Shown piece by piece: positions 1 through 59,349 of a stretch of DNA of 59,349 nt (positions within the stretch are counted from its first letter, which is position 1; each line of letters begins with the position of its first letter). This stretch comes from Bacteroidaceae bacterium (GTDB lineage: Bacteria > Bacteroidota > Bacteroidia > Bacteroidales > Bacteroidaceae), in the NCBI GenBank assembly GCA_024401275.1, contig JAKSLJ010000021.1, positions 1 through 59,349 on the forward strand, in the 5' to 3' direction. Under the pieces are notes generated by a model that was given only the letters and a program-made list of their open reading frames with translations, searched no databases and was not told where the DNA came from. Made by a program: the position numbers and the translations under genes.

Positions 1-497
1 AGATTTCAAACAATCCTGAGGTTATCCGCCGACTCGGTATCATCGGTATCAACACTGCCATCGAGGTTGACATCTACGGTAACGCTAACTCTACTCACAT
101 CTGCGGTACAAAGATGATGAACGGTATCGGTGGTTCTGGCGACTTCGAGCGCAACGCATTCCTGTCTATCTTCACTTGTCCTTCTACAGCAAAGGGCGGC
201 ATGATCAGTTCTATCGTACCATTCGTGAGCCACCAGGATCACTCAGAGCACGACGTGAACATCATCGTGACAGAGCAGGGTATCGCAGACCTCCGCGGCA
301 AATCTCCTATCGAGCGTGCTCATGCAATCATTGAGAACTGTGCTCACCCAGACTACAAGCAGCTCCTTTGGGACTACCTCAAGATCTCGAAGATGGGTCA
401 GACTCACCACAACCTCAACGCAGCCCTCGCTATGCACGACACATTCCTCCGCAAGGGCGACATGCACCTCACAGATTTTGCTGAATATGTAAAATAA
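1..497 (+). CDS. Acetyl-CoA hydrolase/CoA-transferase family protein, C-terminal part
   Basis: The gene enters from the left edge (reading frame begins at base 3) and ends at TAA 495-497. About 164 residues are visible. They match the C-terminal domain of the acetyl-CoA hydrolase / succinyl-CoA:acetate CoA-transferase family: the stretches EVDIYGNANSTH, NGIGGSGDFERNA and NIIVTEQGIADLRG are typical of it. Members move CoA between acetate and another acyl-CoA or hydrolyse acetyl-CoA in the cytoplasm during acid-producing metabolism. The catalytic glutamate would lie upstream, outside the window, so activity and exact substrate cannot be judged. A REP-like hairpin follows at once. Confidence 0.85.
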   Translation, partial: ISNNPEVIRRLGIIGINTAIEVDIYGNANSTHICGTKMMNGIGGSGDFERNAFLSIFTCPSTAKGGMISSIVPFVSHQDHSEHDVNIIVTEQGIADLRGKSPIERAHAIIENCAHPDYKQLLWDYLKISKMGQTHHNLNAALAMHDTFLRKGDMHLTDFAEYVK

Positions 498-517
498 TCC
501 ACATCTCTTTCATACAA

Positions 518-557
518 GGCGTTGCGCCACAAACAAAACGCGGCGCAACGCCCCTAC
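518..557 (-). repeat. REP-like hairpin with GTAG foot (family A variant)
   Basis: On the minus strand GTAG is followed by one G and a perfect 11-bp stem (GGCGTTGCGCC at 552-542 pairing with 528-518) around a 13-nt loop. A GTAG tetranucleotide at the foot of a hairpin is the known layout of REP sequences served by RAYT transposases. It lies just after the CoA-transferase stop and could also act as a terminator, although no T-run follows. Confidence 0.6.
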
Positions 558-620
558 CCTATTTCTCTACATAGGACACAAACAACATCCTGAAAAACGC
601 TCATACAAAAAAACTAACCT

Positions 621-1697
621 ATGGAAAACGATGTTGTAATAATTGTACCTGCTTACAACCCTGAAATAGACTCAATGTTGGACTTTTTGGCAAATATGAA
701 GGGTACATTTGCCAATATTATTATCGTTAATGACGGCGGCGGAAAAGAACTCCATAGTTTTTTCCAAGGTCTCAAAGACGAAGGCTATGATGTAATTTCC
801 CACAGTGTCAGACTTGGCAAGGGACGCGCCTTGAAGAGTGCCATCAACCACGCCCTGGAGAATTATCCTGATGCCATTGGCGTTATAACCACCCACTGCA
901 ACGGAGTTTATTCTGTAAGAAACCTAAAGAGAGTGGCTGAAGAAATGAGGAAAGACCCGCACTCTCTCATCATTGGTTCGCGCAACTTTGACGAAAAAGA
1001 GATGTCGTGGATTAATAAAATTCACGCCAAACTGACGCGTTCCATCTTCTCCGCCTTCGTTGGAGTAAACATTTCCGACAGCCAGTCTGGACTGCGCGCG
1101 TTCGGAAGGAGCGTGATGATGGAAATGCTTCAGGTAAACGGTGAGAAATATGATTATGAAACAAACATGATAATCCACTGCAAGGAAGAGGGTATAAAGA
1201 TTGTAGAGACACCTATTACTACTATAGGTACTGTTAGCGAGGCGTTCAGGCACTACAACCCAATCGTGGATTCTATCGGTATCTATAAGATTTTCTTCAA
1301 ATTCATCGTAACGGCATTGAGTTCGTTCTTCATAGACATCAGTCTCTTTTCACTGCTGGTTCTTCTGCTGCCAAACATCAAGTGTGGTGTAATAACCAGA
1401 ATTGTGGTAGCAACGATTGTAGCGCGTATCATTTCCTCACTCTACAATTTCTTCGTCAACTCAAGAGTTGTATTCAAAAAGAAGGAAAGTACAAGCACTA
1501 TCATCAAGTATTATCTCCTCGTCGTTGTGCAAATGTTCGTGTCTGCCTTCGCCGTATCAAATATCTTCGATATGCTTGGAATAAATGCCACATTCCTGAA
1601 GCTGATGGTGGATACAGTAATTTTCTTGGTGAACTTCTACATCCAGCGCGAATGGATCTTCAGGAAGGATATTGCAGACAAAAATAAGGAAATCTAA
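621..1697 (+). CDS. GT2 family glycosyltransferase fused to GtrA-like membrane domain
   Basis: The protein has 358 residues. Residues 4-205 form a GT2 (dolichol-phosphate-sugar synthase-like) catalytic domain with AYNPE and VNDGG near the nucleotide-binding strands. Residues about 225-345 form a GtrA-like domain with four hydrophobic helices. Such fusions are thought to charge a polyprenyl-phosphate lipid with sugar and help flip it, feeding surface polysaccharide or protein glycosylation. The position that normally holds the metal-binding DxD reads TTHCNG at residues 90-95, so both acidic residues are replaced. The enzyme may use another metal-site arrangement or be inactive. It stands alone between the CoA-transferase and the NfeD gene. 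Confidence 0.82.
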   Translation: MENDVVIIVPAYNPEIDSMLDFLANMKGTFANIIIVNDGGGKELHSFFQGLKDEGYDVISHSVRLGKGRALKSAINHALENYPDAIGVITTHCNGVYSVRNLKRVAEEMRKDPHSLIIGSRNFDEKEMSWINKIHAKLTRSIFSAFVGVNISDSQSGLRAFGRSVMMEMLQVNGEKYDYETNMIIHCKEEGIKIVETPITTIGTVSEAFRHYNPIVDSIGIYKIFFKFIVTALSSFFIDISLFSLLVLLLPNIKCGVITRIVVATIVARIISSLYNFFVNSRVVFKKKESTSTIIKYYLLVVVQMFVSAFAVSNIFDMLGINATFLKLMVDTVIFLVNFYIQREWIFRKDIADKNKEI

Positions 1698-1825
1698 TAA
1701 GTTAAAGAGCATTTTAATTGCTTTTTTATAAAGCATACTTAGCAAAATTTCGAAAAAAAACTTAAAAACGAAGCTCTTTCGTCCGATTTTAATGAATTTA
1801 TATCAAACAATCTATAGGGCTTTAG

Positions 1826-1833
1826 TAAATTTG
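1826..1833 (+). promoter_or_regulatory. Probable -7 promoter box for nfeD-flotillin
   Basis: TAAATTTG matches the Bacteroidota -7 consensus TAnnTTTG. It lies about 80 bases before the NfeD start. No clear TTTG lies 19 bp upstream, so support is moderate. Confidence 0.45.
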
Positions 1834-1915
1834 CAATAAGGAAAGGCTAAAGGCAGAATGCTGAATAACCGATAAAAGCAAAAACATAAACCAAAAACAA
1901 ATTGTAAATTTCACT

Positions 1916-2497
1916 ATGGATTGGTTCAACGAATTAGACATTTGGATGAAAGTGTTCTGGAGCTGCGCTATGGTCGGTTCCGTGTTTTTCATACTGCAGA
2001 CAGCACTGACGCTTTTCGGATTCGACGGAGACATTGAGGTGGACACGGACTTCGACGCCGATGTTGACGGTGCAGGACACAGCACTTTCTCTTCCGACCT
2101 AGCCGATATGTTCACGATTCGCAACTTTGTAAACTTCTTCCTCGGCTTCGGATGGACTGGTGTTTGCCTGGCAGATGCTATAAGCAACAGGGTGCTGCTT
2201 ACCATTGTGGCTGTAGTTGTAGGCTTAGCCTTCGTGCTGCTCTTTGTATTCGTCTACAAGAAGCTCCTCGGCCTTGAGCATAACGGTGCCATCGACACGG
2301 AGAAAGATGTTGTTGGCAAGAAGGCAAGCGTATATCTTCGCATACCTGCTGGCGGCGAGGGAAAGATACAACTCTCTATCAAGGGCGCAGTCTTCGAGTT
2401 CAATGCAGTAGCAGAAGATACGGAGACAGAAATCCCTACAGGTGCTAATGTGGAGATTGTCAGCAAGAAGGCTGACGGACTGTATGTCGTAAAATAA
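1916..2497 (+). CDS. NfeD-like membrane protein
   Basis: The protein has 193 residues: a membrane helix near 12-34, two more near 68-118, and a beta-rich C-terminal domain (about 125-193) of the NfeD OB-fold type. Between the first helices is an acidic stretch (GDIEVDTDFDADVDG). NfeD-like proteins work with flotillins in membrane microdomains, and the next gene, 48 bases downstream, is a flotillin, so the two are likely co-transcribed. The exact role is not known. The assignment rests on topology, the C-terminal domain and this neighbour. Confidence 0.78.
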   Translation: MDWFNELDIWMKVFWSCAMVGSVFFILQTALTLFGFDGDIEVDTDFDADVDGAGHSTFSSDLADMFTIRNFVNFFLGFGWTGVCLADAISNRVLLTIVAVVVGLAFVLLFVFVYKKLLGLEHNGAIDTEKDVVGKKASVYLRIPAGGEGKIQLSIKGAVFEFNAVAEDTETEIPTGANVEIVSKKADGLYVVK

Positions 2498-2545
2498 GAA
2501 AGTAAATCATAAAATCGTCAAATCATCAAATCAACAAATGATACT

Positions 2546-3916
2546 ATGGACATGTTAATTCCTATCTTCGGTGTAGTATTGTTCGTACTCGTCGTAACGA
2601 TACTCAAGCGTTATCGCCGTTGCCCATCAGACAAGATTCTGGTTGTTTACGGTAGTCGTTCCTCTGGCGGAAGTGCTCGCTGCGTACATGGCGGCGGTAC
2701 CTTCGTATGGCCTATCATCGAGGACTATGCTTACCTCTCGCTCACTCCGCTGAGCATTGATGCAAACCTCACCAACGCACTCTCTCGTCAGAACATCCGC
2801 GTTGACGTGCCTTGCCGCTTCACTGTCGGCGTAAGCACAGAGCCAGACCTCATGAATGCCGCTGCTGAGCGACTCCTCGGTCAGAGCCCAGCACAGATTC
2901 AGGACCTCGCCCGCGATATTCTCTTTGGTCAGCTCCGTCTCGTTATCGCGACAATGAGTATTGAGGAGTTGAACTCCGACCGCGATAAGTTCCTCGACGC
3001 TATCAGCAAGAACGTTGAGGTAGAGCTCCGCAAGATCGGTCTCCGACTCATCAACGTAAACGTTACCGACATCAAGGACGAGTCTGGATATATCGAGGCT
3101 CTCGGGCAGGAAGCTGCTGCAAAGGCTATCAACGAGGCAAAGGTTCGCGTAGCAGAGCAGGAGAAGATTGGTGAAATCGGTAAGGCAGAGGCTATGCGCG
3201 AAACTCGTATCCGTACTTCCGAAGCTAACGCTATGGCTGTACAGGGCGAGAACGAGGCTAAGATTCAGATTGCCAACTCAGAGGCTAACCGTCGTGAGCG
3301 TGAGGCAGAGGCTAACCGCAAGGCTATTGCCAGTGAGAAGGTTCAGGCAGCAAAGGCTCTCCAGGAGGCTTACCTCGCTGAGAAGGAGGCTGAGGAAAGT
3401 CGTGCTGAGCGTGAAAGTGCTACACAGAAGGCTAACGTCCTCGTTGCTCAGGAGATCGAGAAGAAGCGTCTCATCATCGAGGCTGAGGCTGAGGCTGAGC
3501 GTGTTCGCGTAAATGCTAAGGGTGAGGCTGACGCCATCTTCGCTAAGATGGAGGCTGAGGCAAAGGGTCTCTTCCAGCTCCTCGCAAAGCAGGCTGAAGG
3601 TTACGACAAGATGGTTGAAGCTGCCGGTGGCGACGCTACCAAGGCTTACATGCTTCTCCTCCTCGAGAAACTCCCAGACCTTGTCAAGACTCAGGTTGAG
3701 GCAGTCAAGGGCATCAACATCGACCACGTCACTGTTTGGGACGGCGGCAACACAGCCGACGGCAAAGGCAGCACAGCAAACTTCGTAAGCGGACTCATGA
3801 AGAGCGTGCCACCGCTCAACGAGCTCTTCGACATGGCAGGTCTCAATCTCCCTGAGTATCTTGCCAAGAAGAAAGATGCTCCAGAGCCTCCAGTGGCAGA
3901 TGCAGAAGAAGTTTAA
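2546..3916 (+). CDS. Flotillin-like SPFH-domain protein
   Basis: The protein has 456 residues: one N-terminal membrane helix (3-22), an SPFH/Band-7 domain (about 25-200), then a long Ala/Glu-rich coiled coil (about 185-345) with repeated EAEA and AEAERVR patterns, and a Pro-rich acidic tail. This is the layout of the FloT/YqiK flotillins, which oligomerise at the inner face of the membrane and organise membrane domains. Two start codons lie close together (residues 1 and 3). The first was kept because it preserves the usual N-terminus. It pairs with the NfeD gene just upstream. Confidence 0.9.
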   Translation: MDMLIPIFGVVLFVLVVTILKRYRRCPSDKILVVYGSRSSGGSARCVHGGGTFVWPIIEDYAYLSLTPLSIDANLTNALSRQNIRVDVPCRFTVGVSTEPDLMNAAAERLLGQSPAQIQDLARDILFGQLRLVIATMSIEELNSDRDKFLDAISKNVEVELRKIGLRLINVNVTDIKDESGYIEALGQEAAAKAINEAKVRVAEQEKIGEIGKAEAMRETRIRTSEANAMAVQGENEAKIQIANSEANRREREAEANRKAIASEKVQAAKALQEAYLAEKEAEESRAERESATQKANVLVAQEIEKKRLIIEAEAEAERVRVNAKGEADAIFAKMEAEAKGLFQLLAKQAEGYDKMVEAAGGDATKAYMLLLLEKLPDLVKTQVEAVKGINIDHVTVWDGGNTADGKGSTANFVSGLMKSVPPLNELFDMAGLNLPEYLAKKKDAPEPPVADAEEV

Positions 3917-3958
3917 GTAGAAAGGCTTATTATTAGGTAGTCAAATACGTGTTGGCCA

Positions 3959-4040
3959 CAAGATGTAGGGCGAAGTTTACTGAGCCGTATGCGAGAATAA
4001 AACCTTAATCGCGGCTCAGTAAACTTCGCCCTACATCTTG
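3959..4040. repeat. Family A palindromic repeat, copy 1
   Basis: A perfect 29-bp inverted repeat (3959-3987 with 4012-4040) surrounds a 24-nt loop. The arm contains GTAGGGCGAAGTTTAC and TGAGCCG. The loop (GCGAGAATAAAACC then TTAATCG) resembles the loop of the copy at 13669, so the copies are homologous throughout and not merely similar in the stems. It may also terminate the flotillin transcript. Confidence 0.9.
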
Positions 4041-4052
4041 GGAAAAGAAAAT

Positions 4053-4135
4053 CTCCCACCTAGGGAGACGAGTCATTTTCTTATAAGAAAACAAAAAAAT
4101 TCTAATAAGAAAAAACATTTTTTCTTATAAGAAAA
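4053..4135. repeat. Family E repeat: CTCCC hairpin plus three 22-bp palindromic units
   Basis: A short CTCCC/GGGAG hairpin (4053-4067) is followed by three units starting at 4076, 4098 and 4120, exactly 22 bp apart. Units one and three contain the 16-bp perfect palindrome TTTTCTTATAAGAAAA; the middle one is degenerate. A second locus at 19421-19526 has the same design. The rest of the 319-base gap, to 4235, holds two direct copies of AAGGCCAAAGAAGAC and no gene. Confidence 0.7.
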
Positions 4136-4235
4136 CGCAACACAATCCTTGGGAATACTATAAAGAAGGCCAAAGAAGACAACTAAAAAGGCCAAAGAAG
4201 ACCGTAAAAAAGACCGAGGAAGAAGATGAAAAGCA

Positions 4236-4802
4236 CTACTGATACCTGCAAACGGTGCAGATAAACGCAGGTGATTCCTCTATGTCAAAGGCGACATCCG
4301 TGCGAGAGAGAGCTTTCTTCAGGTCATCGCGAATGCCCTCGCCAGTAAGTTTCAGAAGAGCTTCCTTCTTTGTCCAATACCGTATAAACTCACGGTCGGG
4401 ACTGTCTGAAGCCTCAACATTCCGCAATTCCTCATCATTCAAAACATGACGGGCTAGCGACTCTTTATAGCGACCTACACGCTCAACATCAACGCCAACA
4501 GGCTCATCGCCAATAACACATACAACAGCCTCCTTACAATGACTAAGGTTAAAATGGATGTGCGGATAGTCCGTCAGTATGGGTTTGCCGTCAGGTTGCT
4601 CGAAAAGTCGCGGGTTCCCGTCTATGCCATACAACTCTCTCAGTCCACGCTTCAGCAGCAGATAGGCAAGCACACACTCGCGCTGCCCCTGCTCAAAACG
4701 GAACTTCAAAGCCTTCTCCCTTCGCTCAGGCGAAATCTGTTCAAGTGCCTCAACAAGCGAGAAGCTTTTTATTTCAGTGGAAATGTATAGTTTGTAAGAC
4801 AT
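4236..4802 (-). CDS. 4'-phosphopantetheinyl transferase (Sfp-like)
   Basis: The 188-residue protein carries the family's diagnostic motifs: NLSHC (85-89), GVDVE (103-107, with the metal-binding Asp105 and Glu107) and WTKKEALLK (143-151). These enzymes transfer the phosphopantetheine arm of CoA to a serine of acyl or peptidyl carrier proteins in the cytoplasm. The length is slightly short for Sfp but normal for bacterial family members. Whether it serves the fatty-acid carrier or a secondary-metabolism carrier cannot be told from this window; no carrier-protein gene lies nearby. Confidence 0.9.
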   Translation of the reverse strand: MSYKLYISTEIKSFSLVEALEQISPERREKALKFRFEQGQRECVLAYLLLKRGLRELYGIDGNPRLFEQPDGKPILTDYPHIHFNLSHCKEAVVCVIGDEPVGVDVERVGRYKESLARHVLNDEELRNVEASDSPDREFIRYWTKKEALLKLTGEGIRDDLKKALSRTDVAFDIEESPAFICTVCRYQ

Positions 4803-4846
4803 TTAATATAGCAGAAATCACTTACAAATAAGCATACGGAAAAGCG

Positions 4847-6262
4847 TTAATTCACAACAGTAAGACACTTACGACCGCTGAAGTCCAGGTCATGATGCTT
4901 TTCCATATAGTTCGTCAGAATGTCTGAGTTTGTCTTGCCATGGTCAAGTCCGTTGTCCAAACCGAGCATCGGACAAACAGATCCCATGAAAGAGTTCACA
5001 GCCACGGTGTAAGTCTTGTCCATATTAAACTTGCTGCCGTCCTCGTTCTTGATGGTCACTCTGTTCGCGTCACCCTTTTTCTTGCCGTAAGTGTAGGTGT
5101 ATTTTATGCCGCTACAGAATACCGGCTTATGGTCTATGTCGGGATATGCCACAAGAAGTTCTTCGAGCTGACGACCGGTAAGCTGGAAAGTATAGATGAT
5201 GTTTCCGAACGGATCAAGTTCAAGAATCTTTGCGACATCAATGTTTCCCGCATCGATAGAGTTGATGCGTATGCCGCCCTGATTCTGCAATGCAATGTCG
5301 GCACCTGTGTATTCGCGGACAGCCTCTGTCATCATCACGCCTATCTCCTCAGCAGACGCAAACGGTTTTACTGCACGAGCCACAACGCGCTTCAGTTCTG
5401 GAGCATTTGCGTATTTATCGTAAAGTGCCTGAGCTTTGTCAGAAACTCCCCCAGCAGACTTAACGAGTATTGGTCGGCATGTAGTCTCAACCACCTTTCC
5501 GCCTACCACCTTTATGTCTATCTCGTTAAGATACTTCGTATAGCATTCAGCCTGAGAAATGAATACGCCATTATGTTTCTCGCCCGGAATAAGGTCATGG
5601 GAATGTCCGCCGATAATGAGGTCAAGCTCCGGATGATTCTCTGCAAGAACCTTATCGTCGGTATAGCCAAGATGACTGAGTGCGATATAGACGTCGCACT
5701 TATCGCGCAACCAAGCATAACGCTGCATTTCCTCTTCAAAATGGGTGAAGCGGATGCCCTCCACATTGGCAGGAAGACAGGCTGGATGACCGGTACTGTT
5801 AAGCTGAATAAGTCCTATGACTCCGATGTTCAGTCCCTTATGCTCAAACAGGCGATAAGGATAGGTGTGGATGCGGAGCGTGTCGTGCGGATAAGCATTG
5901 GCAACGACATAAGGGAAATTGCTCTTGTTGATGGTATTGGCAAAGGCAGACTGACCGCCATCGCACTCATGGTTTCCCATTGTTGACATGTTGAAACCCA
6001 GCAGATTCATCATTTCAATGCCCGGAAGATTCGTTTCCTTGTAGTTATCGTTTACTGGATTACCAGTTCGGTTATCGCCAGCCGAAAACAAAAGGACATC
6101 AGGATGCTTGCTGCGAATGCTGTCCACAAGATAGGCGAGCTTCGGAAAGTGCTCTATATGCGAGTGGAAATCATTTATGGCAAGAATCTTTACATCTGCA
6201 TCTTGAGCAGAAAGACTCAAGGAAGCTAAAAGCGAAAAAATAAAGAGTATCGTCTTTTTCAT
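4847..6262 (-). CDS. Secreted 5'-nucleotidase / UshA-type metallophosphoesterase
   Basis: The protein has 471 residues. A signal peptide (1-20, cleavage near SLSAQ) is followed by a metallophosphatase domain with NDFHSH (30-35), GDNR (62-65), GNHECD (96-101) and GGHSHD, which together form the two-metal site. Residues about 290-455 form the 5'-nucleotidase C-terminal domain (IALQNQGGIR, YTVAVNSF). Such enzymes hydrolyse external nucleotides or related phosphoesters in the periplasm. It is transcribed away from the trp operon, and its 5' end faces a 375-base gap that belongs mainly to the trp control region. Confidence 0.92.
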   Translation of the reverse strand: MKKTILFIFSLLASLSLSAQDADVKILAINDFHSHIEHFPKLAYLVDSIRSKHPDVLLFSAGDNRTGNPVNDNYKETNLPGIEMMNLLGFNMSTMGNHECDGGQSAFANTINKSNFPYVVANAYPHDTLRIHTYPYRLFEHKGLNIGVIGLIQLNSTGHPACLPANVEGIRFTHFEEEMQRYAWLRDKCDVYIALSHLGYTDDKVLAENHPELDLIIGGHSHDLIPGEKHNGVFISQAECYTKYLNEIDIKVVGGKVVETTCRPILVKSAGGVSDKAQALYDKYANAPELKRVVARAVKPFASAEEIGVMMTEAVREYTGADIALQNQGGIRINSIDAGNIDVAKILELDPFGNIIYTFQLTGRQLEELLVAYPDIDHKPVFCSGIKYTYTYGKKKGDANRVTIKNEDGSKFNMDKTYTVAVNSFMGSVCPMLGLDNGLDHGKTNSDILTNYMEKHHDLDFSGRKCLTVVN

Positions 6263-6538
6263 ATATCCTTCCTTTGCAACAAACTAATTGAGACTGTATG
6301 CAATGCTCTGGTTATTCGTCTTGATGAAACGGATGGAATGAGCAAATTCACGAAGAAACGACAATGTGTTTTCTGAAGGATACTGGTTTGTTAATGGAGT
6401 AGAATTTGGCATAGGCAATTTGGTTTTGGTTAGTAATCCGTACCAGCAATTCTGTGCTTTGTATTGAGGTACTTGGTGTTAATAAAACGGATTTATGCAA
6501 AGAATATTTTAATTTTTTGAAAAAAAAAGCTAAAAATA

Positions 6539-6569
6539 TTTGTAGGTTCACAAAAGATTTATACCTTTG
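6539..6569 (+). promoter_or_regulatory. trp operon promoter
   Basis: TTTG at 6539-6542 and TACCTTTG at 6562-6569 are 19 bp apart, the classical -33/-7 arrangement of the Bacteroidota primary sigma factor. The trp leader peptide starts about 68 bases after the -7 box. Upstream, from 6263 to 6538, nothing else is recognisable. Confidence 0.8.
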
Positions 6570-6637
6570 CAGCGTCTTTAGGCTCAGTAAATGCTTACAA
6601 AAAGCAACCAAAAGCCCCAATTTAATAACATTTTGAT

Positions 6638-6697
6638 ATGAAAACTTCTAATTATATTGCATGGTGGTGGCGTAGCTCAGGATTGAAAAAGTCGTGA
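6638..6697 (+). CDS. trpL: trp operon leader peptide
   Basis: A 19-codon reading frame encodes MKTSNYIAWWWRSSGLKKS, with three consecutive Trp codons at residues 9-11. It lies between the promoter and a strong intrinsic terminator (6743-6778) upstream of trpD. This is the standard plan of translation-coupled attenuation: ribosomes stalled at UGG codons when charged Trp-tRNA is scarce prevent terminator formation. The reading is direct from the sequence; the pairing partners of the antiterminator were not worked out. Confidence 0.93.
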   Translation: MKTSNYIAWWWRSSGLKKS

Positions 6698-6742
6698 GAA
6701 GCTTCCCCCTATGCCTAATATAATTAAATAAAAGGAATAAAG

Positions 6743-6778
6743 AAAAGGGTCTGTTGCTTATCGCGACAGACCCTTTTT
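6743..6778 (+). terminator. trp attenuator terminator
   Basis: A 15-bp stem (AAAAGGGTCTGT at 6743-6754 with ACAGACCCTTTT at 6766-6777, plus three inner pairs) closes a 5-nt loop and runs into five Ts. It stands 45 bases after the leader-peptide stop and 53 before trpD. Confidence 0.92.
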
Positions 6779-6830
6779 CAAATTACAAGACCAACCCAAA
6801 AATCATACATCATACCTCAAATAATCAAAA

Positions 6831-7826
6831 ATGAAACAATATCTTGACAAAGTGCTCGCAGGAGAACCTCTCCGCCGTGAAGAGACAAAAGACATTCTCG
6901 TAAACATCTACGAGCAGAAGTACAACGATGTGCAGATTGCAGCCATGCTTGCCATGCTTCAGATGCGCGGCGTTACCGTTGACGAACTCCTCGGTTTCCG
7001 TGATGGTATCCTTGAGACTGGCGTTCCAGCCCTTCTCGATGCCGAGCGTTATGTGGACATCGTGGGTACTGGCGGCGACCAGAAGAACACTTTCAACATC
7101 TCTACCTGCTCTTGCTTCGTCGTTGCCGGTGCCGGCTATAAGGTGGCAAAGCACGGTAATGTTGCTGCCACTTCCACTTCGGGTGCGTCTGACGTTATCC
7201 GCATGCACGGCGTGCAGTTCACGAACGACCTTGACCAGCTCAACCGTTCCATCAACGAGGCTGGCGTTGTCTATCTCCACGCTCCGCTCTTTGCCAAGGC
7301 TATGAAGTTCGTTGCTCCTATCCGCAAGCAGATTGCCTTCCCTACCCTCTTCAACCTTCTCGGCCCTATGGTAAACCCATCGCAGCCGGCATGCCAGGTT
7401 CTCGGTGTGGCAAATCTCGACCAGATGCGTCTCTACACAAATGTCTGCCGCCGACTCGGTCTCGACTTCGGTATCGTAAACTCTATCGACGGCTATGACG
7501 AGATCTCTCTCACTGGCGACTTCAAGGTGTCAACAAACAAAATCGAACAAATCTTCAATGCGGCCGATTTCGGTCTTCCATTCACTAAGGAAGAAGAACT
7601 CTACGGCGGCAATACTCAGGAAGAGGCGATGAAGATCTTCGACAATGTCCTTGACGACTGCGCTACAGAGTCTCAGAAGAACGTTGTGATGATGAACTCA
7701 GCCCTGGCAATCACTGTTGTTGACCAGTCAAAGTCGCTTGAAGAAGCCCTCGATATGGCAAAAGAGTCTATTGAAAGCGGCAAGGCTAAGCAGGCTCTCA
7801 AGAAGTTTGTGGAAATAAACAGCTAA
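6831..7826 (+). CDS. trpD: Anthranilate phosphoribosyltransferase
   Basis: The 331-residue protein transfers phosphoribose from PRPP to anthranilate, the second step from chorismate towards tryptophan. The glycine-rich PRPP loop GTGGD is at residues 79-83, followed by the usual NIST segment, and KHGN is at 107-110. Length and domain layout (N-terminal helical, C-terminal alpha/beta) are normal. It is the first structural gene after the attenuator, so here the operon starts with trpD and not with trpB or trpE. Confidence 0.96.
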   Translation: MKQYLDKVLAGEPLRREETKDILVNIYEQKYNDVQIAAMLAMLQMRGVTVDELLGFRDGILETGVPALLDAERYVDIVGTGGDQKNTFNISTCSCFVVAGAGYKVAKHGNVAATSTSGASDVIRMHGVQFTNDLDQLNRSINEAGVVYLHAPLFAKAMKFVAPIRKQIAFPTLFNLLGPMVNPSQPACQVLGVANLDQMRLYTNVCRRLGLDFGIVNSIDGYDEISLTGDFKVSTNKIEQIFNAADFGLPFTKEEELYGGNTQEEAMKIFDNVLDDCATESQKNVVMMNSALAITVVDQSKSLEEALDMAKESIESGKAKQALKKFVEINS

Positions 7827-7852
7827 AAAACAAAAAACAAAAAGCCCCCGTT

Positions 7853-7872
7853 CCCGAGGCGTTTGCCTCGGG
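7853..7872 (+). other. Hairpin just before the trpC start
   Basis: CCCGAGGC (7853-7860) pairs with GCCTCGGG (7865-7872) around the tetraloop GTTT, ending 14 bases before the trpC ATG. It could modulate trpC translation or be a worn repeat. Confidence 0.5.
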
Positions 7873-7886
7873 CTCCCAGCAACTCT

Positions 7887-8726
7887 ATGGCAGACATATT
7901 AGACCAGATAATAGCAGACAAGCGCATTGAGATTGCCCTTGCAAAAGAGCGACTCTCAGAGGCTGACATCCACAAGCTTTGGGAAAGCAAGGCTGAGGAA
8001 CTAAAGCAATATCATCCATCCTTGAAAGCCGCTCTCACAGCAAATAAAAACATCCCCCTTGGGGGGAAAGAGGGGGTCGCAGGCTTTGGCATCATCTCTG
8101 AGTTCAAGCGCAAGTCGCCTTCTAAAGGTTGGATAAAGGAAGAAGGTCGTGCAGACATCATTCCGCTCTCTTACCAACAGAACGGCGCTGCTGCTCTCTC
8201 CATACTCACCGACGAAAAATACTTCGGCGGAAAGGATGAGTTCATTGTTACTGCTCGCAAAAGTGGAGTCACTATCCCTATATTATACAAGAACTTCGTG
8301 GTCGATGAATACCAGCTCTTCCAGGCAGCCCTCTGCGGAGCTTCTGCCGTTCTCCTTATCGCAGCCGATCTGAAGAAGGAAGAGTGCAAGTCGCTACTTC
8401 ATACTGCCCACGACCTCGGACTTGAGGCACTACTTGAGATGCACAGCGAACCGGAGCTGGAGTATGTGGAACTCGAACCGGATGTCTGCGGAATCAACAA
8501 CCGCAACCTCGGTTCCTTCGTCACCGATGTCCAGAACTCCTTCCGCCTTGCAGAACTTCTTCCGAAAGATGCAGTGAAGGTCAGCGAGAGCGGCATCAGC
8601 AATCCCGACACCGTAAAGCAGCTCATCCAGGCTGGCTTCAACGGCTTCCTCATCGGCGAGAATTTCATGAAGACAGCCAATCCAGGCGAGTCACTGAAAG
8701 AATTCATTAATAACATAAACAACTAA
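7887..8726 (+). CDS. trpC: Indole-3-glycerol-phosphate synthase
   Basis: The 279-residue TIM-barrel enzyme closes carboxyphenylamino-deoxyribulose phosphate to indole-3-glycerol phosphate. The active-site lysine segment FKRKSPSKG lies at about 73-81, with later LLIAADL, LEALLEMHSEPEL, INNRNLGSF and SESGI motifs. The frame is open from a TTG at 7863, but the ATG at 7887 gives the normal start MADILDQII. Residues about 55-65 (NIPLGGKEGVA) are extra compared with the usual spacing between the N-terminal helix and the first barrel strand. They are encoded by half of a family B repeat. Confidence 0.95.
   Translation: MADILDQIIADKRIEIALAKERLSEADIHKLWESKAEELKQYHPSLKAALTANKNIPLGGKEGVAGFGIISEFKRKSPSKGWIKEEGRADIIPLSYQQNGAAALSILTDEKYFGGKDEFIVTARKSGVTIPILYKNFVVDEYQLFQAALCGASAVLLIAADLKKEECKSLLHTAHDLGLEALLEMHSEPELEYVELEPDVCGINNRNLGSFVTDVQNSFRLAELLPKDAVKVSESGISNPDTVKQLIQAGFNGFLIGENFMKTANPGESLKEFINNINN
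8052..8078 (+). repeat. Family B half-element inside trpC
   Basis: ATCCCCCTT GGGGGG then AAAGAGGGGGTC reads as an intact right half of family B, ending in the GGGGGTC terminus. It is translated in frame as IPLGGKEGV, the same peptide pattern as in the clpA, permease and trpG copies. Confidence 0.75.
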
Positions 8727-8754
8727 TATACAATTCCTCCCACAAGGCATATTA

Positions 8755-8797
8755 CTCCCCCTCCCCATAATCGGGGAGGGGGTTGGGGGGAGAGGCT
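8755..8797 (+). repeat. Family B half-element between trpC and trpF
   Basis: Right-half copy with a CTCCCC / GGGGAG stem around ATAATC and a G-rich 3' side. It ends four bases before the trpF ATG at 8802. Confidence 0.75.
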
Positions 8798-8801
8798 TTT
8801 T

Positions 8802-9470
8802 ATGATAATCAAAGTATGCGGAATGCGCGAGGCGCAGAACATAGACGACGTAGCCGCTCTCGGTGTTGACCTTATCGGTCTTATCTTCTATCCGAAGAGC
8901 AAGCGCTATGTCTCACAAATACCTACCCGTGCCGGAATCATCCCGGACAGAGCCGGCGAAGGTCAGAACACCACGCCCGTGAAGAAGGTTGGCGTTTTCG
9001 TTGACGACATGCCACAGACCATTCTCACCCGCGTCGTAAACTACAAGCTCTCCTTCGTTCAGCTCCACGGCAACGAGTCGCCCGTGATGATCGAGAATCT
9101 CAAGCGCACCCTCATACCGGACTTCGTTCCTGAGATTGGCATCATAAAAGCCCTCAGCATACAGAACGAGGAGGATGTCTTCCGATGGCGCCAGTACGAA
9201 GGACTCGTCGATTATTTCCTCTTCGACACAAAATGCAAGACCGTTGGCGGAAGCGGCAAGCACTTCAATTGGGATCTTCTTAAGGCATACGATGGCAACA
9301 TCCCGTTCCTCCTTTCCGGTGGCATCGGTATCGAAGACCTTGAAGACCTGAAGAAATTCTCCCACCCTATGCTTGCCGGCTACGACCTCAACTCAAAGTT
9401 TGAAGACGCTCCCGCCCTCAAGAATGTAGAAAAGATTAAGGAATTCATTGAGAAAATCCAGACCCCCTAA
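8802..9470 (+). CDS. trpF: Phosphoribosylanthranilate isomerase
   Basis: The 222-residue barrel enzyme isomerises phosphoribosylanthranilate, the step before trpC. KVCGM (4-8, with the catalytic Cys), GLIFYPKSKRYV, FVQLHGNE, FLFDTK and LLSGGI are present in the right order. The segment after SQIPTR (GIIPDRAGEGQNTTP) is somewhat long. The last two codons and the TAA stop lie in the left end of a family B repeat (ACC CCC TAA), so the repeat defines the C-terminus. Confidence 0.94.
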   Translation: MIIKVCGMREAQNIDDVAALGVDLIGLIFYPKSKRYVSQIPTRAGIIPDRAGEGQNTTPVKKVGVFVDDMPQTILTRVVNYKLSFVQLHGNESPVMIENLKRTLIPDFVPEIGIIKALSIQNEEDVFRWRQYEGLVDYFLFDTKCKTVGGSGKHFNWDLLKAYDGNIPFLLSGGIGIEDLEDLKKFSHPMLAGYDLNSKFEDAPALKNVEKIKEFIEKIQTP

Positions 9471-9587
9471 CCCCCCAAGGGGGAACTTTTAATAGTCTTT
9501 TCCCTAAGATATAATATTTAGCACAAAAAAACTCTTAACCCTCCAGAGTATAAAAACTCCTCCCCTTGGGGGAGGTTGGGAGGGGTC
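9461..9587. repeat. Full-length family B element between trpF and trpA
   Basis: Best complete copy. The left end is GACCCCCTAACCCCCC followed by AAGGGGGAACTTTTAATAG; the right end is CTCCTCCCCTTGGGGGAGG followed by TTGGGAGGGGTC. It fills the whole gap: the trpF stop is at 9468-9470 and the trpA ATG comes three bases after the right end. The left 54 bases recur at 10362-10415 with one mismatch, and the right 56 bases recur identically at 10896-10951. Confidence 0.9.
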
Positions 9588-9590
9588 TAT

Positions 9591-10370
9591 ATGAACAAGA
9601 TAAACTCCCTTTTCCAGAACCGCGGCGACCGCAAACTCCTCTCGCTGTATTTCTGCGCAGGCTGTCCAACACTCGAGGGCACAGCCGATGTCATAAAGAC
9701 CCTTGAACGCCGAGGCATAGACATGATCGAGGTCGGCGTTCCTTTCTCCGATCCAATGGCTGACGGACCTGTCATCCAAGGTGCTGCCACTCAGGCTCTC
9801 AAGAACGGCATGACTCTCCGCAAGCTTTTCTCGCAGCTCGAGACCATCAAGGACGAAGTGAAGATTCCGCTCATCCTCATGGGTTATCTCAATGTAATGA
9901 TGCAGTACGGCTTCGAGGCATTCTTCAGCAAGTGCAAGGAAGTTGGCGTATCTGGTGCCATCATCCCAGACCTTCCTTTCAAGGACTATCTTGAGCTGAA
10001 GCCTATCGCCGACAAGTACGACATCCGCATCATCATGCTCATCACTCCTGAGACTACCGAAGACCGCATCCGCTTCATCGACGAGAACACCGACGGCTTC
10101 ATCTATATGGTAAGCTCTGCATCAACAACAGGTGCGCAGAAGTCTTTCGACGATGCTAAGCAGGAGTATTTCCAGCGCATCAATGCAATGAACCTCCGCA
10201 ACCCTCGCATGATAGGTTTCGGTATCAGCAACAAGCAGACACTCGAATCTTCACAGCAGAACGCTGCCGGAGCCATCATCGGTTCCAAGTTCGTTAACCT
10301 CCTCAGCGAAGCCAACGGCGACGCAGAACTCGCTATGGATAAGCTATACGAGGCTCTAACAACCCCCTAA
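9591..10370 (+). CDS. trpA: Tryptophan synthase alpha chain
   Basis: The 259-residue barrel subunit cleaves indole-3-glycerol phosphate and passes indole to TrpB. The catalytic residues are visible in [17 protein letters not shown] (Glu47, Asp58), and [18 protein letters not shown] and GFGISN follow. The start is the ATG at 9591; an in-frame TTG at 9576 lies inside the repeat and is unlikely. As in trpF, the last codons and stop (ACC CCC TAA) fall in a family B left end. Confidence 0.96.
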
Positions 10371-10493
10371 CCCCCCAAGGGGGAACTTTTAATAGTCTTT
10401 TCCCTATGATATAATCCACAAACTTAAAAATAGTATAAACAATAAATTATCCCCCAAAACATTAAAAAATTCCCCCTCGGGGGGTAGGGGGTC
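10361..10493. repeat. Family B element between trpA and the DUF559 gene
   Basis: The left half is nearly identical to that at 9462-9515. The right end (TTCCCCCTC GGGGGGTAGGGGGTC) is a diverged version and ends ten bases before the DUF559 ATG. The middle is AT-rich. Confidence 0.85.
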
Positions 10494-10503
10494 AGACTCT
10501 ATT

Positions 10504-10893
10504 ATGAAGGCAAGATTCATAACAGCAGATCCTGGTTATTATAGTTTGCTAAAGACATTTGCTGATAAAAACAAAGAACATCAGACAGATGCAGAGCAAC
10601 TATTATGGTATTACCTTTCTAATAATAATTGGGGACTAAGATTTCGCCGACAGTATATCATTGGTACATATATTGCTGATTTTGTCTGCTTAAAGAGTAA
10701 TACTATTATAGAGATAGATGGTGGTCATCATTCTCAGGAATGTCAGCAAGCCAAAGATTTGATTAGAACTACTAATCTAGAGCAAATGGGTTTTAAGGTT
10801 ATACGGTTCACCAATGAACGAGTATTTTCAGACCTTTCTGCTGTTTTAGATGAAATATTCAATTTTGTTGTTAAACATTTAGATATAAAATAG
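10504..10893 (+). CDS. DUF559 (PD-(D/E)xK/Vsr-like) endonuclease-domain protein
   Basis: The 129-residue protein carries the DUF559 core: RFRRQ, then IGTYIADFVC (Asp59), then IIEIDGGHH (Glu70, Asp72), then the helix LEQMGFKVIRFTNERV. The fold belongs to the restriction-endonuclease/Vsr superfamily; its natural substrate is not established. It is out of place between trpA and trpB, has a much higher AT content than its neighbours, and is flanked by the two halves of a family B element that is intact elsewhere in the operon. This suggests a mobile or passenger gene, perhaps the nuclease that moves the repeats. No trp-related role is evident. Confidence 0.85.
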   Translation: MKARFITADPGYYSLLKTFADKNKEHQTDAEQLLWYYLSNNNWGLRFRRQYIIGTYIADFVCLKSNTIIEIDGGHHSQECQQAKDLIRTTNLEQMGFKVIRFTNERVFSDLSAVLDEIFNFVVKHLDIK

Positions 10894-10895
10894 AG

Positions 10896-10951
10896 CTCTT
10901 AACCCTCCAGAGTATAAAAACTCCTCCCCTTGGGGGAGGTTGGGAGGGGTC
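10896..10951 (+). repeat. Family B right half between DUF559 gene and trpB
   Basis: These 56 bases are identical to 9532-9587, the right half of the intact element before trpA. The copy starts at the DUF559 stop codon region and ends four bases before the trpB ATG. Confidence 0.92.
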
Positions 10952-10955
10952 GATT

Positions 10956-12146
10956 ATGAATTTTTTCGTTGATAAAAACGGATTCTACGGCAACTACGGT
11001 GGTGCCTACATCCCAGAAATATTATACAAGACAGTAAAAGACCTTGAGGCTGCTTACAAGCCTATCCTCGACAGCGAGGAGTTCAAGCAGGAATATCACG
11101 CCCTTCTGAAGGATTACGTCGGTCGTCCTTCGCCTCTCTATTATGCAAAGCGCATGTCGGAGAAGTACGGCTGCCAACTTTACCTCAAGCGTGAAGACCT
11201 CAACCACACCGGCGCTCACAAGATTAACAACGCTCTCGGTCAGATTCTCCTTGCGAAGAAGATGGGCAAGACTCGCATCATTGCAGAGACTGGTGCCGGA
11301 CAGCATGGCGTTGCTACGGCTACAGCCTGCGCTCTTATGGACATGCCTTGCACCGTTTATATGGGTGCTCTTGATGTTCAGCGTCAGCATGTCAATGTAG
11401 AGCGCATGAAGATGCTCGGCGCAACGGTTGTTCCTGTGGAAAGCGGAAACAAGACTCTCAAGGACGGCACAAACGAAGCCATCCGCGACTGGTGCTGCCA
11501 CCCAGCAGATACATTCTATATCATCGGTTCTACCGTTGGTCCTCACCCATATCCAGAGATGGTTGCACGCCTGCAATCCGTTATCTCTGAGGAGATTAAG
11601 TGGCAGCTTCAGGAGAAGATTGGTCGCGACTATCCTGACTATCTCATGGCTTGTGTTGGTGGCGGTTCCAATGCAGCCGGTACTATCTACCATTACCTCA
11701 ACGACGAGCGCGTGAAGATTATCCTCGGCGAGGCTGGTGGTATGGGCGTTGATACCGACAAGACAGCCGCTTCAATGCAGGTTGGTACAATGGGAATCCT
11801 CCACGGTTCTCGCATCCGACTCATGCAGACAGAAGACGGTCAGATCATCGAGCCATACTCTATCTCTGCCGGTCTTGACTATCCAGGCACTGGTCCTATG
11901 CACTGCAACCTCTACGACCAGAAGCGCGCACAGGTTCTTCCTGCCAACGACGACGAAGCTCTCCGCGCAGCCTTCGAACTTACTCGCATGGAAGGCATCA
12001 TCCCAGCCCTTGAATCTGCCCATGCCCTTGCCCTTCTTCCTAAGGTGGCACCGCAGTTCAAGAAGGACGATGTCGTAGTTCTTACAGTCTCAGGTCGTGG
12101 CGACAAGGACCTTGACACTTATCTCAAAAACGCAGATAAGATTTAA
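10956..12146 (+). CDS. trpB: Tryptophan synthase beta chain
   Basis: The 396-residue PLP enzyme condenses indole with serine. The PLP lysine is Lys89 in HTGAHKINN; GAGQHGVATA, GGGSNAAG (phosphate loop) and VLTVSGRGDKD are all in place. It partners TrpA, encoded upstream but separated here by the DUF559 gene. Length is normal for TrpB1. trpE follows after 21 bases. Confidence 0.97.
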   Translation: MNFFVDKNGFYGNYGGAYIPEILYKTVKDLEAAYKPILDSEEFKQEYHALLKDYVGRPSPLYYAKRMSEKYGCQLYLKREDLNHTGAHKINNALGQILLAKKMGKTRIIAETGAGQHGVATATACALMDMPCTVYMGALDVQRQHVNVERMKMLGATVVPVESGNKTLKDGTNEAIRDWCCHPADTFYIIGSTVGPHPYPEMVARLQSVISEEIKWQLQEKIGRDYPDYLMACVGGGSNAAGTIYHYLNDERVKIILGEAGGMGVDTDKTAASMQVGTMGILHGSRIRLMQTEDGQIIEPYSISAGLDYPGTGPMHCNLYDQKRAQVLPANDDEALRAAFELTRMEGIIPALESAHALALLPKVAPQFKKDDVVVLTVSGRGDKDLDTYLKNADKI

Positions 12147-12167
12147 AATAAATAAAAGTTATTTATC

Positions 12168-13607
12168 ATGGAATTTGATTACGAAGGATTCGATATGAGC
12201 GACTATGATATGCGCGAACACTATCATACCGCTACCAAAAAGTTACTGGGCGACACCATCACTCCGGTATCTGCCTATCTTAATCTGCGAGACACCTATC
12301 CGGAGAGCATGCTGCTTGAAAGTTCCGACTACCACGGAAGCGAAAATTCAAAGAGTTTTATTGGCATCAATCCTATCGCTTCGGTAAGCATATCGCACGG
12401 CAATAGTAGAATAGGCTATCCAAAGGGAGGCGGTTCTTTTGGCAGTGTTATAGGGCGAAATCCTGTCAGCTTCGACATAAACAGTTTTCTTAAAAACTTC
12501 ACTGTTGAGGGCGAAGGCAAGGAGTATTGTGGCCTCTACGGTTACACTTCGTTCAATACGGTAAACTATACAGAGAACATCAAGATCAAGGACGAGACCC
12601 AGGACGAGAATGATGCTCCTGATGTGTTTTATATTCTATACAAAACGATCATCGTATTCAATCACCTCACCAACGAGGTGATGCTCATTGAGTTGCTCAG
12701 AGATGGCGAGAAGGATAATCTTGACAAGTTGGAGCGCGACCTCATGTCGCGCAACTTCCGCACATACGACTTCCATCCTGTGGGCGACTATTGGTCAACC
12801 ATTACTGACGATGCACACCGCGAGAACATCCGTCGCTGCATTCAGCATTGTCTCCGTGGCGATGTGTTCCAGATAGTCATCTCGCGCCGTTTCTGCCAGA
12901 AATATGAGGGCGACGATTTCAAGCTCTATCGTGTACTTCGTAGCATCAATCCGTCGCCATACCTCTTCTACTTCGACTTCGGTGGCTTCCGCATCTTCGG
13001 TTCTTCGCCAGAGACACACTGCCGCATTGATGGCGACACAGCCTATATCGACCCTATCGCCGGCACTACACCTCGCACCGGCAATGCCGAGCAAGACCGC
13101 AAGAATGCCGAGTACCTCCGCAACGACCCTAAGGAGAATGCGGAGCATGTCATGCTCGTTGATCTTGCCCGCAACGATCTCTCACGCAACTGCCACGATG
13201 TGCATGTCGATTTCTACAAGGATATGCAGTTCTACAGCCATGTCATCCACCTCGTTTCTCGCGTAAGCGGTACTCTTGACAAGGGCGCAGACAAGGTGAA
13301 GGCATTCATCGACACCTTCCCTGCTGGCACACTCTCAGGTGCTCCGAAGGTTCGTGCCATGCAGATTATCTCAGAGCTCGAACCCCACAACCGTGGTGCA
13401 TACGGTGGTTGCATCGGTTTCATCGGCTTCAATGGCGATGTCAACCAGGCTATTGTCATCCGTACCTTCGTCTCTCGCAACAACGAACTCTGGTTCCAGG
13501 CTGGCTCCGGCATCGTTGCAAAAAGCGACGTTGAGTACGAACTTCAGGAAGTTAACCACAAGCTCGGCGCATTGCGCAAGGCTATATTAATGGCAGAAAA
13601 GATGTAA
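12168..13607 (+). CDS. trpE: Anthranilate synthase component I
   Basis: The 479-residue chorismate-using subunit makes anthranilate with ammonia from TrpG. The N-terminal LLESSD (49-54) is the feedback tryptophan-binding motif, so the enzyme is probably inhibited by tryptophan. The chorismate-binding domain holds DVFQIVISRRF, PSPYLFYFDF, IAGTTPRTGN, ENAEHVMLVDLARND and TFPAGTLSGAPKVRAM. It is separated from trpG by 188 bases containing a family A repeat. Confidence 0.96.
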   Translation: MEFDYEGFDMSDYDMREHYHTATKKLLGDTITPVSAYLNLRDTYPESMLLESSDYHGSENSKSFIGINPIASVSISHGNSRIGYPKGGGSFGSVIGRNPVSFDINSFLKNFTVEGEGKEYCGLYGYTSFNTVNYTENIKIKDETQDENDAPDVFYILYKTIIVFNHLTNEVMLIELLRDGEKDNLDKLERDLMSRNFRTYDFHPVGDYWSTITDDAHRENIRRCIQHCLRGDVFQIVISRRFCQKYEGDDFKLYRVLRSINPSPYLFYFDFGGFRIFGSSPETHCRIDGDTAYIDPIAGTTPRTGNAEQDRKNAEYLRNDPKENAEHVMLVDLARNDLSRNCHDVHVDFYKDMQFYSHVIHLVSRVSGTLDKGADKVKAFIDTFPAGTLSGAPKVRAMQIISELEPHNRGAYGGCIGFIGFNGDVNQAIVIRTFVSRNNELWFQAGSGIVAKSDVEYELQEVNHKLGALRKAILMAEKM

Positions 13608-13668
13608 AGCCCCACCAAGAAAGATTTATTTTATCAAGAATTAAGGAATTAGAGAAGGTTTAGCTGCT

Positions 13669-13741
13669 TGTAGGGCGAGGATTTCCGAGCCGTTTAGCGG
13701 AAATAATACCGGAATCGCGGCTCGGAAATCCTCGCCCTACA
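13669..13741. repeat. Family A palindromic repeat, copy 2
   Basis: A perfect 24-bp inverted repeat (13669-13692 with 13718-13741) with arms containing GTAGGGCGAGGATTTCC and GAGCCG. It lies between trpE and trpG and so just upstream of the trpG-RAYT pair. The GTAG at the foot fits known REP sequences. Confidence 0.92.
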
Positions 13742-13795
13742 CCTTTGGGCAAACCATATAATTCTTAAATTCTTGATAATAAAAATAAATATCAA

Positions 13796-14416
13796 ATGGC
13801 AAAAACAAATCTCGTAATCATCGACAACTACGACTCATTCACCTACAACCTGAGTCACCTTATAAAAGAACTTGGCGCAGATGTTACCGTCTATCGCAAC
13901 GACCAGTTCCAACTCTCGCAGCTTGAAGAGTTCGACAAGATAGTTCTCTCTCCAGGCCCTGGCATCCCTTCCGAGGCAGGTCTTCTCCTCGATGTCATTA
14001 AGGCATACGCAGGCAAGAAACCTATGCTCGGCGTTTGTCTCGGTCATCAGGCTATCGGCGAAGCCTTCGGCGGCAAACTCACAAACCTCTCTACCGTCTT
14101 CCATGGCGTGCAGACACCATGCTATAAAACAGCCGCTGATTCTCCTATATTCAAAGGCCTTCCAACGCAAGAGGCTATTGAAAAACTCCCTCCCATTAGG
14201 GGGAGGGTCGGGGTGGGGCTTATCGGCCGCTACCACTCTTGGGTGGTTGACACCGACGGTTTCCCTGAATGCCTTGAGGTTACCGCTCTCTCCGAAGAAG
14301 GACAGGTCATGGCACTCCAGCACAAGACGCTGCCTATCTACGGCATCCAGTTCCATCCCGAGAGCGTCCTCACCCCAGACGGCAAGCAGATGCTAAAGAA
14401 CTTTCTGGAAGTATGA
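13796..14416 (+). CDS. trpG: Anthranilate synthase component II (glutamine amidotransferase)
   Basis: The 206-residue class I amidotransferase supplies ammonia to TrpE. The oxyanion and nucleophile segment GVCLGHQAIGE has Cys81, and QFHPES near the C-terminus has the catalytic His and Glu. Residues about 130-142 (KLPPIRGRVGVGL) lie between PIFKGLP and GRYHSW, where TrpG proteins are normally shorter, and are encoded by a family B half-element. The stop TGA overlaps the RAYT start codon. Confidence 0.95.
   Translation: MAKTNLVIIDNYDSFTYNLSHLIKELGADVTVYRNDQFQLSQLEEFDKIVLSPGPGIPSEAGLLLDVIKAYAGKKPMLGVCLGHQAIGEAFGGKLTNLSTVFHGVQTPCYKTAADSPIFKGLPTQEAIEKLPPIRGRVGVGLIGRYHSWVVDTDGFPECLEVTALSEEGQVMALQHKTLPIYGIQFHPESVLTPDGKQMLKNFLEV
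14186..14220 (+). repeat. Family B half-element inside trpG
   Basis: CTCCCTCCC ATT AGGGGGAGGG forms the core stem, followed by TCGGGGTGGGG. It is read in frame as LPPIRGRVGVG and leaves the amidotransferase open. Confidence 0.7.
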
Positions 14417-15768
14417 TAATATGTCGTGAGTGGCATGGTTGCACTTTGACACTGACAGAGGACGGTTGGCGTTGCGAGGTGAAGCATTCCATGCATCGCC
14501 GTTGCAAGGGTTGGGATTATTGCAAACCTTGGATATACATGGTGACAATTAATACACAGCACCATGACCAACCTCCAATGCCTCTCATTGATGGCTACAG
14601 ACTTCCAGAATGGTTGTTGAAAGCATATGGCAAGACTGGGCATCCGCATCTTTTCGGGGAATTGGCGCAGAATCTTGATGCGGATGGGAAGGCTACAATA
14701 GCTTTGAACAATTTTGGCAAGGCGGTGTATGATAGTATTGAGGGAATAAGTAAGTTTTATCCACAAATCAGTATCGGTGAGCGAGTGGTAATGCCTAATC
14801 ATGTGCACTTTATTATTCGCATAAAGGAGAGATTGCCGGAAAAGAAACCTCTGGGCTTTGTCTTGAACAAGTGGAAATCGGGAGTAAACAAGCTTTTCAA
14901 AGAGATCGTGCTTGGGCTCCCAAAGGAGACGCACATGGAAGTTGGGTCATCTGAGCCTAAAGCTCTGAGTACAAGGCTACAGGCAGGACGCGAGAAGCAT
15001 GGTGGCCACGGCAGCAAGCATCCCGATGCCGGCCTTGTCTTTGAGACAGGCTTTCACGACCGCATCCTTTTCCGCGAGGGTCAACTGCAAACTATGATAA
15101 GCTATGTGCGAAGCAATCCGCAACGATTATGGGATGTAGTCCATAACCGTCAGTATTTCAACAAGATCGCTGACTGGAGAATAACAATGCCCTTACTTTC
15201 AGGTACAGGTACTAAAGGCGCTGGCAATTGGTGGGAATATTATCCTGGAGGAATGCAATCTTTGACGGAAGAAGGAGGGGCAAGAGGACTGCTTGATAAA
15301 GTTCACATAGGTGGTACAGATGTTGACATAAACAATGCAGTTCCTTCTACACCTACCATAACCATGACCTTCAATGCCATCGGCAATAGAGCGCTTATGG
15401 AAGTGCCGGAAAGAATGCAGATACAGTGTTCACGAAAGATGACGGAAGACGCCCTCAACAACCTTATTGAAGAGGTCTTGGAAGCTTGTTCTCATGGTGT
15501 GGTAATCGTGTCACCATGTATTTCTGAAGGTGAGAGGCGTGTAGCAAGGGCAGTGATGGACGCTGGTTATCAGCTTATCGTGATCTTCCCTAATGGCATT
15601 CCTGCCGATATGGCAGAATACAAACCATACGGTACTTACTTTGATGCTTGTGCACGAGGACAGTTGCTGATTCTGTCGCCGTGGGATTTCCATGCAGGTA
15701 AACGGAGCCTTGCCCGTTGGCAATGCCTATTACTCAATGATATTGCAGCACAACTAAGCATAATGTAG
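14413..15768 (+). CDS. REP-associated tyrosine transposase (RAYT) fused to a DprA/SLOG-like Rossmann domain
   Basis: The protein has 451 residues. Residues 30-245 match RAYT (Y1 transposase, HUH superfamily): GWDYCKPWIYMVTI (33-46), VMPNHVHFII (126-135, the HUH pair His130/His132), FHDRI (214-218) and SYVRSNP (230-236, candidate nucleophile Tyr231). RAYTs nick single-stranded REP hairpins and are thought to spread them. After a linker, residues about 315-445 look like the DprA-type Rossmann fold: FNAIGNRALM, QIQCSRKMT and GVVIVSPCISEGERRVARAVMDAG resemble GNPELL, GSR and SGLARGID segments. DprA binds single-stranded DNA, so the fusion makes functional sense. The ATG overlaps the trpG stop (ATGA), implying translational coupling. 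The DprA link is by eye. Confidence 0.83.
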   Translation: MIICREWHGCTLTLTEDGWRCEVKHSMHRRCKGWDYCKPWIYMVTINTQHHDQPPMPLIDGYRLPEWLLKAYGKTGHPHLFGELAQNLDADGKATIALNNFGKAVYDSIEGISKFYPQISIGERVVMPNHVHFIIRIKERLPEKKPLGFVLNKWKSGVNKLFKEIVLGLPKETHMEVGSSEPKALSTRLQAGREKHGGHGSKHPDAGLVFETGFHDRILFREGQLQTMISYVRSNPQRLWDVVHNRQYFNKIADWRITMPLLSGTGTKGAGNWWEYYPGGMQSLTEEGGARGLLDKVHIGGTDVDINNAVPSTPTITMTFNAIGNRALMEVPERMQIQCSRKMTEDALNNLIEEVLEACSHGVVIVSPCISEGERRVARAVMDAGYQLIVIFPNGIPADMAEYKPYGTYFDACARGQLLILSPWDFHAGKRSLARWQCLLLNDIAAQLSIM

Positions 15769-15800
15769 AATCCACGAGATTCTCTCTCAGATAACAAATG

Positions 15801-15840
15801 ACGACCGGCATGAGTCATAAAACTGACTCATGCCGGTCGT
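15801..15840 (+). terminator. Hairpin after the RAYT gene
   Basis: A perfect 17-bp stem (ACGACCGGCATGAGTCA at 15801-15817 with 15824-15840) and a 6-nt loop lie 32 bases after the RAYT stop. It probably ends the trp transcript, though there is no T-run; it could also be a repeat served by the RAYT. Confidence 0.65.
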
Positions 15841-15903
15841 CTATTCAAAGAGTAATGTTTACATTTAAGGAGTCTTATATATTTCTTTGACTCTTACAGG
15901 AGA

Positions 15904-17901
15904 TTACTTCTTTACGACAACCATTTTTGTTTCGCCGTTCTTCTTTACGATATAGATGCCTGTCTGGTTAGGGATGTCCACCTTCACGCCATTGAGAGTG
16001 TAGAACTCCACATCGCCGTATTTGCTGTTTATATCAGATAGCGTTACTGCTGTAGCTTTGTCTATAAGCAGGGCGAGAGCGTCATCATCACTTGAATAGC
16101 TGTCAAGGTTCAGGAGATAAACAACATCGTCAATATCTGTGCGACCATCAAGGTTCAAGTCGCCTTCGGCATACTTCTTTATTGTTTCCTTTAGAGAGGT
16201 ATTCTCAGACTCAAGAGCAGAATTCTGTGCTTCAAGAGATTTGATTTGCTCTTTAAGTGCATCCACATCTTCTGTGCCAGAGTTGCTGCCGAATTGTATA
16301 GTCTTTGTCGTAGCATCAGAAGTTTCGTAGCCTTCTGCCTCAGCATAGACGGTTATGTTATATGTAGTAGAGAGTGGGATGTCGCCTGAGGTTGACTTTG
16401 TGAGCGAAGTCTTAATGTCATTATCAGTAATGGTATATGAATAAGTGGCATTCGGTGTTGTGCTGCTGAACTTCAGATGACCGTCAGTATAAACAACGCT
16501 AGGAGCTTCGCATTGTTTCTTTGTAATCTCAGGAAATTCGTTGCCGTCAAGGTCAACAATCTTGCCAAAATCTTTCCATGGGGCTGTAGTTTCGTAGTAT
16601 TCTGCTCTTGACTTAGGCACATAGAGAGTGCAATTGCTAACATTGACATTATCAAACACTCCTGAATAAAGATAGATATCCTTCTCGCCTGTAATGTAGA
16701 ATTCCTTCAACGGTGCGCCTTTGAATGCATTAGCCCTGATATACTCTACATTCTTGCCTAATACCACTTTGTTTAAGCGATTAATCTTAGGACTGCTGAC
16801 AAGAGGGTAAGCAATAGTCACATCATCTCCATAGTATATCTCCTCTACATACGAGCTGAAATAGTAAGAAACATTAGTGTTCCAATATATCGTCTTTATT
16901 TTAGAGCAATCAGTGAACGCAGAGTTTCCAATGCTCGTGACGGAATTCGGGATGGTGACAGAGGTAAGGCCGGAACAATAATAGAACGCATAGTCTCCAA
17001 TGCTCGTGACGGAATTCGGGATGGTAACAGAGGTAAGACTGGAACACCAATAGAACGCACGTTCTCCAATGCTCGTTACGGAATTCGGGATGGTGACAGA
17101 GGTAAGGCTTGTACACTGATCGAACGCCCTTTCTCTAATGTTAGTGACGGAATTTGGGATGGTGACAGATGTAAGGCCGAAACACTTAGAGAACGCATAC
17201 CTACCAATGCTCGTGACGGAATTCGGGATGGTGATGGAGGTAAGGCCGGAACAACCAGAGAACGCATAGTCTCCAATGCTCGTGACGGAATTCGGGATGG
17301 CATATGCCACCTTCTTCGTTGCTATACATAATAATAGTTCTGTTTTTTTCTTGTTGAAAAGTACGTTGTCAATAGCACAGTAATTAGGATTATCTTTATT
17401 TACCTCAAATGAGGTAAGACCTGAACAACCTGAGAACGCACCATCTCCAATGCTCGTGACGGAATTCGGGATGGTGATGGAGGTAAGGCCGGTACAACCA
17501 GAGAACGCCTCGGTTCCAATGTACGTGACGGAATTCGGGATGGTGATGGAGATAAGGCCGTAACAATATTCGAACGCTCTGAAACCAATACTCGTGACGG
17601 AATTCGGGATGGTGATAGAGATAAGGCCGGAACAACCAGAGAACGCCTTGTCTCCAATGATCGTGACACCATCTTCTATTTGTACCTTGATGATCTTTTC
17701 TCTGTTACTGTACCAAGGAATATTACTATATGAACTATAGTGTTTCATATTCCCACTACCGGATATTACCAAAGTACCGTCATCGTTAAGAACGAAGGTG
17801 ACATTATCGCCTTTATCGCCACAGGAGCCAGACTGGATTACAGTGGCATTGGCGGTAATAATCAAAGCTGCAAATGCCAATAAAGTTAGAAATCTTTTCA
17901 T
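15904..17901 (-). CDS. BspA-like leucine-rich-repeat surface protein
   Basis: The protein has 665 residues. After a signal peptide (about 1-19) come repeated LRR_5 units of about 23 residues of the form LTSVTIPNSVTSIGDYAF, interrupted by a non-repeat strand segment (NKDNPNYCAIDNVLFN). Then follow a chitobiase-C-like domain (about 445-530), a heptad coiled coil (about 545-580), a dockerin-like calcium motif (DLNLDGRTDIDDV) and a C-terminal tail (IYIVKKNGETKMVVVKK) like those of secreted Bacteroidota proteins. BspA-type proteins bind host matrix or other bacteria. The near-identical DNA repeats make unit number prone to change by recombination. Confidence 0.85.
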   Translation of the reverse strand: MKRFLTLLAFAALIITANATVIQSGSCGDKGDNVTFVLNDDGTLVISGSGNMKHYSSYSNIPWYSNREKIIKVQIEDGVTIIGDKAFSGCSGLISITIPNSVTSIGFRAFEYCYGLISITIPNSVTYIGTEAFSGCTGLTSITIPNSVTSIGDGAFSGCSGLTSFEVNKDNPNYCAIDNVLFNKKKTELLLCIATKKVAYAIPNSVTSIGDYAFSGCSGLTSITIPNSVTSIGRYAFSKCFGLTSVTIPNSVTNIRERAFDQCTSLTSVTIPNSVTSIGERAFYWCSSLTSVTIPNSVTSIGDYAFYYCSGLTSVTIPNSVTSIGNSAFTDCSKIKTIYWNTNVSYYFSSYVEEIYYGDDVTIAYPLVSSPKINRLNKVVLGKNVEYIRANAFKGAPLKEFYITGEKDIYLYSGVFDNVNVSNCTLYVPKSRAEYYETTAPWKDFGKIVDLDGNEFPEITKKQCEAPSVVYTDGHLKFSSTTPNATYSYTITDNDIKTSLTKSTSGDIPLSTTYNITVYAEAEGYETSDATTKTIQFGSNSGTEDVDALKEQIKSLEAQNSALESENTSLKETIKKYAEGDLNLDGRTDIDDVVYLLNLDSYSSDDDALALLIDKATAVTLSDINSKYGDVEFYTLNGVKVDIPNQTGIYIVKKNGETKMVVVKK

Positions 17902-17928
17902 AGTTTAAAAGTATTACAGATAAGGTTA

Positions 17929-18312
17929 TTACTTATATTGCTTAATATCAATACCCAGAGTCTTAGCCTTGTCAATGAAATTACCAATGTTATGGATACT
18001 CCATTGGTCGCAGATAACAATGGAATCTCCATTGACATCTACTGGCGTGTCTATTCTGTATCTCTTACGACCACCATTCTGACGCTTGATAGCTTCGTCA
18101 TGTGGTTGGAAACATCCCCAACTGCCCTGCAGATTATCAGGGAACACTTTCTTGAGTTCGTCTATCGCTATATCTGTATGCTCACGAACATAGTCGGTAA
18201 TAACTGCCTCAACCAATCTGGACTTGCCATAGACATGACCTCGATAGAGATATTTATTGAAGTTCCTTGACGTTTTCTTCGGTCCCCAGACCAACTCGGT
18301 GAAAACATACAA
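17929..18312 (-). CDS. Hypothetical protein, possibly 5'-truncated
   Basis: I do not recognise this family. The frame is open for about 127 residues from a TTG; there is no ATG, and an in-frame TGA lies 36 bases upstream. The sequence is protein-like (KSRLVEAVITDYVREH, FPDNLQGSWGCF, ICDQWSIHNIGNFI) and looks like a folded C-terminal domain, so a degraded 5' end is likely. It sits downstream of a 530-base gene-poor stretch and just upstream of the BspA-like gene on the same strand. Confidence 0.5.
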   Translation of the reverse strand: MYVFTELVWGPKKTSRNFNKYLYRGHVYGKSRLVEAVITDYVREHTDIAIDELKKVFPDNLQGSWGCFQPHDEAIKRQNGGRKRYRIDTPVDVNGDSIVICDQWSIHNIGNFIDKAKTLGIDIKQYK

Positions 18313-18844
18313 GCTTCCGTCCTTAGAGCAGTATCTGATGCGCGTTGCTCAAGCATCAACCAATAAGCTAATCGAAGCCTCCGCTTCTATGGCACAGAGC
18401 TATCCTCCGTGCCATAACCCTCCGCCCTTCATTGATTGGAGCAGACTGGTTTTCCGTTGCAAAATTAATTAATTATTCTCAATCTCGCAAATAAATGAAG
18501 AAAAAAAATAAAAACATGCTTAATTCCTTAATTCCACTACATGATTTTTTAAGATTTTTTAAAGAGAAGGAATTGAAGTACTAAAATATGGGAAGTACAC
18601 TGTTCAAAAGAGTAAAAGAATATAAGAATAACAAAACTTAAGGTAGCAAAAACTTCTGCTCACATATTTTGTTTGTTGGTTGGTGTTTATTCGGAAAGAA
18701 TGGAAAGGTATAATTTCCGAATAGGAGCATTTCTCGTGAAAACAGTCAGATAGATTAACTTGCCCGTTTTGTTTCGCAAAGGATTTTGATGCGTTTCACC
18801 AAGCATTTTGATGTCTTTTCCTATGACTTTTAACTCGCCTCCCT
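18313..18844. other. Gene-poor stretch with small hairpins and a CA-rich repeat
   Basis: No convincing gene. Contents: paired ATGGCAC/GTGCCAT and GAAGC/GCTTC hairpins near 18380-18420; a family D tract (ATATTTTGTTTGTTGGTTGG, 18664-18687); and a 9-bp inverted repeat ATTCGGAAA (18689-18697) with TTTCCGAAT (18714-18722). The middle is AT-rich. Confidence 0.5.
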
Positions 18845-19382
18845 ATGGCTTATATCTTGCGGCATAAAAGGCGAGCCCTCCGCAACTGGCGAAAGGTTAT
18901 CTCTGAAAAGTATGGCCACCAGATAGACAGTATTAACAACAAGTATTACTGCATCACCAGCAGCTTCACCGGCGAGCATTACAGCACCCTTGCCTTTGAG
19001 AGAATGAAGCAAGCCATGATTCTCAGCAATCTTGCTGCCAAAGATGACGACATCAGATGCCGTGTCCTACTGGAAGAAACACCTGCCTGCTCCGAGTTTC
19101 TCGAAAAGATAGCCGACGCCATGAAGCGCGGAAAACTCCTGGAAATGTCATACGGAAACAAATCCTTAGGCAAGCATCTCCGTCCATTCCGCATAGCGCC
19201 ATTGGGCATAAAAGAACATCAGCGCCGACTCTATCTGCTAGCCAAGCATGTGGACGAAATGCCGGATTCTGGCGAGAGCAACTCATGGCTAAGGAGCATC
19301 GGCAAGCTTCGTTTACGATTTAGACAAAAAATACCTGGATGACGAACTGAGGAAAGAGATTCGCATGATTCTGGATGATTAA
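18845..19382 (+). pseudogene. WYL-domain regulator remnant, frameshifted and truncated
   Basis: Residues LRNWRKVI, RCRVLLEETPACSEFLEKIADAM, YGNKSLGKHLRPFRIAPL and RRLYLLAKH align well by eye with the intact WYL regulator at 57534-58439 (FRNWLNSL, RIILEDIPSANEKLRIICSAM, KPYAVKLAGNRWYLIAH). The open frame runs off at 19342, but a +1 shift near 19310 gives SFVYDLDKKYLDDELRKEIRMILDD and stops at 19382. The C-terminal part of a normal WYL regulator is missing. It is probably a dead relative of a regulator like the one at 57.5 kb. Confidence 0.72.
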
Positions 19383-19420
19383 GTAGGTGTGCAAAAGTCA
19401 CCCTGACCAACAAACAAAAC

Positions 19421-19526
19421 CTCCCCCCTATCCGGACAACTCATTTTCTTACTAGAAAAGATATATTTTCTTATAAGAAAACTTCAACTTTCTTACTAGA
19501 AAACGGGTGCTCCCAATAGGGGGGAG
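19421..19526. repeat. Family E repeat, second locus
   Basis: Three 22-bp units start at 19444, 19466 and 19488; the middle one is the perfect palindrome TTTTCTTATAAGAAAA and the others carry TTTTCTTACTAGAAAA-like versions. An 11-bp inverted repeat CTCCCCCCTAT (19421-19431) / ATAGGGGGGAG (19516-19526) encloses them. The first locus (4053-4135) has the same order and spacing. Confidence 0.75.
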
Positions 19527-19534
19527 TTATTTTA

Positions 19535-19620
19535 TGCCTTGGCGGGAGGTATCATTTGCTTTGGCGGGAGGTACAATTTGCCTTGGTGGGAGGTATCATT
19601 TGCCTTGGCAGAAGTAGTGT
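19535..19620. repeat. 22-bp tandem repeat, about 3.9 copies
   Basis: Units of 22 bp begin at 19535, 19557, 19579 and 19601 with the core CCTTGGCGGGAGGTATCA. The last is degenerate. There is no reading frame of note and no Cas gene, so this is not a CRISPR. From here to 19734 nothing else is recognised. Confidence 0.85.
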
Positions 19621-19734
19621 TAGTGGGCATTGATTTCACATATTCCTGGAATCGATTGCCTCCGATTCATTGACGCACAGCAAGTCGCAACACCTCATAG
19701 GTAGCCATTGCTTCTCGGTTTTTGGTTTTATTAG

Positions 19735-19742
19735 TATTTTTG
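19735..19742 (+). promoter_or_regulatory. Probable -7 box for the WG-like protein
   Basis: TATTTTTG fits TAnnTTTG and is followed by GCAGC, typical of these promoters; it lies 62 bases before the start at 19805. No good -33 box was found. Confidence 0.45.
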
Positions 19743-19804
19743 CAGCGGCTTACACCGATAAGACAAACTGCAACAATAACACATAACACTTAACACCGAC
19801 TATT

Positions 19805-20821
19805 ATGAACAAAAGAATAATCCTCTGCACTGTGCTTGCCCTCTGCTCTTGCACTGCCGCCCTTGCACAAAGTGCGCAATGGGCTGTGGCTCCTGTATAT
19901 AAATCCGTAGAAAGAATCTTGCCTTCAGTATTCAAGATCACTACAAAGGCGAACAAGGTTGGCGCTACAACCACCGAGGGTGAAATAGTCATTGACACCA
20001 TAGCCGACGCAGTGACGGTCTCACTCAACAGCTATGTTTGTGCCGTAAACAAAGAGAAGAAGAGGATGAAGCTGCTTGCCGTTATCGACGAGAGTGGCAA
20101 AGCCATGGAACTCAATGAAGAACTTTACACTGACGCTCTTCCACGCTTCGGCAACGGCAGACTGCTCGCCAAGAACAAGAAGAACAAGTACGGCTATCTC
20201 ACTACGGACGGTGCTTTCGCCGTTTCAGACGAGGCAGCCAACGAGGCTAAGGCTCTGAGCAAAAGCAAGGGCAAGAAGAACGAGCAGGACGTTGTTGAAG
20301 TTGACTTTGCAACCGACGAACCAGAAGTATTTGTTGAGGAAAAGAGAAAGAAGAAAAGATACGGCTATAAGATTGGCGAGAACATCGTCTTGCCGCCGCA
20401 GTTCGTCAGCGCAGAGCCTTTCAGCGGCGGTTATGCCATAGCAGGAACTGAGAGCGGCATGGGCGTTCTGAAGCTTACGCCAAAGACTTTCACTTGCAAG
20501 CAGACCAAGGCTATTATGGATGCTGGCATGGAAAATACGGTTTACACTTCATCCGTTCCTGAGAATGCGGAGGCTGTTCTCCGAATGAAGTGTGTGGATT
20601 CTACTGGCATGACTTTCGAATGCGAAGGACAGAAGAAGGGCAACGACATGCTCTTCGAACTGAGTTCTTTCAAAGAGCGCCGCACATTCAGCGTCATCGC
20701 CACCGACACGAAGGGGTCTCTCGTTCTTTGGAGCTCTGACTTCGACAAGAAGGAAGAGGCAAAAGAGAAGCCTAAGGCTAAGACCAAGACTAAGGCTAAG
20801 AGCAAGAAAAAGAAGAAGTAA
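19805..20821 (+). CDS. Secreted protein with WG-repeat-like segments and a lysine-rich tail
   Basis: The protein has 338 residues with a lipoprotein-like or Sec signal (1-21, LCSCTAALA). KYGYLTTDGAF and RYGYKIGENIVLPPQFVSAEPFSGGYAIAG resemble WG beta-repeats. The C-terminus is an extreme Lys/Ala/Thr-rich tail (KPKAKTKTKAKSKKKKK) that should bind nucleic acid or polyanions, or anchor to the surface. No enzymatic motif is visible. The gene stands alone, so no partner can be named. Confidence 0.6.
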   Translation: MNKRIILCTVLALCSCTAALAQSAQWAVAPVYKSVERILPSVFKITTKANKVGATTTEGEIVIDTIADAVTVSLNSYVCAVNKEKKRMKLLAVIDESGKAMELNEELYTDALPRFGNGRLLAKNKKNKYGYLTTDGAFAVSDEAANEAKALSKSKGKKNEQDVVEVDFATDEPEVFVEEKRKKKRYGYKIGENIVLPPQFVSAEPFSGGYAIAGTESGMGVLKLTPKTFTCKQTKAIMDAGMENTVYTSSVPENAEAVLRMKCVDSTGMTFECEGQKKGNDMLFELSSFKERRTFSVIATDTKGSLVLWSSDFDKKEEAKEKPKAKTKTKAKSKKKKK

Positions 20822-20982
20822 GATTTACTTTAGGCAAAAGCATAAGGCTCTTCTTAATTATATTGCTTTCGCAAGAAATCTTAACTTCGTAGAAATCTTA
20901 AGGCTTGCGCCAGAAGGTTCTCTGCACTAAAGGCAGAGCATCGCAAGCGCTGAGCGTAGCTCGACGGCCGAACTCACTTGTT

Positions 20983-21109
20983 AGTCGCGAGCGACAGCGA
21001 GTCCCGAAGGGATGCGAGAGCACAAGGGAAAGTCAAATATTTCCTCAAAAGATTTCCTCAATCAGATTTGTGCTTCGCATCCCTTCGGGACTCCCTGACG
21101 GTCGCGACT
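20983..21109. repeat. Imperfect 40-bp inverted repeat
   Basis: Arms 20983-21025 and 21068-21109 share AGTCGCGA, AGTCCCGAAGGGATGCG and GCACAA with a few mismatches, separated by 42 bases. Each arm carries its own small palindrome CCCGAAGGG-like core. The remaining part of the 338-base gap (20822-21159) has no gene. Confidence 0.75.
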
Positions 21110-21159
21110 ACGCTAACGCTAGTTCTAGCCGATAGGCTATAAAATAGGGGCGGGAAGTC

Positions 21160-21768
21160 TTAGAACTTCCCGATCCAGTCCTCTCCCGTTGGCGAGTGGA
21201 AGGCTTTTATGCCAACGCTCTCAGCGGCTGCACAGTTTTTCGGCGAATCGTCTATGAAGACTGTTTCTTCCGGATTCAGTCCGTTTTCTTTCAGCACGAG
21301 TTCGAAGATTTCCTTGGATGGCTTTATCATTCCGAGTTCATAAGAGAGGTATGACTTCTCGAAATAGTCCTCCACTCCGAGACCTTCCACCTGGCAGAAG
21401 AACACATCCTCCGCTAGTTCCCAGTGTATCTCGTTGGTATTTGAGAGCAGGAAGATGCGGTACTTCTCCTTCAGTTCAAGGAGAGCGGCAAGTCTATGCA
21501 CTGGCACTTCGGTAAGGAGCGATGCCCACGCACGGACTATCTGCTCGTCTGTTCCGGTACAGCGAGGCGCCTTCTTTCTTACTTCCTCGCAAAACTGCGG
21601 CACGCTTATCGCACCAATTTCCAACTCATGGAAGAGGTCTTCCTGTATGCAGAAATCCACATAATGCGCCACTTCCTCTGCATTTATTTTCTTAAACTCA
21701 GCCACGCAGATGTCCTTTTCAAGGTTCACCAGCACGCCGCCGAAATCAAATATCAGGTTCTTAATCAT
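21160..21768 (-). CDS. HAD-superfamily hydrolase (subfamily IA)
   Basis: The protein has 202 residues. Motif I is FDFGGVLV (8-15), motif II LLSNTNE, the Lys segment GMIKPSKEIF, and motif IV FIDDSPKN. Such proteins dephosphorylate small metabolites in the cytoplasm; substrate cannot be predicted. As in YihX-like members, the second motif I aspartate is replaced by glycine (DFGG), which is common in the subfamily. It follows clpA on the same strand after 43 bases. Confidence 0.85.
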   Translation of the reverse strand: MIKNLIFDFGGVLVNLEKDICVAEFKKINAEEVAHYVDFCIQEDLFHELEIGAISVPQFCEEVRKKAPRCTGTDEQIVRAWASLLTEVPVHRLAALLELKEKYRIFLLSNTNEIHWELAEDVFFCQVEGLGVEDYFEKSYLSYELGMIKPSKEIFELVLKENGLNPEETVFIDDSPKNCAAAESVGIKAFHSPTGEDWIGKF

Positions 21769-21811
21769 ATAAAATCTTTGATTTTAATTGATAATTATTT
21801 GCCGCACAGCC

Positions 21812-24256
21812 TTATAATCCATTCTCAATTTTCAATTCTCCATTTACTATCTCCGCCTTCGCCTTGCCGCCGTTCTTCAGTTTTCCGAACAGCATTTCGC
21901 GCATAAGGAGCGGTTTGAGGAGCGATGTTATCACGCGGTCAACCTCACGACCTCCGTATTCGGCAGAGAAGCCCTTGTCGAGAAGATAGTCAAAGGCGGC
22001 GACAGAAAGTTCCAGTGTGACATTCTTCGCAGCCAACTGCTCCTCCAAGCGACGAAGTTTCTTGTCAAGGATAAGTTTCGCCATCTTGCGATCCATGTCG
22101 TTGAAGACGGTTATGCCGGTCAGTCGGTTCAGGAACTCAGGCTTGAAGGTGCTCTTCACCTTCTTCATCATAGCCTCGCCGGAACTGATGTTTCCCACGA
22201 AACCGACATTCGCCTTACGGGCATGCTGGGCACCGGAGTTTGTAGTCATAAGGAGAATGACGTGGCGGAAGTCGGCTTTCTGGCCCTTGTTGTCGGTAAG
22301 CACAGCGTAGTCCATCACCTGAAGCAAGATATTGTAGATGTCTTCGTGAGCCTTCTCCAACTCGTCGAGCAGAAGAACGCAATGCGGAGTCTTGCGAACG
22401 GCATCAGTCAGCAGACCGCCATCCTCATAACCCACATATCCCGCCGGCGAGCCGATAAGCTTTGCCACGGTATGTTTCTCTGCATATTCGCTCATATCAA
22501 AGCGGACAAGTGGCAGCGAGAGTTCACTGGCAAGCACCTTCGCCACCTCAGTCTTACCAACGCCGGTAGGTCCGACGAAAAGCAGGCTCGCCATCGGCTT
22601 ATTGTCCTCAAGCAGACCGGCACTCGCCATCTGCACAGCCTCCGTCACTTCCTTGACAGCCTTGTCCTGACCATAGATCTGCGACTTTATATGCTGCTCC
22701 AAATGCTCCAGCTTCTGCACATCGTCCTCATTCTCAGCGAGAGTGTCAACGCCGCAAATCTTCGCCAAAACCTGGGCAATATCAGCCTTGCTGACCCCCT
22801 CCGACTCCCCCACAGGGGGGAGGGAAGATCCCGCAGAACTATTTACTTTTGAAGAATTTACATTAGCGGCGCTGTCCTCCCCCTGTGGGGGGAGTCGGAG
22901 GGTTGTCCCCGCAGAACTATTTACTTTTGAAGAATTTACATTAGCGGCGCTGTCCTCCCCCTGTGGGGGAGTTAGAGGGGGTCTACACTCGCATCTTGCT
23001 CCAGCCTCGTCAATAAGGTCTATCGCCTTGTCTGGCAGGAACTTTCCGTTCATATACTTCGCAGCACCTTCCACGGCATAGCGTATAGCCTCGTCGGTAT
23101 ATGTGACGCCATGATATTCCTCGTACTTCTGCTTGAGGCCCATGAGAATCTTGTGGCACTCTTCGATGGTCGGTTCCAGAATGTCAATCTTCTCGAAGCG
23201 ACGGGCAAAAGCCTTTGAGCGCACGAAGTGCTTGTTGTATTCCTCGTATGTTGTAGCTCCCATGAAGCGGAAGCTGTCTTTCGTAAGGTAAGGCTTCAGG
23301 AGGTTTGAGGCATCAAGCGAACCGCCTTCGGTACGGCCGGCACCGATTATGTTGTGAATCTCGTCGAGGTAGAGCACTACCCTACCCTGCTCTTCCATAC
23401 CCTTGAGCACCATCTTCAGTCGCTTTTCAAGGTCGCCGCGATACTGCGTGCCAGCCATCAGTGCGCCGAGGTCAAGCTCGTAAATCTTGCAACCTTTCAG
23501 TCGTTCCGGCACATCGCCAGCCTCTATCCTTGCCGCCAAACCGTAAGCCAAGGCTGTCTTTCCGACACCCGGCTCTCCGACATGAAGCGGATTGTTCTTG
23601 TCCTTTCGGCAGAGAATCTGAATGGTACGCTCCAACTCCTCCTCACGACCGATAAGCGGATTGCTCTCGGATAGTTTTTCGTTCAGGCAAGTAGCATATT
23701 GCTCCCAACGGTTCTTGTTTACCGCAGGCTCAGAAAACTCCTCGCCAAGCTCTTCAGCCATCATCTCCTCTATGTCATGTTCACGATACATGACATTCTC
23801 GGCAGACTCGCGCTTCTCCTCGTCGCCATATTCCTCAATAATCCTGCTCATAAAGCTGCCTTCGTCTCCTTGGGCAATTTCCATAAGCAGGTCCTTGGCA
23901 TACGAGTTCTCGAGCATGAAGATAGCCTTTATCACATGAGGCACATCCATCTCCTTGGCGCTCGAAGCGAACATAATGTCCGCTGCATAGTTCATCATCT
24001 CGGAAAACTGCACAGAAGGATAGGCACACTCGTATTCTATTCCTTCAGGCACGACGGAATTATGCTCCATCATGTAATAGGTAAGATAGCGCGACGTCTC
24101 CGTACCACCGGATGCCAGTATATAAGGATTCTGCCAGGCTATGTTCCACAGCAGTTGTTCGGGAGTGACGAATTCATCGCGATGCTCCGCGTTTGATTTG
24201 TTTGTTCGGTCTATGGCATCCTTCAGCAGTAGCGATGCCTTTTCTATCTCTATCAC
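21812..24256 (-). CDS. clpA: ATP-dependent Clp protease ATP-binding subunit ClpA
   Basis: The 814-residue AAA+ unfoldase has an N-terminal Clp-N domain, a first ATPase module with GEPGVGKTAL and YLDEIHNIIGAG, and a second with GPTGVGKTEV and LLLDELEKAH, followed by the Clp C-domain. It feeds substrates to ClpP; ClpS, encoded just upstream, is its adaptor. Residues about 425-488, between the modules, are a low-complexity insert encoded by a family B element with an internal 26-residue tandem duplication (QGEDSAANVNSSKVNSSAG twice). The C-terminal tail (KAEIVNGELKIENGL) also looks like translated intergenic repeat. Confidence 0.93.
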   Translation of the reverse strand: MIEIEKASLLLKDAIDRTNKSNAEHRDEFVTPEQLLWNIAWQNPYILASGGTETSRYLTYYMMEHNSVVPEGIEYECAYPSVQFSEMMNYAADIMFASSAKEMDVPHVIKAIFMLENSYAKDLLMEIAQGDEGSFMSRIIEEYGDEEKRESAENVMYREHDIEEMMAEELGEEFSEPAVNKNRWEQYATCLNEKLSESNPLIGREEELERTIQILCRKDKNNPLHVGEPGVGKTALAYGLAARIEAGDVPERLKGCKIYELDLGALMAGTQYRGDLEKRLKMVLKGMEEQGRVVLYLDEIHNIIGAGRTEGGSLDASNLLKPYLTKDSFRFMGATTYEEYNKHFVRSKAFARRFEKIDILEPTIEECHKILMGLKQKYEEYHGVTYTDEAIRYAVEGAAKYMNGKFLPDKAIDLIDEAGARCECRPPLTPPQGEDSAANVNSSKVNSSAGTTLRLPPQGEDSAANVNSSKVNSSAGSSLPPVGESEGVSKADIAQVLAKICGVDTLAENEDDVQKLEHLEQHIKSQIYGQDKAVKEVTEAVQMASAGLLEDNKPMASLLFVGPTGVGKTEVAKVLASELSLPLVRFDMSEYAEKHTVAKLIGSPAGYVGYEDGGLLTDAVRKTPHCVLLLDELEKAHEDIYNILLQVMDYAVLTDNKGQKADFRHVILLMTTNSGAQHARKANVGFVGNISSGEAMMKKVKSTFKPEFLNRLTGITVFNDMDRKMAKLILDKKLRRLEEQLAAKNVTLELSVAAFDYLLDKGFSAEYGGREVDRVITSLLKPLLMREMLFGKLKNGGKAKAEIVNGELKIENGL
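22793..22983. repeat. Full-length family B element inside clpA, with tandem duplication
   Basis: Ends are GACCCCCTCCGACTCCCCC at 22793 and GTTAGAGGGGGTC ending at 22983, in the same outward orientation as the intergenic copies. A 61-bp segment (22831-22891) recurs exactly at 22909-22969. The period is 78 bp, or 26 codons, so the frame is kept. Confidence 0.88.
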
Positions 24257-24309
24257 AGTGTCATTTATGATTTTTGATGTATGATTTTATTCAGAATTAC
24301 CCCCAAGAC

Positions 24310-24612
24310 CTAGGTCTTTTCCTTTATTTTCAGTCTCAGCGGGAAACCTTCCTCGCGCGCCATCGTCGTAGCCCTTTGCACCTTCGACTGAGCAACGTCG
24401 TAGGTATATGTTCCCACGATGCACTGACCGTTATTGTGAATATCGAGCATCAGTTTCTCTGACTGCGCCGCATCATGAAAGAAGACTGTGCGCAGCACTT
24501 CCACCACAAATTCCATTGTGGTGAAATCGTCGTTGAGCATCAGCACGGCGTACATCGTCGGCTCCTTAATGATGAAACGCGTCCTAAGATTGGTCTGTCC
24601 TTGTTGTTCCAT
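24310..24612 (-). CDS. clpS: ClpS-like N-end-rule adaptor
   Basis: The 100-residue protein contains MYAVLMLNDDFTTMEFVVEVL, the ligand pocket and ClpA-binding region of ClpS, and a typical C-terminal KVQRATTMAREEGFPLRLKI. ClpS hands proteins with destabilising N-terminal residues to ClpA-ClpP. It lies 53 bases upstream of clpA on the same strand, which confirms the assignment of both. Confidence 0.93.
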   Translation of the reverse strand: MEQQGQTNLRTRFIIKEPTMYAVLMLNDDFTTMEFVVEVLRTVFFHDAAQSEKLMLDIHNNGQCIVGTYTYDVAQSKVQRATTMAREEGFPLRLKIKEKT

Positions 24613-24651
24613 CTGTTCTTGGAATCTTTGATTTAATGGATAATGGTGTTA

Positions 24652-25080
24652 TTATTTATCGCCGATTGCAGCCTTCACCATTTCAAGTGCCTTTCCATGC
24701 TTCGCCTGAAGGTCTGGATAAGCCTTGCCGCGAGCATAGTTATGCTGCAGGTCATTGTATTTCACTTGCAGCGCTATAGAATTTCCAGAGTCAATAATCC
24801 TCTGCACATATTCATAATAGTCGGTTCCTTTCTCGTGAGTGAGCAGCCTCAGCGCATTCACCACACTCTCCGGAATGCCGGCATTCAGCAAGTCCTCAAA
24901 CGAGTATTCCGTATCTTCCACAACATCATGCAGGAAACCTGCCATCTTCTCTTCGTCCGTCTTTCCCATCATGCCCACGGTAATAGGGTGCAGGATAACC
25001 GGAGCGCCATCTTTGTCCTTCTGTCCGGCATGAGCCTTAGTTGCTATTTGCAGCGCGATGTCTATTGGATTCATTAACAT
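24652..25080 (-). CDS. HD-domain hydrolase, small alarmone hydrolase-like
   Basis: The 142-residue protein has KAHAGQKDKDGAPVILHP near the N-terminus and GFLHDVVEDT, the metal-binding HD core, in the middle; both are characteristic of RelA/SpoT-type and MESH1-like hydrolases. It may degrade (p)ppGpp or related nucleotides. Two start codons are possible (25080 or 25074). It lies 39 bases upstream of clpS and may be co-transcribed, linking stress nucleotides and proteolysis. Confidence 0.82.
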   Translation of the reverse strand: MLMNPIDIALQIATKAHAGQKDKDGAPVILHPITVGMMGKTDEEKMAGFLHDVVEDTEYSFEDLLNAGIPESVVNALRLLTHEKGTDYYEYVQRIIDSGNSIALQVKYNDLQHNYARGKAYPDLQAKHGKALEMVKAAIGDK

Positions 25081-25239
25081 ATCGATATAAATTGTTTAAC
25101 ATTGCTTTTACTTTGCAAAGATACAGTTTTTTGTTAAAAATCCCACATGTTGCATTTCAAAAAAGCTACTTTTCATGCTTTTTTATCGTTTTAAGCCAAC
25201 ATTTTGACGGCAAAATGTACTTTTTTGCGAAACATTTTC

Positions 25240-25247
25240 TAATTTTG
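25240..25247 (+). promoter_or_regulatory. Probable -7 box for DUF4160-DUF2442
   Basis: TAATTTTG followed by CCCC lies 22 bases before the ATG at 25269, implying a very short leader. Confidence 0.45.
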
Positions 25248-25268
25248 CCCCAAAGAATTTACAAGACT

Positions 25269-25526
25269 ATGCCAGAGATAAGCAGATTTTATGGTATTGT
25301 AATCAAAATGTTTTACGATGACCATAACCCTCCACACTTCCATGTAGAATACAATGAATACAAAGCTATCGTAACTATTGAAGATGGCATTGTGGAAGGA
25401 AAACTCCCTCGTAGAGCTTTAAACCTCGTATATGAGTGGTTGGATATTCATAAATCTGAGTTGCAGAGCAACTGGGAAAGAATAGAAAATGGCGAGACCT
25501 TGGTAAGAATAACTCCTTTAGGTTAA
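25269..25526 (+). CDS. DUF4160 protein
   Basis: The 85-residue protein MPEISRFYGIVIKMF...DHNPPHFHVEYNEYKA is a typical DUF4160 sequence (the PPHFHV motif is the family hallmark). A longer open frame exists upstream, but the ATG at 25269 follows a promoter box and gives the normal family N-terminus. Its stop overlaps the start of the DUF2442 gene by one base. The pair is widespread as neighbours and has been suspected to be a toxin-antitoxin-like module; the function is not established. Confidence 0.85.
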   Translation: MPEISRFYGIVIKMFYDDHNPPHFHVEYNEYKAIVTIEDGIVEGKLPRRALNLVYEWLDIHKSELQSNWERIENGETLVRITPLG

Positions 25527-25816
25527 TGACTATGGTTTGGGTTACATCAGCAAAATATATCGAAGATTATCGCGTTGCGTTGGTCTTCAACGATGACACG
25601 GAGAAGGAGGTTGACCTTTCTTCTTACCCTTACCGTAAGCCTTTTGAGAAGCTTAGGGACATTGAAGTCTTCAAGAACTTCACCCTCGACTCATGGACAT
25701 TAACCTGGGATGACGGAAACATCGACATCGCACCCGAGAGCCTTTATAAAATGGAAGATTGTTCTATAGGCATTGTTGCGGAAGATGATAGTCCTGAATA
25801 TGGGAAAATAAAATAA
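25526..25816 (+). CDS. DUF2442 protein
   Basis: The 96-residue protein (VWVTSAKYIEDYRVALVFNDDTEKEVDL, SWTLTWDDGNIDIAPESLY) is a clear DUF2442 member. It overlaps the DUF4160 gene (TAATG), so the two are translationally coupled. From its end to the ABC gene at 26051 are 234 bases with no recognised feature. Confidence 0.85.
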   Translation: MTMVWVTSAKYIEDYRVALVFNDDTEKEVDLSSYPYRKPFEKLRDIEVFKNFTLDSWTLTWDDGNIDIAPESLYKMEDCSIGIVAEDDSPEYGKIK

Positions 25817-26050
25817 TAAACATAAAGTAGAACTCTTAAAAACATTTTTTAGTCCTTGCCTCGGCTGGGACACTACGAAACAGACATTAATAGATTAAGC
25901 TGAAGAACGGTGCGCCATGTGTGCAGCCACTTCACCGATTCGTATTAATAAAACTCAATTATTAACTACGAAGGTGATGCGAAGACCGTTCGACACTTAA
26001 CATATACTAAACAGAACCTGCATTTTTACGTCAACGCTTTTTCCAATCAA

Positions 26051-26731
26051 CTATAATCTGTCATTTATATCATCCACCACCTGACCGTCAAACAGATTGA
26101 TGATGCGGTTGGCGTAGGTGGCGTCGTGCTGGGAGTGGGTAACCATTACGATTGTTGTGCCTTCGGAATTGAGTTGGGAGAGGAGTTCCATCACCTCAAG
26201 ACCGTTCTTTGAGTCGAGATTGCCGGTTGGTTCGTCGGCAAGGATTAGCTTTGGCTTGCCTATGATAGCGCGGGCGATGGCTACACGCTGCTGCTGACCG
26301 CCGGAAAGCTGCGAAGGGAAGTGCTTGCCGCGTTGCGACATGTTGAGGCGACGGAGCACTTCGAGTGTCCTCTGCTTACGCTCTTTAGAGGGAACGCCAG
26401 TGTAGAGAAGTGGCAGTTCGGTATTCTCGTTTACATTGAGTTCGTCGATAAGATTGAAACTCTGGAACACGAAGCCCATGAAACCCTTGCGAATGTCCGT
26501 GCGCTCGCTTTCGGTAAGTTGCGAAACATCCTTGCCGTTCAGCATATAAGTGCCTTCGGTTGGAGTATCAATGAGTCCTAGAATGTTGAGGAGAGTGGAT
26601 TTTCCGCAGCCTGAAGGTCCCATGACAGCCACGAATTCGCCTTCCTTCACTTCAAGGTTTACGCCGCCAAGGGCAACAGTGTCGAATTCTTCCGAGTGGA
26701 AGATCTTGGAGATGTTTTGTAGTTGTATCAT
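26051..26731 (-). CDS. ABC transporter ATP-binding protein (MacB/LolD type)
   Basis: The 226-residue ATPase has Walker A GPSGCGKST (38-46), the Q-loop GFVFQSFNLI, signature LSGGQQQRVAIARA, Walker B LILADEPTGNLDS and the switch His in MVTHSQ. This subfamily powers FtsX-like permeases that extract or expel lipids, peptides or drugs using periplasmic mechanotransmission. No permease lies beside it. The large FtsX-like permease at 33813-36356 has the same promoter and operator arrangement and is the likely partner. Confidence 0.92.
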   Translation of the reverse strand: MIQLQNISKIFHSEEFDTVALGGVNLEVKEGEFVAVMGPSGCGKSTLLNILGLIDTPTEGTYMLNGKDVSQLTESERTDIRKGFMGFVFQSFNLIDELNVNENTELPLLYTGVPSKERKQRTLEVLRRLNMSQRGKHFPSQLSGGQQQRVAIARAIIGKPKLILADEPTGNLDSKNGLEVMELLSQLNSEGTTIVMVTHSQHDATYANRIINLFDGQVVDDINDRL

Positions 26732-26756
26732 AGCAGTGAGTTTTGTTTTCTGAGTG

Positions 26757-26789
26757 CGAAATTACAGTTTTTTCCACAAACACGCAAGG
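26757..26789 (-). promoter_or_regulatory. Promoter of the ABC ATPase gene
   Basis: On the minus strand CCTTGCGTG (26789-26781) is followed 17 bases later by TAATTTCG (26764-26757). The permease promoter at 36449-36481 has the same two blocks with identical spacing and AAAACTG before the -7 box in both. Confidence 0.75.
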
Positions 26790-26813
26790 ATTAACATCTT
26801 CAAAAAGCCCCAC

Positions 26814-26853
26814 TGTATGAAAATCATACAGAAAAGTGTATGATTCCTTTACA
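26814..26853 (-). promoter_or_regulatory. Double operator upstream of the ABC ATPase gene
   Basis: Site 1 is the perfect palindrome TGTATGAAAATCATACA (26814-26830). Site 2 is TGTATGATTCCTTTACA (26837-26853), 23 bases away centre to centre. Matching sites are at 36506-36545 and 37501-37540. Confidence 0.8.
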
Positions 26854-26987
26854 CAATTTATGCAAATCCTACTTATAAGAGATGCCAATAGCGGGTGTAA
26901 TGTTTTTTGAAGAAAATCTCAAAAAAATCATTTTTGGGGTAATTGAATTACCTTCTTTTACGTTATATAAGTAAACAGTCCTAAAAA

Positions 26988-27506
26988 ATGATATCAATAT
27001 TCCGACATAAACGACGAAGTCCAGACGAGGAGTTTGACGAGCTTTTCCGCTCATCATACCCGAGTCTTTACCGTTATGCCTATTCGCTTCTGCGGGATGA
27101 GGATGATAGTCGGGATGTGGTGAGCGAGGTGTTTGTGAAAGTTCTGGAGAAGAAGCCGAAAACTACGAATATGACTGGCTATCTCATGGCAATGGTTCAC
27201 AACAAGGCTTTGGACAAACTGAAACAGCAGAAAGTGGAAAATGAGGCTCGGCAACGGTTGCTGCATGACTACAAACTATTCCTCGAGACTGATGAACAGA
27301 AGGAGGAAAGGCTGAATGCCATACTGCAATTCGTTGAGAATGAACTTACTCCGCAGACGCAAAGAATACTGCGAATGTGTTATGCAGAGAAGAAATCGTA
27401 CAAGGAAGTGGCTGCGGAACTCGACATAAGCATTCAAGCAGTGAACAAACATATCTCGCAAGCCTTGAAGAAACTTCGGGAAAGATTCAATCCCCCAGAA
27501 AAGTGA
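26988..27506 (+). CDS. ECF-type RNA polymerase sigma factor
   Basis: The 172-residue protein has sigma region 2 (FRSSYPSLYRYAYSLLRDEDDSRDVVSEVFVKVLE) and region 4 (QRILRMCYAEKKSYKEVAAELDISIQAVNKHISQALKKLRERF) joined by a short linker, the standard ECF layout. The following gene encodes a one-helix membrane protein likely to be its anti-sigma factor. Downstream secreted and outer-membrane proteins may be its targets or co-operonic envelope sensors. It is divergent from the ABC ATPase gene. Confidence 0.9.
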   Translation: MISIFRHKRRSPDEEFDELFRSSYPSLYRYAYSLLRDEDDSRDVVSEVFVKVLEKKPKTTNMTGYLMAMVHNKALDKLKQQKVENEARQRLLHDYKLFLETDEQKEERLNAILQFVENELTPQTQRILRMCYAEKKSYKEVAAELDISIQAVNKHISQALKKLRERFNPPEK

Positions 27507-27516
27507 AAAATGAATT

Positions 27517-27900
27517 ATGAAGAAATATAATGAATACAACATAGAGCAGGAGCTGATGGAGGCTTTCGTCCTTGAAAAGACTGACGCTGAAATCTGTATG
27601 CCAGACATTGATGCTGAGCTGCGGCGGGTACATTCGTTGGCAGAAAGCAAGATTCATGCTAAGTCAAAGTCAAGACTGCGGATAGCTTCCATTGCTGCAT
27701 GTGTGGCTGTTCTGCTGGGAGTCGGTTTTGCCACTTATCAGAATCAGACCACAAGCAAGGAGCTTTGCATAGCATACGTAGGCGGAAATCGCATCACGGA
27801 CGAAACGAAAGTCATGCAACTGATGGCAGAAGACATGAGTCATCTGAATGGCGAAAGCGACATTCTGGAAGACCAATTAAGTGTAATGTTTAACGAATAA
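27517..27900 (+). CDS. Putative anti-sigma factor, single membrane helix
   Basis: The 127-residue protein has a soluble N-terminal half with acidic helices, one hydrophobic helix (about 56-75, LRIASIAACVAVLLGVGFATY) and a short C-terminal part. No zinc-binding anti-sigma motif is visible. The role is inferred from its position 10 bases after the sigma gene and from its topology. DNA-level spacing supports one operon with the two following genes. Confidence 0.6.
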   Translation: MKKYNEYNIEQELMEAFVLEKTDAEICMPDIDAELRRVHSLAESKIHAKSKSRLRIASIAACVAVLLGVGFATYQNQTTSKELCIAYVGGNRITDETKVMQLMAEDMSHLNGESDILEDQLSVMFNE

Positions 27901-27931
27901 GGGCAGTTTCCAAAACTACCGATCCAAAAAT

Positions 27932-28384
27932 ATGAGAAAGTTTTTATATTTATTATTGTTGGTATGCTTCATTCCAATAGCGGCAATGGCGCAGAAAGAC
28001 CTTCACGTAGGTCGGATTCTGAACGGTCACTACAAGAAGAATCCTGCCGTTACGGAAGTGGAAATCATGGGCGAACGACTGCGCGAGTACGGACTTACCT
28101 ATTACCATAGCTTCACGGTGAAAGGCGACCAGAAGATTATGGAAGAGGTCAGGGCGGCTTTCCTTGCCGATGAACCGAAGGCTGTGGACAAGGATGTGAC
28201 CAATGTTGGTGGACGGCTTAGCACTGGCATGTATCGCCTGGAGTATGGCGGTGATGTGAACAGGTTCCTGTTTTTCAAGGACATGAGACTGTCGCCGTCA
28301 AAGAAGCAGAACGCAGTTATGGTTATTTACATGGAGGGATACATTACCCTCAAGACATTACAACGAAGATTCAAAAACAAATAA
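27932..28384 (+). CDS. Secreted DUF6108-like protein
   Basis: The 150-residue protein starts with a signal peptide (1-20, FIPIAAMAQ) and then a compact domain (VGRILNGHYKKNPAVTEVEIMGERLREYGLTYYHSFTVKG). It resembles the small periplasmic DUF6108 family found after ECF sigma/anti-sigma genes in Bacteroidales; that assignment is from memory of the family and its context. It is followed after 5 bases by the next gene, so both probably belong to the sigma operon. Confidence 0.65.
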   Translation: MRKFLYLLLLVCFIPIAAMAQKDLHVGRILNGHYKKNPAVTEVEIMGERLREYGLTYYHSFTVKGDQKIMEEVRAAFLADEPKAVDKDVTNVGGRLSTGMYRLEYGGDVNRFLFFKDMRLSPSKKQNAVMVIYMEGYITLKTLQRRFKNK

Positions 28385-28389
28385 ACCGT

Positions 28390-29274
28390 ATGAAAAGAAT
28401 AATGTTTACATTGATGGCAGCGATGACAATTATGCAGAATGCTGCTGCCCAGACAGATACTGTCGTCGTAAAGAATGCTGATGAAGTGAAAGTCGTAACC
28501 ACTGGCGACACTCTAAGCGTAAGCATCCGTGGCAAGAAGGACGAGCCAAACTATTACTTCAACAAGACCGTTGCCGTAGATTCGGAGAAGGAAGATGAGA
28601 CAACTTCTTCCAAAAATGTAGGCTCTCGCTTGGGTTGGGACTTCAGCTTAATAGAAGATCGCAACTCTGCAGCGGAAATTGAGCTTGGATTTGTTCCACA
28701 ACTATCTGCCGGCTGGAATATTCTTCTCGGGAAACCTTCTGATATGAAAACAAAATGGTTCCCAACTACTGATTTAGGCTTTGACATTTTCCGATTATCG
28801 GTAAGGCCAGCAAAGGCAAAATGGTGGGTATCATTGGATTGGGGAGTTTTGTACAACAAATATTATCTTAAAGATTGCATGATGACAGCTTCTCCGGACG
28901 GAAATGTCGGCATCTCGCAATATCCAGAAGGCAGCGACTCTCAATCTTCTTATTTCCAGACAGTCTCTTCAAATCTTACGCTGATGGGACACTATTACAT
29001 TTCCAAGAATAATTCATTGGGACTGGGCATCTCGTGGAATGAAAGAATAATGGACAACGGCAGTTACAAGACGAAATACACCCTCTCTGACGGAACAAAA
29101 GTTGTAGATATGAATGAACTGCCTATCCGCAGAAATCTCTTCTCCATAAAGGCAGAGTATATGATGGATAATAGGTATGGATTTTATCTTCGCTATACTC
29201 CGATGTCCATGTTCCATAAAGGCAAAGGACCATCCTTCCTGCAACTTGCTCTCGGTTTCCAAGTGAGATTTTAA
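28390..29274 (+). CDS. Outer-membrane beta-barrel-like protein
   Basis: The 294-residue protein has a signal peptide (about 1-20), a Val/Thr/Asp-rich periplasmic segment, and a C-terminal half of alternating aromatic and polar strands ending in LQLALGFQVRF, the aromatic-terminated final strand expected of outer-membrane barrels. Last gene of the sigma operon, followed by a terminator. No specific family was recognised. A monitored envelope component is a plausible role. Confidence 0.65.
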   Translation: MKRIMFTLMAAMTIMQNAAAQTDTVVVKNADEVKVVTTGDTLSVSIRGKKDEPNYYFNKTVAVDSEKEDETTSSKNVGSRLGWDFSLIEDRNSAAEIELGFVPQLSAGWNILLGKPSDMKTKWFPTTDLGFDIFRLSVRPAKAKWWVSLDWGVLYNKYYLKDCMMTASPDGNVGISQYPEGSDSQSSYFQTVSSNLTLMGHYYISKNNSLGLGISWNERIMDNGSYKTKYTLSDGTKVVDMNELPIRRNLFSIKAEYMMDNRYGFYLRYTPMSMFHKGKGPSFLQLALGFQVRF

Positions 29275-29297
29275 TTATAGACATGATATAGAACTGT

Positions 29298-29333
29298 AAT
29301 CCCCGAAAGATCTTTGCTAAACTTTCGGGGATT
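29298..29333 (+). terminator. Terminator of the ECF sigma operon
   Basis: AATCCCCGAAAG (29298-29309) pairs perfectly with CTTTCGGGGATT (29322-29333). It ends in TATTGTTTATTTT, a weak T-rich tail. Confidence 0.85.
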
Positions 29334-29374
29334 TATTGTTTATTTTCGGAACGTTCCTCCACTTTTATGTGCTT

Positions 29375-29496
29375 AAAAGTGTGGATTTATCGGAATTCAA
29401 GAACCCAAAAGTGCGGATTTATCGGAATTCAAGAACCCAAAAGTGCGGATTTATCGGAATTTGCGAGCCATTTTTTTGGTATTTATCGGAATTTGT
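29375..29496 (+). repeat. 32-bp tandem repeat in the DUF4143 ATPase promoter region
   Basis: Units of 32 bp start at 29375, 29407 and 29439 with the core GTGCGGATTTATCGGAATT. A fourth, partial unit (GGTATTTATCGGAATTTG) at 29479-29496 lies between the -33 and -7 boxes. The units happen to be open in one frame, which explains an artificially long reading frame upstream of the ATPase. Confidence 0.85.
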
Positions 29497-29505
29497 TTAC
29501 CTTTG
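29475..29505 (+). promoter_or_regulatory. Promoter of the DUF4143 ATPase gene
   Basis: TTTG (29475-29478) and TACCTTTG (29498-29505) are 19 bp apart. The last TTTATCGGAATT repeat lies in the spacer, so a protein bound to the repeats would block the polymerase. Confidence 0.78.
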
Positions 29506-29549
29506 CAGCAGTTTTTGATTATTCTTATGTCTCTATAATTCATGCAGTT

Positions 29550-30860
29550 ATGGTAAATGAAAAGATAATATTGCAAGTCCTATCAGAACAAAAGGCCGAG
29601 ATAATGAACTACAAGCCACAAAAATGGGTGACTCGTAGAGAGGAATCTTTGTTTGAATTTGATAGTACATTAGCGCAAGTTGTCATAGGAGTTAGGCGTA
29701 GTGGAAAGTCAACACTCTGCCATAAGGTGCTGCAGGAGCATGGCGTGAGATACGCTTATGTGAATCTGGATGACGATCGTCTTGCGAATATGCAGACAGA
29801 AGACCTTAATACAGTGCTTTCCTGCGTTTATCAATTGTATGGAACAGATGTGCCTTACCTTTTCCTGGACGAGATACAGGATGTGGAAGGATGGTATCTC
29901 TTTGTGAATAGATTGTTGCGCACAGACCTGCATATCTTCGTTACCGGAAGTAATGCAAAGTTGCTTAGTGGTGAACTTGCCACCCATCTTACAGGTCGAT
30001 ATAACGAGATAAAACTGTTTCCGTTCTCCTTTGCAGAGTATTGTGAGTATAAAAAGTTGAATACCAGTGATATAACTACCAAGGCAGAAGCCGAGAGAAA
30101 GTCGGCCTTTATGGATTATATAAATGTTGGCGGCTTCCCCGAAGTGCAGAAAATCCGTAATAAGAGAGGCTATGTTGAGAGCCTGATAGAAGCCATATTG
30201 CAGAAAGATATTCAGAAGCGTTTCAAGATACGCGATGTAGAGTCGCTGCGCAAGATAGCACATCATCTGATAAGCAATGCTTGTCAAGAGCTGAACTATG
30301 ACGAAATGGCTAAGCTGCTTGGTCTTTCTGACAAGACCATACAGAAATATGTGTCATACTTGCAGCAGGCTTTTCTTGTGCAGATACTCAGTAAGCACTC
30401 TTTTAAAAGTAGGGAACGAATACGCGGAGCAAAATCTTATATCGTAGATTCAGGCTTGCAGAATAATCGGGAGAATTCCATGGCAGCAAAAAACATCGGG
30501 TGGCGCTTGGAGAATGTTGTGTATATAGAGCTGCTCAGACGTTATGCCAATGATTTTCTTGACATCTACTTTTATAAGCCTAAAGCGAATGGCAAGGAAG
30601 TGGATTTCGTTGTATGCGACAAGAATAAAGCAAAGATGCTCGTGCAGGTAGCTTATGACATAGATTCAGAGAAAACATTCAAGCGTGAGACGTCTGCTCT
30701 CGTTGCTGCATCCTCAGCACTCGCTTGTGACAATCTCCTACTCATAGCCTTTGCTGACTCCCGTGACATAGAGGTTGATGGGAAGGTTATACATATAAAA
30801 TCTGCCTTGGATTGGCTGCTTGAAGAAAATAGAAATGTGATATTTGAACAACCATATTAA
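29550..30860 (+). CDS. AAA ATPase with DUF4143 domain
   Basis: The protein has 436 residues from the ATG at 29550; the frame stays open upstream only through repeats that precede the promoter. Walker A is IGVRRSGKST (46-55) and Walker B YLFLDEIQDV; TGSNAKLLSGEL is the sensor strand. A winged-helix segment (AKLLGLSDKTIQKYVSYLQQAFLVQIL) and a C-terminal DUF4143 region with a nuclease-like YFYKPKANGKEVDFVV follow. These archaeal-type ATPases are common in Bacteroidota and of unknown role. A second one is at 44954, also behind an unusual promoter repeat. Confidence 0.88.
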   Translation: MVNEKIILQVLSEQKAEIMNYKPQKWVTRREESLFEFDSTLAQVVIGVRRSGKSTLCHKVLQEHGVRYAYVNLDDDRLANMQTEDLNTVLSCVYQLYGTDVPYLFLDEIQDVEGWYLFVNRLLRTDLHIFVTGSNAKLLSGELATHLTGRYNEIKLFPFSFAEYCEYKKLNTSDITTKAEAERKSAFMDYINVGGFPEVQKIRNKRGYVESLIEAILQKDIQKRFKIRDVESLRKIAHHLISNACQELNYDEMAKLLGLSDKTIQKYVSYLQQAFLVQILSKHSFKSRERIRGAKSYIVDSGLQNNRENSMAAKNIGWRLENVVYIELLRRYANDFLDIYFYKPKANGKEVDFVVCDKNKAKMLVQVAYDIDSEKTFKRETSALVAASSALACDNLLLIAFADSRDIEVDGKVIHIKSALDWLLEENRNVIFEQPY

Positions 30861-30877
30861 CCTTAACCAGAATTAAA

Positions 30878-31630
30878 ATGAAAAGAATATCGCTTCTCTT
30901 ATTGTTCATTAGTCTTACTACCAGTCTTTTCGCCCAAGATGATTGGGAGCGAAAGTGGGGTGTGGAGGCAACGCTCGGTGGGGGCTCTTTTTATGAGAAC
31001 AAGACTCTTGTCAATGAAGATAGTTACAACGCATTTGAGGTTACGGCGGATTATTACATTACGCCACGTCTTGCCTTGAGCGCTGGCTTGTATCTGGAAC
31101 AGGATGGAATCATGACGGATTATTCCAATGGCATTGGCATGAAGAGCTTCTGCATGTTTGGTCCGGAGGTGGGAGGCAAGTTCTACTTCTTCCCTAAGAA
31201 ATGGATGGTGCAACCGTACGTCGGTGCCATGCTGAAGACTAATGTCCTTAATCTCGGCAAGGAGAAAGGCAAGTTCGGATACGAGGGCAATACGGTTGAT
31301 TGCTCGAAGGCTGTTGTCGATTATGACATCCAATGTCCTGTGGCTTCGGTAGCTCCCAAGCTCGGCATTGATTTGAGACTAACAAAGAGCGTTATCCTTA
31401 CCGCGAACATGGACTATCGCATCGGACTCTATGGCCATAACCGTTCGCATACGGAAGTGCTTGAAGGCTATCATGCCGGCAATGCTTACGATATTGATGA
31501 GTCGATGGTGCGCAACGGCTATTCCATCGGCTTGAAGATTGACCTGCCGTGGCGCAAAAAGGATAATGGCAAGGTGCTCAAAGGCTTGCTTGATGTCATT
31601 TACTTCTGGATTTCCAGCAAGGCATATTAG
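30878..31630 (+). CDS. Outer-membrane beta-barrel protein
   Basis: The 250-residue protein has a signal peptide (1-19, TTSLFAQ) and alternating barrel strands (WGVEATLGGGSFYE, FEVTADYYITPRLALSAGLYLE, VQPYVGAML, NGYSIGLKIDLPW). It resembles porin-like small barrels, but the last strand is followed by a hydrophobic VLKGLLDVIYFWISS segment, which is unusual. It follows the ATPase gene after 17 bases and may be co-transcribed. No substrate can be named. Confidence 0.65.
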   Translation: MKRISLLLLFISLTTSLFAQDDWERKWGVEATLGGGSFYENKTLVNEDSYNAFEVTADYYITPRLALSAGLYLEQDGIMTDYSNGIGMKSFCMFGPEVGGKFYFFPKKWMVQPYVGAMLKTNVLNLGKEKGKFGYEGNTVDCSKAVVDYDIQCPVASVAPKLGIDLRLTKSVILTANMDYRIGLYGHNRSHTEVLEGYHAGNAYDIDESMVRNGYSIGLKIDLPWRKKDNGKVLKGLLDVIYFWISSKAY

Positions 31631-31707
31631 TGGCATTTCGGACTGCATAATGCAATAAATCGCCTTTCCTTTCGTTTATTTTAATAGCAACAAAAACATA
31701 ATTGAAC

Positions 31708-32346
31708 ATGAAAAAGATATTGCTGATGATAGCCGTCATATTGATGGCGATTTCTGCTGATGCTCAGGTGCAGTTTGGTGTAAGAGGCGGTTTGAATGTT
31801 TCGAAGGAGTCCGACCAGATTATTACAGCCGTAATTGAAAATGGAGGTACCGAAGAGATAAACTTCTCCAACGACATGAAATGGCGTGCGGGTGTGAATG
31901 TCGGCGGTTTTGTGAATATTCCGGAGAGTGATATGTTCGACCTTGAGATAGGACTCTCTTACTCCATGCTCGGATATAATGATAAGATTATTGAGATTGA
32001 CGGCAGGGGCGAAAAGAAGCTTGACCATAATGTTACAAGCCACTATCTCACCATTCCGGTAGCAGAGAAGTTCTACCCTACAGGCAAAGGTTTCTATCTG
32101 GAACTCGGACCGCAGCTTGGCATCTTGCTCTCAAAGAAGGCAACTGTTGGCGGTGGCGATTCCTACACTCCGTTCAAGGATGACAACCGCACTCTCGACT
32201 TCGGCATTCTCGGTGGCGTGGGCTATGTATTCCCTAACGGCATGTTCCTCAACGGCCGCTACATCCACGGTTTGACAGAAACATGCAAGATCTTCAGCGG
32301 CGGCAAGAACAGAAACCTCCAGCTATCTCTCGGCTATCTGTTCTAA
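31708..32346 (+). CDS. PorT-like outer-membrane beta-barrel protein
   Basis: The 212-residue protein starts at the ATG 31708 (a TTG six bases earlier is unlikely) with a signal peptide ending ISADAQ. VQFGVRGGLNVS, GVNVGGFVNI, YLTIPVAEKFYP, FYLELGPQLGILLS and LQLSLGYLF are classic of the PorT/outer-membrane barrel family (PF13568-like). The final Phe-ended strand is present. It may act in envelope maintenance; no partner is obvious. Confidence 0.85.
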   Translation: MKKILLMIAVILMAISADAQVQFGVRGGLNVSKESDQIITAVIENGGTEEINFSNDMKWRAGVNVGGFVNIPESDMFDLEIGLSYSMLGYNDKIIEIDGRGEKKLDHNVTSHYLTIPVAEKFYPTGKGFYLELGPQLGILLSKKATVGGGDSYTPFKDDNRTLDFGILGGVGYVFPNGMFLNGRYIHGLTETCKIFSGGKNRNLQLSLGYLF

Positions 32347-32392
32347 ACGTCAATAAATAGTTTCGCAATCTCCGCTCGCGAAGGCTTTTGAA

Positions 32393-33094
32393 TCATTTGT
32401 TTTCAAGGTTCAATTGTTCAAAATGAGCAAGAACTCTTGAAATGAGAACATCTCTTGAAACCGTACCATCTTCGAGTTCTTTTTGAGAAATGTTTAATAT
32501 TTGGGCTGCTCGTTCTATTGAAGTTTCATTATTATCCCATTTTTCTACATCATTAGCATCAATTGGTATCATTTGGAGAAATTCCACTCTTTTTCCTGAT
32601 GCCAAACGAACTTCGGTTGAACCACAGAAGTCAGTTAACGACGGGGTAAAGAACAAAGCGGACGTCTTTGTGAAATCATTATAATTCTTTTCTAAATCCA
32701 ATATCTCAAATGGTCCGTAGTATTCATCTATTCTACTAACGGATTTCAGGAGTCTTATAGGCCACCAATTCTCTTCTTTGTTACCACTTTCATTAGCAAC
32801 ATTCCAATAAGCCGGAAGGAACAAGACAAACTCCTGGCGAGCTTTTATTCCACCCAGTCCCTCCAGTTTATGCGCTCCACGCCCCATAGTGCAAATAGTA
32901 TAGTAGTTTGCACCATCATGAGGGAATATTACCGCCAAATCAATATGGATATCACCAGACTCAACCTCGTGCCCCACAAGATCTACCGCTCCATAGTTCT
33001 TCTCTATGAAATCTGTGATTTCTTCCAGTTCTTCTTGGGAATATTGCTTGCCTTGTTTTTCCCTTTTTCCGAATATTTTGTTGAATAGTTTCAT
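32393..33094 (-). CDS. SUFU (suppressor-of-fused) domain protein
   Basis: The 233-residue protein matches the bacterial SUFU family: GDIHIDLAVIFPHDGANYYTICTMG, EFVLFLPAYWN and the late FLQMIPID segment. Bacterial SUFU proteins often act as immunity proteins to polymorphic toxins or as stress proteins. The frame extends to a TTG at 33106, but the ATG at 33094 gives MKLFNKIFGK. It converges with the barrel gene at 32346 and is preceded on the same strand by a small XRE gene. No toxin gene lies beside it. Confidence 0.82.
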   Translation of the reverse strand: MKLFNKIFGKREKQGKQYSQEELEEITDFIEKNYGAVDLVGHEVESGDIHIDLAVIFPHDGANYYTICTMGRGAHKLEGLGGIKARQEFVLFLPAYWNVANESGNKEENWWPIRLLKSVSRIDEYYGPFEILDLEKNYNDFTKTSALFFTPSLTDFCGSTEVRLASGKRVEFLQMIPIDANDVEKWDNNETSIERAAQILNISQKELEDGTVSRDVLISRVLAHFEQLNLENK

Positions 33095-33103
33095 AAGCAA
33101 CTG

Positions 33104-33111
33104 CAAAAGTA
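33104..33111 (-). promoter_or_regulatory. Probable -7 box for the SUFU gene
   Basis: TACTTTTG on the minus strand ends nine bases before the ATG at 33094, so the transcript would be leaderless or nearly so. Confidence 0.45.
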
Positions 33112-33141
33112 ACCGTTTTTATTTCTAAAGTTCTTCCTATG

Positions 33142-33495
33142 TCAGATTATTGTTTCAGATTCTGCACACCACGAAATGGCATTGCCATCTATATCATTTA
33201 CGACATAAGGTTTTGCTGCTTTTCTTCCATTGCCAACTGTTATCAAATTTTTGCCAAAGAAAACAGACAATTGACTAAGAGTGCGAATAGTGAAATTATG
33301 CTGACCACTTAGCCATTTTGTAATTTCGCTCGGTCTCTTTCCTATTGCGTCTGCGAACTGCTTCTTTGTTAATCCGCGTTCAGCCATTAACTGATATATA
33401 CGGTTGGATATAGCAAAACTCAAGTCAAGTTCTGCCTTGATATCCTTTGGTACAGACGATATCAATTCATTGAAATTTGCATTTATCTGTTTCAT
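33142..33495 (-). CDS. XRE-family HTH protein, antitoxin-like
   Basis: The 117-residue protein has an N-terminal helical extension and a Cro/C1 HTH (LTKKQFADAIGKRPSEITKWLSGQHNFTIRTLSQLSVFFG, about 43-80). It resembles HigA-type antitoxins. Its start codon overlaps (ATGA) the stop of a 29-codon reading frame with its own -7 box, so it is probably the second gene of a two-gene unit. No known toxin is encoded next to it. Confidence 0.82.
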   Translation of the reverse strand: MKQINANFNELISSVPKDIKAELDLSFAISNRIYQLMAERGLTKKQFADAIGKRPSEITKWLSGQHNFTIRTLSQLSVFFGKNLITVGNGRKAAKPYVVNDIDGNAISWCAESETII

Positions 33496-33581
33496 AGTTC
33501 AAAGATATTATCCGTTTCTATAGAAGTTTCCGTAACCTCAATGCTACCATTCTCAACACCTTCTCTAAGAAGCTGGTTCAT
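33492..33581 (-). CDS. Small acidic ORF overlapping the XRE gene start
   Basis: A 29-codon frame begins MNQLLREGVENGSIEV and ends TDNIFEL; its TGA overlaps the ATG of the XRE gene. A TAACTTTG box lies 26 bases upstream. The acidic sequence could be a leader peptide, a microprotein or the tail of a lost toxin gene. It is supported by position only. Confidence 0.45.
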   Translation of the reverse strand: MNQLLREGVENGSIEVTETSIETDNIFEL

Positions 33582-33606
33582 ATCTTGTAATGTTAGTTTT
33601 CTGGCA

Positions 33607-33614
33607 CAAAGTTA
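33607..33614 (-). promoter_or_regulatory. Probable -7 box for the small ORF-XRE unit
   Basis: TAACTTTG on the minus strand matches TAnnTTTG and lies 26 bases before the small ORF. No -33 box is evident. Confidence 0.45.
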
Positions 33615-33721
33615 GCATTTGCGTTTCATTTATAAGTAAAATGTTCGTTTTATTTATAAGTAAAGTCCAATTAATTGTTTGTTGTCAATTAAACATCTGC
33701 CGTTCCTTCCTTGAAAAACAA

Positions 33722-33771
33722 ATTTGGCGTGAATCCCAACATATATCATAATGTCAAGATTCGCGCCAAAT
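33722..33771 (-). terminator. Hairpin after the ABC permease gene
   Basis: ATTTGGCGTGAATC (33722-33735) pairs with GATTCGCGCCAAAT (33758-33771) with one G-T pair, 42 bases downstream of the permease stop. A likely terminator with a long loop. Confidence 0.65.
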
Positions 33772-33812
33772 CACATTCTGTCTTTATTGAGTTTTTTCAG
33801 TGAACTAGGTGG

Positions 33813-36356
33813 TTATTGGGTCAAATACTCCGCAGCATTGGTCTTTGCCACCTTGTAGATCTTATGTCCTACGGTGAGAGCAGTGATGAGAGCAACGATG
33901 ACTACTGCGCCGAAGTATGGGAGTAACATGTACATCCAGTCCTCAAGGTTCGGCCAATTGTTATCGGCTATGGAGATTGCGACGATGAGGGCAAGTCCGA
34001 TGATGAGCACAAGAGCGAAGGCTACCGCCATTGTGCGGATGTAATAGCGTGAGAACAGTCGGATGATGTCCTTCGTCTTTGCACCGTTCACCTTGCGTAT
34101 GGCGATTTCTTTCTGGCGACCGCGTGTCTCGAGCGATACCGAAGAATAGACGGTAAGGATGATGCAGAGGATGCTGACTGCCACGAGGATGAAGCAGAGC
34201 TGACCAATCACATTGTACAGTTCAAACTCTTTGCACCATCTGTCGTAGGCTGTCAAACCTTGCCAAGCTCCTGCATATTCAGGAAAATGCTTGTCCCATG
34301 CCTTTGCGATTTCCTTTTGCAGTTGCTTTATCTTGCCGTCCTTAGCCTTGATGATGAAATCGCTGTAGTATTTAAAGTTTCCGCCATAGTGCTTGCTAAG
34401 CATTGAGTCGCTTGCCACAACGTAGTATGAGCTCATATGGTGCTGGATTATTTCCTGTGGCAATGTGCGAACGTAGCCAAGGCAGACACATTGACTGCTG
34501 TCTGGAAGAAGGACGACCCCTTCAATCCCCTCGACCCCCTCAATCCCCCCAAGGGGGAGGTCTTTATTACCTTTGTGGGAGGTATTCTTATCAGCAGAGC
34601 TATTAGGAGTTCCCCCTTGGGGGGCTAGGGGGTCGTTTCCTTTTTGGTTGGTTAGGGGGTTAAGCGCCTTTGCCATCTGCTTTGCCTCTTCAGGGAAAGC
34701 AAATACAGGAGTTGTTTCTGCATCGTATGGATGCTCTGTGCGCACTTCATTTTCAACGACCTTTCTGCCATAGATAGTGAAGATTTCAGGGTTGGCATAG
34801 AAGCCGTTATAGTGATTGACGCTATCATCCAGATTAACATCCACTACGGCTATTCGTTCGTTATTGTATTCGCCTTGTTTCAAGCCGATGCGCTGAGTAA
34901 AGAATCTTGCTGTCTTGTCGGCAGAAGGGAACGTATTGCATTCCTTCTCAAACTCAGGTATTCTATCCGCGAATTCATCAGGAACAGCGATGTGACCAGT
35001 CAGGACAATGCTCTTGAAATCGTCCACTCCATGTTCCAAACCGAGTCGTTCGTCAGCGCTCATTTCCGATAAACCATACGTAACGAACAGTGCGGCGATG
35101 AGGAAGAATGTTGCCACGAAATATTGTGCCACCTGCATGGTCTTGGTGAATGCACTCTTGTGGGCATAACTTCTGCCAACAGTTTCGCCCAAAGGCTTGC
35201 TGATCACCTTGCGCAACGAGAACCATGAGAGGACGATGGCGAAGAGGAAGGTTGCGATGAGCACCTCTGCGATAATCCTATAGATGGCATTGAGGTTGAC
35301 ATACATGATGTTCGCGAAGCTGAACAAGCCAATCTTAGGCATAATGAAGTCTTGGAATGCGTAGGCTATGATGGCAGTGACGATGGCGGTGATGACTGCC
35401 ACGATAAGGATTTCTGTCATATACAACCAGAAGAGTTGGCGTATCTGGGCTCCATTGCAACGACGCAATGCCATCTCACGACTGCGCAGAGTGAAGAGTT
35501 GGAGCTGCATCTTCAAATAACCCGAAAGACCAATTATCAGCACGCTTGCACCAAGGAAGACGAGAATCATGAATCCCAACAGCACCAAAGGAACGAAAGA
35601 TTTGCCAAGACTACTTTCCGAGATCTCCTCGTACGGGCGAATGGTCTTCCTCTCCTTTGCAAACTGCTTGAAGTCGGCATCATCATTGAGGCGAATCTGA
35701 AGGCTGTAGATCTCCGTATTGAGAATGTCCATGTTGCTCTTGTGCAGGTTCTTTGCACCCTCAACAACAATGCAGATACCATCGAAGTGATCCATGTTCG
35801 TATCAGATATTACCACATCGCTAATCGGAGCATAGTGCGAATCTGTAATCCGTGCACCTATTGGTTCTACTCCCTTATCGCGAAGCATATTTCCTGCCTG
35901 CTTGCCAATCACCACTGTGCCAGGCTTCAGCGTACCGATCTTCTTGCCTGTAACGACAGAGTAGAAATTATTCTCCTTCAACCAATCAGGGCTTATGAAT
36001 GAAAGCGTCTCCAATATTTTCCCTTCCTTGCCGTTCTTTCCTCGCAACGTGAACTCCGCGTTCAACGGCGATTCATGGAACAGCACACTCTTCACGCTTG
36101 GTAATTGCTGGAGGGAGTCGGCAAAGGCGATGGTGGTAGGTGCTATTCTGTCAAGGTCAGAGTTGATGCTCCAACTATTGATAAACTTGCTGTCGAGCTC
36201 ATGCTTCACAGTGTAATGCCACCAGGCATTGGTGAAGTAGAGAGTGATGCCGAAGCAGATAATGCCCACAGAGAGGCAGAGTATTGAAACGATGTTCTGT
36301 ACCTTGTACTTTAGGATGTTTCGCCATCCGCTTTTGAGATTGTGAAGAAACAACAT
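33813..36356 (-). CDS. FtsX/MacB-like ABC transporter permease
   Basis: The 847-residue protein has the layout of MacB-type duplicated permeases: an N-terminal helix (about 20-42) with a periplasmic core domain, an FtsX domain (about 255-385) with three helices, a second helix (about 405-425) with a second periplasmic domain, and a C-terminal FtsX domain (about 715-840; ETRGRQKEIAIRKVNGAKTKDII). It needs a separate ATPase; the gene at 26051 shares its promoter and operators. Residues about 575-614 are a translated family B element in the second periplasmic domain, containing a GIEGVEGIEGV duplication. Confidence 0.9.
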   Translation of the reverse strand: MLFLHNLKSGWRNILKYKVQNIVSILCLSVGIICFGITLYFTNAWWHYTVKHELDSKFINSWSINSDLDRIAPTTIAFADSLQQLPSVKSVLFHESPLNAEFTLRGKNGKEGKILETLSFISPDWLKENNFYSVVTGKKIGTLKPGTVVIGKQAGNMLRDKGVEPIGARITDSHYAPISDVVISDTNMDHFDGICIVVEGAKNLHKSNMDILNTEIYSLQIRLNDDADFKQFAKERKTIRPYEEISESSLGKSFVPLVLLGFMILVFLGASVLIIGLSGYLKMQLQLFTLRSREMALRRCNGAQIRQLFWLYMTEILIVAVITAIVTAIIAYAFQDFIMPKIGLFSFANIMYVNLNAIYRIIAEVLIATFLFAIVLSWFSLRKVISKPLGETVGRSYAHKSAFTKTMQVAQYFVATFFLIAALFVTYGLSEMSADERLGLEHGVDDFKSIVLTGHIAVPDEFADRIPEFEKECNTFPSADKTARFFTQRIGLKQGEYNNERIAVVDVNLDDSVNHYNGFYANPEIFTIYGRKVVENEVRTEHPYDAETTPVFAFPEEAKQMAKALNPLTNQKGNDPLAPQGGTPNSSADKNTSHKGNKDLPLGGIEGVEGIEGVVLLPDSSQCVCLGYVRTLPQEIIQHHMSSYYVVASDSMLSKHYGGNFKYYSDFIIKAKDGKIKQLQKEIAKAWDKHFPEYAGAWQGLTAYDRWCKEFELYNVIGQLCFILVAVSILCIILTVYSSVSLETRGRQKEIAIRKVNGAKTKDIIRLFSRYYIRTMAVAFALVLIIGLALIVAISIADNNWPNLEDWMYMLLPYFGAVVIVALITALTVGHKIYKVAKTNAAEYLTQ
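34515..34634. repeat. Full-length family B element inside the ABC permease gene
   Basis: Ends are GACCCCTTCAATCCCCTC followed by GACCCCCTCAATCCCCCC at the left (an 18-bp direct duplication) and TTCCCCCTTGGGGGGCTAGG then GGGTC at the right. The whole is 120 bp, or 102 bp without the duplication, both multiples of three. Translated on the minus strand as DPLAPQGGTPNSSA then DLPLGGIEGVEGIEGV. Confidence 0.88.
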
Positions 36357-36448
36357 GATATTTACAATTTACGGATTTACAATTTACGATTTATGATTTA
36401 CGATTTTCAGGAAACTCGGAATTGCGCACTTCCTTTGTTTTCCGATTG

Positions 36449-36481
36449 CAAAGTTACAGTTTTCGTCACTTCCACGCAAGG
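36449..36481 (-). promoter_or_regulatory. Promoter of the ABC permease gene
   Basis: CCTTGCGTG (36481-36473) and TAACTTTG (36456-36449) on the minus strand are 17 bases apart, exactly as in the ATPase promoter at 26757-26789. The TTG block is 26 bases from operator site 1 in both loci. Confidence 0.8.
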
Positions 36482-36505
36482 TTTTTCTCGTTCCAAATGG
36501 CATGC

Positions 36506-36545
36506 TGTATGAAAATTAGACACAATAGTGTATGATTCTTTTACA
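36506..36545 (-). promoter_or_regulatory. Double operator upstream of the ABC permease gene
   Basis: Site 1 TGTATGAAAATTAGACA (36506-36522) is an imperfect palindrome; site 2 TGTATGATTCTTTTACA (36529-36545) differs by one base from its counterpart at 26837. Centre spacing is 23 in both loci. Confidence 0.8.
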
Positions 36546-36564
36546 CTTTCCTTTTGTAGCGCAT

Positions 36565-36609
36565 AAAAAAATGGCACACAAACTTACTGCGCGTAAATCT
36601 GTGTGCCAT
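36565..36609 (-). terminator. Terminator of the 36658 outer-membrane protein gene
   Basis: ATGGCACACA (36571-36580) pairs with TGTGTGCCAT (36600-36609); on the minus strand the stem is followed by TTTTTTATG. It also separates this gene from the permease control region. Confidence 0.85.
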
Positions 36610-36657
36610 AAATATGGAGATGTCCTGCCCTCAGGACACCAATCGCCGCAAAACAAT

Positions 36658-37287
36658 TTACAGCTTGAACTTGTAACCGATAGTAAACATGCCAGTAAGG
36701 TTGTTTGTCTGAAGCTTAGTAATTGCATCAGCTGCCTGAGGCTTAGCGTCATCGAGGTCAACAGACTTATTTACGTCATAAGCTACACGGAACTCAAGTG
36801 TAAGACCGCTTGCAGTCTCATAACCAAAAACAACTGGGATTGCGATAGCTGTCTTGTTTATTGCATCAGCATTTTCTACTTCAGTGAGCTCTTTCTCAGA
36901 CTTGCTGAGGTTGAATGTTGGCTGAACACCCACACCAAGACGCATGCCAGAAATGTTGAAGTTAGCAAGTACAGGAACAGCAAGACCGCCAGTAGTAATG
37001 TTGCCATCTGCACCATACACATCAAAGTTAACTCTTGACTGGATGAAGTGAGCACCTACTGTTGGATAGAACACGTTTGATACACGATAGCCGAGATCAG
37101 CACCGAGAGTGAAGCCGTAGCCACCACTTGTCTCCACCTTGCCTGGAGCCTCAAAAGTGTGATTGAACGCAGATGTATAAGTAACACCGACCATTGGCTG
37201 TACAGTGAATTCACCGACATTACCATTCTGTGCATAACCAGCAACAGACAGCATAATCGCAGAAACGATTGCAAATAATTTCTTCAT
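36658..37287 (-). CDS. Outer-membrane beta-barrel protein (OmpX/PorT-like)
   Basis: The 209-residue protein has a signal peptide (1-19, SVAGYAQ) and regular barrel strands: FTVQPMVGVTYTSAF, YGFTLGADLGYRVS, VPVLANFNISGMRLGVGVQPTFNL, LTLEFRVAYDV and the terminal MFTIGYKFKL. Such barrels are abundant envelope proteins. It is monocistronic, with its own terminator, and a TATTTTTG box (37362-37355) lies upstream on the minus strand. It is divergent from the two-component system. Confidence 0.85.
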   Translation of the reverse strand: MKKLFAIVSAIMLSVAGYAQNGNVGEFTVQPMVGVTYTSAFNHTFEAPGKVETSGGYGFTLGADLGYRVSNVFYPTVGAHFIQSRVNFDVYGADGNITTGGLAVPVLANFNISGMRLGVGVQPTFNLSKSEKELTEVENADAINKTAIAIPVVFGYETASGLTLEFRVAYDVNKSVDLDDAKPQAADAITKLQTNNLTGMFTIGYKFKL

Positions 37288-37500
37288 TTTTTGCTTTGTT
37301 TTTTAATTGTTATTATTCTATTATGATTCTATATATTCTTCCAAAAATTTGCTGCAAAAATATATAAAAAACCATTCAATGATGTTTGCAAAACGTACAA
37401 ATTACATTTTGCAAGCTAAGATAATTTGCATATATCAAGCTAAAAACACGACCTATCAAAATGCGTTCATCATTAATGCCAAATCATAAACCGTTCAGAA

Positions 37501-37540
37501 TGTATGAAAATCATACACTTTCATGCCATTCCACCATACA
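37501..37540 (+). promoter_or_regulatory. Double operator upstream of the two-component system
   Basis: Site 1 TGTATGAAAATCATACA (37501-37517) is identical to the one at 26814. A weaker site (TGCCATTCCACCATACA, 37524-37540) is again 23 bases away. This places the same motif before the regulator's own gene, suggesting autoregulation. The rest of the gap back to 37288 holds only the divergent promoter. Confidence 0.78.
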
Positions 37541-37554
37541 AAATCGCTAGTTTC

Positions 37555-37585
37555 TTTGGCAATTAAATAAAAAGTATTACCTTTG
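37555..37585 (+). promoter_or_regulatory. Promoter of the response regulator gene
   Basis: TTTG (37555-37558) and TACCTTTG (37578-37585) are 19 bp apart, a standard housekeeping promoter. The operator pair ends 14 bases upstream. Confidence 0.8.
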
Positions 37586-37621
37586 CCGTCAAATCATACA
37601 TCATAAATCGTAAATGATATT

Positions 37622-38146
37622 ATGGGAAACTACAACACAATACTCGTGGTAGACGACAATCCTGCCATCCTTACCGCGGCAAAGATTTGTCTTGCTGGTG
37701 TCTTTGATCGTGTCATTACGCTTTCTGCGCCGGAGAACATTCTCACTACGCTTCAGCAGGAGCGCGTGGATGTTATCCTGCTCGACATGAACTTCTCGCT
37801 CGGAGTGAATTCCGGACAGGAGGGAATGATGTGGCTGCAGGCTGTAAACCGTCGCCATCCTGATACTCCTATCGTGCTCATCACGGCATACGCGGATGTG
37901 AAGCTTGCCGTTCGCGCACTGAAAGCCGGTGCTACGGACTTTGTCTCAAAGCCTTGGGACAACGACGAGCTCATCCGCACGCTGAAAGATGCCGTCGATA
38001 AGAACCAGGCTGTCCTGCCTTTGGATCAGTTGGAGGCAGAGCATGTCCGCATGGTGGTGGACAAATGCCATGGCAACATGAGCAAGGCTGCCGAGATGCT
38101 TGGCATAACACGCCAGACACTTTACGCTAAAATGAAGAAACTATGA
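37622..38146 (+). CDS. Response regulator with Fis-type HTH, no AAA+ domain
   Basis: The 174-residue protein has a receiver domain (DD11-12, phosphorylation site Asp55 in VILLDMNF, Lys in VSKPWD) joined to a C-terminal Fis-like HTH (HGNMSKAAEMLGITRQTLYAKMKKL). The AAA+ domain of NtrC-type regulators is absent, as in RegA/ActR, so it should work with ordinary sigma factor, in line with the promoter found. Its gene overlaps the kinase gene (ATGA). The palindrome upstream of this gene and of the two ABC genes is the probable binding site. Confidence 0.9.
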   Translation: MGNYNTILVVDDNPAILTAAKICLAGVFDRVITLSAPENILTTLQQERVDVILLDMNFSLGVNSGQEGMMWLQAVNRRHPDTPIVLITAYADVKLAVRALKAGATDFVSKPWDNDELIRTLKDAVDKNQAVLPLDQLEAEHVRMVVDKCHGNMSKAAEMLGITRQTLYAKMKKL

Positions 38147-38985
38147 CAATTGCCGTTTGTATAATTATTGTGGTGGTGGCAATATTTGCCTTATTCTACC
38201 GCCACCAGAAGATGCTTGCCGACCGCGCTCACTTGATGCGTGAGGCGCTGCGAAACCGCGATTTCTCCTTCCGTCTGCCGGGCAAAGGACTTTTCTTCGG
38301 CGAACGCGCCATGCAGGAGGCTCTGAACGACCTGGGCTCTGATGTGAAGAACCTCGTTGCGCAAAACGAGGTGGAGTCATGGCAGAAGCTCACGCGCGTG
38401 CTTACGCATGAAATAATGAATGCCACAGCACCTATCAGCAGCATCAGTCAGGCTTACCTCAGCAGTCCTAACATCAAGGGAACTCCATACGAGGAGGGCA
38501 TTCAGGCCATCTACGACACCAGCGCCGGACTGACCGCCTTCGTCGATAGCTACCGCAAGTTCACGCAGCTCCAGGAACCAGTGCCGACCGTCATACAGCT
38601 CGCAGACTTCTTGGGAGTCATAAAGAGCCTCTATCCGAATATCTGTTGGCACATTGACATTCCCGCATCAGCAACCATTCGTGCCGACGAGAACCTGCTT
38701 CGACAGGTTTTCATTAACATCATTAAGAACGCCGTAGAAGCGGGCGCCGACGATGTTGATGTCCGTTTCCGCGACAATACCATCAACATAAGCAACAACG
38801 GAGCACCAATCCCTGCCGATGTGGCGCGCGAAATCTTCATTCCGTTCTTCACCACAAAGAAGACCGGCACTGGCATCGGACTCGCCCTCTCGCGCCAGGT
38901 CCTTATTATGCAGGGCGGCAACCTCACCCTTGCCGACCGTCCTGTCAACGGCTATCGCGTAACTTTCAATCTTTCCATATCCTAA
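38143..38985 (+). CDS. Sensor histidine kinase
   Basis: The 280-residue protein has one N-terminal membrane helix (2-19), then an H-box THEIMNATAPI (His89), N-box INIIKNAVEAG, and G-boxes FFTTKKTGTGIGLALS. There is no recognisable periplasmic sensor, since the protein starts with the helix, so it may sense a membrane or cytosolic signal or partner. It phosphorylates the regulator encoded by the overlapping upstream gene. Confidence 0.9.
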   Translation: MTIAVCIIIVVVAIFALFYRHQKMLADRAHLMREALRNRDFSFRLPGKGLFFGERAMQEALNDLGSDVKNLVAQNEVESWQKLTRVLTHEIMNATAPISSISQAYLSSPNIKGTPYEEGIQAIYDTSAGLTAFVDSYRKFTQLQEPVPTVIQLADFLGVIKSLYPNICWHIDIPASATIRADENLLRQVFINIIKNAVEAGADDVDVRFRDNTINISNNGAPIPADVAREIFIPFFTTKKTGTGIGLALSRQVLIMQGGNLTLADRPVNGYRVTFNLSIS

Positions 38986-38992
38986 CATCAAG

Positions 38993-39030
38993 ATATTTTT
39001 TGTTGGTTTGTTGGTGGTTGTTGGTGGTTT
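38993..39030. repeat. Family D tract (GTTGGTTTGTTGGTGG)
   Basis: ATATTTTTTGTTGGTTTG then TTGGTGGTTGTTGGTGG. Its reverse complement recurs at 51663-51697 and a shorter form at 18664-18687. It begins eight bases after the kinase stop. The rest of the 316-base gap holds only the promoter at 39215. Confidence 0.6.
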
Positions 39031-39214
39031 TGACAGTTCACTTGTTTTCGGGAGGGAGAAGAACAGCCAGCGCGAGCATTACGAATTATAAGCCAAACCG
39101 AAAGAAAAGAGAGAAATCGGAAGCCGAACCCGCAATTTGCTTTCAATTCATAAACAAAGAGGGCAAATAGCACTTTTTTGCAAGCATAATGGCAAGACAA
39201 TCAACTTTTTATAG

Positions 39215-39222
39215 TAATTTTG
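39215..39222 (+). promoter_or_regulatory. Probable -7 box for the ATP-grasp cluster
   Basis: TAATTTTG followed by GCAGC, 79 bases before the ATP-grasp start. No -33 box at the usual distance. Confidence 0.45.
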
Positions 39223-39301
39223 CAGCATGAAATAACGTAAGCTTAGACAACCAGGAGAGCAACCCAACACAAAGAAAACATAAATACAAACGTAACTAAA
39301 C

Positions 39302-40657
39302 ATGGCTTACATTAACTTAAAAGAACTCGTTGACAGTCGCGATGCTGTCAACAAATGGATGGAACGCTTTGGTGTTCGCTTCGGTGTATATAAGCACGGA
39401 GTGTTCAACGAGCAGCTGTTTCCGTTTGACTCCATTCCCCGAGTAATTCCGAAGAAATCATGGGACTATCTGGAGAAAGGATTGAAGCAGAGAGTGCGCG
39501 CGCTGAACATGTTCCTTTGGGACATATACCACGATAAGCAGATCATTAAGGACGGCATTGTTCCCGAGGAGTTTGTCTATTCGAGCAAGGGCTATATGCC
39601 TGAGTGCGAGGGCGTTGACCCAGTAGGAAAGGTTTATGCGCACATTGCCGGCATCGACCTCGTTGAGGGCAAGAATGGCGAATGGTATGTGCTGGAAGAC
39701 AATCTCCGCATTCCGAGTGGCGCAAGTTATCCGATGATAGCTCGCAAGATTTGTCGTAAGGTTTCGCCAACGACTTTCGCCTACAACACCGTTGAGGACA
39801 ACCGCGACTACAGTCAGCTGCTCCGCGAGATGATGGACGACATGAAAGCGCCTATCGCAGCAGAGGACAAGGACGAGGTGATGATGTCCGTCATCCTTAC
39901 TCCGGGCAGATACAACTCGGCTTTCTTTGAGCATTCGTATCTTGCAGAGAAAACAGGCGCAACGCTTGCCTATCCTGGCGACTTGTTCGTGGAAGACAAC
40001 AAGGTTTACTACGCAGGAATGTTCAAGCAGAAGATTCGCGTGGCAACCATCTACCGCCGTGTGAGCGACGAATACATGGATCCGCTCGCTTTCGAGGCGT
40101 CTTCACTTCTTGGCATACCGGGAGTCATGGAGGCTTACAAGGCGGGAAATGTGGCGCTGATAAACGCTATTGGCAATGGTGTTGCCGACGATAAGGGCAT
40201 CTATTATTTCGTGCCAAAGATGGTGAAGTACTATCTCAACGAAGAGCCTATTCTCCAGAATGCGCCTACCTATCTGCCTTATTACGAGGAAGATAAGAAG
40301 TATGTGATGGACAATCTTGAGAAGCTTGTGATAAAGGATGTTAGCGAGGCTGGCGGCTACGGCGTAATGTTCGGAAGCGACATGGACGAGAAGCGACTTG
40401 CCGAAGTGCGCAAACTGGTGGAAGACGAGCCAAGAAGATGGATTGCGCAGGAGGTTATCGACTTCAAGGACCTCGAACTTCTGGAAGGTGACGAGGTCGT
40501 AGAGCGCAAGGCTGACCTCCGTGCATTCGTAGTCAGTGGCAAGGAAACGAAGGTCTGGAAGAGCGGCTTGACACGCTTCTCACGCAACCCGGATTCATTC
40601 GTCGTGAACTCTAGCCAGGGCGGCGGATTCAAGGACACTTGGGTGATGGCGAAATAG
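39302..40657 (+). CDS. Circularly permuted ATP-grasp protein (DUF404/407 type)
   Basis: The 451-residue protein resembles the circularly permuted ATP-grasp type 2 family: FPFDSIPRVIPKKSWDYLEKGLKQRVRALNMFL, YVLEDNLRIPSGASY, VISEAGGYGVMFG-like KDVSEAGGYGVMFG and WIAQEVIDF. Members are thought to ligate amino acids or peptides using ATP. The family is known to travel with alpha-E (DUF403) and transglutaminase genes, exactly as here, and the cluster is predicted to make or attach a peptide. Product and target are unknown. Confidence 0.9.
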   Translation: MAYINLKELVDSRDAVNKWMERFGVRFGVYKHGVFNEQLFPFDSIPRVIPKKSWDYLEKGLKQRVRALNMFLWDIYHDKQIIKDGIVPEEFVYSSKGYMPECEGVDPVGKVYAHIAGIDLVEGKNGEWYVLEDNLRIPSGASYPMIARKICRKVSPTTFAYNTVEDNRDYSQLLREMMDDMKAPIAAEDKDEVMMSVILTPGRYNSAFFEHSYLAEKTGATLAYPGDLFVEDNKVYYAGMFKQKIRVATIYRRVSDEYMDPLAFEASSLLGIPGVMEAYKAGNVALINAIGNGVADDKGIYYFVPKMVKYYLNEEPILQNAPTYLPYYEEDKKYVMDNLEKLVIKDVSEAGGYGVMFGSDMDEKRLAEVRKLVEDEPRRWIAQEVIDFKDLELLEGDEVVERKADLRAFVVSGKETKVWKSGLTRFSRNPDSFVVNSSQGGGFKDTWVMAK

Positions 40658-40700
40658 CCCCCCATCCCCCCAAGGGGGAGCTTTTAATTGACTTGTAGGA
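40657..40700 (+). repeat. Family B left half after the ATP-grasp gene
   Basis: GCCCCCCATCCCCCC then AAGGGGGAGCTTTTAATTG begins at the last base of the TAG stop. The AACTTTTAAT-like extension marks it as the left half. The 269-base gap otherwise shows no gene. Confidence 0.8.
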
Positions 40701-40926
40701 CAAGGATTCTAATCAAATACAAAAACAGAAAAAACATTTCAACAGAAAACTGAAGCCAATTACCTTAATACGCATAATTTAATCCATAATAATAATTAAT
40801 GTCCATTACGGAATAATTACGTGCATTACGGATATTTGCTTCTGTTAATCACAACAGTGTTTTTAGCGAAGCGTTGTTTTTTGTTTTAAACAGTTAACAA
40901 TCCATAATATTAGAGTTGAATAAAAC

Positions 40927-41622
40927 ATGAGCAATAAAGAAACTGCACCAATAAGCGCTGCCAAGGCAAACAGGTTGTTTTGGCTCGGAAGATATGTGGA
41001 AAGAGTGTATATGACGCTGCATCTGCTGCGTCGAGTATATGACAAGATGATAGACGGCGAACCTGCCGACTACGAGAGCTTCTGGCAGAAGCTGGACATG
41101 AGCGACAGCTATGCTTCTACCGGCGAGTTCACTCTCGGCATGATGTACGACGAGAGCAATCCGAGTTCCATCCTCTCTTCGCTCAATCGTGCTATGGACA
41201 ATGCGATAATGCTGCGTGAGGACATCAAGTCGGAGACTATGTCATACATTGAGATGAGCATCTCTCTGCTAAAGAAATTCCGCACAGAAGCTATGTCAAA
41301 CATCACTAACCTCCAGCCTGTTACCGACTGGATGCTTGCCTTCCGCGGTTCTGCTGCACAGAGAATAGAGAACCCAAAGGTGCTGATCATTACGGCTATC
41401 GGTCAGCTTATCGAGAAGATGGACATCATGCTCCGTTTTGGCTATGACTACAACCGCATAGCTACACAGTATTACATGCTGAAGAACTGGGCGAAGGAAT
41501 GGCCAGAACTGCTGGACAAGAACCTCGACGAACAGATTGAGAATATGCTTGAGAGCCCAGCAGACGATGATAATTTCCGCTGGACACTCTGCAAGTTTAT
41601 CAATGGCGTAGTACTCTGTTGA
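40927..41622 (+). CDS. Alpha-E (DUF403) protein
   Basis: The 231-residue, all-helical protein starts with AKANRLFWLGRYVERV, the hallmark of alpha-E proteins, and continues with LNRAMDNAIMLREDIKSETMSYIE. It is the constant partner of circularly permuted ATP-grasp enzymes and is thought to be a structural or catalytic cofactor of that ligase. It lies between the ATP-grasp and transglutaminase genes on the same strand. Confidence 0.92.
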   Translation: MSNKETAPISAAKANRLFWLGRYVERVYMTLHLLRRVYDKMIDGEPADYESFWQKLDMSDSYASTGEFTLGMMYDESNPSSILSSLNRAMDNAIMLREDIKSETMSYIEMSISLLKKFRTEAMSNITNLQPVTDWMLAFRGSAAQRIENPKVLIITAIGQLIEKMDIMLRFGYDYNRIATQYYMLKNWAKEWPELLDKNLDEQIENMLESPADDDNFRWTLCKFINGVVLC

Positions 41623-41633
41623 TTTTCACTGGT

Positions 41634-41703
41634 GTAGGGCGAGGATTTCCGAGCCGCATACAACATGCTATCTCGAAAAACGGCTCAGAAATCTTCGCCC
41701 TAC
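41634..41703. repeat. Family A palindromic repeat, copy 3
   Basis: Arms GTAGGGCGAGGATTTCC plus GAGCCG (41634-41656) and the near complement at 41681-41703, with two mismatches. It fills the gap between the alpha-E and transglutaminase genes. Confidence 0.88.
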
Positions 41704-41724
41704 TAAAGCTCATCTTGAAAAAAC

Positions 41725-42495
41725 TTGAACAATCAAACACTAAAATACGAATACACTACTCGCGTGGAATTCAGTCATGCGATAGGTCTGCACAACATTC
41801 TCTTGCGCTGCCTTCCTGCTCGTGAAGGCTTCCAAAAGAGCGTGGAAGAGGACTTCCGCATACAAGAAAATTTCTGGTATCAGGAGGGGCAGGATGGATT
41901 TGGCAATAGGATAATATCGGGAGGTACTTCGGAGGATCATCGTTCTCTGGAGTATTCTTGCTGTGGTATCATGGATATGACAACCTACTGCATTCCCGAT
42001 GCCAACACTCATCCTGCATTCTTTTTGCCATCGCGACTTACCGTTGCCACCGAAGGCATAAAGCAACTCTTGCCACCGCTCACTGGACGAATGCTTGATG
42101 ACTGCATGGCTATTGCCCACAGCGTTCATTCCCACATGCAATATGCACCGGGAACAACCTCCGTCCTCACGCCTGCCGATGAGTGTATGCAACGTCGCCA
42201 AGGTGTCTGTCAGGATTATGCGCATCTGATGATATCTCTCTGTCGTGCAGCAGGCTATGCTTCGCGATATGTCTGCGGAATGATGACAGGCGAGGGCAAG
42301 ACTCATGCGTGGGTTGAGGTTCACGACGGACAATGCTGGTATGCCTTCGACCCGACCAACGACACCGCCATCGCCACGGGCTACATAAAGCTTGCCCACG
42401 GTCGCGATGCTCTCGACTGCCCCGTCGTTCGCGGTGTGTATAGGGGGATGTGTACAGAGATTTCAACAACCAATGTGATCGTAACGGAAAAATGA
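41725..42495 (+). CDS. Transglutaminase-like cysteine peptidase
   Basis: The 256-residue protein has the transglutaminase-like triad: Cys in QGVCQDYAHL, His in KTHAWVEVH and Asp in AFDPTND. An N-terminal bacterial transglutaminase-like domain (YEYTTRVEFSHAIGLHNILLRC) precedes it. There is no ATG near the normal start; TTG 41725 gives MNNQTLKYEYTTRVEF and is preferred. The enzyme probably hydrolyses or transfers peptide bonds made by the ATP-grasp partner. Family A repeats lie on both sides of the gene. Confidence 0.9.
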   Translation: MNNQTLKYEYTTRVEFSHAIGLHNILLRCLPAREGFQKSVEEDFRIQENFWYQEGQDGFGNRIISGGTSEDHRSLEYSCCGIMDMTTYCIPDANTHPAFFLPSRLTVATEGIKQLLPPLTGRMLDDCMAIAHSVHSHMQYAPGTTSVLTPADECMQRRQGVCQDYAHLMISLCRAAGYASRYVCGMMTGEGKTHAWVEVHDGQCWYAFDPTNDTAIATGYIKLAHGRDALDCPVVRGVYRGMCTEISTTNVIVTEK

Positions 42496-42498
42496 GAA

Positions 42499-42555
42499 TG
42501 TAGGGCGAGGATTTCCGAGCCGAAAAAGTAACGGCTCACAAATGTTCGCCCTACA
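42499..42555. repeat. Family A palindromic repeat, copy 4
   Basis: Arms at 42499-42522 and 42532-42555 (GTAGGGCGAGGATTTCC; three mismatches in the second arm) around a 9-nt loop. It starts four bases after the transglutaminase stop. Confidence 0.88.
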
Positions 42556-42577
42556 ATATACTGTAATCAAAAAACAA

Positions 42578-43528
42578 ATGCTCCAAACAATAGTTAACAC
42601 CGAACTGCCTATAGCCGAGCGTTTTCTCGTGAAGAAGAATGTCCTCAGCAATGGCACAGGACGAAAGCGCATCTGCATCGTTACCGGAACACATGGCGAC
42701 GAACTCGAAGGTCAGATGGTATGCTACGAGATGGCGCGCATCGTCACAGAGAATATCCAACGTCTTAACGGCACCGTAGAAATCTATCCGGCACTCAATC
42801 CGCTGGGTATCGACACCATACAGCGAGGCATTCCGAACTTCGACCTCGACATGAACCGCATCTTCCCTGGCAACGAGCATGGCACGATGGCTGAGCAGTC
42901 GGCTTATCGCATCTGCAAAGACCTTAAAGGCGCTGACATGGTCATCGACATCCACTCGTCGAACCTCTACCTCCGCGAGTCGCCACAGGTGCGCATAAAT
43001 GTGCTCAACGAAAAGCAACTCGTGCCACAAGCCAAGCACCTCGGCGTGGACTTCATCTGGGTTCACGATGCGGCAACCGTTCTCGAGGCAACACTGGCGC
43101 ACTCGCTCAACAGCACCGGCACTCCTTGCCTCGTCGTGGAGATGGGTGTCGGTCAGCGCATTAACCATGACATGTGCCACCGCCTCGTTGACGGAATATT
43201 CAATCTCATGCACGAAATGGAAATGTGGGACACAGCGCCTGAGGGCGAAATAGCCGAAGCTCTCGTGTGCAAGGGCAACCATGTAACATTCCTGAATGCT
43301 GAATGCTCCGGAGTGTTCCTCACCGAACTGCGCACCGGCATAAACCTGACCATCGGACAGTCTATCGGAAAGATTGTCGATCCGCTCACTGGCACCGTAC
43401 TCAGCGATGTCGTTTCGCCAGTCGATGGCTTCCTCTTCACCATCCGCGCCTACCCGATTGTCTATGAAGGATCGCTCATGGCACGAATTTATAGCCCCCT
43501 AACCCCCAAAGGGGGAACTTCTAATTGA
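42578..43528 (+). CDS. M14-family succinylglutamate desuccinylase/aspartoacylase-like zinc peptidase
   Basis: The 316-residue protein has the metal ligands His39 and Glu42 (GTHGDELEG) and His126 (IDIHSSN), substrate-binding DMNRIFPG and a late VVEMGVG. It should cleave an acyl-amino acid or a C-terminal residue. The start at 42578 is preferred; an earlier ATG at 42542 lies inside the family A stem. Its last ten residues (SPLTPKGGTSN) are encoded by a family B left half. It pairs with the paralogue at 43736. Confidence 0.9.
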   Translation: MLQTIVNTELPIAERFLVKKNVLSNGTGRKRICIVTGTHGDELEGQMVCYEMARIVTENIQRLNGTVEIYPALNPLGIDTIQRGIPNFDLDMNRIFPGNEHGTMAEQSAYRICKDLKGADMVIDIHSSNLYLRESPQVRINVLNEKQLVPQAKHLGVDFIWVHDAATVLEATLAHSLNSTGTPCLVVEMGVGQRINHDMCHRLVDGIFNLMHEMEMWDTAPEGEIAEALVCKGNHVTFLNAECSGVFLTELRTGINLTIGQSIGKIVDPLTGTVLSDVVSPVDGFLFTIRAYPIVYEGSLMARIYSPLTPKGGTSN

Positions 43529-43730
43529 CTTGTCCCTAAGTGATCTTTTTGGAAACGACGCCCCATGGCGTCGTTAGGGAGCGCTAAGAAAAGCTGTTGC
43601 GCCAGTTTAACGACGCTATGAGGCGTCGTTTCCAATCCAACAAAATCAAGAAGGACAACATTTATATTATCTCAAAAAATAAAACCACACAAAGCTATTA
43701 ACACCTCCCCTTGGGGGAGCTTGAGGGGTC
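43494..43730. repeat. Family B element with a nested family C element
   Basis: The left end GCCCCCTAACCCCC then AAAGGGGGAACTTCTAATTG begins at 43494 inside the first M14 gene; the right end CTCCCCTTGGGGGAGC then TTGAGGGGTC ends at 43730, five bases before the second M14 ATG. Family C lies in the middle. Confidence 0.85.
43549..43635. repeat. Family C double hairpin
   Basis: Outer inverted repeat TTGGAAACGACGCC (43549-43562) / GGCGTCGTTTCCAA (43622-43635). The left half also folds as ACGACGCC CCAT GGCGTCGT (43555-43574) and the right as ACGACGC / GGCGTCGT. The paired arrangement resembles two REPs in opposite orientation. Confidence 0.85.
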
Positions 43731-43735
43731 CCTTT

Positions 43736-44674
43736 ATGAAAAAAGAAACAATATTCAGCATGAAGTCCACTTACCGTGACGACTTCAAGATAGAAGGCTA
43801 CCGCTTCGGCAGTGGCGAAGACGCTGTCTGCATCGTTGGTCCAATGCGTGGCGACGAAGTGCAGCAGCAATATATATGCTCTCAGATAGTCAACGAACTT
43901 CAGGAGATAGAGTCTGCCGGCGGTATTGCTGACGGCAAGAGCATCCTCGTGATACCTTCGTGCAACCCGTTCTCGATGAATGTCGGTCGCCGCTTCTGGG
44001 CAATGGACGGTACGGACATCAACCGCATGTTCCCGGGCTACAACCAGGGCGAGACAACGCAGCGCATAGCTGCCGCCATCTTCAAGCGCATCGAGAAGTT
44101 CCAATACGGCTTGCAGCTTGCTTCGTTCTATGTTCCTGGAGAGTTCGTTCCGCACATCCGAATGCTGCGTACCGGCTATGAGGACGTAGCCAAGGCAAAG
44201 CTCTTCGGAATGCCTTATGTTACTGTTCGCACACCGTTGCCATTCGACACTACCCTACTCAACTACAACTGGCAGATATGGAACACCTCGGCCTTCAGCG
44301 TCTATGCCGGACAGACCGACTGCATCGATGTCAACGACTCGCGACAGGCTGTTGACGCCGTTCTCCGCTTCCTCGTCGGCGTTGGTGCTACGGAGAAAGG
44401 CACGAGCAGCCCGGGCTTTCTCTCTGCCGTTCTCAACGAGGACAATATGCTTACCATAAGCGCGCATCATGCAGGCATATATATCCGCAACAGCAAACCG
44501 GGCGACAGGATAAAGGCAGGAGAGGTTCTCGCTCGCATACTCAACCCTTACGACGGCCATGTGCTTGAAGAAGTCCGCTCGCACAAGGACGGCATCGTCT
44601 TCTTCTCCCACCACCGTCCACTCGTTCTCCAGAACGCCCTACTCTACCGCATCATCGCGGACAGCGAGGAGTAG
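43736..44674 (+). CDS. M14-like paralogue lacking zinc ligands, probable pseudoenzyme
   Basis: The 312-residue protein aligns along its length with the preceding M14 protein: MRGDEVQQQ against THGDELEGQ, GTDINRMFPG against DLDMNRIFPG, and a C-terminal beta domain (AGIYIRNSKPGDRIKAGEVLARILNPYDG). The first zinc His is Arg38 and the second aligns with Ala129 (LQLAS). Only Glu41 remains. It is therefore unlikely to be a zinc peptidase and may be a regulatory or substrate-binding partner of its neighbour. The start is ATG 43736; a TTG at 43721 lies in the repeat. Confidence 0.88.
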   Translation: MKKETIFSMKSTYRDDFKIEGYRFGSGEDAVCIVGPMRGDEVQQQYICSQIVNELQEIESAGGIADGKSILVIPSCNPFSMNVGRRFWAMDGTDINRMFPGYNQGETTQRIAAAIFKRIEKFQYGLQLASFYVPGEFVPHIRMLRTGYEDVAKAKLFGMPYVTVRTPLPFDTTLLNYNWQIWNTSAFSVYAGQTDCIDVNDSRQAVDAVLRFLVGVGATEKGTSSPGFLSAVLNEDNMLTISAHHAGIYIRNSKPGDRIKAGEVLARILNPYDGHVLEEVRSHKDGIVFFSHHRPLVLQNALLYRIIADSEE

Positions 44675-44859
44675 GAAACTAGAGAAGAATACTTTTGGGC
44701 ACAAACCGCAGATTCAGCCAAATGAACACAGATTTTTGAGATTCAAATAAATTTGGTTTCATCTGCGTGAATCCCGAAATCTGCGTGCTAAAAAACGTCT
44801 CTTGGGGAAATCATTACGTCAAATAATCATACATTTTTCAAACATATCGTTCATTATTC

Positions 44860-44890
44860 TTTGGAAAAACAGAATTAATTCCTAATTTTG
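44860..44890 (+). promoter_or_regulatory. Promoter of the second DUF4143 ATPase gene
   Basis: TTTG (44860-44863) and TAATTTTG (44883-44890) are 19 bp apart. AATTCCTAATTTTG (44877-44890) is repeated inverted as CAAAATCAGGAATT about 45 bases on, framing the transcription start; this could be an operator. Upstream, 44697-44805 is an interspersed intergenic repeat containing ATCTGCGTG twice. Confidence 0.72.
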
Positions 44891-44953
44891 CACAAAAATA
44901 CGGAACTCTACTCCGGATTTTAACACAAAATCAGGAATTAAAAGAATAGAAAA

Positions 44954-46120
44954 ATGTACAAAAGATTTCAGAAGTTGGAAGAAGTACAAACTGATAGCAT
45001 CTTCCTCTTCGGTGCCCGCCAGACAGGTAAGACTACACTCATCAACGAGCTTTTCCCTAAAGCAAAACATTACGACCTGCTCGACTCATCAACGCTTAGC
45101 CGATTAACGCTACATCCAGAATTGTTAAGGCAAGAAGTGCTCATACTTCCAAAGGATTCGCTCGTAGTGATTGATGAGATTCCTCTACTTCCTGCTCTAC
45201 TTAATGAAGTGCACTGGCTGATAGTACATCACTCCACACGCTTTGTCTTGACAGGCTCAAGCGCAAGGAAACTGCGTCGTGGGGGAAACAACACTCTGGG
45301 CGGTCGCGCAAATCCAAACGTGCTGCATCCGCTTGTGAGCTACGAGGTGGATGACTTTGACCTGATCAAAGCTGTCAATCAGGGTATGCTCCCACGCCAT
45401 TACATGGCAGACCCAGCCACTTCATGGAGAAGAAGGCAGGCTTACATAGGTGTTTACCTGAAGGAGGAGATAATCGCCGAAGCAGTGGTGCGCAATCTTG
45501 CAGCCTTCAACCGCTTTCTTGAGGTAGCCGCAATGACCGATGGTGAGATGGTCAATATGACCAACATCGCCCAAGACTGTGGCGTTGACCAGAAAACCAT
45601 AAAGGAGTATTTCCAAATACTTGACGACACTCTCATCGGACGTATGGTTCCTGCATTCACAAAGGTCGTGAAAAGACGTGTGCGCCAGGCACCACGCTTT
45701 TACATGTTCGACATAGGAATCGTAAATTTCCTTCTTGGAAGGCGTAAGATCGAGCCAGGCAGTGCAGACTTCGGACACGCACTCGAACATTTTCTGATAC
45801 AGGAAATTATTGCATGGCTTGATTATAACAACATTGATGGCGGCCTATCCTATTGGCATACCTATAACGACTATGAGGTTGACGCAATTCTTGGAAATGC
45901 AAAAGTTGCAATAGAGTTCAAATCATGTACGGAAGTTCAGCCACGCCACCTGAAGGGACTAAAAGCCTTCTCGGAGGAGCATCCCGATGCACGCAAAATA
46001 ATCGTTTCACTGGATGCTTCACCTCGATTGCTGAATGGAGTAGAAGTGCTCCCTGCCACAGAGTTCCTTAAAAGGTTGTGGAACAATGAAATCGTAGAAG
46101 CTACAGACCTATTCCTCTAA
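44954..46120 (+). CDS. AAA ATPase with DUF4143 domain
   Basis: The 388-residue protein has Walker A GARQTGKTT (20-28), Walker B SLVVIDEIPLL, sensor VLTGSSARKL, a winged-helix segment (IAQDCGVDQKTIKEYFQILDDTLIGR) and a C-terminal nuclease-like DUF4143 part (YWHTYNDYEVDAILG, VAIEFKS). It is distantly related to the ATPase at 29550. Function unknown. It seems to have been inserted beside the M14 gene: a copy of that gene's 3' end reappears after it. Confidence 0.88.
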   Translation: MYKRFQKLEEVQTDSIFLFGARQTGKTTLINELFPKAKHYDLLDSSTLSRLTLHPELLRQEVLILPKDSLVVIDEIPLLPALLNEVHWLIVHHSTRFVLTGSSARKLRRGGNNTLGGRANPNVLHPLVSYEVDDFDLIKAVNQGMLPRHYMADPATSWRRRQAYIGVYLKEEIIAEAVVRNLAAFNRFLEVAAMTDGEMVNMTNIAQDCGVDQKTIKEYFQILDDTLIGRMVPAFTKVVKRRVRQAPRFYMFDIGIVNFLLGRRKIEPGSADFGHALEHFLIQEIIAWLDYNNIDGGLSYWHTYNDYEVDAILGNAKVAIEFKSCTEVQPRHLKGLKAFSEEHPDARKIIVSLDASPRLLNGVEVLPATEFLKRLWNNEIVEATDLFL

Positions 46121-46189
46121 GACATAAGACTTGGGCTCATAGTCTTCATAAAAAGCCATCCGCGTAATCCCAATAATCTGCGTGCTAAA

Positions 46190-46231
46190 AACGCCCCCCT
46201 CTACCGCATCATCGCGGATGAGGAGAAATAA
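46190..46231 (+). pseudogene. Duplicated 3' end of the M14-like gene
   Basis: CTCTACCGCATCATCGCGGA and flanks repeat the last codons of the gene ending at 44674 (LYRIIADSEE). The preceding 46160-46192 copies 44770-44800 (ATCTGCGTGCTAAAAACG). So the spacer and the gene end are both duplicated around the ATPase gene, in swapped order. Confidence 0.75.
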
Positions 46232-46276
46232 AATGGTGTCTCAGTATAAGGAGTTATAAAAATATTCTGCCAAAAA

Positions 46277-46307
46277 TTTGGAGATAGCAAAAAAAGATGT
46301 AACTTTG
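46277..46307 (+). promoter_or_regulatory. Promoter of the lipocalin-like gene
   Basis: TTTG (46277-46280) and TAACTTTG (46300-46307), 19 bp apart; the ATG follows 24 bases later. Confidence 0.8.
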
Positions 46308-46331
46308 CAACCGAAACAAACACTAACTATT

Positions 46332-46883
46332 ATGAAAAAAACACTTTTCCTCCTCGCAATTTGTTTGATGCCACTCTTCGACGGCACAGTTAATGCACAG
46401 TCTATCATCGGTACATGGGTAACTGACGGCAAAGCTTTCCTTGACGACGATGACGAAGTCAACGCCAAGAAAGCCGACATGCTTCTCACATTCAATGGCA
46501 ACAAAACAGTGACCGTAACATTCGACTATCTCATGGCAATGAGCGAAGACGGCATAAGCGGCGAAATCGGTGTCAAGGGCTCTGTTAGCGGCTCTTACCA
46601 AATCACTGGCAAAGAAATAACTGTCAACTGCAACAAGCAGTCTGCCAAGATAAATCTCTATAAGGTTGATATCAAACTTACGCCAGAGATGGAGTCTGCA
46701 ATGGCTGCAGCGGGCATGACTAAGGCGCAGTTTGAAAAGATGGTAAAGGAATCCATAAACCCTGATCAGTTCAAGTCAAGCTTTGACGACATTGACGGCA
46801 AGATGACCATCACTACTCTTACAGCAACTCAGCTCGCGCTTACAGACGAAGATGGTACCACTATGTCTTTCCGTCGCAAATAG
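46332..46883 (+). CDS. Secreted lipocalin-like protein
   Basis: The 183-residue protein starts at ATG 46332, behind a good promoter; an earlier in-frame ATG at 46278 lies in the promoter and is ruled out. After a signal peptide (about 1-22, DGTVNAQ) comes SIIGTWVTDGKAFLDDDDE, a lipocalin-like opening, beta strands (TFNGNKTVTVTFDYLM) and a helix, ending MTITTLTATQLALTDEDGTTMSFRRK. These small periplasmic proteins are common in Bacteroidales; the ligand is unknown. A terminator follows. Confidence 0.7.
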   Translation: MKKTLFLLAICLMPLFDGTVNAQSIIGTWVTDGKAFLDDDDEVNAKKADMLLTFNGNKTVTVTFDYLMAMSEDGISGEIGVKGSVSGSYQITGKEITVNCNKQSAKINLYKVDIKLTPEMESAMAAAGMTKAQFEKMVKESINPDQFKSSFDDIDGKMTITTLTATQLALTDEDGTTMSFRRK

Positions 46884-46907
46884 CACTGCCGCCCATTATC
46901 CTATACA

Positions 46908-46943
46908 AAGCTTGTGTCCATTTTGGACATGAGCTTTTTTTGT
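46908..46943 (+). terminator. Intrinsic terminator
   Basis: AAGCTTGTGTCCA (46908-46920) pairs with TGGACATGAGCTT (46924-46936) with one mismatch, followed by seven Ts. Confidence 0.9.
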
Positions 46944-46969
46944 AAATTTATCCCAAGATTCACAGTACC

Positions 46970-48946
46970 ATGAAGCGCTTTCTCCTATTTCTTTTCACAC
47001 TCGTTGTTTCATTCACGACGGTACATGCTTCAAAAGAATATTACGATTCTGGCTGCGTGATTGAGAAACTCGAGTACTTTGCCAAAGTGCATGCCGACAA
47101 CACATGGGACGTGTCGGAAATAATCCATGTTGACTTCAAGAAACCGAGACACGGCATCTTCCAGTATATTGAGCAGAAGTATGATGTGGAATTTGGCGGC
47201 AAGGAGCGTGACTATTTCGCTTCGGCTACGAACATTAAGGTAAAGAGCCATAAGTACAAGACCACTTACCTTCAGAACGATCGCTTCACCGTGATTCGCA
47301 TAGGCGATTCTGACAAGGAAATCGAGGGCAAAGTTGTTTACTCCATACAATATACGCTCAATTTCCCTGACGACGGCTTCAATGGTGGCGATTTGCTCTA
47401 TACCTCGGTTTTGGGAGCAATGTGCGAGAATTATATCAAGGAGTTCTATTACAACATAACCTTCGACGAACCTCTCCCTACCGCTTTTGCCGACAGTATC
47501 CGCGTCTATAGTGGAAAATATAGCAAGAAAAACTCCCTCAATGTATCCTGCAATGTCGTTACCCAAAACAACATCAGCGGCATGGCAACCAACATTACCC
47601 ACCACAACTCCATAACACTCTACGCCAACCTACCGGAAGGCCATTGGAAGGGCGCTTCGCATCCTGTTGTGCTGAAGATGAAGTGGCTGGGCGATTGGCT
47701 AATGTCTTCGCTGTTAAGCATTCCAACGCTGCTTATCATCTTGGTGTGCATACTGTTCGTCGTAGTCTTCGTGAAGTTATTGATGAACCGAGGCGAAGGA
47801 AAGAAGCCAATACCCGTCATCGAGTACTGTGCTCCCGACGGCATCAGCAGTGCCGAGGTGGGCTATATCATTGACTTGTCGGTAGATGTCGAGGACTTGA
47901 CATCTCTTATAATTTGGTGGGCTTCAAAGGGTTATCTCAACATTGAAGAGGTTGCGCCGGAAGAAGGAAAGGACAAAAAGAAAAAGAAGAAGGATGACAA
48001 TCAGGAAATCATTCTCCACAAGATCAAGGATTTGCCTGAGGATGCGCCAGAATATCAGAAGAAGTTCTGGAAGGTGTTCTTCGACAAGAAGGATTCCATA
48101 GCCATCAGCAAAATCGGCAAGAAATACAAGCAGATAGATAGCGCGAAGACTGCATTGAAACATAAGTACAAGGAAGAGAAATCTCTCCAAGAGTTCAATG
48201 GAACATTACTCTGCTATCTCTTCGGTTTCCTTCTCCTAGCCGTCTTTGCCATCCTCGTATGCTGTTGGTCACAGGAATCCTACGAACTGCTTTTCACTTG
48301 GATTGGAGTCGTTGTCCTCGGTGCCATGCAGAATCTCATTACATCGGATTCCAAGTATTTTGATTCGTTGAAGAAGAAGCTGGTAAACTATAGCATTTTG
48401 TTTGGCTACTTCTGCGCTTCGCTCATAGTAGTGCTCTTGGTGATAGACGACGGAAGTCCTCGCTGTCCGAACTTCGTCCTTTACGGCATCACCCTCATGT
48501 CGTGGATATTGATTCTGCTGAGTCCAAACTTGCAGCGAGACACACCTTATCGTATAGAACTCATGTCGCGTCTGCTCGGTTTCCGCGAGTTCATCAATAC
48601 GGCAGAGGTGCCAATGCTAAAGGCTATGGTCAACGAGAACCCAAACTACTTCTACGATGTTCTGCCATACGCCATCGTCTTCGGCCTGAGCGACAAATGG
48701 TGCAAGCGCTTCAAGGAGATAGACTTCGAGCCACCAACTTGGTACAATGCCGGCTATGCCCTTGCCGCAGCGGGAATCATCATGGCAGGAGGCGTTGTTG
48801 CCGACAGACTCACCGACCGTTTCGACAAGGTCATAAGCAGCCATGTGCAAACAAGCAGCATAAGTCCTTCATCCAGAAGTGGCAGAAGAGGTGGCGGTGG
48901 CTACTCCGGCGGCGGAGGTGGCGGCGGAGGAATCGGCAGCTGGTAA
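46970..48946 (+). CDS. DUF2207 membrane protein
   Basis: The 658-residue protein has a signal peptide (1-20), an extracytoplasmic beta domain (NTWDVSEIIHVDFKKPRHGIFQYI), a helix near 250-270, a cytoplasmic lysine-rich loop (KDKKKKKKDDNQE), more helices (about 410-530) and a Gly-rich C-terminus (RGGGGYSGGGGGGGGIGSW). This is the DUF2207 layout. Its function is not known; the Gly/Ser tail may mediate localisation. It stands alone after a terminator. Confidence 0.88.
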   Translation: MKRFLLFLFTLVVSFTTVHASKEYYDSGCVIEKLEYFAKVHADNTWDVSEIIHVDFKKPRHGIFQYIEQKYDVEFGGKERDYFASATNIKVKSHKYKTTYLQNDRFTVIRIGDSDKEIEGKVVYSIQYTLNFPDDGFNGGDLLYTSVLGAMCENYIKEFYYNITFDEPLPTAFADSIRVYSGKYSKKNSLNVSCNVVTQNNISGMATNITHHNSITLYANLPEGHWKGASHPVVLKMKWLGDWLMSSLLSIPTLLIILVCILFVVVFVKLLMNRGEGKKPIPVIEYCAPDGISSAEVGYIIDLSVDVEDLTSLIIWWASKGYLNIEEVAPEEGKDKKKKKKDDNQEIILHKIKDLPEDAPEYQKKFWKVFFDKKDSIAISKIGKKYKQIDSAKTALKHKYKEEKSLQEFNGTLLCYLFGFLLLAVFAILVCCWSQESYELLFTWIGVVVLGAMQNLITSDSKYFDSLKKKLVNYSILFGYFCASLIVVLLVIDDGSPRCPNFVLYGITLMSWILILLSPNLQRDTPYRIELMSRLLGFREFINTAEVPMLKAMVNENPNYFYDVLPYAIVFGLSDKWCKRFKEIDFEPPTWYNAGYALAAAGIIMAGGVVADRLTDRFDKVISSHVQTSSISPSSRSGRRGGGGYSGGGGGGGGIGSW

Positions 48947-48994
48947 AGGAAAAACGTAAAATTTGCGTTAGCTGGCAGTTTTCAATGTTATCGA

Positions 48995-49666
48995 TTACAG
49001 CGAACCTTTCAGTATGTCGAAGATGCTTTTGCCAGACTGAGAGTTTGATTGGTTTCCACTAATCGTGTCCATGACATCGCCCCAAGTAGGCTTTCCCGTT
49101 GGATTGTAATCGTAGCCACCTTCCGGTTCCCCTATACGGTAAAGGATGTTGAGAACCGTATCGTTTTCATGCCAATGCTCAAGATCAACGTGGTAAACGA
49201 CACCTAAGATGCGCTTGTAATAATGGTCTTCACTAGGATATTTACCAGCCTTATGAAAACCCGCATTACGAAGTCTGTCGCAATAGATGTTGCGGAATTG
49301 CTCCATCTCTACCTCGTGCTCAACCTCTACCTCAAGAGAGTAGAAATTACCGCCATCCCTATCTCCGAGACGCTCTATCGACATGGACTTTGCCGGAAGA
49401 TCCCACTTCGGATATTGTGGAAGCAGCGTGTTCCATCTCGCAAGACATGCTGCAACACCTTGGGTATTTCCGATGCTTTCAACATCTTTCACAACGTTTT
49501 GCAAACGAGACAAGACATCCATCATACCTGACTGAGGCTTTGCCTGTCCATTTTGGTTAATGCTTGAAGTGTTTTGTCCTGTCATGGCATCTTTCACCAC
49601 CTTGCCGACAGTTTCGCTAACGACCTGTCCGAGAGTATCGCCAAATAATTTTCCAAAGAGTCCCAT
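48995..49666 (-). CDS. Hypothetical cytoplasmic protein
   Basis: I do not recognise this family. The 223-residue protein begins MGLFGKLFGDTLGQVV, an amphipathic helix, then a Gln/Asn/Ser-rich stretch and a folded domain (YSLEVEVEHEVEMEQFRNIYCDRLRNAGFHK) ending in a low-complexity tail and FDILKGSL. No signal peptide is visible. It converges with the DUF2207 gene. Confidence 0.65.
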   Translation of the reverse strand: MGLFGKLFGDTLGQVVSETVGKVVKDAMTGQNTSSINQNGQAKPQSGMMDVLSRLQNVVKDVESIGNTQGVAACLARWNTLLPQYPKWDLPAKSMSIERLGDRDGGNFYSLEVEVEHEVEMEQFRNIYCDRLRNAGFHKAGKYPSEDHYYKRILGVVYHVDLEHWHENDTVLNILYRIGEPEGGYDYNPTGKPTWGDVMDTISGNQSNSQSGKSIFDILKGSL

Positions 49667-49860
49667 TTTTAATGTATAGTTTAAGTTTTGTCGGCAAAAT
49701 TAAGGTTTTATTTCCAAACTTCAAAATAATTGAACGATTTTCTTCAATGCAAGCAGTTTCCACCGCATCTATTTTAGTTCATTTCCACCCTGAAATGATA
49801 GTGCTATAGAGAATAAAAAAAAAAAATCAAAGTAAAGCAAAAGTTTTTGATAATATTTTG

Positions 49861-49868
49861 TAATTTTG
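49861..49868 (+). promoter_or_regulatory. Probable -7 box for the TM2 protein
   Basis: TAATTTTG followed by GCAGC; the ATG at 49896 lies 27 bases on. An in-frame TTG overlapping this box is thereby excluded as the start. Confidence 0.5.
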
Positions 49869-49895
49869 CAGCATCAAAAGAAAAGAACACAAATT

Positions 49896-50297
49896 ATGAA
49901 CTCAAAGAACATCCAAGATTTACTGACAGAATACGGCGAATATTTTGCAGAGAAAGACCTTCCTATCATAGAGGAACTCCTGATGAAGTACGACAATGTA
50001 CTGGAGGCAAAGAAGATAATCAAGGCTGCTGGCCTCAAGAAGCCTTCCACAATACAAAAGCTGTCAATCTTTGGAGGATGGTGGGGAATAGACCGATTCA
50101 TGGTCGGCGATGTTGACTTGGGTATCGTTAAGCTCATCTCCTTCGGAGGTCTTGGCATATTGAACATCTTCGACATTTTCTTCCTGAAAAAGCGCGTGCA
50201 AGACGATAACCTCGTGAAGGCAAGCGTACATCTCGATCCAAGAGATCTCACTGAAGAGGATATCAAGGACATGCGAGAGAAACTTCGCAGACGATAA
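49896..50297 (+). CDS. TM2-domain protein
   Basis: The 133-residue protein has a helical N-terminal half (about 1-55) and a TM2 domain of two closely spaced membrane helices with the DRF-type turn (GGWWGIDRFMVGDVDLGIVKLISFGGLGILNIFDIFFL). A charged C-terminal tail follows. TM2 proteins are widespread and of uncertain function. It has its own promoter. Confidence 0.85.
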   Translation: MNSKNIQDLLTEYGEYFAEKDLPIIEELLMKYDNVLEAKKIIKAAGLKKPSTIQKLSIFGGWWGIDRFMVGDVDLGIVKLISFGGLGILNIFDIFFLKKRVQDDNLVKASVHLDPRDLTEEDIKDMREKLRRR

Positions 50298-50299
50298 AG

Positions 50300-50476
50300 A
50301 ACCGCGCCCTATACCTTGCAGAATACACAGGGCAGGATGTAAAAGACCTTCAAGCTTACAATGCTAAGGAACCCACCTCCGCCATGTCCATGATGACGTA
50401 TGTAAGGGAGTATTTTGCAAGAGTGAAAGTGTTTATAGACATTCTTACCGGGAAACAACCAAAGGAATTGAAGTGA
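50300..50476 (+). pseudogene. Orphan C-terminal coding fragment
   Basis: A frame of 58 codons without an early start reads protein-like (LYLAEYTGQDVKDLQAYN, SMMTYVREYFARVKVFIDIL, GKQPKELK) and ends at TGA 50474-50476. It begins right after the TM2 stop. It looks like the end of a lost gene, or a small gene starting at an internal ATG. No family recognised. Confidence 0.5.
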
Positions 50477-50614
50477 AACAATACTTGTTACAATTTCACT
50501 TTCAAATTGTGGGTTAGTTCACAATCAATACTCCGAAAACAGAGAAGAAAACAGGCGAAAAAGCAATGATTTTGCAATTTTTCCCTCATTGAAGGATGAT
50601 TTTTGCACATTTTC

Positions 50615-50644
50615 TCCCTCAATGAGGGATTTTTACTATATTTG
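50615..50644 (+). promoter_or_regulatory. Hairpin and promoter-like box without a downstream gene
   Basis: TCCCTC AAT GAGGGA (50615-50629) is followed by TATATTTG (50637-50644), a good -7 box pointing right, but only the antisense of the next gene lies ahead. A related CCCTCATTGAAGG lies at 50583. The remaining gap 50477-50614 has no gene. Confidence 0.4.
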
Positions 50645-50667
50645 CAGAGAGCCTGGCAGCTATTGTC

Positions 50668-51495
50668 CTACGGACAGACAGCACGAACCGAAAAGCCATA
50701 GTCGCGACAGAAGTAGTTCACACTGACAGAGTTCGGATAGAAAAAGAGACGGTATGCATAGCCTGAGAAAACAGCATTGAGCGACGACGACCAGAAATAG
50801 CCGTAGGAACCAACATTATCAAGCGAGCCATCAACTCGATAGCCAGCAGCAGGAAGAAATATAGAGTTGCCATTCTGTCCCGTTACCTTATACCCTTTTG
50901 TTCCATTCTCAGTAGTCCATGTCCAAGTGCATTTCTTTCGCAGTTCATCCAGCTCCCCTTTTGTTGGCATGCGCCAAGAGCCGCCCCAATTTGCAATAGC
51001 TGTGTCATCTTCGGGATCCAGCACAGTCTTGTCGTCATAGAAACCATCATAGCCATACCTTAGCGCGCTGGCTTTTTCTATGTATTTTGTGTAGCCATAA
51101 ACTGTTCTATTGGCCCCATTTTCATCCGTCGTGTTGGTCAGCATGTAGTACTTGTAAGTCCTCTGATTGAAAGTCTCCTTGCCACCATTGTAGCCTACAG
51201 TCTCACCCCATGCAAAGTAATCCCCGTAATCTTCGGGCGCCGTTGCACCGATATTCATATTTGCCCACTTTACAGAGAGTCCAAGGTCAACAGCCTCTAA
51301 GCCGGAAGGGGTATTGTCGGGAGTTGTCGGCGTCTGGTCTTTAGTGAAGCTGATGCATTTGATTGAAGATACAGGATAATCAACACAATCTCCTCCCATA
51401 AACTCTATTCGCATCGTTGCCTGTGCATTTGCAACTAACGATAATACACATAAAGCAGTCGTTGCGATAAACCTTATTGTTTTGTTATTACTCAT
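50668..51495 (-). CDS. FISUMP/DUF1566-like secreted protein
   Basis: The protein has about 275 residues from ATG 51495 (an alternative ATG lies at 51519), with a signal peptide (TTALCVLSLVANAQA). The C-terminal two thirds match the Fibrobacter-type surface domain: VDLGLSVKWANMNIGA, GDYFAWGET, NWGGSWRMPTKGELDEL, FLPAAGYR and YGYFWSSS. Such domains are found on many secreted proteins of gut Bacteroidales. Function unknown. Confidence 0.82.
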   Translation of the reverse strand: MSNNKTIRFIATTALCVLSLVANAQATMRIEFMGGDCVDYPVSSIKCISFTKDQTPTTPDNTPSGLEAVDLGLSVKWANMNIGATAPEDYGDYFAWGETVGYNGGKETFNQRTYKYYMLTNTTDENGANRTVYGYTKYIEKASALRYGYDGFYDDKTVLDPEDDTAIANWGGSWRMPTKGELDELRKKCTWTWTTENGTKGYKVTGQNGNSIFLPAAGYRVDGSLDNVGSYGYFWSSSLNAVFSGYAYRLFFYPNSVSVNYFCRDYGFSVRAVCP

Positions 51496-51662
51496 CCTTA
51501 CCATTATTTTTTTTGGCATTTGTCGGCAAAATTAAGGTTTTATTTTCAAACATCAAAATAATTGAACAATTTTCTTTTCCCGAAATCATGCATCCTCCCA
51601 AAAACGCAAACAAACACAAACAAACAAAAAATGGCTTTGATTTTAGCTCAGCCGGCTCCAAA

Positions 51663-51697
51663 CCACCAACCAACACCAACAAACCAACAAAATATAT
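51663..51697. repeat. Family D tract (CCACCAACCAACACC)
   Basis: Reverse complement of the tract at 38993-39030 with small differences. Around it, 51520-51859 contains more CAAACAAACA-type sequence and a TTACAATTTCAAATTG motif at 51783; no gene is recognised in this 374-base gap. Confidence 0.55.
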
Positions 51698-51893
51698 AGG
51701 ACATTATAGATATTTCGGCAGTTTTATGGAGGCTGTTTTTCAAACGGAAACATGAGTCCGTATTTCACGGAGTCATCCTTATTACAATTTCAAATTGGGT
51801 GATAGTGAGCAAAGAAACAAAAAAGTAAAGGATTTTTCATTGCTTCCGATTTATTTTTGTAATTTTGCAGCGGAACATCTAACAATAGTAGCT

Positions 51894-52385
51894 ATGAAAA
51901 AACTCTTTTTAACTCTCGTTATCGCCCTTACGGCTATGGCAGCTTCTGCACAAACGGTTGGTTATACCTACAAAGCCCTTGCTGCTGAAGGATGTAGTAT
52001 GAAATATAGTGTTGTTAAACAAGACTCGTCATATTATATTATTGCTACAGTACGCTCTGACCGTATGATTTTTTTGAAAGAATCTACAATGAAAATTCGT
52101 ACTTTCAAAAATGATGTAATAACTCTAAATGGCGTTGTCATAGGTAATGGAAGTGAAACTGGTGGTGTTGTGATAGGCAACATGGTTCTTCCCGTAACAA
52201 CAATCAGTTCTTCAGCTCAATTTGCAATAACACCAGAACAAATGGAAAAGTTTAATGACGGCGTTTGTAAAATTCGTTTATCAATGACTCCAATGGACCA
52301 TGAACGAACATTCAAGAAAGATAAGATTGGTAGTAAACTTTACCAATTATATTTAAAAGCTAAGTCTAAAGATGATGATTTTTAG
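51894..52385 (+). CDS. Hypothetical secreted protein
   Basis: The 163-residue protein from ATG 51894 has a signal peptide (1-20, TAMAASAQ) and a beta-rich body (TVGYTYKALAAEGCSMKYSVVKQDSSYYIIATVRSD). The frame opens further upstream, but a TAATTTTG -7 box (51860-51867) precedes this ATG. No family recognised. It lies 19 bases before the NERD gene and may be co-transcribed. Confidence 0.68.
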   Translation: MKKLFLTLVIALTAMAASAQTVGYTYKALAAEGCSMKYSVVKQDSSYYIIATVRSDRMIFLKESTMKIRTFKNDVITLNGVVIGNGSETGGVVIGNMVLPVTTISSSAQFAITPEQMEKFNDGVCKIRLSMTPMDHERTFKKDKIGSKLYQLYLKAKSKDDDF

Positions 52386-52404
52386 AAAAACAGTTAATTA
52401 AACT

Positions 52405-53205
52405 ATGCCATCAATCCTCATTATACCTATTGTCATAGTTGTCATCTTATTAGGCTTAACTGTCTATGCAAAAGCGAATAGGGCTAAGCTTAAAGGAAAG
52501 GCTGGTGAGGCTCGTGTTCACATGAGGCTGATGGCGTTGCCGGATGAGTATCACTTGTTTGACAATGTTGTGCTTCTCACAGAACATGGTACAACGCAGA
52601 TAGATCATATTGTAGTATCTCGCTACGGAGTGTTTGCTATTGAGACAAAGAACTATCGCGGAAGCATCTATGGTAAAGACGATGACACGGAATGGAAACA
52701 GATTATAAAGACTGATGTAAGGTATAGCAGAAAGTGGTGGAAGACATACACTTACATCACAAAGAACAAGCTATATAATCCGGTCAAACAGTCTAAAGGT
52801 CATGCCTACAACATCCGTAAGAAACTTAAGGATTTCCCTCATTTACCAATTATTCCTTTAGTAGTTTTCTCAAATGAAGCTGACCTTTCTGGCGTGAAGA
52901 CAAAAGAAATCGTAATCAATGAGAACGATTTGCTTGATGTATTAAAGACTTATCGCAACATATATCTTTCAGAGAGCGATTTGTATAAAGTCATTGAATG
53001 TATTTCCATACACGACAGTAGCTTGTATATAGACAATAAGACTCACATAAGAAATGTTCGTCTAGCCAAGAGCGTGTCTGAGACAAAAAGCAGGCTTGGA
53101 ATCTGTCCAAAGTGTGGGGGTAGCCTTGTGTTAAGAAACGGCAGATACGGAAATTTCTACGGATGCTCTAATTATCCTAAATGTAAATACACAAAAAAAG
53201 ATTAA
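52405..53205 (+). CDS. NERD-domain nuclease-like protein with topoisomerase-type zinc finger
   Basis: The 266-residue protein has an N-terminal membrane helix (about 3-22), a NERD domain (GKAGEARVHMRL, TQIDHIVVSRYGVFAIETKNYRGSIYG with the Asp and Glu-x-Lys of restriction-type nucleases), and a C-terminal C4 zinc finger (CPKCGGSLVLRNGRYGNFYGCSNYPKC). It probably binds and cuts or processes DNA at the membrane. NERD proteins are often found near defence genes; a GmrSD-like gene lies 300 bases on. Confidence 0.92.
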   Translation: MPSILIIPIVIVVILLGLTVYAKANRAKLKGKAGEARVHMRLMALPDEYHLFDNVVLLTEHGTTQIDHIVVSRYGVFAIETKNYRGSIYGKDDDTEWKQIIKTDVRYSRKWWKTYTYITKNKLYNPVKQSKGHAYNIRKKLKDFPHLPIIPLVVFSNEADLSGVKTKEIVINENDLLDVLKTYRNIYLSESDLYKVIECISIHDSSLYIDNKTHIRNVRLAKSVSETKSRLGICPKCGGSLVLRNGRYGNFYGCSNYPKCKYTKKD

Positions 53206-53236
53206 ACTAGCCAACAGGGATTATATTACACTAACA

Positions 53237-53273
53237 AAATTGCACAAAGGGGTCTGACCCTTTTGTGCAATTT
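53237..53273 (+). terminator. Terminator after the NERD gene
   Basis: AAATTGCACAAAGGG (from 53237) pairs with CCCTTTTGTGCAATTT (to 53273) around TCTGA, with one bulge. Confidence 0.85.
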
Positions 53274-53515
53274 ATCGTCATTACAATATCAAATTGTGGG
53301 TTAGCCCAGTAATTCTATTGACGGTGACATCTCCATAAACCAGTGTCGCAAATCGCGACGGTGGTTTAGAAACCAGATACTCAAAACAGGTATGAGGTTT
53401 GTTGTTCATAGGGAATGATTGTGCTATAAACGGTGACACAGAACCGTCCCTTGTCACACAGCATCTTCTTTCGCTTCTCGCATAAGTTGAAGAATCGACC
53501 ATTGGCTCAATCTAT
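53274..53515. other. Intergenic stretch between the NERD and DUF262 genes
   Basis: It starts with TTACAATATCAAATTGTGGG and TTAG, which recurs near 50490-50518, and contains TGTCGCAAATCGCGAC (imperfect palindrome). A 73-codon minus-strand frame (53281-53502) is open but has no support. No gene is called. Confidence 0.4.
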
Positions 53516-55345
53516 TTACAAGCCAGGAAATGCGTAAACTTTGAGAAGCTCTTCTACAAGTGCATTGGTTCGATTCTTGATGTCATCAATAGTCCACGAG
53601 TCTTTCTGTGCAATCTCCTTATTGATATCAAGTCCGTTTTTGTAACCGATAAATCTCTTGCCATCCTTGCTCTTACGGTCTCGCTTTTCCTCAAATGATT
53701 TGTTACCTAACGTGCTGTTATAGCCTGTAATGGTGAGATTTCCTATCTTGTGAGTATATTCCTCTAGATAGCGATTTGCAAGTTGACGGTCTCCGTCGGC
53801 AATCATTTCAACCCAACACTCCGGAATGTTGTCACCCTCTGGGAAAATGTGTTCAATGGTCCAAATGAACACATTCTTGTTAGTGCGTCCCCATAGATTC
53901 TGCCATGTCTCTTGTGTCATGGTAGACTCTGCTAGCTTACACAATATATAACGAGCTGCACCCACGTTATCCTTATACACATTTCCTTCCAGACTTAGCT
54001 TGAATCGTTCGTCGGAAGCACAATTGTTTGGATTGCCCAAAGTCTCAATGATGATACTGAACACTCTGTCAGCAACAGATGAGGCTTCTTCAATCTTGTT
54101 TATGATATCCATAAAGATACGAGTAAGGTCTCTTGTACTTGGATAATCAGTAAGATTACGACGAACAAAATACTTATTAAGTAATCCAATGAGTTTGTTA
54201 ATCATTTCATTGGTAATCTGCAAAGCATCTTTGTTCTTCAATAGGTATAAAAGCAACAAGTATGATGGAGCACCTTGAATATGGTCGAGGTCCTCTAGAT
54301 TCTTTGAATAAGCGTTGTCAGAATCTTGAAGAATAAGCCATGAATAGTATTTTCCACAATCTAGAATATCTTCGAGGAATAAGTTGAGGTCTTTGCTAAT
54401 CAATTTCTCAAAGATGTTCAACAGGTTGGATTTGGTAGCAACAACACCTAAAGGGTCTTTCTTTCTGTCTGAATCGCTACGGAATGGATCGTTCAGACGA
54501 TGTTTAAATGCATTGTAGTATTGACGGAAGAAACGTTCTTGTGTTCCGTAGTCATCTGATAAATAAGCCAATAACTGTTGCCAACGATTGAAACAATCGT
54601 CAGTAGTCAAGCCATTACTTTCAGCCTTAGCCATGATGAGGTTCTTCATCAAGTCGATGGCCGTCAAAGGGGTACCTCTATTGTTTAGTGATTCAAAGAG
54701 AACGTATGCATCAGAATGAGAAGACACTTCCATCTTTACAAGCATAGCTTGCTTTAGCTTGTCATATTTATTAAGAAGGAATGTAACTTTTTCCTCAGGA
54801 GTCATACCTTCCATTTCCTTATCCATAAGAGATAGGAAGTGCTGATAACAACGAGATACCTTTCGTACGCTAAAATAGGCATGCTTAGATGACACCGATT
54901 TTTTCAAACCAAGATTAGACATTATGAAATTATAGTCATCTTGGTTGTGATTCTGTACTTGTGGAACAAGCTTCATTTCATTTGGCGAGATATTGCTCTT
55001 CAGTGCTTTTCGCATTGCTGGGATAATATCTTCGTCATCCTCATCAAGATACTCTTTGAGTTCCGATAGGCGCTTATATAAAGCTGCAAGGAACAAGCTT
55101 ATTGTGGTAAGTCTCTGCTGACCATCAATAACCTCCATATAAGGATTGATGGCGTCGCCAAGAGGAATGCAGATGATTGAGCCAATGAAATATTCAGGAT
55201 TATTCTCGCTTATATCATCATAGAGTGCTTCCCACTCACGATAACTCCATGTGTATTCACGCTGATATTTCGGAATGGAATAGTAGAATCGTCCATCCGA
55301 AGCATATATCTCATAGATATGATATTTGTTTACGCTTTGAATCAT
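53516..55345 (-). CDS. DUF262/DUF1524 protein, GmrSD-type restriction-like
   Basis: The 609-residue protein has an N-terminal DUF262 domain (IPKYQREYTWSYREWEAL, IDGQQRLTT at about 73-81) and a C-terminal DUF1524 HNH-type domain (IEHIFPEGD, then IGNLTITGYNSTLGNKSFEEKR). This is the GmrSD fused layout: the N-terminal part hydrolyses nucleotide or binds modified DNA and the HNH part cuts. Such proteins restrict modified phage DNA. It is the largest gene of a five-to-six-gene minus-strand run. Confidence 0.92.
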   Translation of the reverse strand: MIQSVNKYHIYEIYASDGRFYYSIPKYQREYTWSYREWEALYDDISENNPEYFIGSIICIPLGDAINPYMEVIDGQQRLTTISLFLAALYKRLSELKEYLDEDDEDIIPAMRKALKSNISPNEMKLVPQVQNHNQDDYNFIMSNLGLKKSVSSKHAYFSVRKVSRCYQHFLSLMDKEMEGMTPEEKVTFLLNKYDKLKQAMLVKMEVSSHSDAYVLFESLNNRGTPLTAIDLMKNLIMAKAESNGLTTDDCFNRWQQLLAYLSDDYGTQERFFRQYYNAFKHRLNDPFRSDSDRKKDPLGVVATKSNLLNIFEKLISKDLNLFLEDILDCGKYYSWLILQDSDNAYSKNLEDLDHIQGAPSYLLLLYLLKNKDALQITNEMINKLIGLLNKYFVRRNLTDYPSTRDLTRIFMDIINKIEEASSVADRVFSIIIETLGNPNNCASDERFKLSLEGNVYKDNVGAARYILCKLAESTMTQETWQNLWGRTNKNVFIWTIEHIFPEGDNIPECWVEMIADGDRQLANRYLEEYTHKIGNLTITGYNSTLGNKSFEEKRDRKSKDGKRFIGYKNGLDINKEIAQKDSWTIDDIKNRTNALVEELLKVYAFPGL

Positions 55346-55483
55346 GTTTTTAATAAAATTGCGAACCTGTGATATTAGGGAAAGATATTTTATGGTGCAA
55401 AGTTAACAATTTATTTGTTTACAGCAAACAAAACGACTATGAATTTAGAAGAGTCAGATAAAATGCTTCAATTGAATATGCCA

Positions 55484-55687
55484 TCATTGTTTAAATAACT
55501 CTTGCCAAAAGTCCTTATATTTCATAGCTTGTTCATAGGTTATATTTCTATCTTTGCAGGCTTCCTTAATTTCATCTTCTGTTTTAAAAAGACCAAACAT
55601 CCATATTGAAGAGCTTGCCATTTTAATTCTTTCTTCTTCAGACTCATAGTCTTCAAGTTCATCTAAATAGTTTTTACTTTTTTGCAT
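55484..55687 (-). CDS. Small hypothetical protein
   Basis: Unrecognised. The 67-residue, charged protein has predicted helices (SKNYLDELEDYESEEERIKM, TEDEIKEACKDRNITYEQAMKYKDFWQELFKQ). Placed on the same strand upstream of the GmrSD-like gene by 139 bases. Confidence 0.55.
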   Translation of the reverse strand: MQKSKNYLDELEDYESEEERIKMASSSIWMFGLFKTEDEIKEACKDRNITYEQAMKYKDFWQELFKQ

Positions 55688-55739
55688 ACCAACTTATCTT
55701 TAGGATTATAGCCTCAGATTACTGTATTGTTCATTATGA

Positions 55740-56498
55740 TTAACACTGTTCAAGGTTCTCGATAAACTCTTTTATCCTTGCGTTTCTTTTGTCAAGGAAA
55801 TCAAGTTCGTTCTGTATGAACTTCTGATAAACATCAACATCCTTTGGCATTGGATTTGGTTCAAAGAACGGAGTGTCGTACCAAAGGATAACTTTTGAAT
55901 AATCATCACTGACAAGGTCTTGCAGGAAGAAGAAATCAACAAAGCCTTTGAAGTCTACGAACAAGTCGAAGAAAGCACGACTCTTTTCCATAGCCTTAGT
56001 CAAAGGACTTTCCAATCCCTCATAATGACGTCTTATGCATTCCATCGTAAGATCCCAACGGTCACGAATACGCTTATGGCATCCGCGTGCCTGGTTGAGT
56101 CCACCTCTAAAGCTCGGCAAAAGAATAGTTCCACCAATGGTATAAGAGCGATGAATGAAATCCTCCATAAAAGACCTATAATTAGGTATTTCCTCTGCAA
56201 TCTTCTCAATGTACTTGTTGTCATAGTATCTGAATGAAGCGAGAATAGAATCGCTACTTAGATACATATTCTTATATTTTAGATAGAAACCTTTCCCTAT
56301 CTCCAAATCCAAATCTTCACCATTTGGAAGTTTGCGCTTACTCCACAATAGTCGATGATATTGGCGCAGCGTAGCACTCTTGTTGTCTGGATCACAGCCA
56401 CCATATCCAAGATGTCTTTCATCATCCCAGAAACCATCCCAATAACCTTTGCTGTCTGATGTGAAATCAAAGGTTACATCTATGTCCTTAATTGTCAT
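55740..56498 (-). CDS. DUF6994-like hypothetical protein
   Basis: The 252-residue protein (TFDFTSDSKGYWDGFWD, ATLRQYHRLLWSKRKLPNGE, YTIGGTILLPSFRGGLNQARGCH, FVDFFFLQDLVSDDYSKV) matches my memory of the DUF6994 family found as accessory genes in gut bacteria; no catalytic motif is obvious. It follows the next gene by 14 bases and belongs to the same minus-strand run. Confidence 0.7.
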   Translation of the reverse strand: MTIKDIDVTFDFTSDSKGYWDGFWDDERHLGYGGCDPDNKSATLRQYHRLLWSKRKLPNGEDLDLEIGKGFYLKYKNMYLSSDSILASFRYYDNKYIEKIAEEIPNYRSFMEDFIHRSYTIGGTILLPSFRGGLNQARGCHKRIRDRWDLTMECIRRHYEGLESPLTKAMEKSRAFFDLFVDFKGFVDFFFLQDLVSDDYSKVILWYDTPFFEPNPMPKDVDVYQKFIQNELDFLDKRNARIKEFIENLEQC

Positions 56499-56512
56499 AT
56501 TAAATGTGGTAT

Positions 56513-57121
56513 TTATAAAGATTCAGTAATTATCTTGATGATCTTTCTTCCTCTTGACAAAGGATGTTCAGGAAATGCTTCATCAAAATCTTCGTATTCT
56601 GAAAGGTTCATAAGATAACCTCTCTTCAAATCCGGCACATATCTGTCAACCATCCATTTGGAACGGTCATTAATGCTTACGATACCTTGACGTGTCGCCC
56701 ATTCAAATACCGCTGCATCACGTTGCCCTGTAATACCCATTTCGCTCAAAAATATCAGAATTGACAATGCTTCGTCATCATTATCAATATGAATAAGTAC
56801 TGTATATTGAACACCACCTTCTTCCAATTTTGTTTTCACTATACTATAGATAAACTTCCTTCGAGAAGCAGTCAAACCATTATCAACTTCCACAAGTGCT
56901 TGATCTTCCCTTACGGTATTATGAATACAATGTATCAAATGCTCAACATTGTCATAATCCATGGCTTCTTCCGCTCCTACCATATACACCTGTAGCATTA
57001 TTCCTGCATGTTCATTTTGCGCCATGAATGTAATAGAACCCGCTGGATCTTCTGGTAGCGAATCAACTTGCAGAAGGTCTTTAGGTAAAATATCTTTTAT
57101 GTTATCAACTTTCAATTTCAT
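56513..57121 (-). CDS. Hypothetical protein
   Basis: Unrecognised. The 202-residue protein has no signal peptide or membrane helix and reads as one alpha/beta domain (LMNLSEYEDFDEAFPEHPLS, YTVLIHIDNDDEALSILIF). Spaced 10 bases after the HIRAN gene and 14 before the DUF6994-like gene, so all three are likely one transcript. Confidence 0.65.
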   Translation of the reverse strand: MKLKVDNIKDILPKDLLQVDSLPEDPAGSITFMAQNEHAGIMLQVYMVGAEEAMDYDNVEHLIHCIHNTVREDQALVEVDNGLTASRRKFIYSIVKTKLEEGGVQYTVLIHIDNDDEALSILIFLSEMGITGQRDAAVFEWATRQGIVSINDRSKWMVDRYVPDLKRGYLMNLSEYEDFDEAFPEHPLSRGRKIIKIITESL

Positions 57122-57131
57122 AGTTACTTTT

Positions 57132-57452
57132 TTATTCCTTTTCCTTTACAAATATCGTTATTCCTATCTGTCGTTCTGGATGAACGTCCTCATCGTAGCG
57201 GTCAATATAGACCTCGAAGATGTTTGACCAGCCTTGGTCGAGGAAGGTTACCAACTGCTTGTTGTCGGCAGAAGGAATGTAGCCGATGCGATAATCTCCA
57301 CAATAGAGGGCGATGGCGTTGTGATCGTAAAGGTTTTCTGCCTCACGCTTCATCAGCAACTCCTTGCCTGGTTTCAATACTTCTCTGCAGAACAGAGCCT
57401 CACCATACTGCACTCCCGCAACTCTGGTGTTCGTAAAATACTTGCGTCTCAT
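57132..57452 (-). CDS. HIRAN-domain protein
   Basis: The 106-residue protein is a stand-alone HIRAN domain: TRVAGVQYGEALFCREVLKPGKELLMKREAENLYDHNAIALYCGDYRIGYIP. HIRAN domains bind DNA ends or 3' single-stranded ends and occur in repair or remodelling proteins; stand-alone copies sit near nucleases. The start at ATG 57452 is preferred; a farther in-frame start lies in the promoter. It heads the run of minus-strand accessory genes. Confidence 0.9.
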   Translation of the reverse strand: MRRKYFTNTRVAGVQYGEALFCREVLKPGKELLMKREAENLYDHNAIALYCGDYRIGYIPSADNKQLVTFLDQGWSNIFEVYIDRYDEDVHPERQIGITIFVKEKE

Positions 57453-57477
57453 AATCTTTTGTTTAAGTTTCTGGGCG

Positions 57478-57502
57478 CAAAAGTACGATGGCACCAGTGC
57501 CA
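57478..57502 (-). promoter_or_regulatory. Promoter box and palindromic operator before the HIRAN gene
   Basis: TACTTTTG (57485-57478, minus strand) lies 25 bases before the ATG. Just upstream is TGGCACCAGTGCCA (57489-57502), arms of 6 bp, sitting where a repressor would cover the promoter. The WYL regulator encoded next is the obvious candidate. Confidence 0.55.
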
Positions 57503-57533
57503 AAACCTTACCTACTTTGAAGAAATTTACAGA

Positions 57534-58439
57534 TTATTTGTATATTTCTGCTATTTTCAGGGCATTTTCGCGCACTTGTTGGCGTAATGATAACGGTTCC
57601 AAGACTTGACAGAAGGAGCCAAGTCCTGTAAGTTTGTCCACAAGTTCGTATGTGCATCTCATGGTATAAGCGTATGTCGTGGAGTTATCGTCGCGCTCAA
57701 CAACTCTCTGCGACCAATGCAGCGGAAGCGTTTCCATATAGTCTTGCAGATAGCCGGACACCTTCAGCTTGACATCCTCTATAGGCAACTGTTCGCCAGC
57801 ATATATTCCTATGCTGTATTTGAATTTCTCCTGCACGGAATAGTCCTTCGGCATCTGAAACGACTCTTCCACTTCCTTCACTTCCAATATGCGGTCAAGG
57901 CCATAACAGAAATCCCTATCGTGGCTGTCGCTATGGGCAATGAGATACCATCTATTGCCGGCGAGTTTCACTGCGTATGGCTTTGTGTTGAAGGAGTAGT
58001 CGTAGTCGGTGTCAAACGGCTGATAGTGCATCCAGATCATGTGGCTGTTGCGCATGGCAGAACAGATTATTCTGAGTTTCTCGTTAGCCGATGGTATGTC
58101 CTCAAGGATGATTCGGTCGTGAATATCATTGCTTTCAGAAATGATGTTTCCGAGAGCCATTGCATTGAGCGACCATTCCAGCAAATCGTTGCGCTCTATC
58201 TCGCGATTGGCAATGCGATAGCGAAACGGCGACTTCTTGTCGCACTCCACCACAACACCGAGTGCCGTAGGGAGTGAGTTGAGCCAGTTGCGGAAAGTTC
58301 GTTTTGGGAGTTCCTCGCCTTTGAGATTAAGCGAACAGCGTTGCCATTTGCTGCTTATCTGCTCAAATGTTATGCCATTCTTTGCACTGCGGATGGTGTC
58401 GGTAAGCCACATGTAGCGGCGGTATATTTCTTTTGCCAT
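57534..58439 (-). CDS. WYL-domain transcriptional regulator
   Basis: The 301-residue protein has an N-terminal winged helix (ITFEQISSKWQRCSLNLKGEELPKRTFRNWL), a WYL domain (KPYAVKLAGNRWYLIAHSDSHDRDFCYGLDRI) and a C-terminal WCX extension. WYL regulators sense nucleic acid or nucleotide ligands and are typical controllers of phage-defence islands (BrxR/CapW type). It is adjacent to the HIRAN gene on the same strand. The pseudogene at 18845 is a relative. Confidence 0.93.
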   Translation of the reverse strand: MAKEIYRRYMWLTDTIRSAKNGITFEQISSKWQRCSLNLKGEELPKRTFRNWLNSLPTALGVVVECDKKSPFRYRIANREIERNDLLEWSLNAMALGNIISESNDIHDRIILEDIPSANEKLRIICSAMRNSHMIWMHYQPFDTDYDYSFNTKPYAVKLAGNRWYLIAHSDSHDRDFCYGLDRILEVKEVEESFQMPKDYSVQEKFKYSIGIYAGEQLPIEDVKLKVSGYLQDYMETLPLHWSQRVVERDDNSTTYAYTMRCTYELVDKLTGLGSFCQVLEPLSLRQQVRENALKIAEIYK

Positions 58440-58597
58440 GGTATTAGGTAATAGTATTTGAGTGCAAAGTTACACATATTCTTTTTTTGTAACAAACTTA
58501 TTTGTAAGAAAGTAACTTCGCGACGTAAATTTCTTTATTTTCTTTATTTTTCTTCGAGCAAACACAAGAAATCTTTGAGAAATGTAGGCTGTCTCTA

Positions 58598-59025
58598 TTG
58601 TAGGGCGAAATGATTTCTTGATATATTACGTTGTTTCCTTCTCTATTTCCGATTATTTTTTGTAATTTTGCACCCGAAACATTCAACAAACAAATTCCAT
58701 GTACAACAAATTCATCATAACGCTCGACGGCGTGCTGAAGTTCGGCAATGTCTATCTTCACAGGGAACTATTGCCAAAAGGACACACCACTTGCCATGGC
58801 GGTGGATTGTGGAAAATAGACAATCAAAGTGGCAGAATAATACTCTACGGCAGAAGTTTTGACTTCGGCTTACCCGACTTCGACTGCGTAAAGCGAATAA
58901 ACAAAGCTGAACATCCCGTCTCTCTCGGCTATCCGATTTTCTACCAAAGAACCTTCGCCGACGAAACAATCTTGGAAGAAGTTAGGGAATGCAAATAAAC
59001 AGAGATAAAACATTTTGCCCTACAA
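58598..59025. repeat. Family A termini flanking a gene
   Basis: TTGTAGGGCGAAATG (58598-58612) is found inverted as CATTTTGCCCTACAA (59011-59025), one mismatch in 15. These are family A ends, and the only gene between them is the one at 58699. TCTTCGAGCAAA at 58551 recurs at 59088 just outside. Confidence 0.72.
58699..58998 (+). CDS. Small hypothetical protein between family A termini
   Basis: Unrecognised. The 99-residue protein (MYNKFIITLDGVLKFGNVYLHRELLP, GHTTCHGGGLWKIDNQSGRIILYGRSFDFGLPDFDCV) looks like a compact beta-rich domain. A TAATTTTG -7 box at 58663-58670 precedes the ATG. It is enclosed by inverted family A ends and may be a passenger gene. Confidence 0.65.
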   Translation: MYNKFIITLDGVLKFGNVYLHRELLPKGHTTCHGGGLWKIDNQSGRIILYGRSFDFGLPDFDCVKRINKAEHPVSLGYPIFYQRTFADETILEEVRECK

Positions 59026-59063
59026 CAGCACCGCACTAAGATTATATGTAACTGGATATTTAA

Positions 59064-59349
59064 AGCCCCTTGATAAGGGGCTCTAAATCTTCGAGCAAAA
59101 GCAAAAAGAAAATCTTTGAGAAAATCTCGTGTGGAAATGCGATAGTTGTTTTGTACCTCGTGGGGAAAGTGGGTAATATGGGGAAACTAGACAATGTTAA
59201 ACCTTCCCCATGTTCCACATATTCCCCAAGAGATTAATAAAAATAACAAATTCTTCAAGATAATATGTAGCTCAAAGAAACTGGACAAGAAATAAAAAGA
59301 AACTAACGTAGCGAAGTAACCCTGCATTATAGCCGCCCCTTATCAAGGG
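59064..59349. repeat. Hairpin AGCCCCT/AGGGGCT and its inverted partner at the window edge
   Basis: AGCCCCT TGATA AGGGGCT (59064-59082) recurs inverted as CCCCTTATCAAGGG at 59336-59349. Between them lies another imperfect inverted repeat of GGGGAA/TTCCCC blocks (59160-59226). No gene is seen in the last 351 bases. Confidence 0.65.

Follow-up and report, generated by a model that had tools for sequence, protein, structure and literature searches.

A two-domain gene overlapping trpG

The window, meaning the whole stretch of 59,349 nucleotides analysed here from a Prevotella-like Bacteroidaceae bacterium, carries an open reading frame of 451 codons with no internal stops, in which a RAYT-type (TnpA_Y1) nuclease is fused to a DprA-like domain (Table 1). 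The start codon (ATG, 14413-14415) and the trpG stop (TGA, 14414-14416) overlap as ATGA, as the first-pass annotation had described. Judging from the sequence, this is likely the real start, because the next in-frame ATG (codon 27) falls within a conserved SMxRR stretch, and in most relatives the start lies some 19 to 30 codons ahead of that stretch.

Table 1. Features of the fusion locus in window coordinates.
Feature	Position	Strand	Basis or remark
trpG; stop overlaps the fusion start	13796..14416	+	GATase Pfam 5.3e-52; sequence
RAYT/TnpA_Y1-DprA-like fusion gene, 451 aa	14413..15768	+	ORF and translation
HUH-tyrosine nuclease part, about residues 33-245	14509..15147	+	
HUH motif PNHVHF, residues 128-133 (His130, His132)	14794..14811	+	
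Variable HUH-Tyr linker, about residues 165-210	14905..15042	+	Site of the in-frame hairpin in relatives
SYVRSNP, residues 230-236, presumed nucleophile Tyr231	15100..15120	+	
DprA/ShosA-like Rossmann domain, about residues 320-451, with Arg341, Lys404 and Asn442	15370..15765	+	
Perfect 18-bp hairpin, 32 nt past the fusion stop, between convergent genes	15800..15841	+	Single copy in the genome

The overlap had also been taken to mean that the nuclease is made together with a housekeeping enzyme, a claim that comparison with relatives did not support. Among 20 relatives with trpG, 19 have a readable downstream frame, none of which is RAYT-like, and by eye trpD follows trpG in 11 of the 20. That nuclease synthesis is functionally tied to tryptophan biosynthesis, as the ATGA overlap in the window might suggest, is scarcely credible in view of these relatives, and also because the other fusion copies of the genome lie on other contigs, whereas trpG gave a single match. 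Since the arrangement is absent downstream of trpG in the readable relatives, gene order indicates that the overlap is a local accident. No trpD follows trpG in the window (14417-15904), unlike in those 11 relatives. A G-rich repeat (14186-14218) lies in an in-frame insertion of ~15 residues in trpG that the 20 relatives lack; with up to three mismatches allowed, it matches the genome 28 times, against three for the reversed pattern.

Domain identity and conserved residues

The RAYT hallmarks ascribed to the N-terminal half are all present: PNHVHF, the GWDY...IYMVTI stretch (residues 33-47) and SYVRSNP, which holds the single tyrosine ahead of an N-P pair. Specifically, the NCBIfam profile REP_Tyr_transpos (NF047646) matches residues 119-238 of the window protein at an E-value of 3.4e-7, its 30.3 bits lying under the curated cut-off of 80, and all 22 members of alignment A3 match it at an E-value of 1 or better (best, 3.9e-11). 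In the predicted structure, the N-terminal half appears to adopt the Y1 transposase fold and residues from about 320 to 451 the DprA/ShosA-type Rossmann fold, with pLDDT values below 50 over residues 173-206 of the linker.

The DprA-like Rossmann domain proposed by the first-pass annotation is thus borne out by the structural model, and it is supported by the profiles of relatives. The window protein matches no Pfam family, even at an E-value of 10, so its DprA assignment depends on structure and relatives. Against PDB sequences, the best match is TnpA for the whole-alignment profile (E-value 0.044-0.046) and DprA for the C-terminal profile (0.048-0.052), each marginal taken alone. The C-terminal profile also matches standalone DprA-like proteins (hhalign P 1.2e-12), which themselves match PF02481 at 3.7e-6 and 5.2e-6, under the gathering score. 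Direct hhalign alignment of the fusion domain to DprA is weak. The family differs from DprA itself (H. pylori, 4ljk; S. pneumoniae, 3uqz) in that none of the 29 fused members scanned matches PF02481 at an E-value of 1, and in that no match covers the accessory domains or the end of the H. pylori chain. One further match of the C-terminal profile, L141, was judged spurious by eye.

Conservation is nearly complete at the putative functional positions. Among 97 distinct full-length relatives (102 sequences minus duplicates, 73 of the 102 having been picked by a HUH-like motif), both HUH histidines are kept in all 97, Tyr231 in 96 (Asp in the other), Arg341 in 96, and Lys404 and Asn442 in all. Excerpts of a study of H. 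pylori DprA indicate that Arg52, Lys137 and Arg143 matter for single-stranded DNA (ssDNA) binding (PMC4489622). The Arg341 column falls on Arg52 in the HMMER alignment, given a chain-numbering offset of 4 by our reckoning, and Lys404 was matched to Lys137 by eye only. The C-terminal domain might instead bind a partner or regulate, as in ShosA, which we take to belong with the PsyrA and RqlI proteins, and so restrain or target the nuclease rather than handle DNA. We consider this unlikely: Arg341 and Lys404, the two positions paired with DNA contacts in DprA, show almost no variation, and PADLOC returned no match for the window protein. The fusion also differs from ShosA, PsyrA and RqlI in having the domain joined to a nuclease. 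Neither the window protein nor one standalone relative matched PHROGs.

Distribution of the fused form

The source genome holds five divergent copies of the fusion, the four paralogues on other contigs being 22-36% identical to the window protein. Across the genus, single-protein search and the C-terminal profile each found the fusion in 33 of 60 genomes (the source genome included). Among the 92 C-terminal matches listed, 81 sit in a frame 288 codons or more in length. Searches of genome contigs matched at least 595 stretches, of which 570 were confirmed and 80 kept as a set of loci, with both halves in one frame in 74 and the remaining six apparently truncated, broken or recombined. The fusion is therefore conserved across the genus as one protein, as had been anticipated, and the intact frame, the five genomic copies and the many relatives dispel the concern that it might be the frameshift product of one strain, as the structural model does for a missing Rossmann match.

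The family seems to be centred on one genus. Most record titles of the 80 loci name Prevotella or Prevotellaceae; others are Bacteroidaceae, Muribaculaceae and unclassified Bacteroidales bins. Among 395 genomes sampled across the phylum, scored at up to ten candidates per genome so that copies may have escaped, six matched the C-terminal profile: the source genome, two standalone proteins, a 675-aa protein, a DprA and one apparently spurious case. Viral contigs gave no matches in a first scan and 18 stretches, none confirmed, in a second, and plasmids searched with one relative's protein gave a single weak, partial match (22.5% identity). One locus (L091) is a chimera in which an ORF6N-type-like N-terminal half (by eye) replaces the HUH part and is followed by the Tyr and DprA-like parts. 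Elsewhere, a standalone DprA/PsyrA-like protein (L137:1480-1953) has a restriction-methylation-like gene (by eye) directly 5' and a possible nuclease 3'.

Hairpins within and beside the relatives' genes

The most telling pointer to function, which the first-pass annotation did not have, is a set of lineage-specific hairpins that lie within and next to the genes of the relatives. A stem of at least 8 bp occurs in the HUH-Tyr linker of 20 of 29 fusion genes, against 1.5 expected from codon shuffles, although the genes are related and the 20 hairpins do not amount to 20 independent events; such stems occur in the C-terminal part of three of the 29 genes and in the N-terminal part of none. Seven of the 20 genes share their linker hairpin, of three types in all, with the flanks within 300 bp, compared with 5% for other linker 8-mers. 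By eye, letters resembling CCGTTCYGT precede the stem in several lineages, whatever the stem sequence. In two loci (L021 and L028), the linker has expanded to a series of PQPTEK-like peptide repeats and contains additional hairpins.

This arrangement resembles that of TnpA_Y1 subclass 2.4, for which the sections consulted of Quentin et al. (2018; PMC6006769) describe a REP in frame within the enzyme's own gene, between HUH and Tyr, hosts that include Bacteroidetes, a median length of 194 aa and, within those sections, no extension of the core domain. The fusion departs from the subclass in carrying a DprA-like domain after the core, and the window copy lacks the linker hairpin of its relatives. 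The same sections state that the study set aside a small number of unexpectedly long proteins as gene fusions or annotation errors (PMC6006769).

Two hairpin types are dispersed beyond the genes. In genome G045, the hairpin CAAGCGAT-nnn-ATCGCTTG lies upstream of the fusion gene, in its linker and downstream; three more copies, differing by paired changes, occur in 200 kb, two lying no more than about 7 kb from the gene. Loose matches that are unpaired number one further in the same 200 kb and two in the G016 control. The G016 gene's own hairpin has no second copy in 200 kb.

The second type is a palindrome recurrent in the flanks of fused loci, TGTTGC-xyT-nnn-Ay'x'-GCAACA. Of the 80 loci, 52 carry it within the fusion frame, 23 carry it up to 300 bp downstream and 11 up to 300 bp upstream; four copies lie elsewhere in the 80 loci (608 kb in all), and 22 loci have none at all. 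Of the in-frame occurrences, 52 of the 60 share one codon phase. The exact palindrome occurs in 20 of the 60 genus genomes, 17 of which carry the fusion; of the 40 genomes without it, 16 do (Fisher p = 0.001). Its sites number 93 in fusion genomes against six in the rest, and the reversed control yielded three sites. Both free positions are paired at 70 of the 75 listed sites (of 99), some of which sit in or beside fusion genes, and nine stem types are represented.

All 20 dispersed sites fetched have GT at positions -3 and -2 on at least one side (background, 0.048 per position): 13 on the left only, two on the right only and five on both. The foot of single-footed sites is on the left, in contig orientation, in 13 of 15 (L219-L238). 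Six of the 20 sites seemed to lie in open frames, five of them in long frames once wider context was considered. These five in-frame copies sit in unrelated genes, encoding GH97, GH43, aminopeptidase P and, in two genomes, MutA; the four host genes scanned were confirmed by Pfam, and the second MutA was assigned from its similarity. Comparison with the PDB, made for GH97 and MutA, places the palindrome-coded residues on gaps in the solved homologue, as expected of insertions. The methylmalonyl-CoA mutases of G059 and G033 (L270, L271) carry the palindrome at an identical position, which may reflect inheritance or a preferred site.

GTAG repeats of the source genome

The source genome also carries GTAG-tagged repeat pairs, four of them in the window (13669-13741, 3959-4040, 41634-41703 and 42499-42555), with covarying inner stems (GGA/TCC, AGT/ACT, AGA/TCT and ACA/TGT) around a GA.GA mismatch. 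Their position near the window copy (one pair 670 bp upstream) and near the C1 copies would fit a fusion that drives the 232 half-sites of this genome. We rejected these pairs as the fusion's substrate, however, and hold that explanation to be highly improbable: the 59 other genus genomes contain next to none (0-4 half-sites each; reversed control, 0-3), yet 32 of them carry the fusion, and a single-domain RAYT of 196 aa on contig 45 (L053:4939-5529, minus strand) has GTAG repeats to either side. This RAYT is probably the cognate enzyme of the GTAG repeats.

The window copy and its own repeat

No stem of at least 8 bp with a loop of up to 12 nt occurs in the window linker. The perfect hairpin downstream of the fusion stop was considered as a REP and rejected, its only match in the genome being itself; it is perhaps a terminator. 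BLAST found no dispersed repeats of the fusion region in the genome, a search likely to miss a short or degenerate repeat, and a scan for the CGTYCNGT foot of the relatives followed by a hairpin, run without a positive control, found none in the window or in the stretches fetched around the other copies of this genome (L041-L044). The window copy, although intact, may be an orphan.

Whether it is a relic, an in-frame remnant left after its repeat family was lost, is a question to which we would give somewhat less than even odds. The missing linker hairpin, the lack of dispersed copies and the uniqueness of the downstream hairpin point that way, as does the distance of its kin, the best C-terminal matches in the 59 other genus genomes being at most 51% identical to it among the matches listed. 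Against this stand the complete frame with its HUH, Tyr, Arg, Lys and Asn residues retained, and the blindness of BLAST to short or degenerate repeats.

Comparison with known enzymes and possible mechanism

The family is best compared with RAYT / TnpA_REP enzymes (for example, that of E. coli, PDB 4er8), with which it shares the HUH and Tyr motifs and the predicted Y1 fold and, in the relatives, foot-plus-hairpin repeats both beside the genes and dispersed. It differs in the added C-terminal domain and in the foot, which is GTAG in RAYTs and, at the TGTTGC sites, GT followed by variable letters (GTAT, GTTT or GTCT). IS608 and ISDra2 TnpA are more distant comparisons: no insertion-sequence ends were identified for the fusion, which has the extra domain, and the HUH-to-Tyr distance of the window copy is longer, at 98 residues. 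The family behaves as a TnpA_REP with an added DprA/ShosA-like domain. As to the novelty of this architecture, the fusion is real, and searches of open-licence PMC articles found none joining RAYT, or IS200, with a DprA domain and nothing related on Prevotella REPs or transposases, a scope that leaves absence from print unproven. It is apparently a real, undescribed kind of DNA-moving enzyme.

With a probability of about 0.68, we propose that the window gene encodes a TnpA_Y1/RAYT-type HUH-Tyr ssDNA nuclease joined to a DprA/ShosA-fold domain, and that its relatives are most likely REP enzymes. Under this proposal, the HUH-Tyr part would recognize a GTNT-like foot and a short lineage-specific hairpin in single-stranded DNA and nick beside the hairpin through its tyrosine, allowing the hairpin to spread, while the DprA-like part would bind the adjoining single strand and hold, protect or hand over the cut product. 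We infer that the fusion enzyme made the hairpin insertions. A bolder and rather doubtful version is a hairpin transposase coupled to recombination, in which the nuclease half would cut at its own hairpin and the DprA-like half would deliver the freed strand to RecA or protect it, with REPs spreading through templated recombination instead of direct strand transfer. If true, this would help to explain the clean in-frame copies in housekeeping genes and in the enzyme's own gene.

How RAYTs spread REPs is unsettled, and RAYT-driven REP mobility was still put as a hypothesis in passages of studies from 2013 and 2018 (PMC3733652, PMC6006769). The natural fusion to a DprA fold suggests that the missing step is the handling of the cut single strand, and it offers a two-domain protein in which this can be tested. 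Finally, the hairpins in the enzymes' own genes and in frame within the GH97 and methylmalonyl-CoA mutase genes show one way in which bacterial proteins acquire short peptide insertions.
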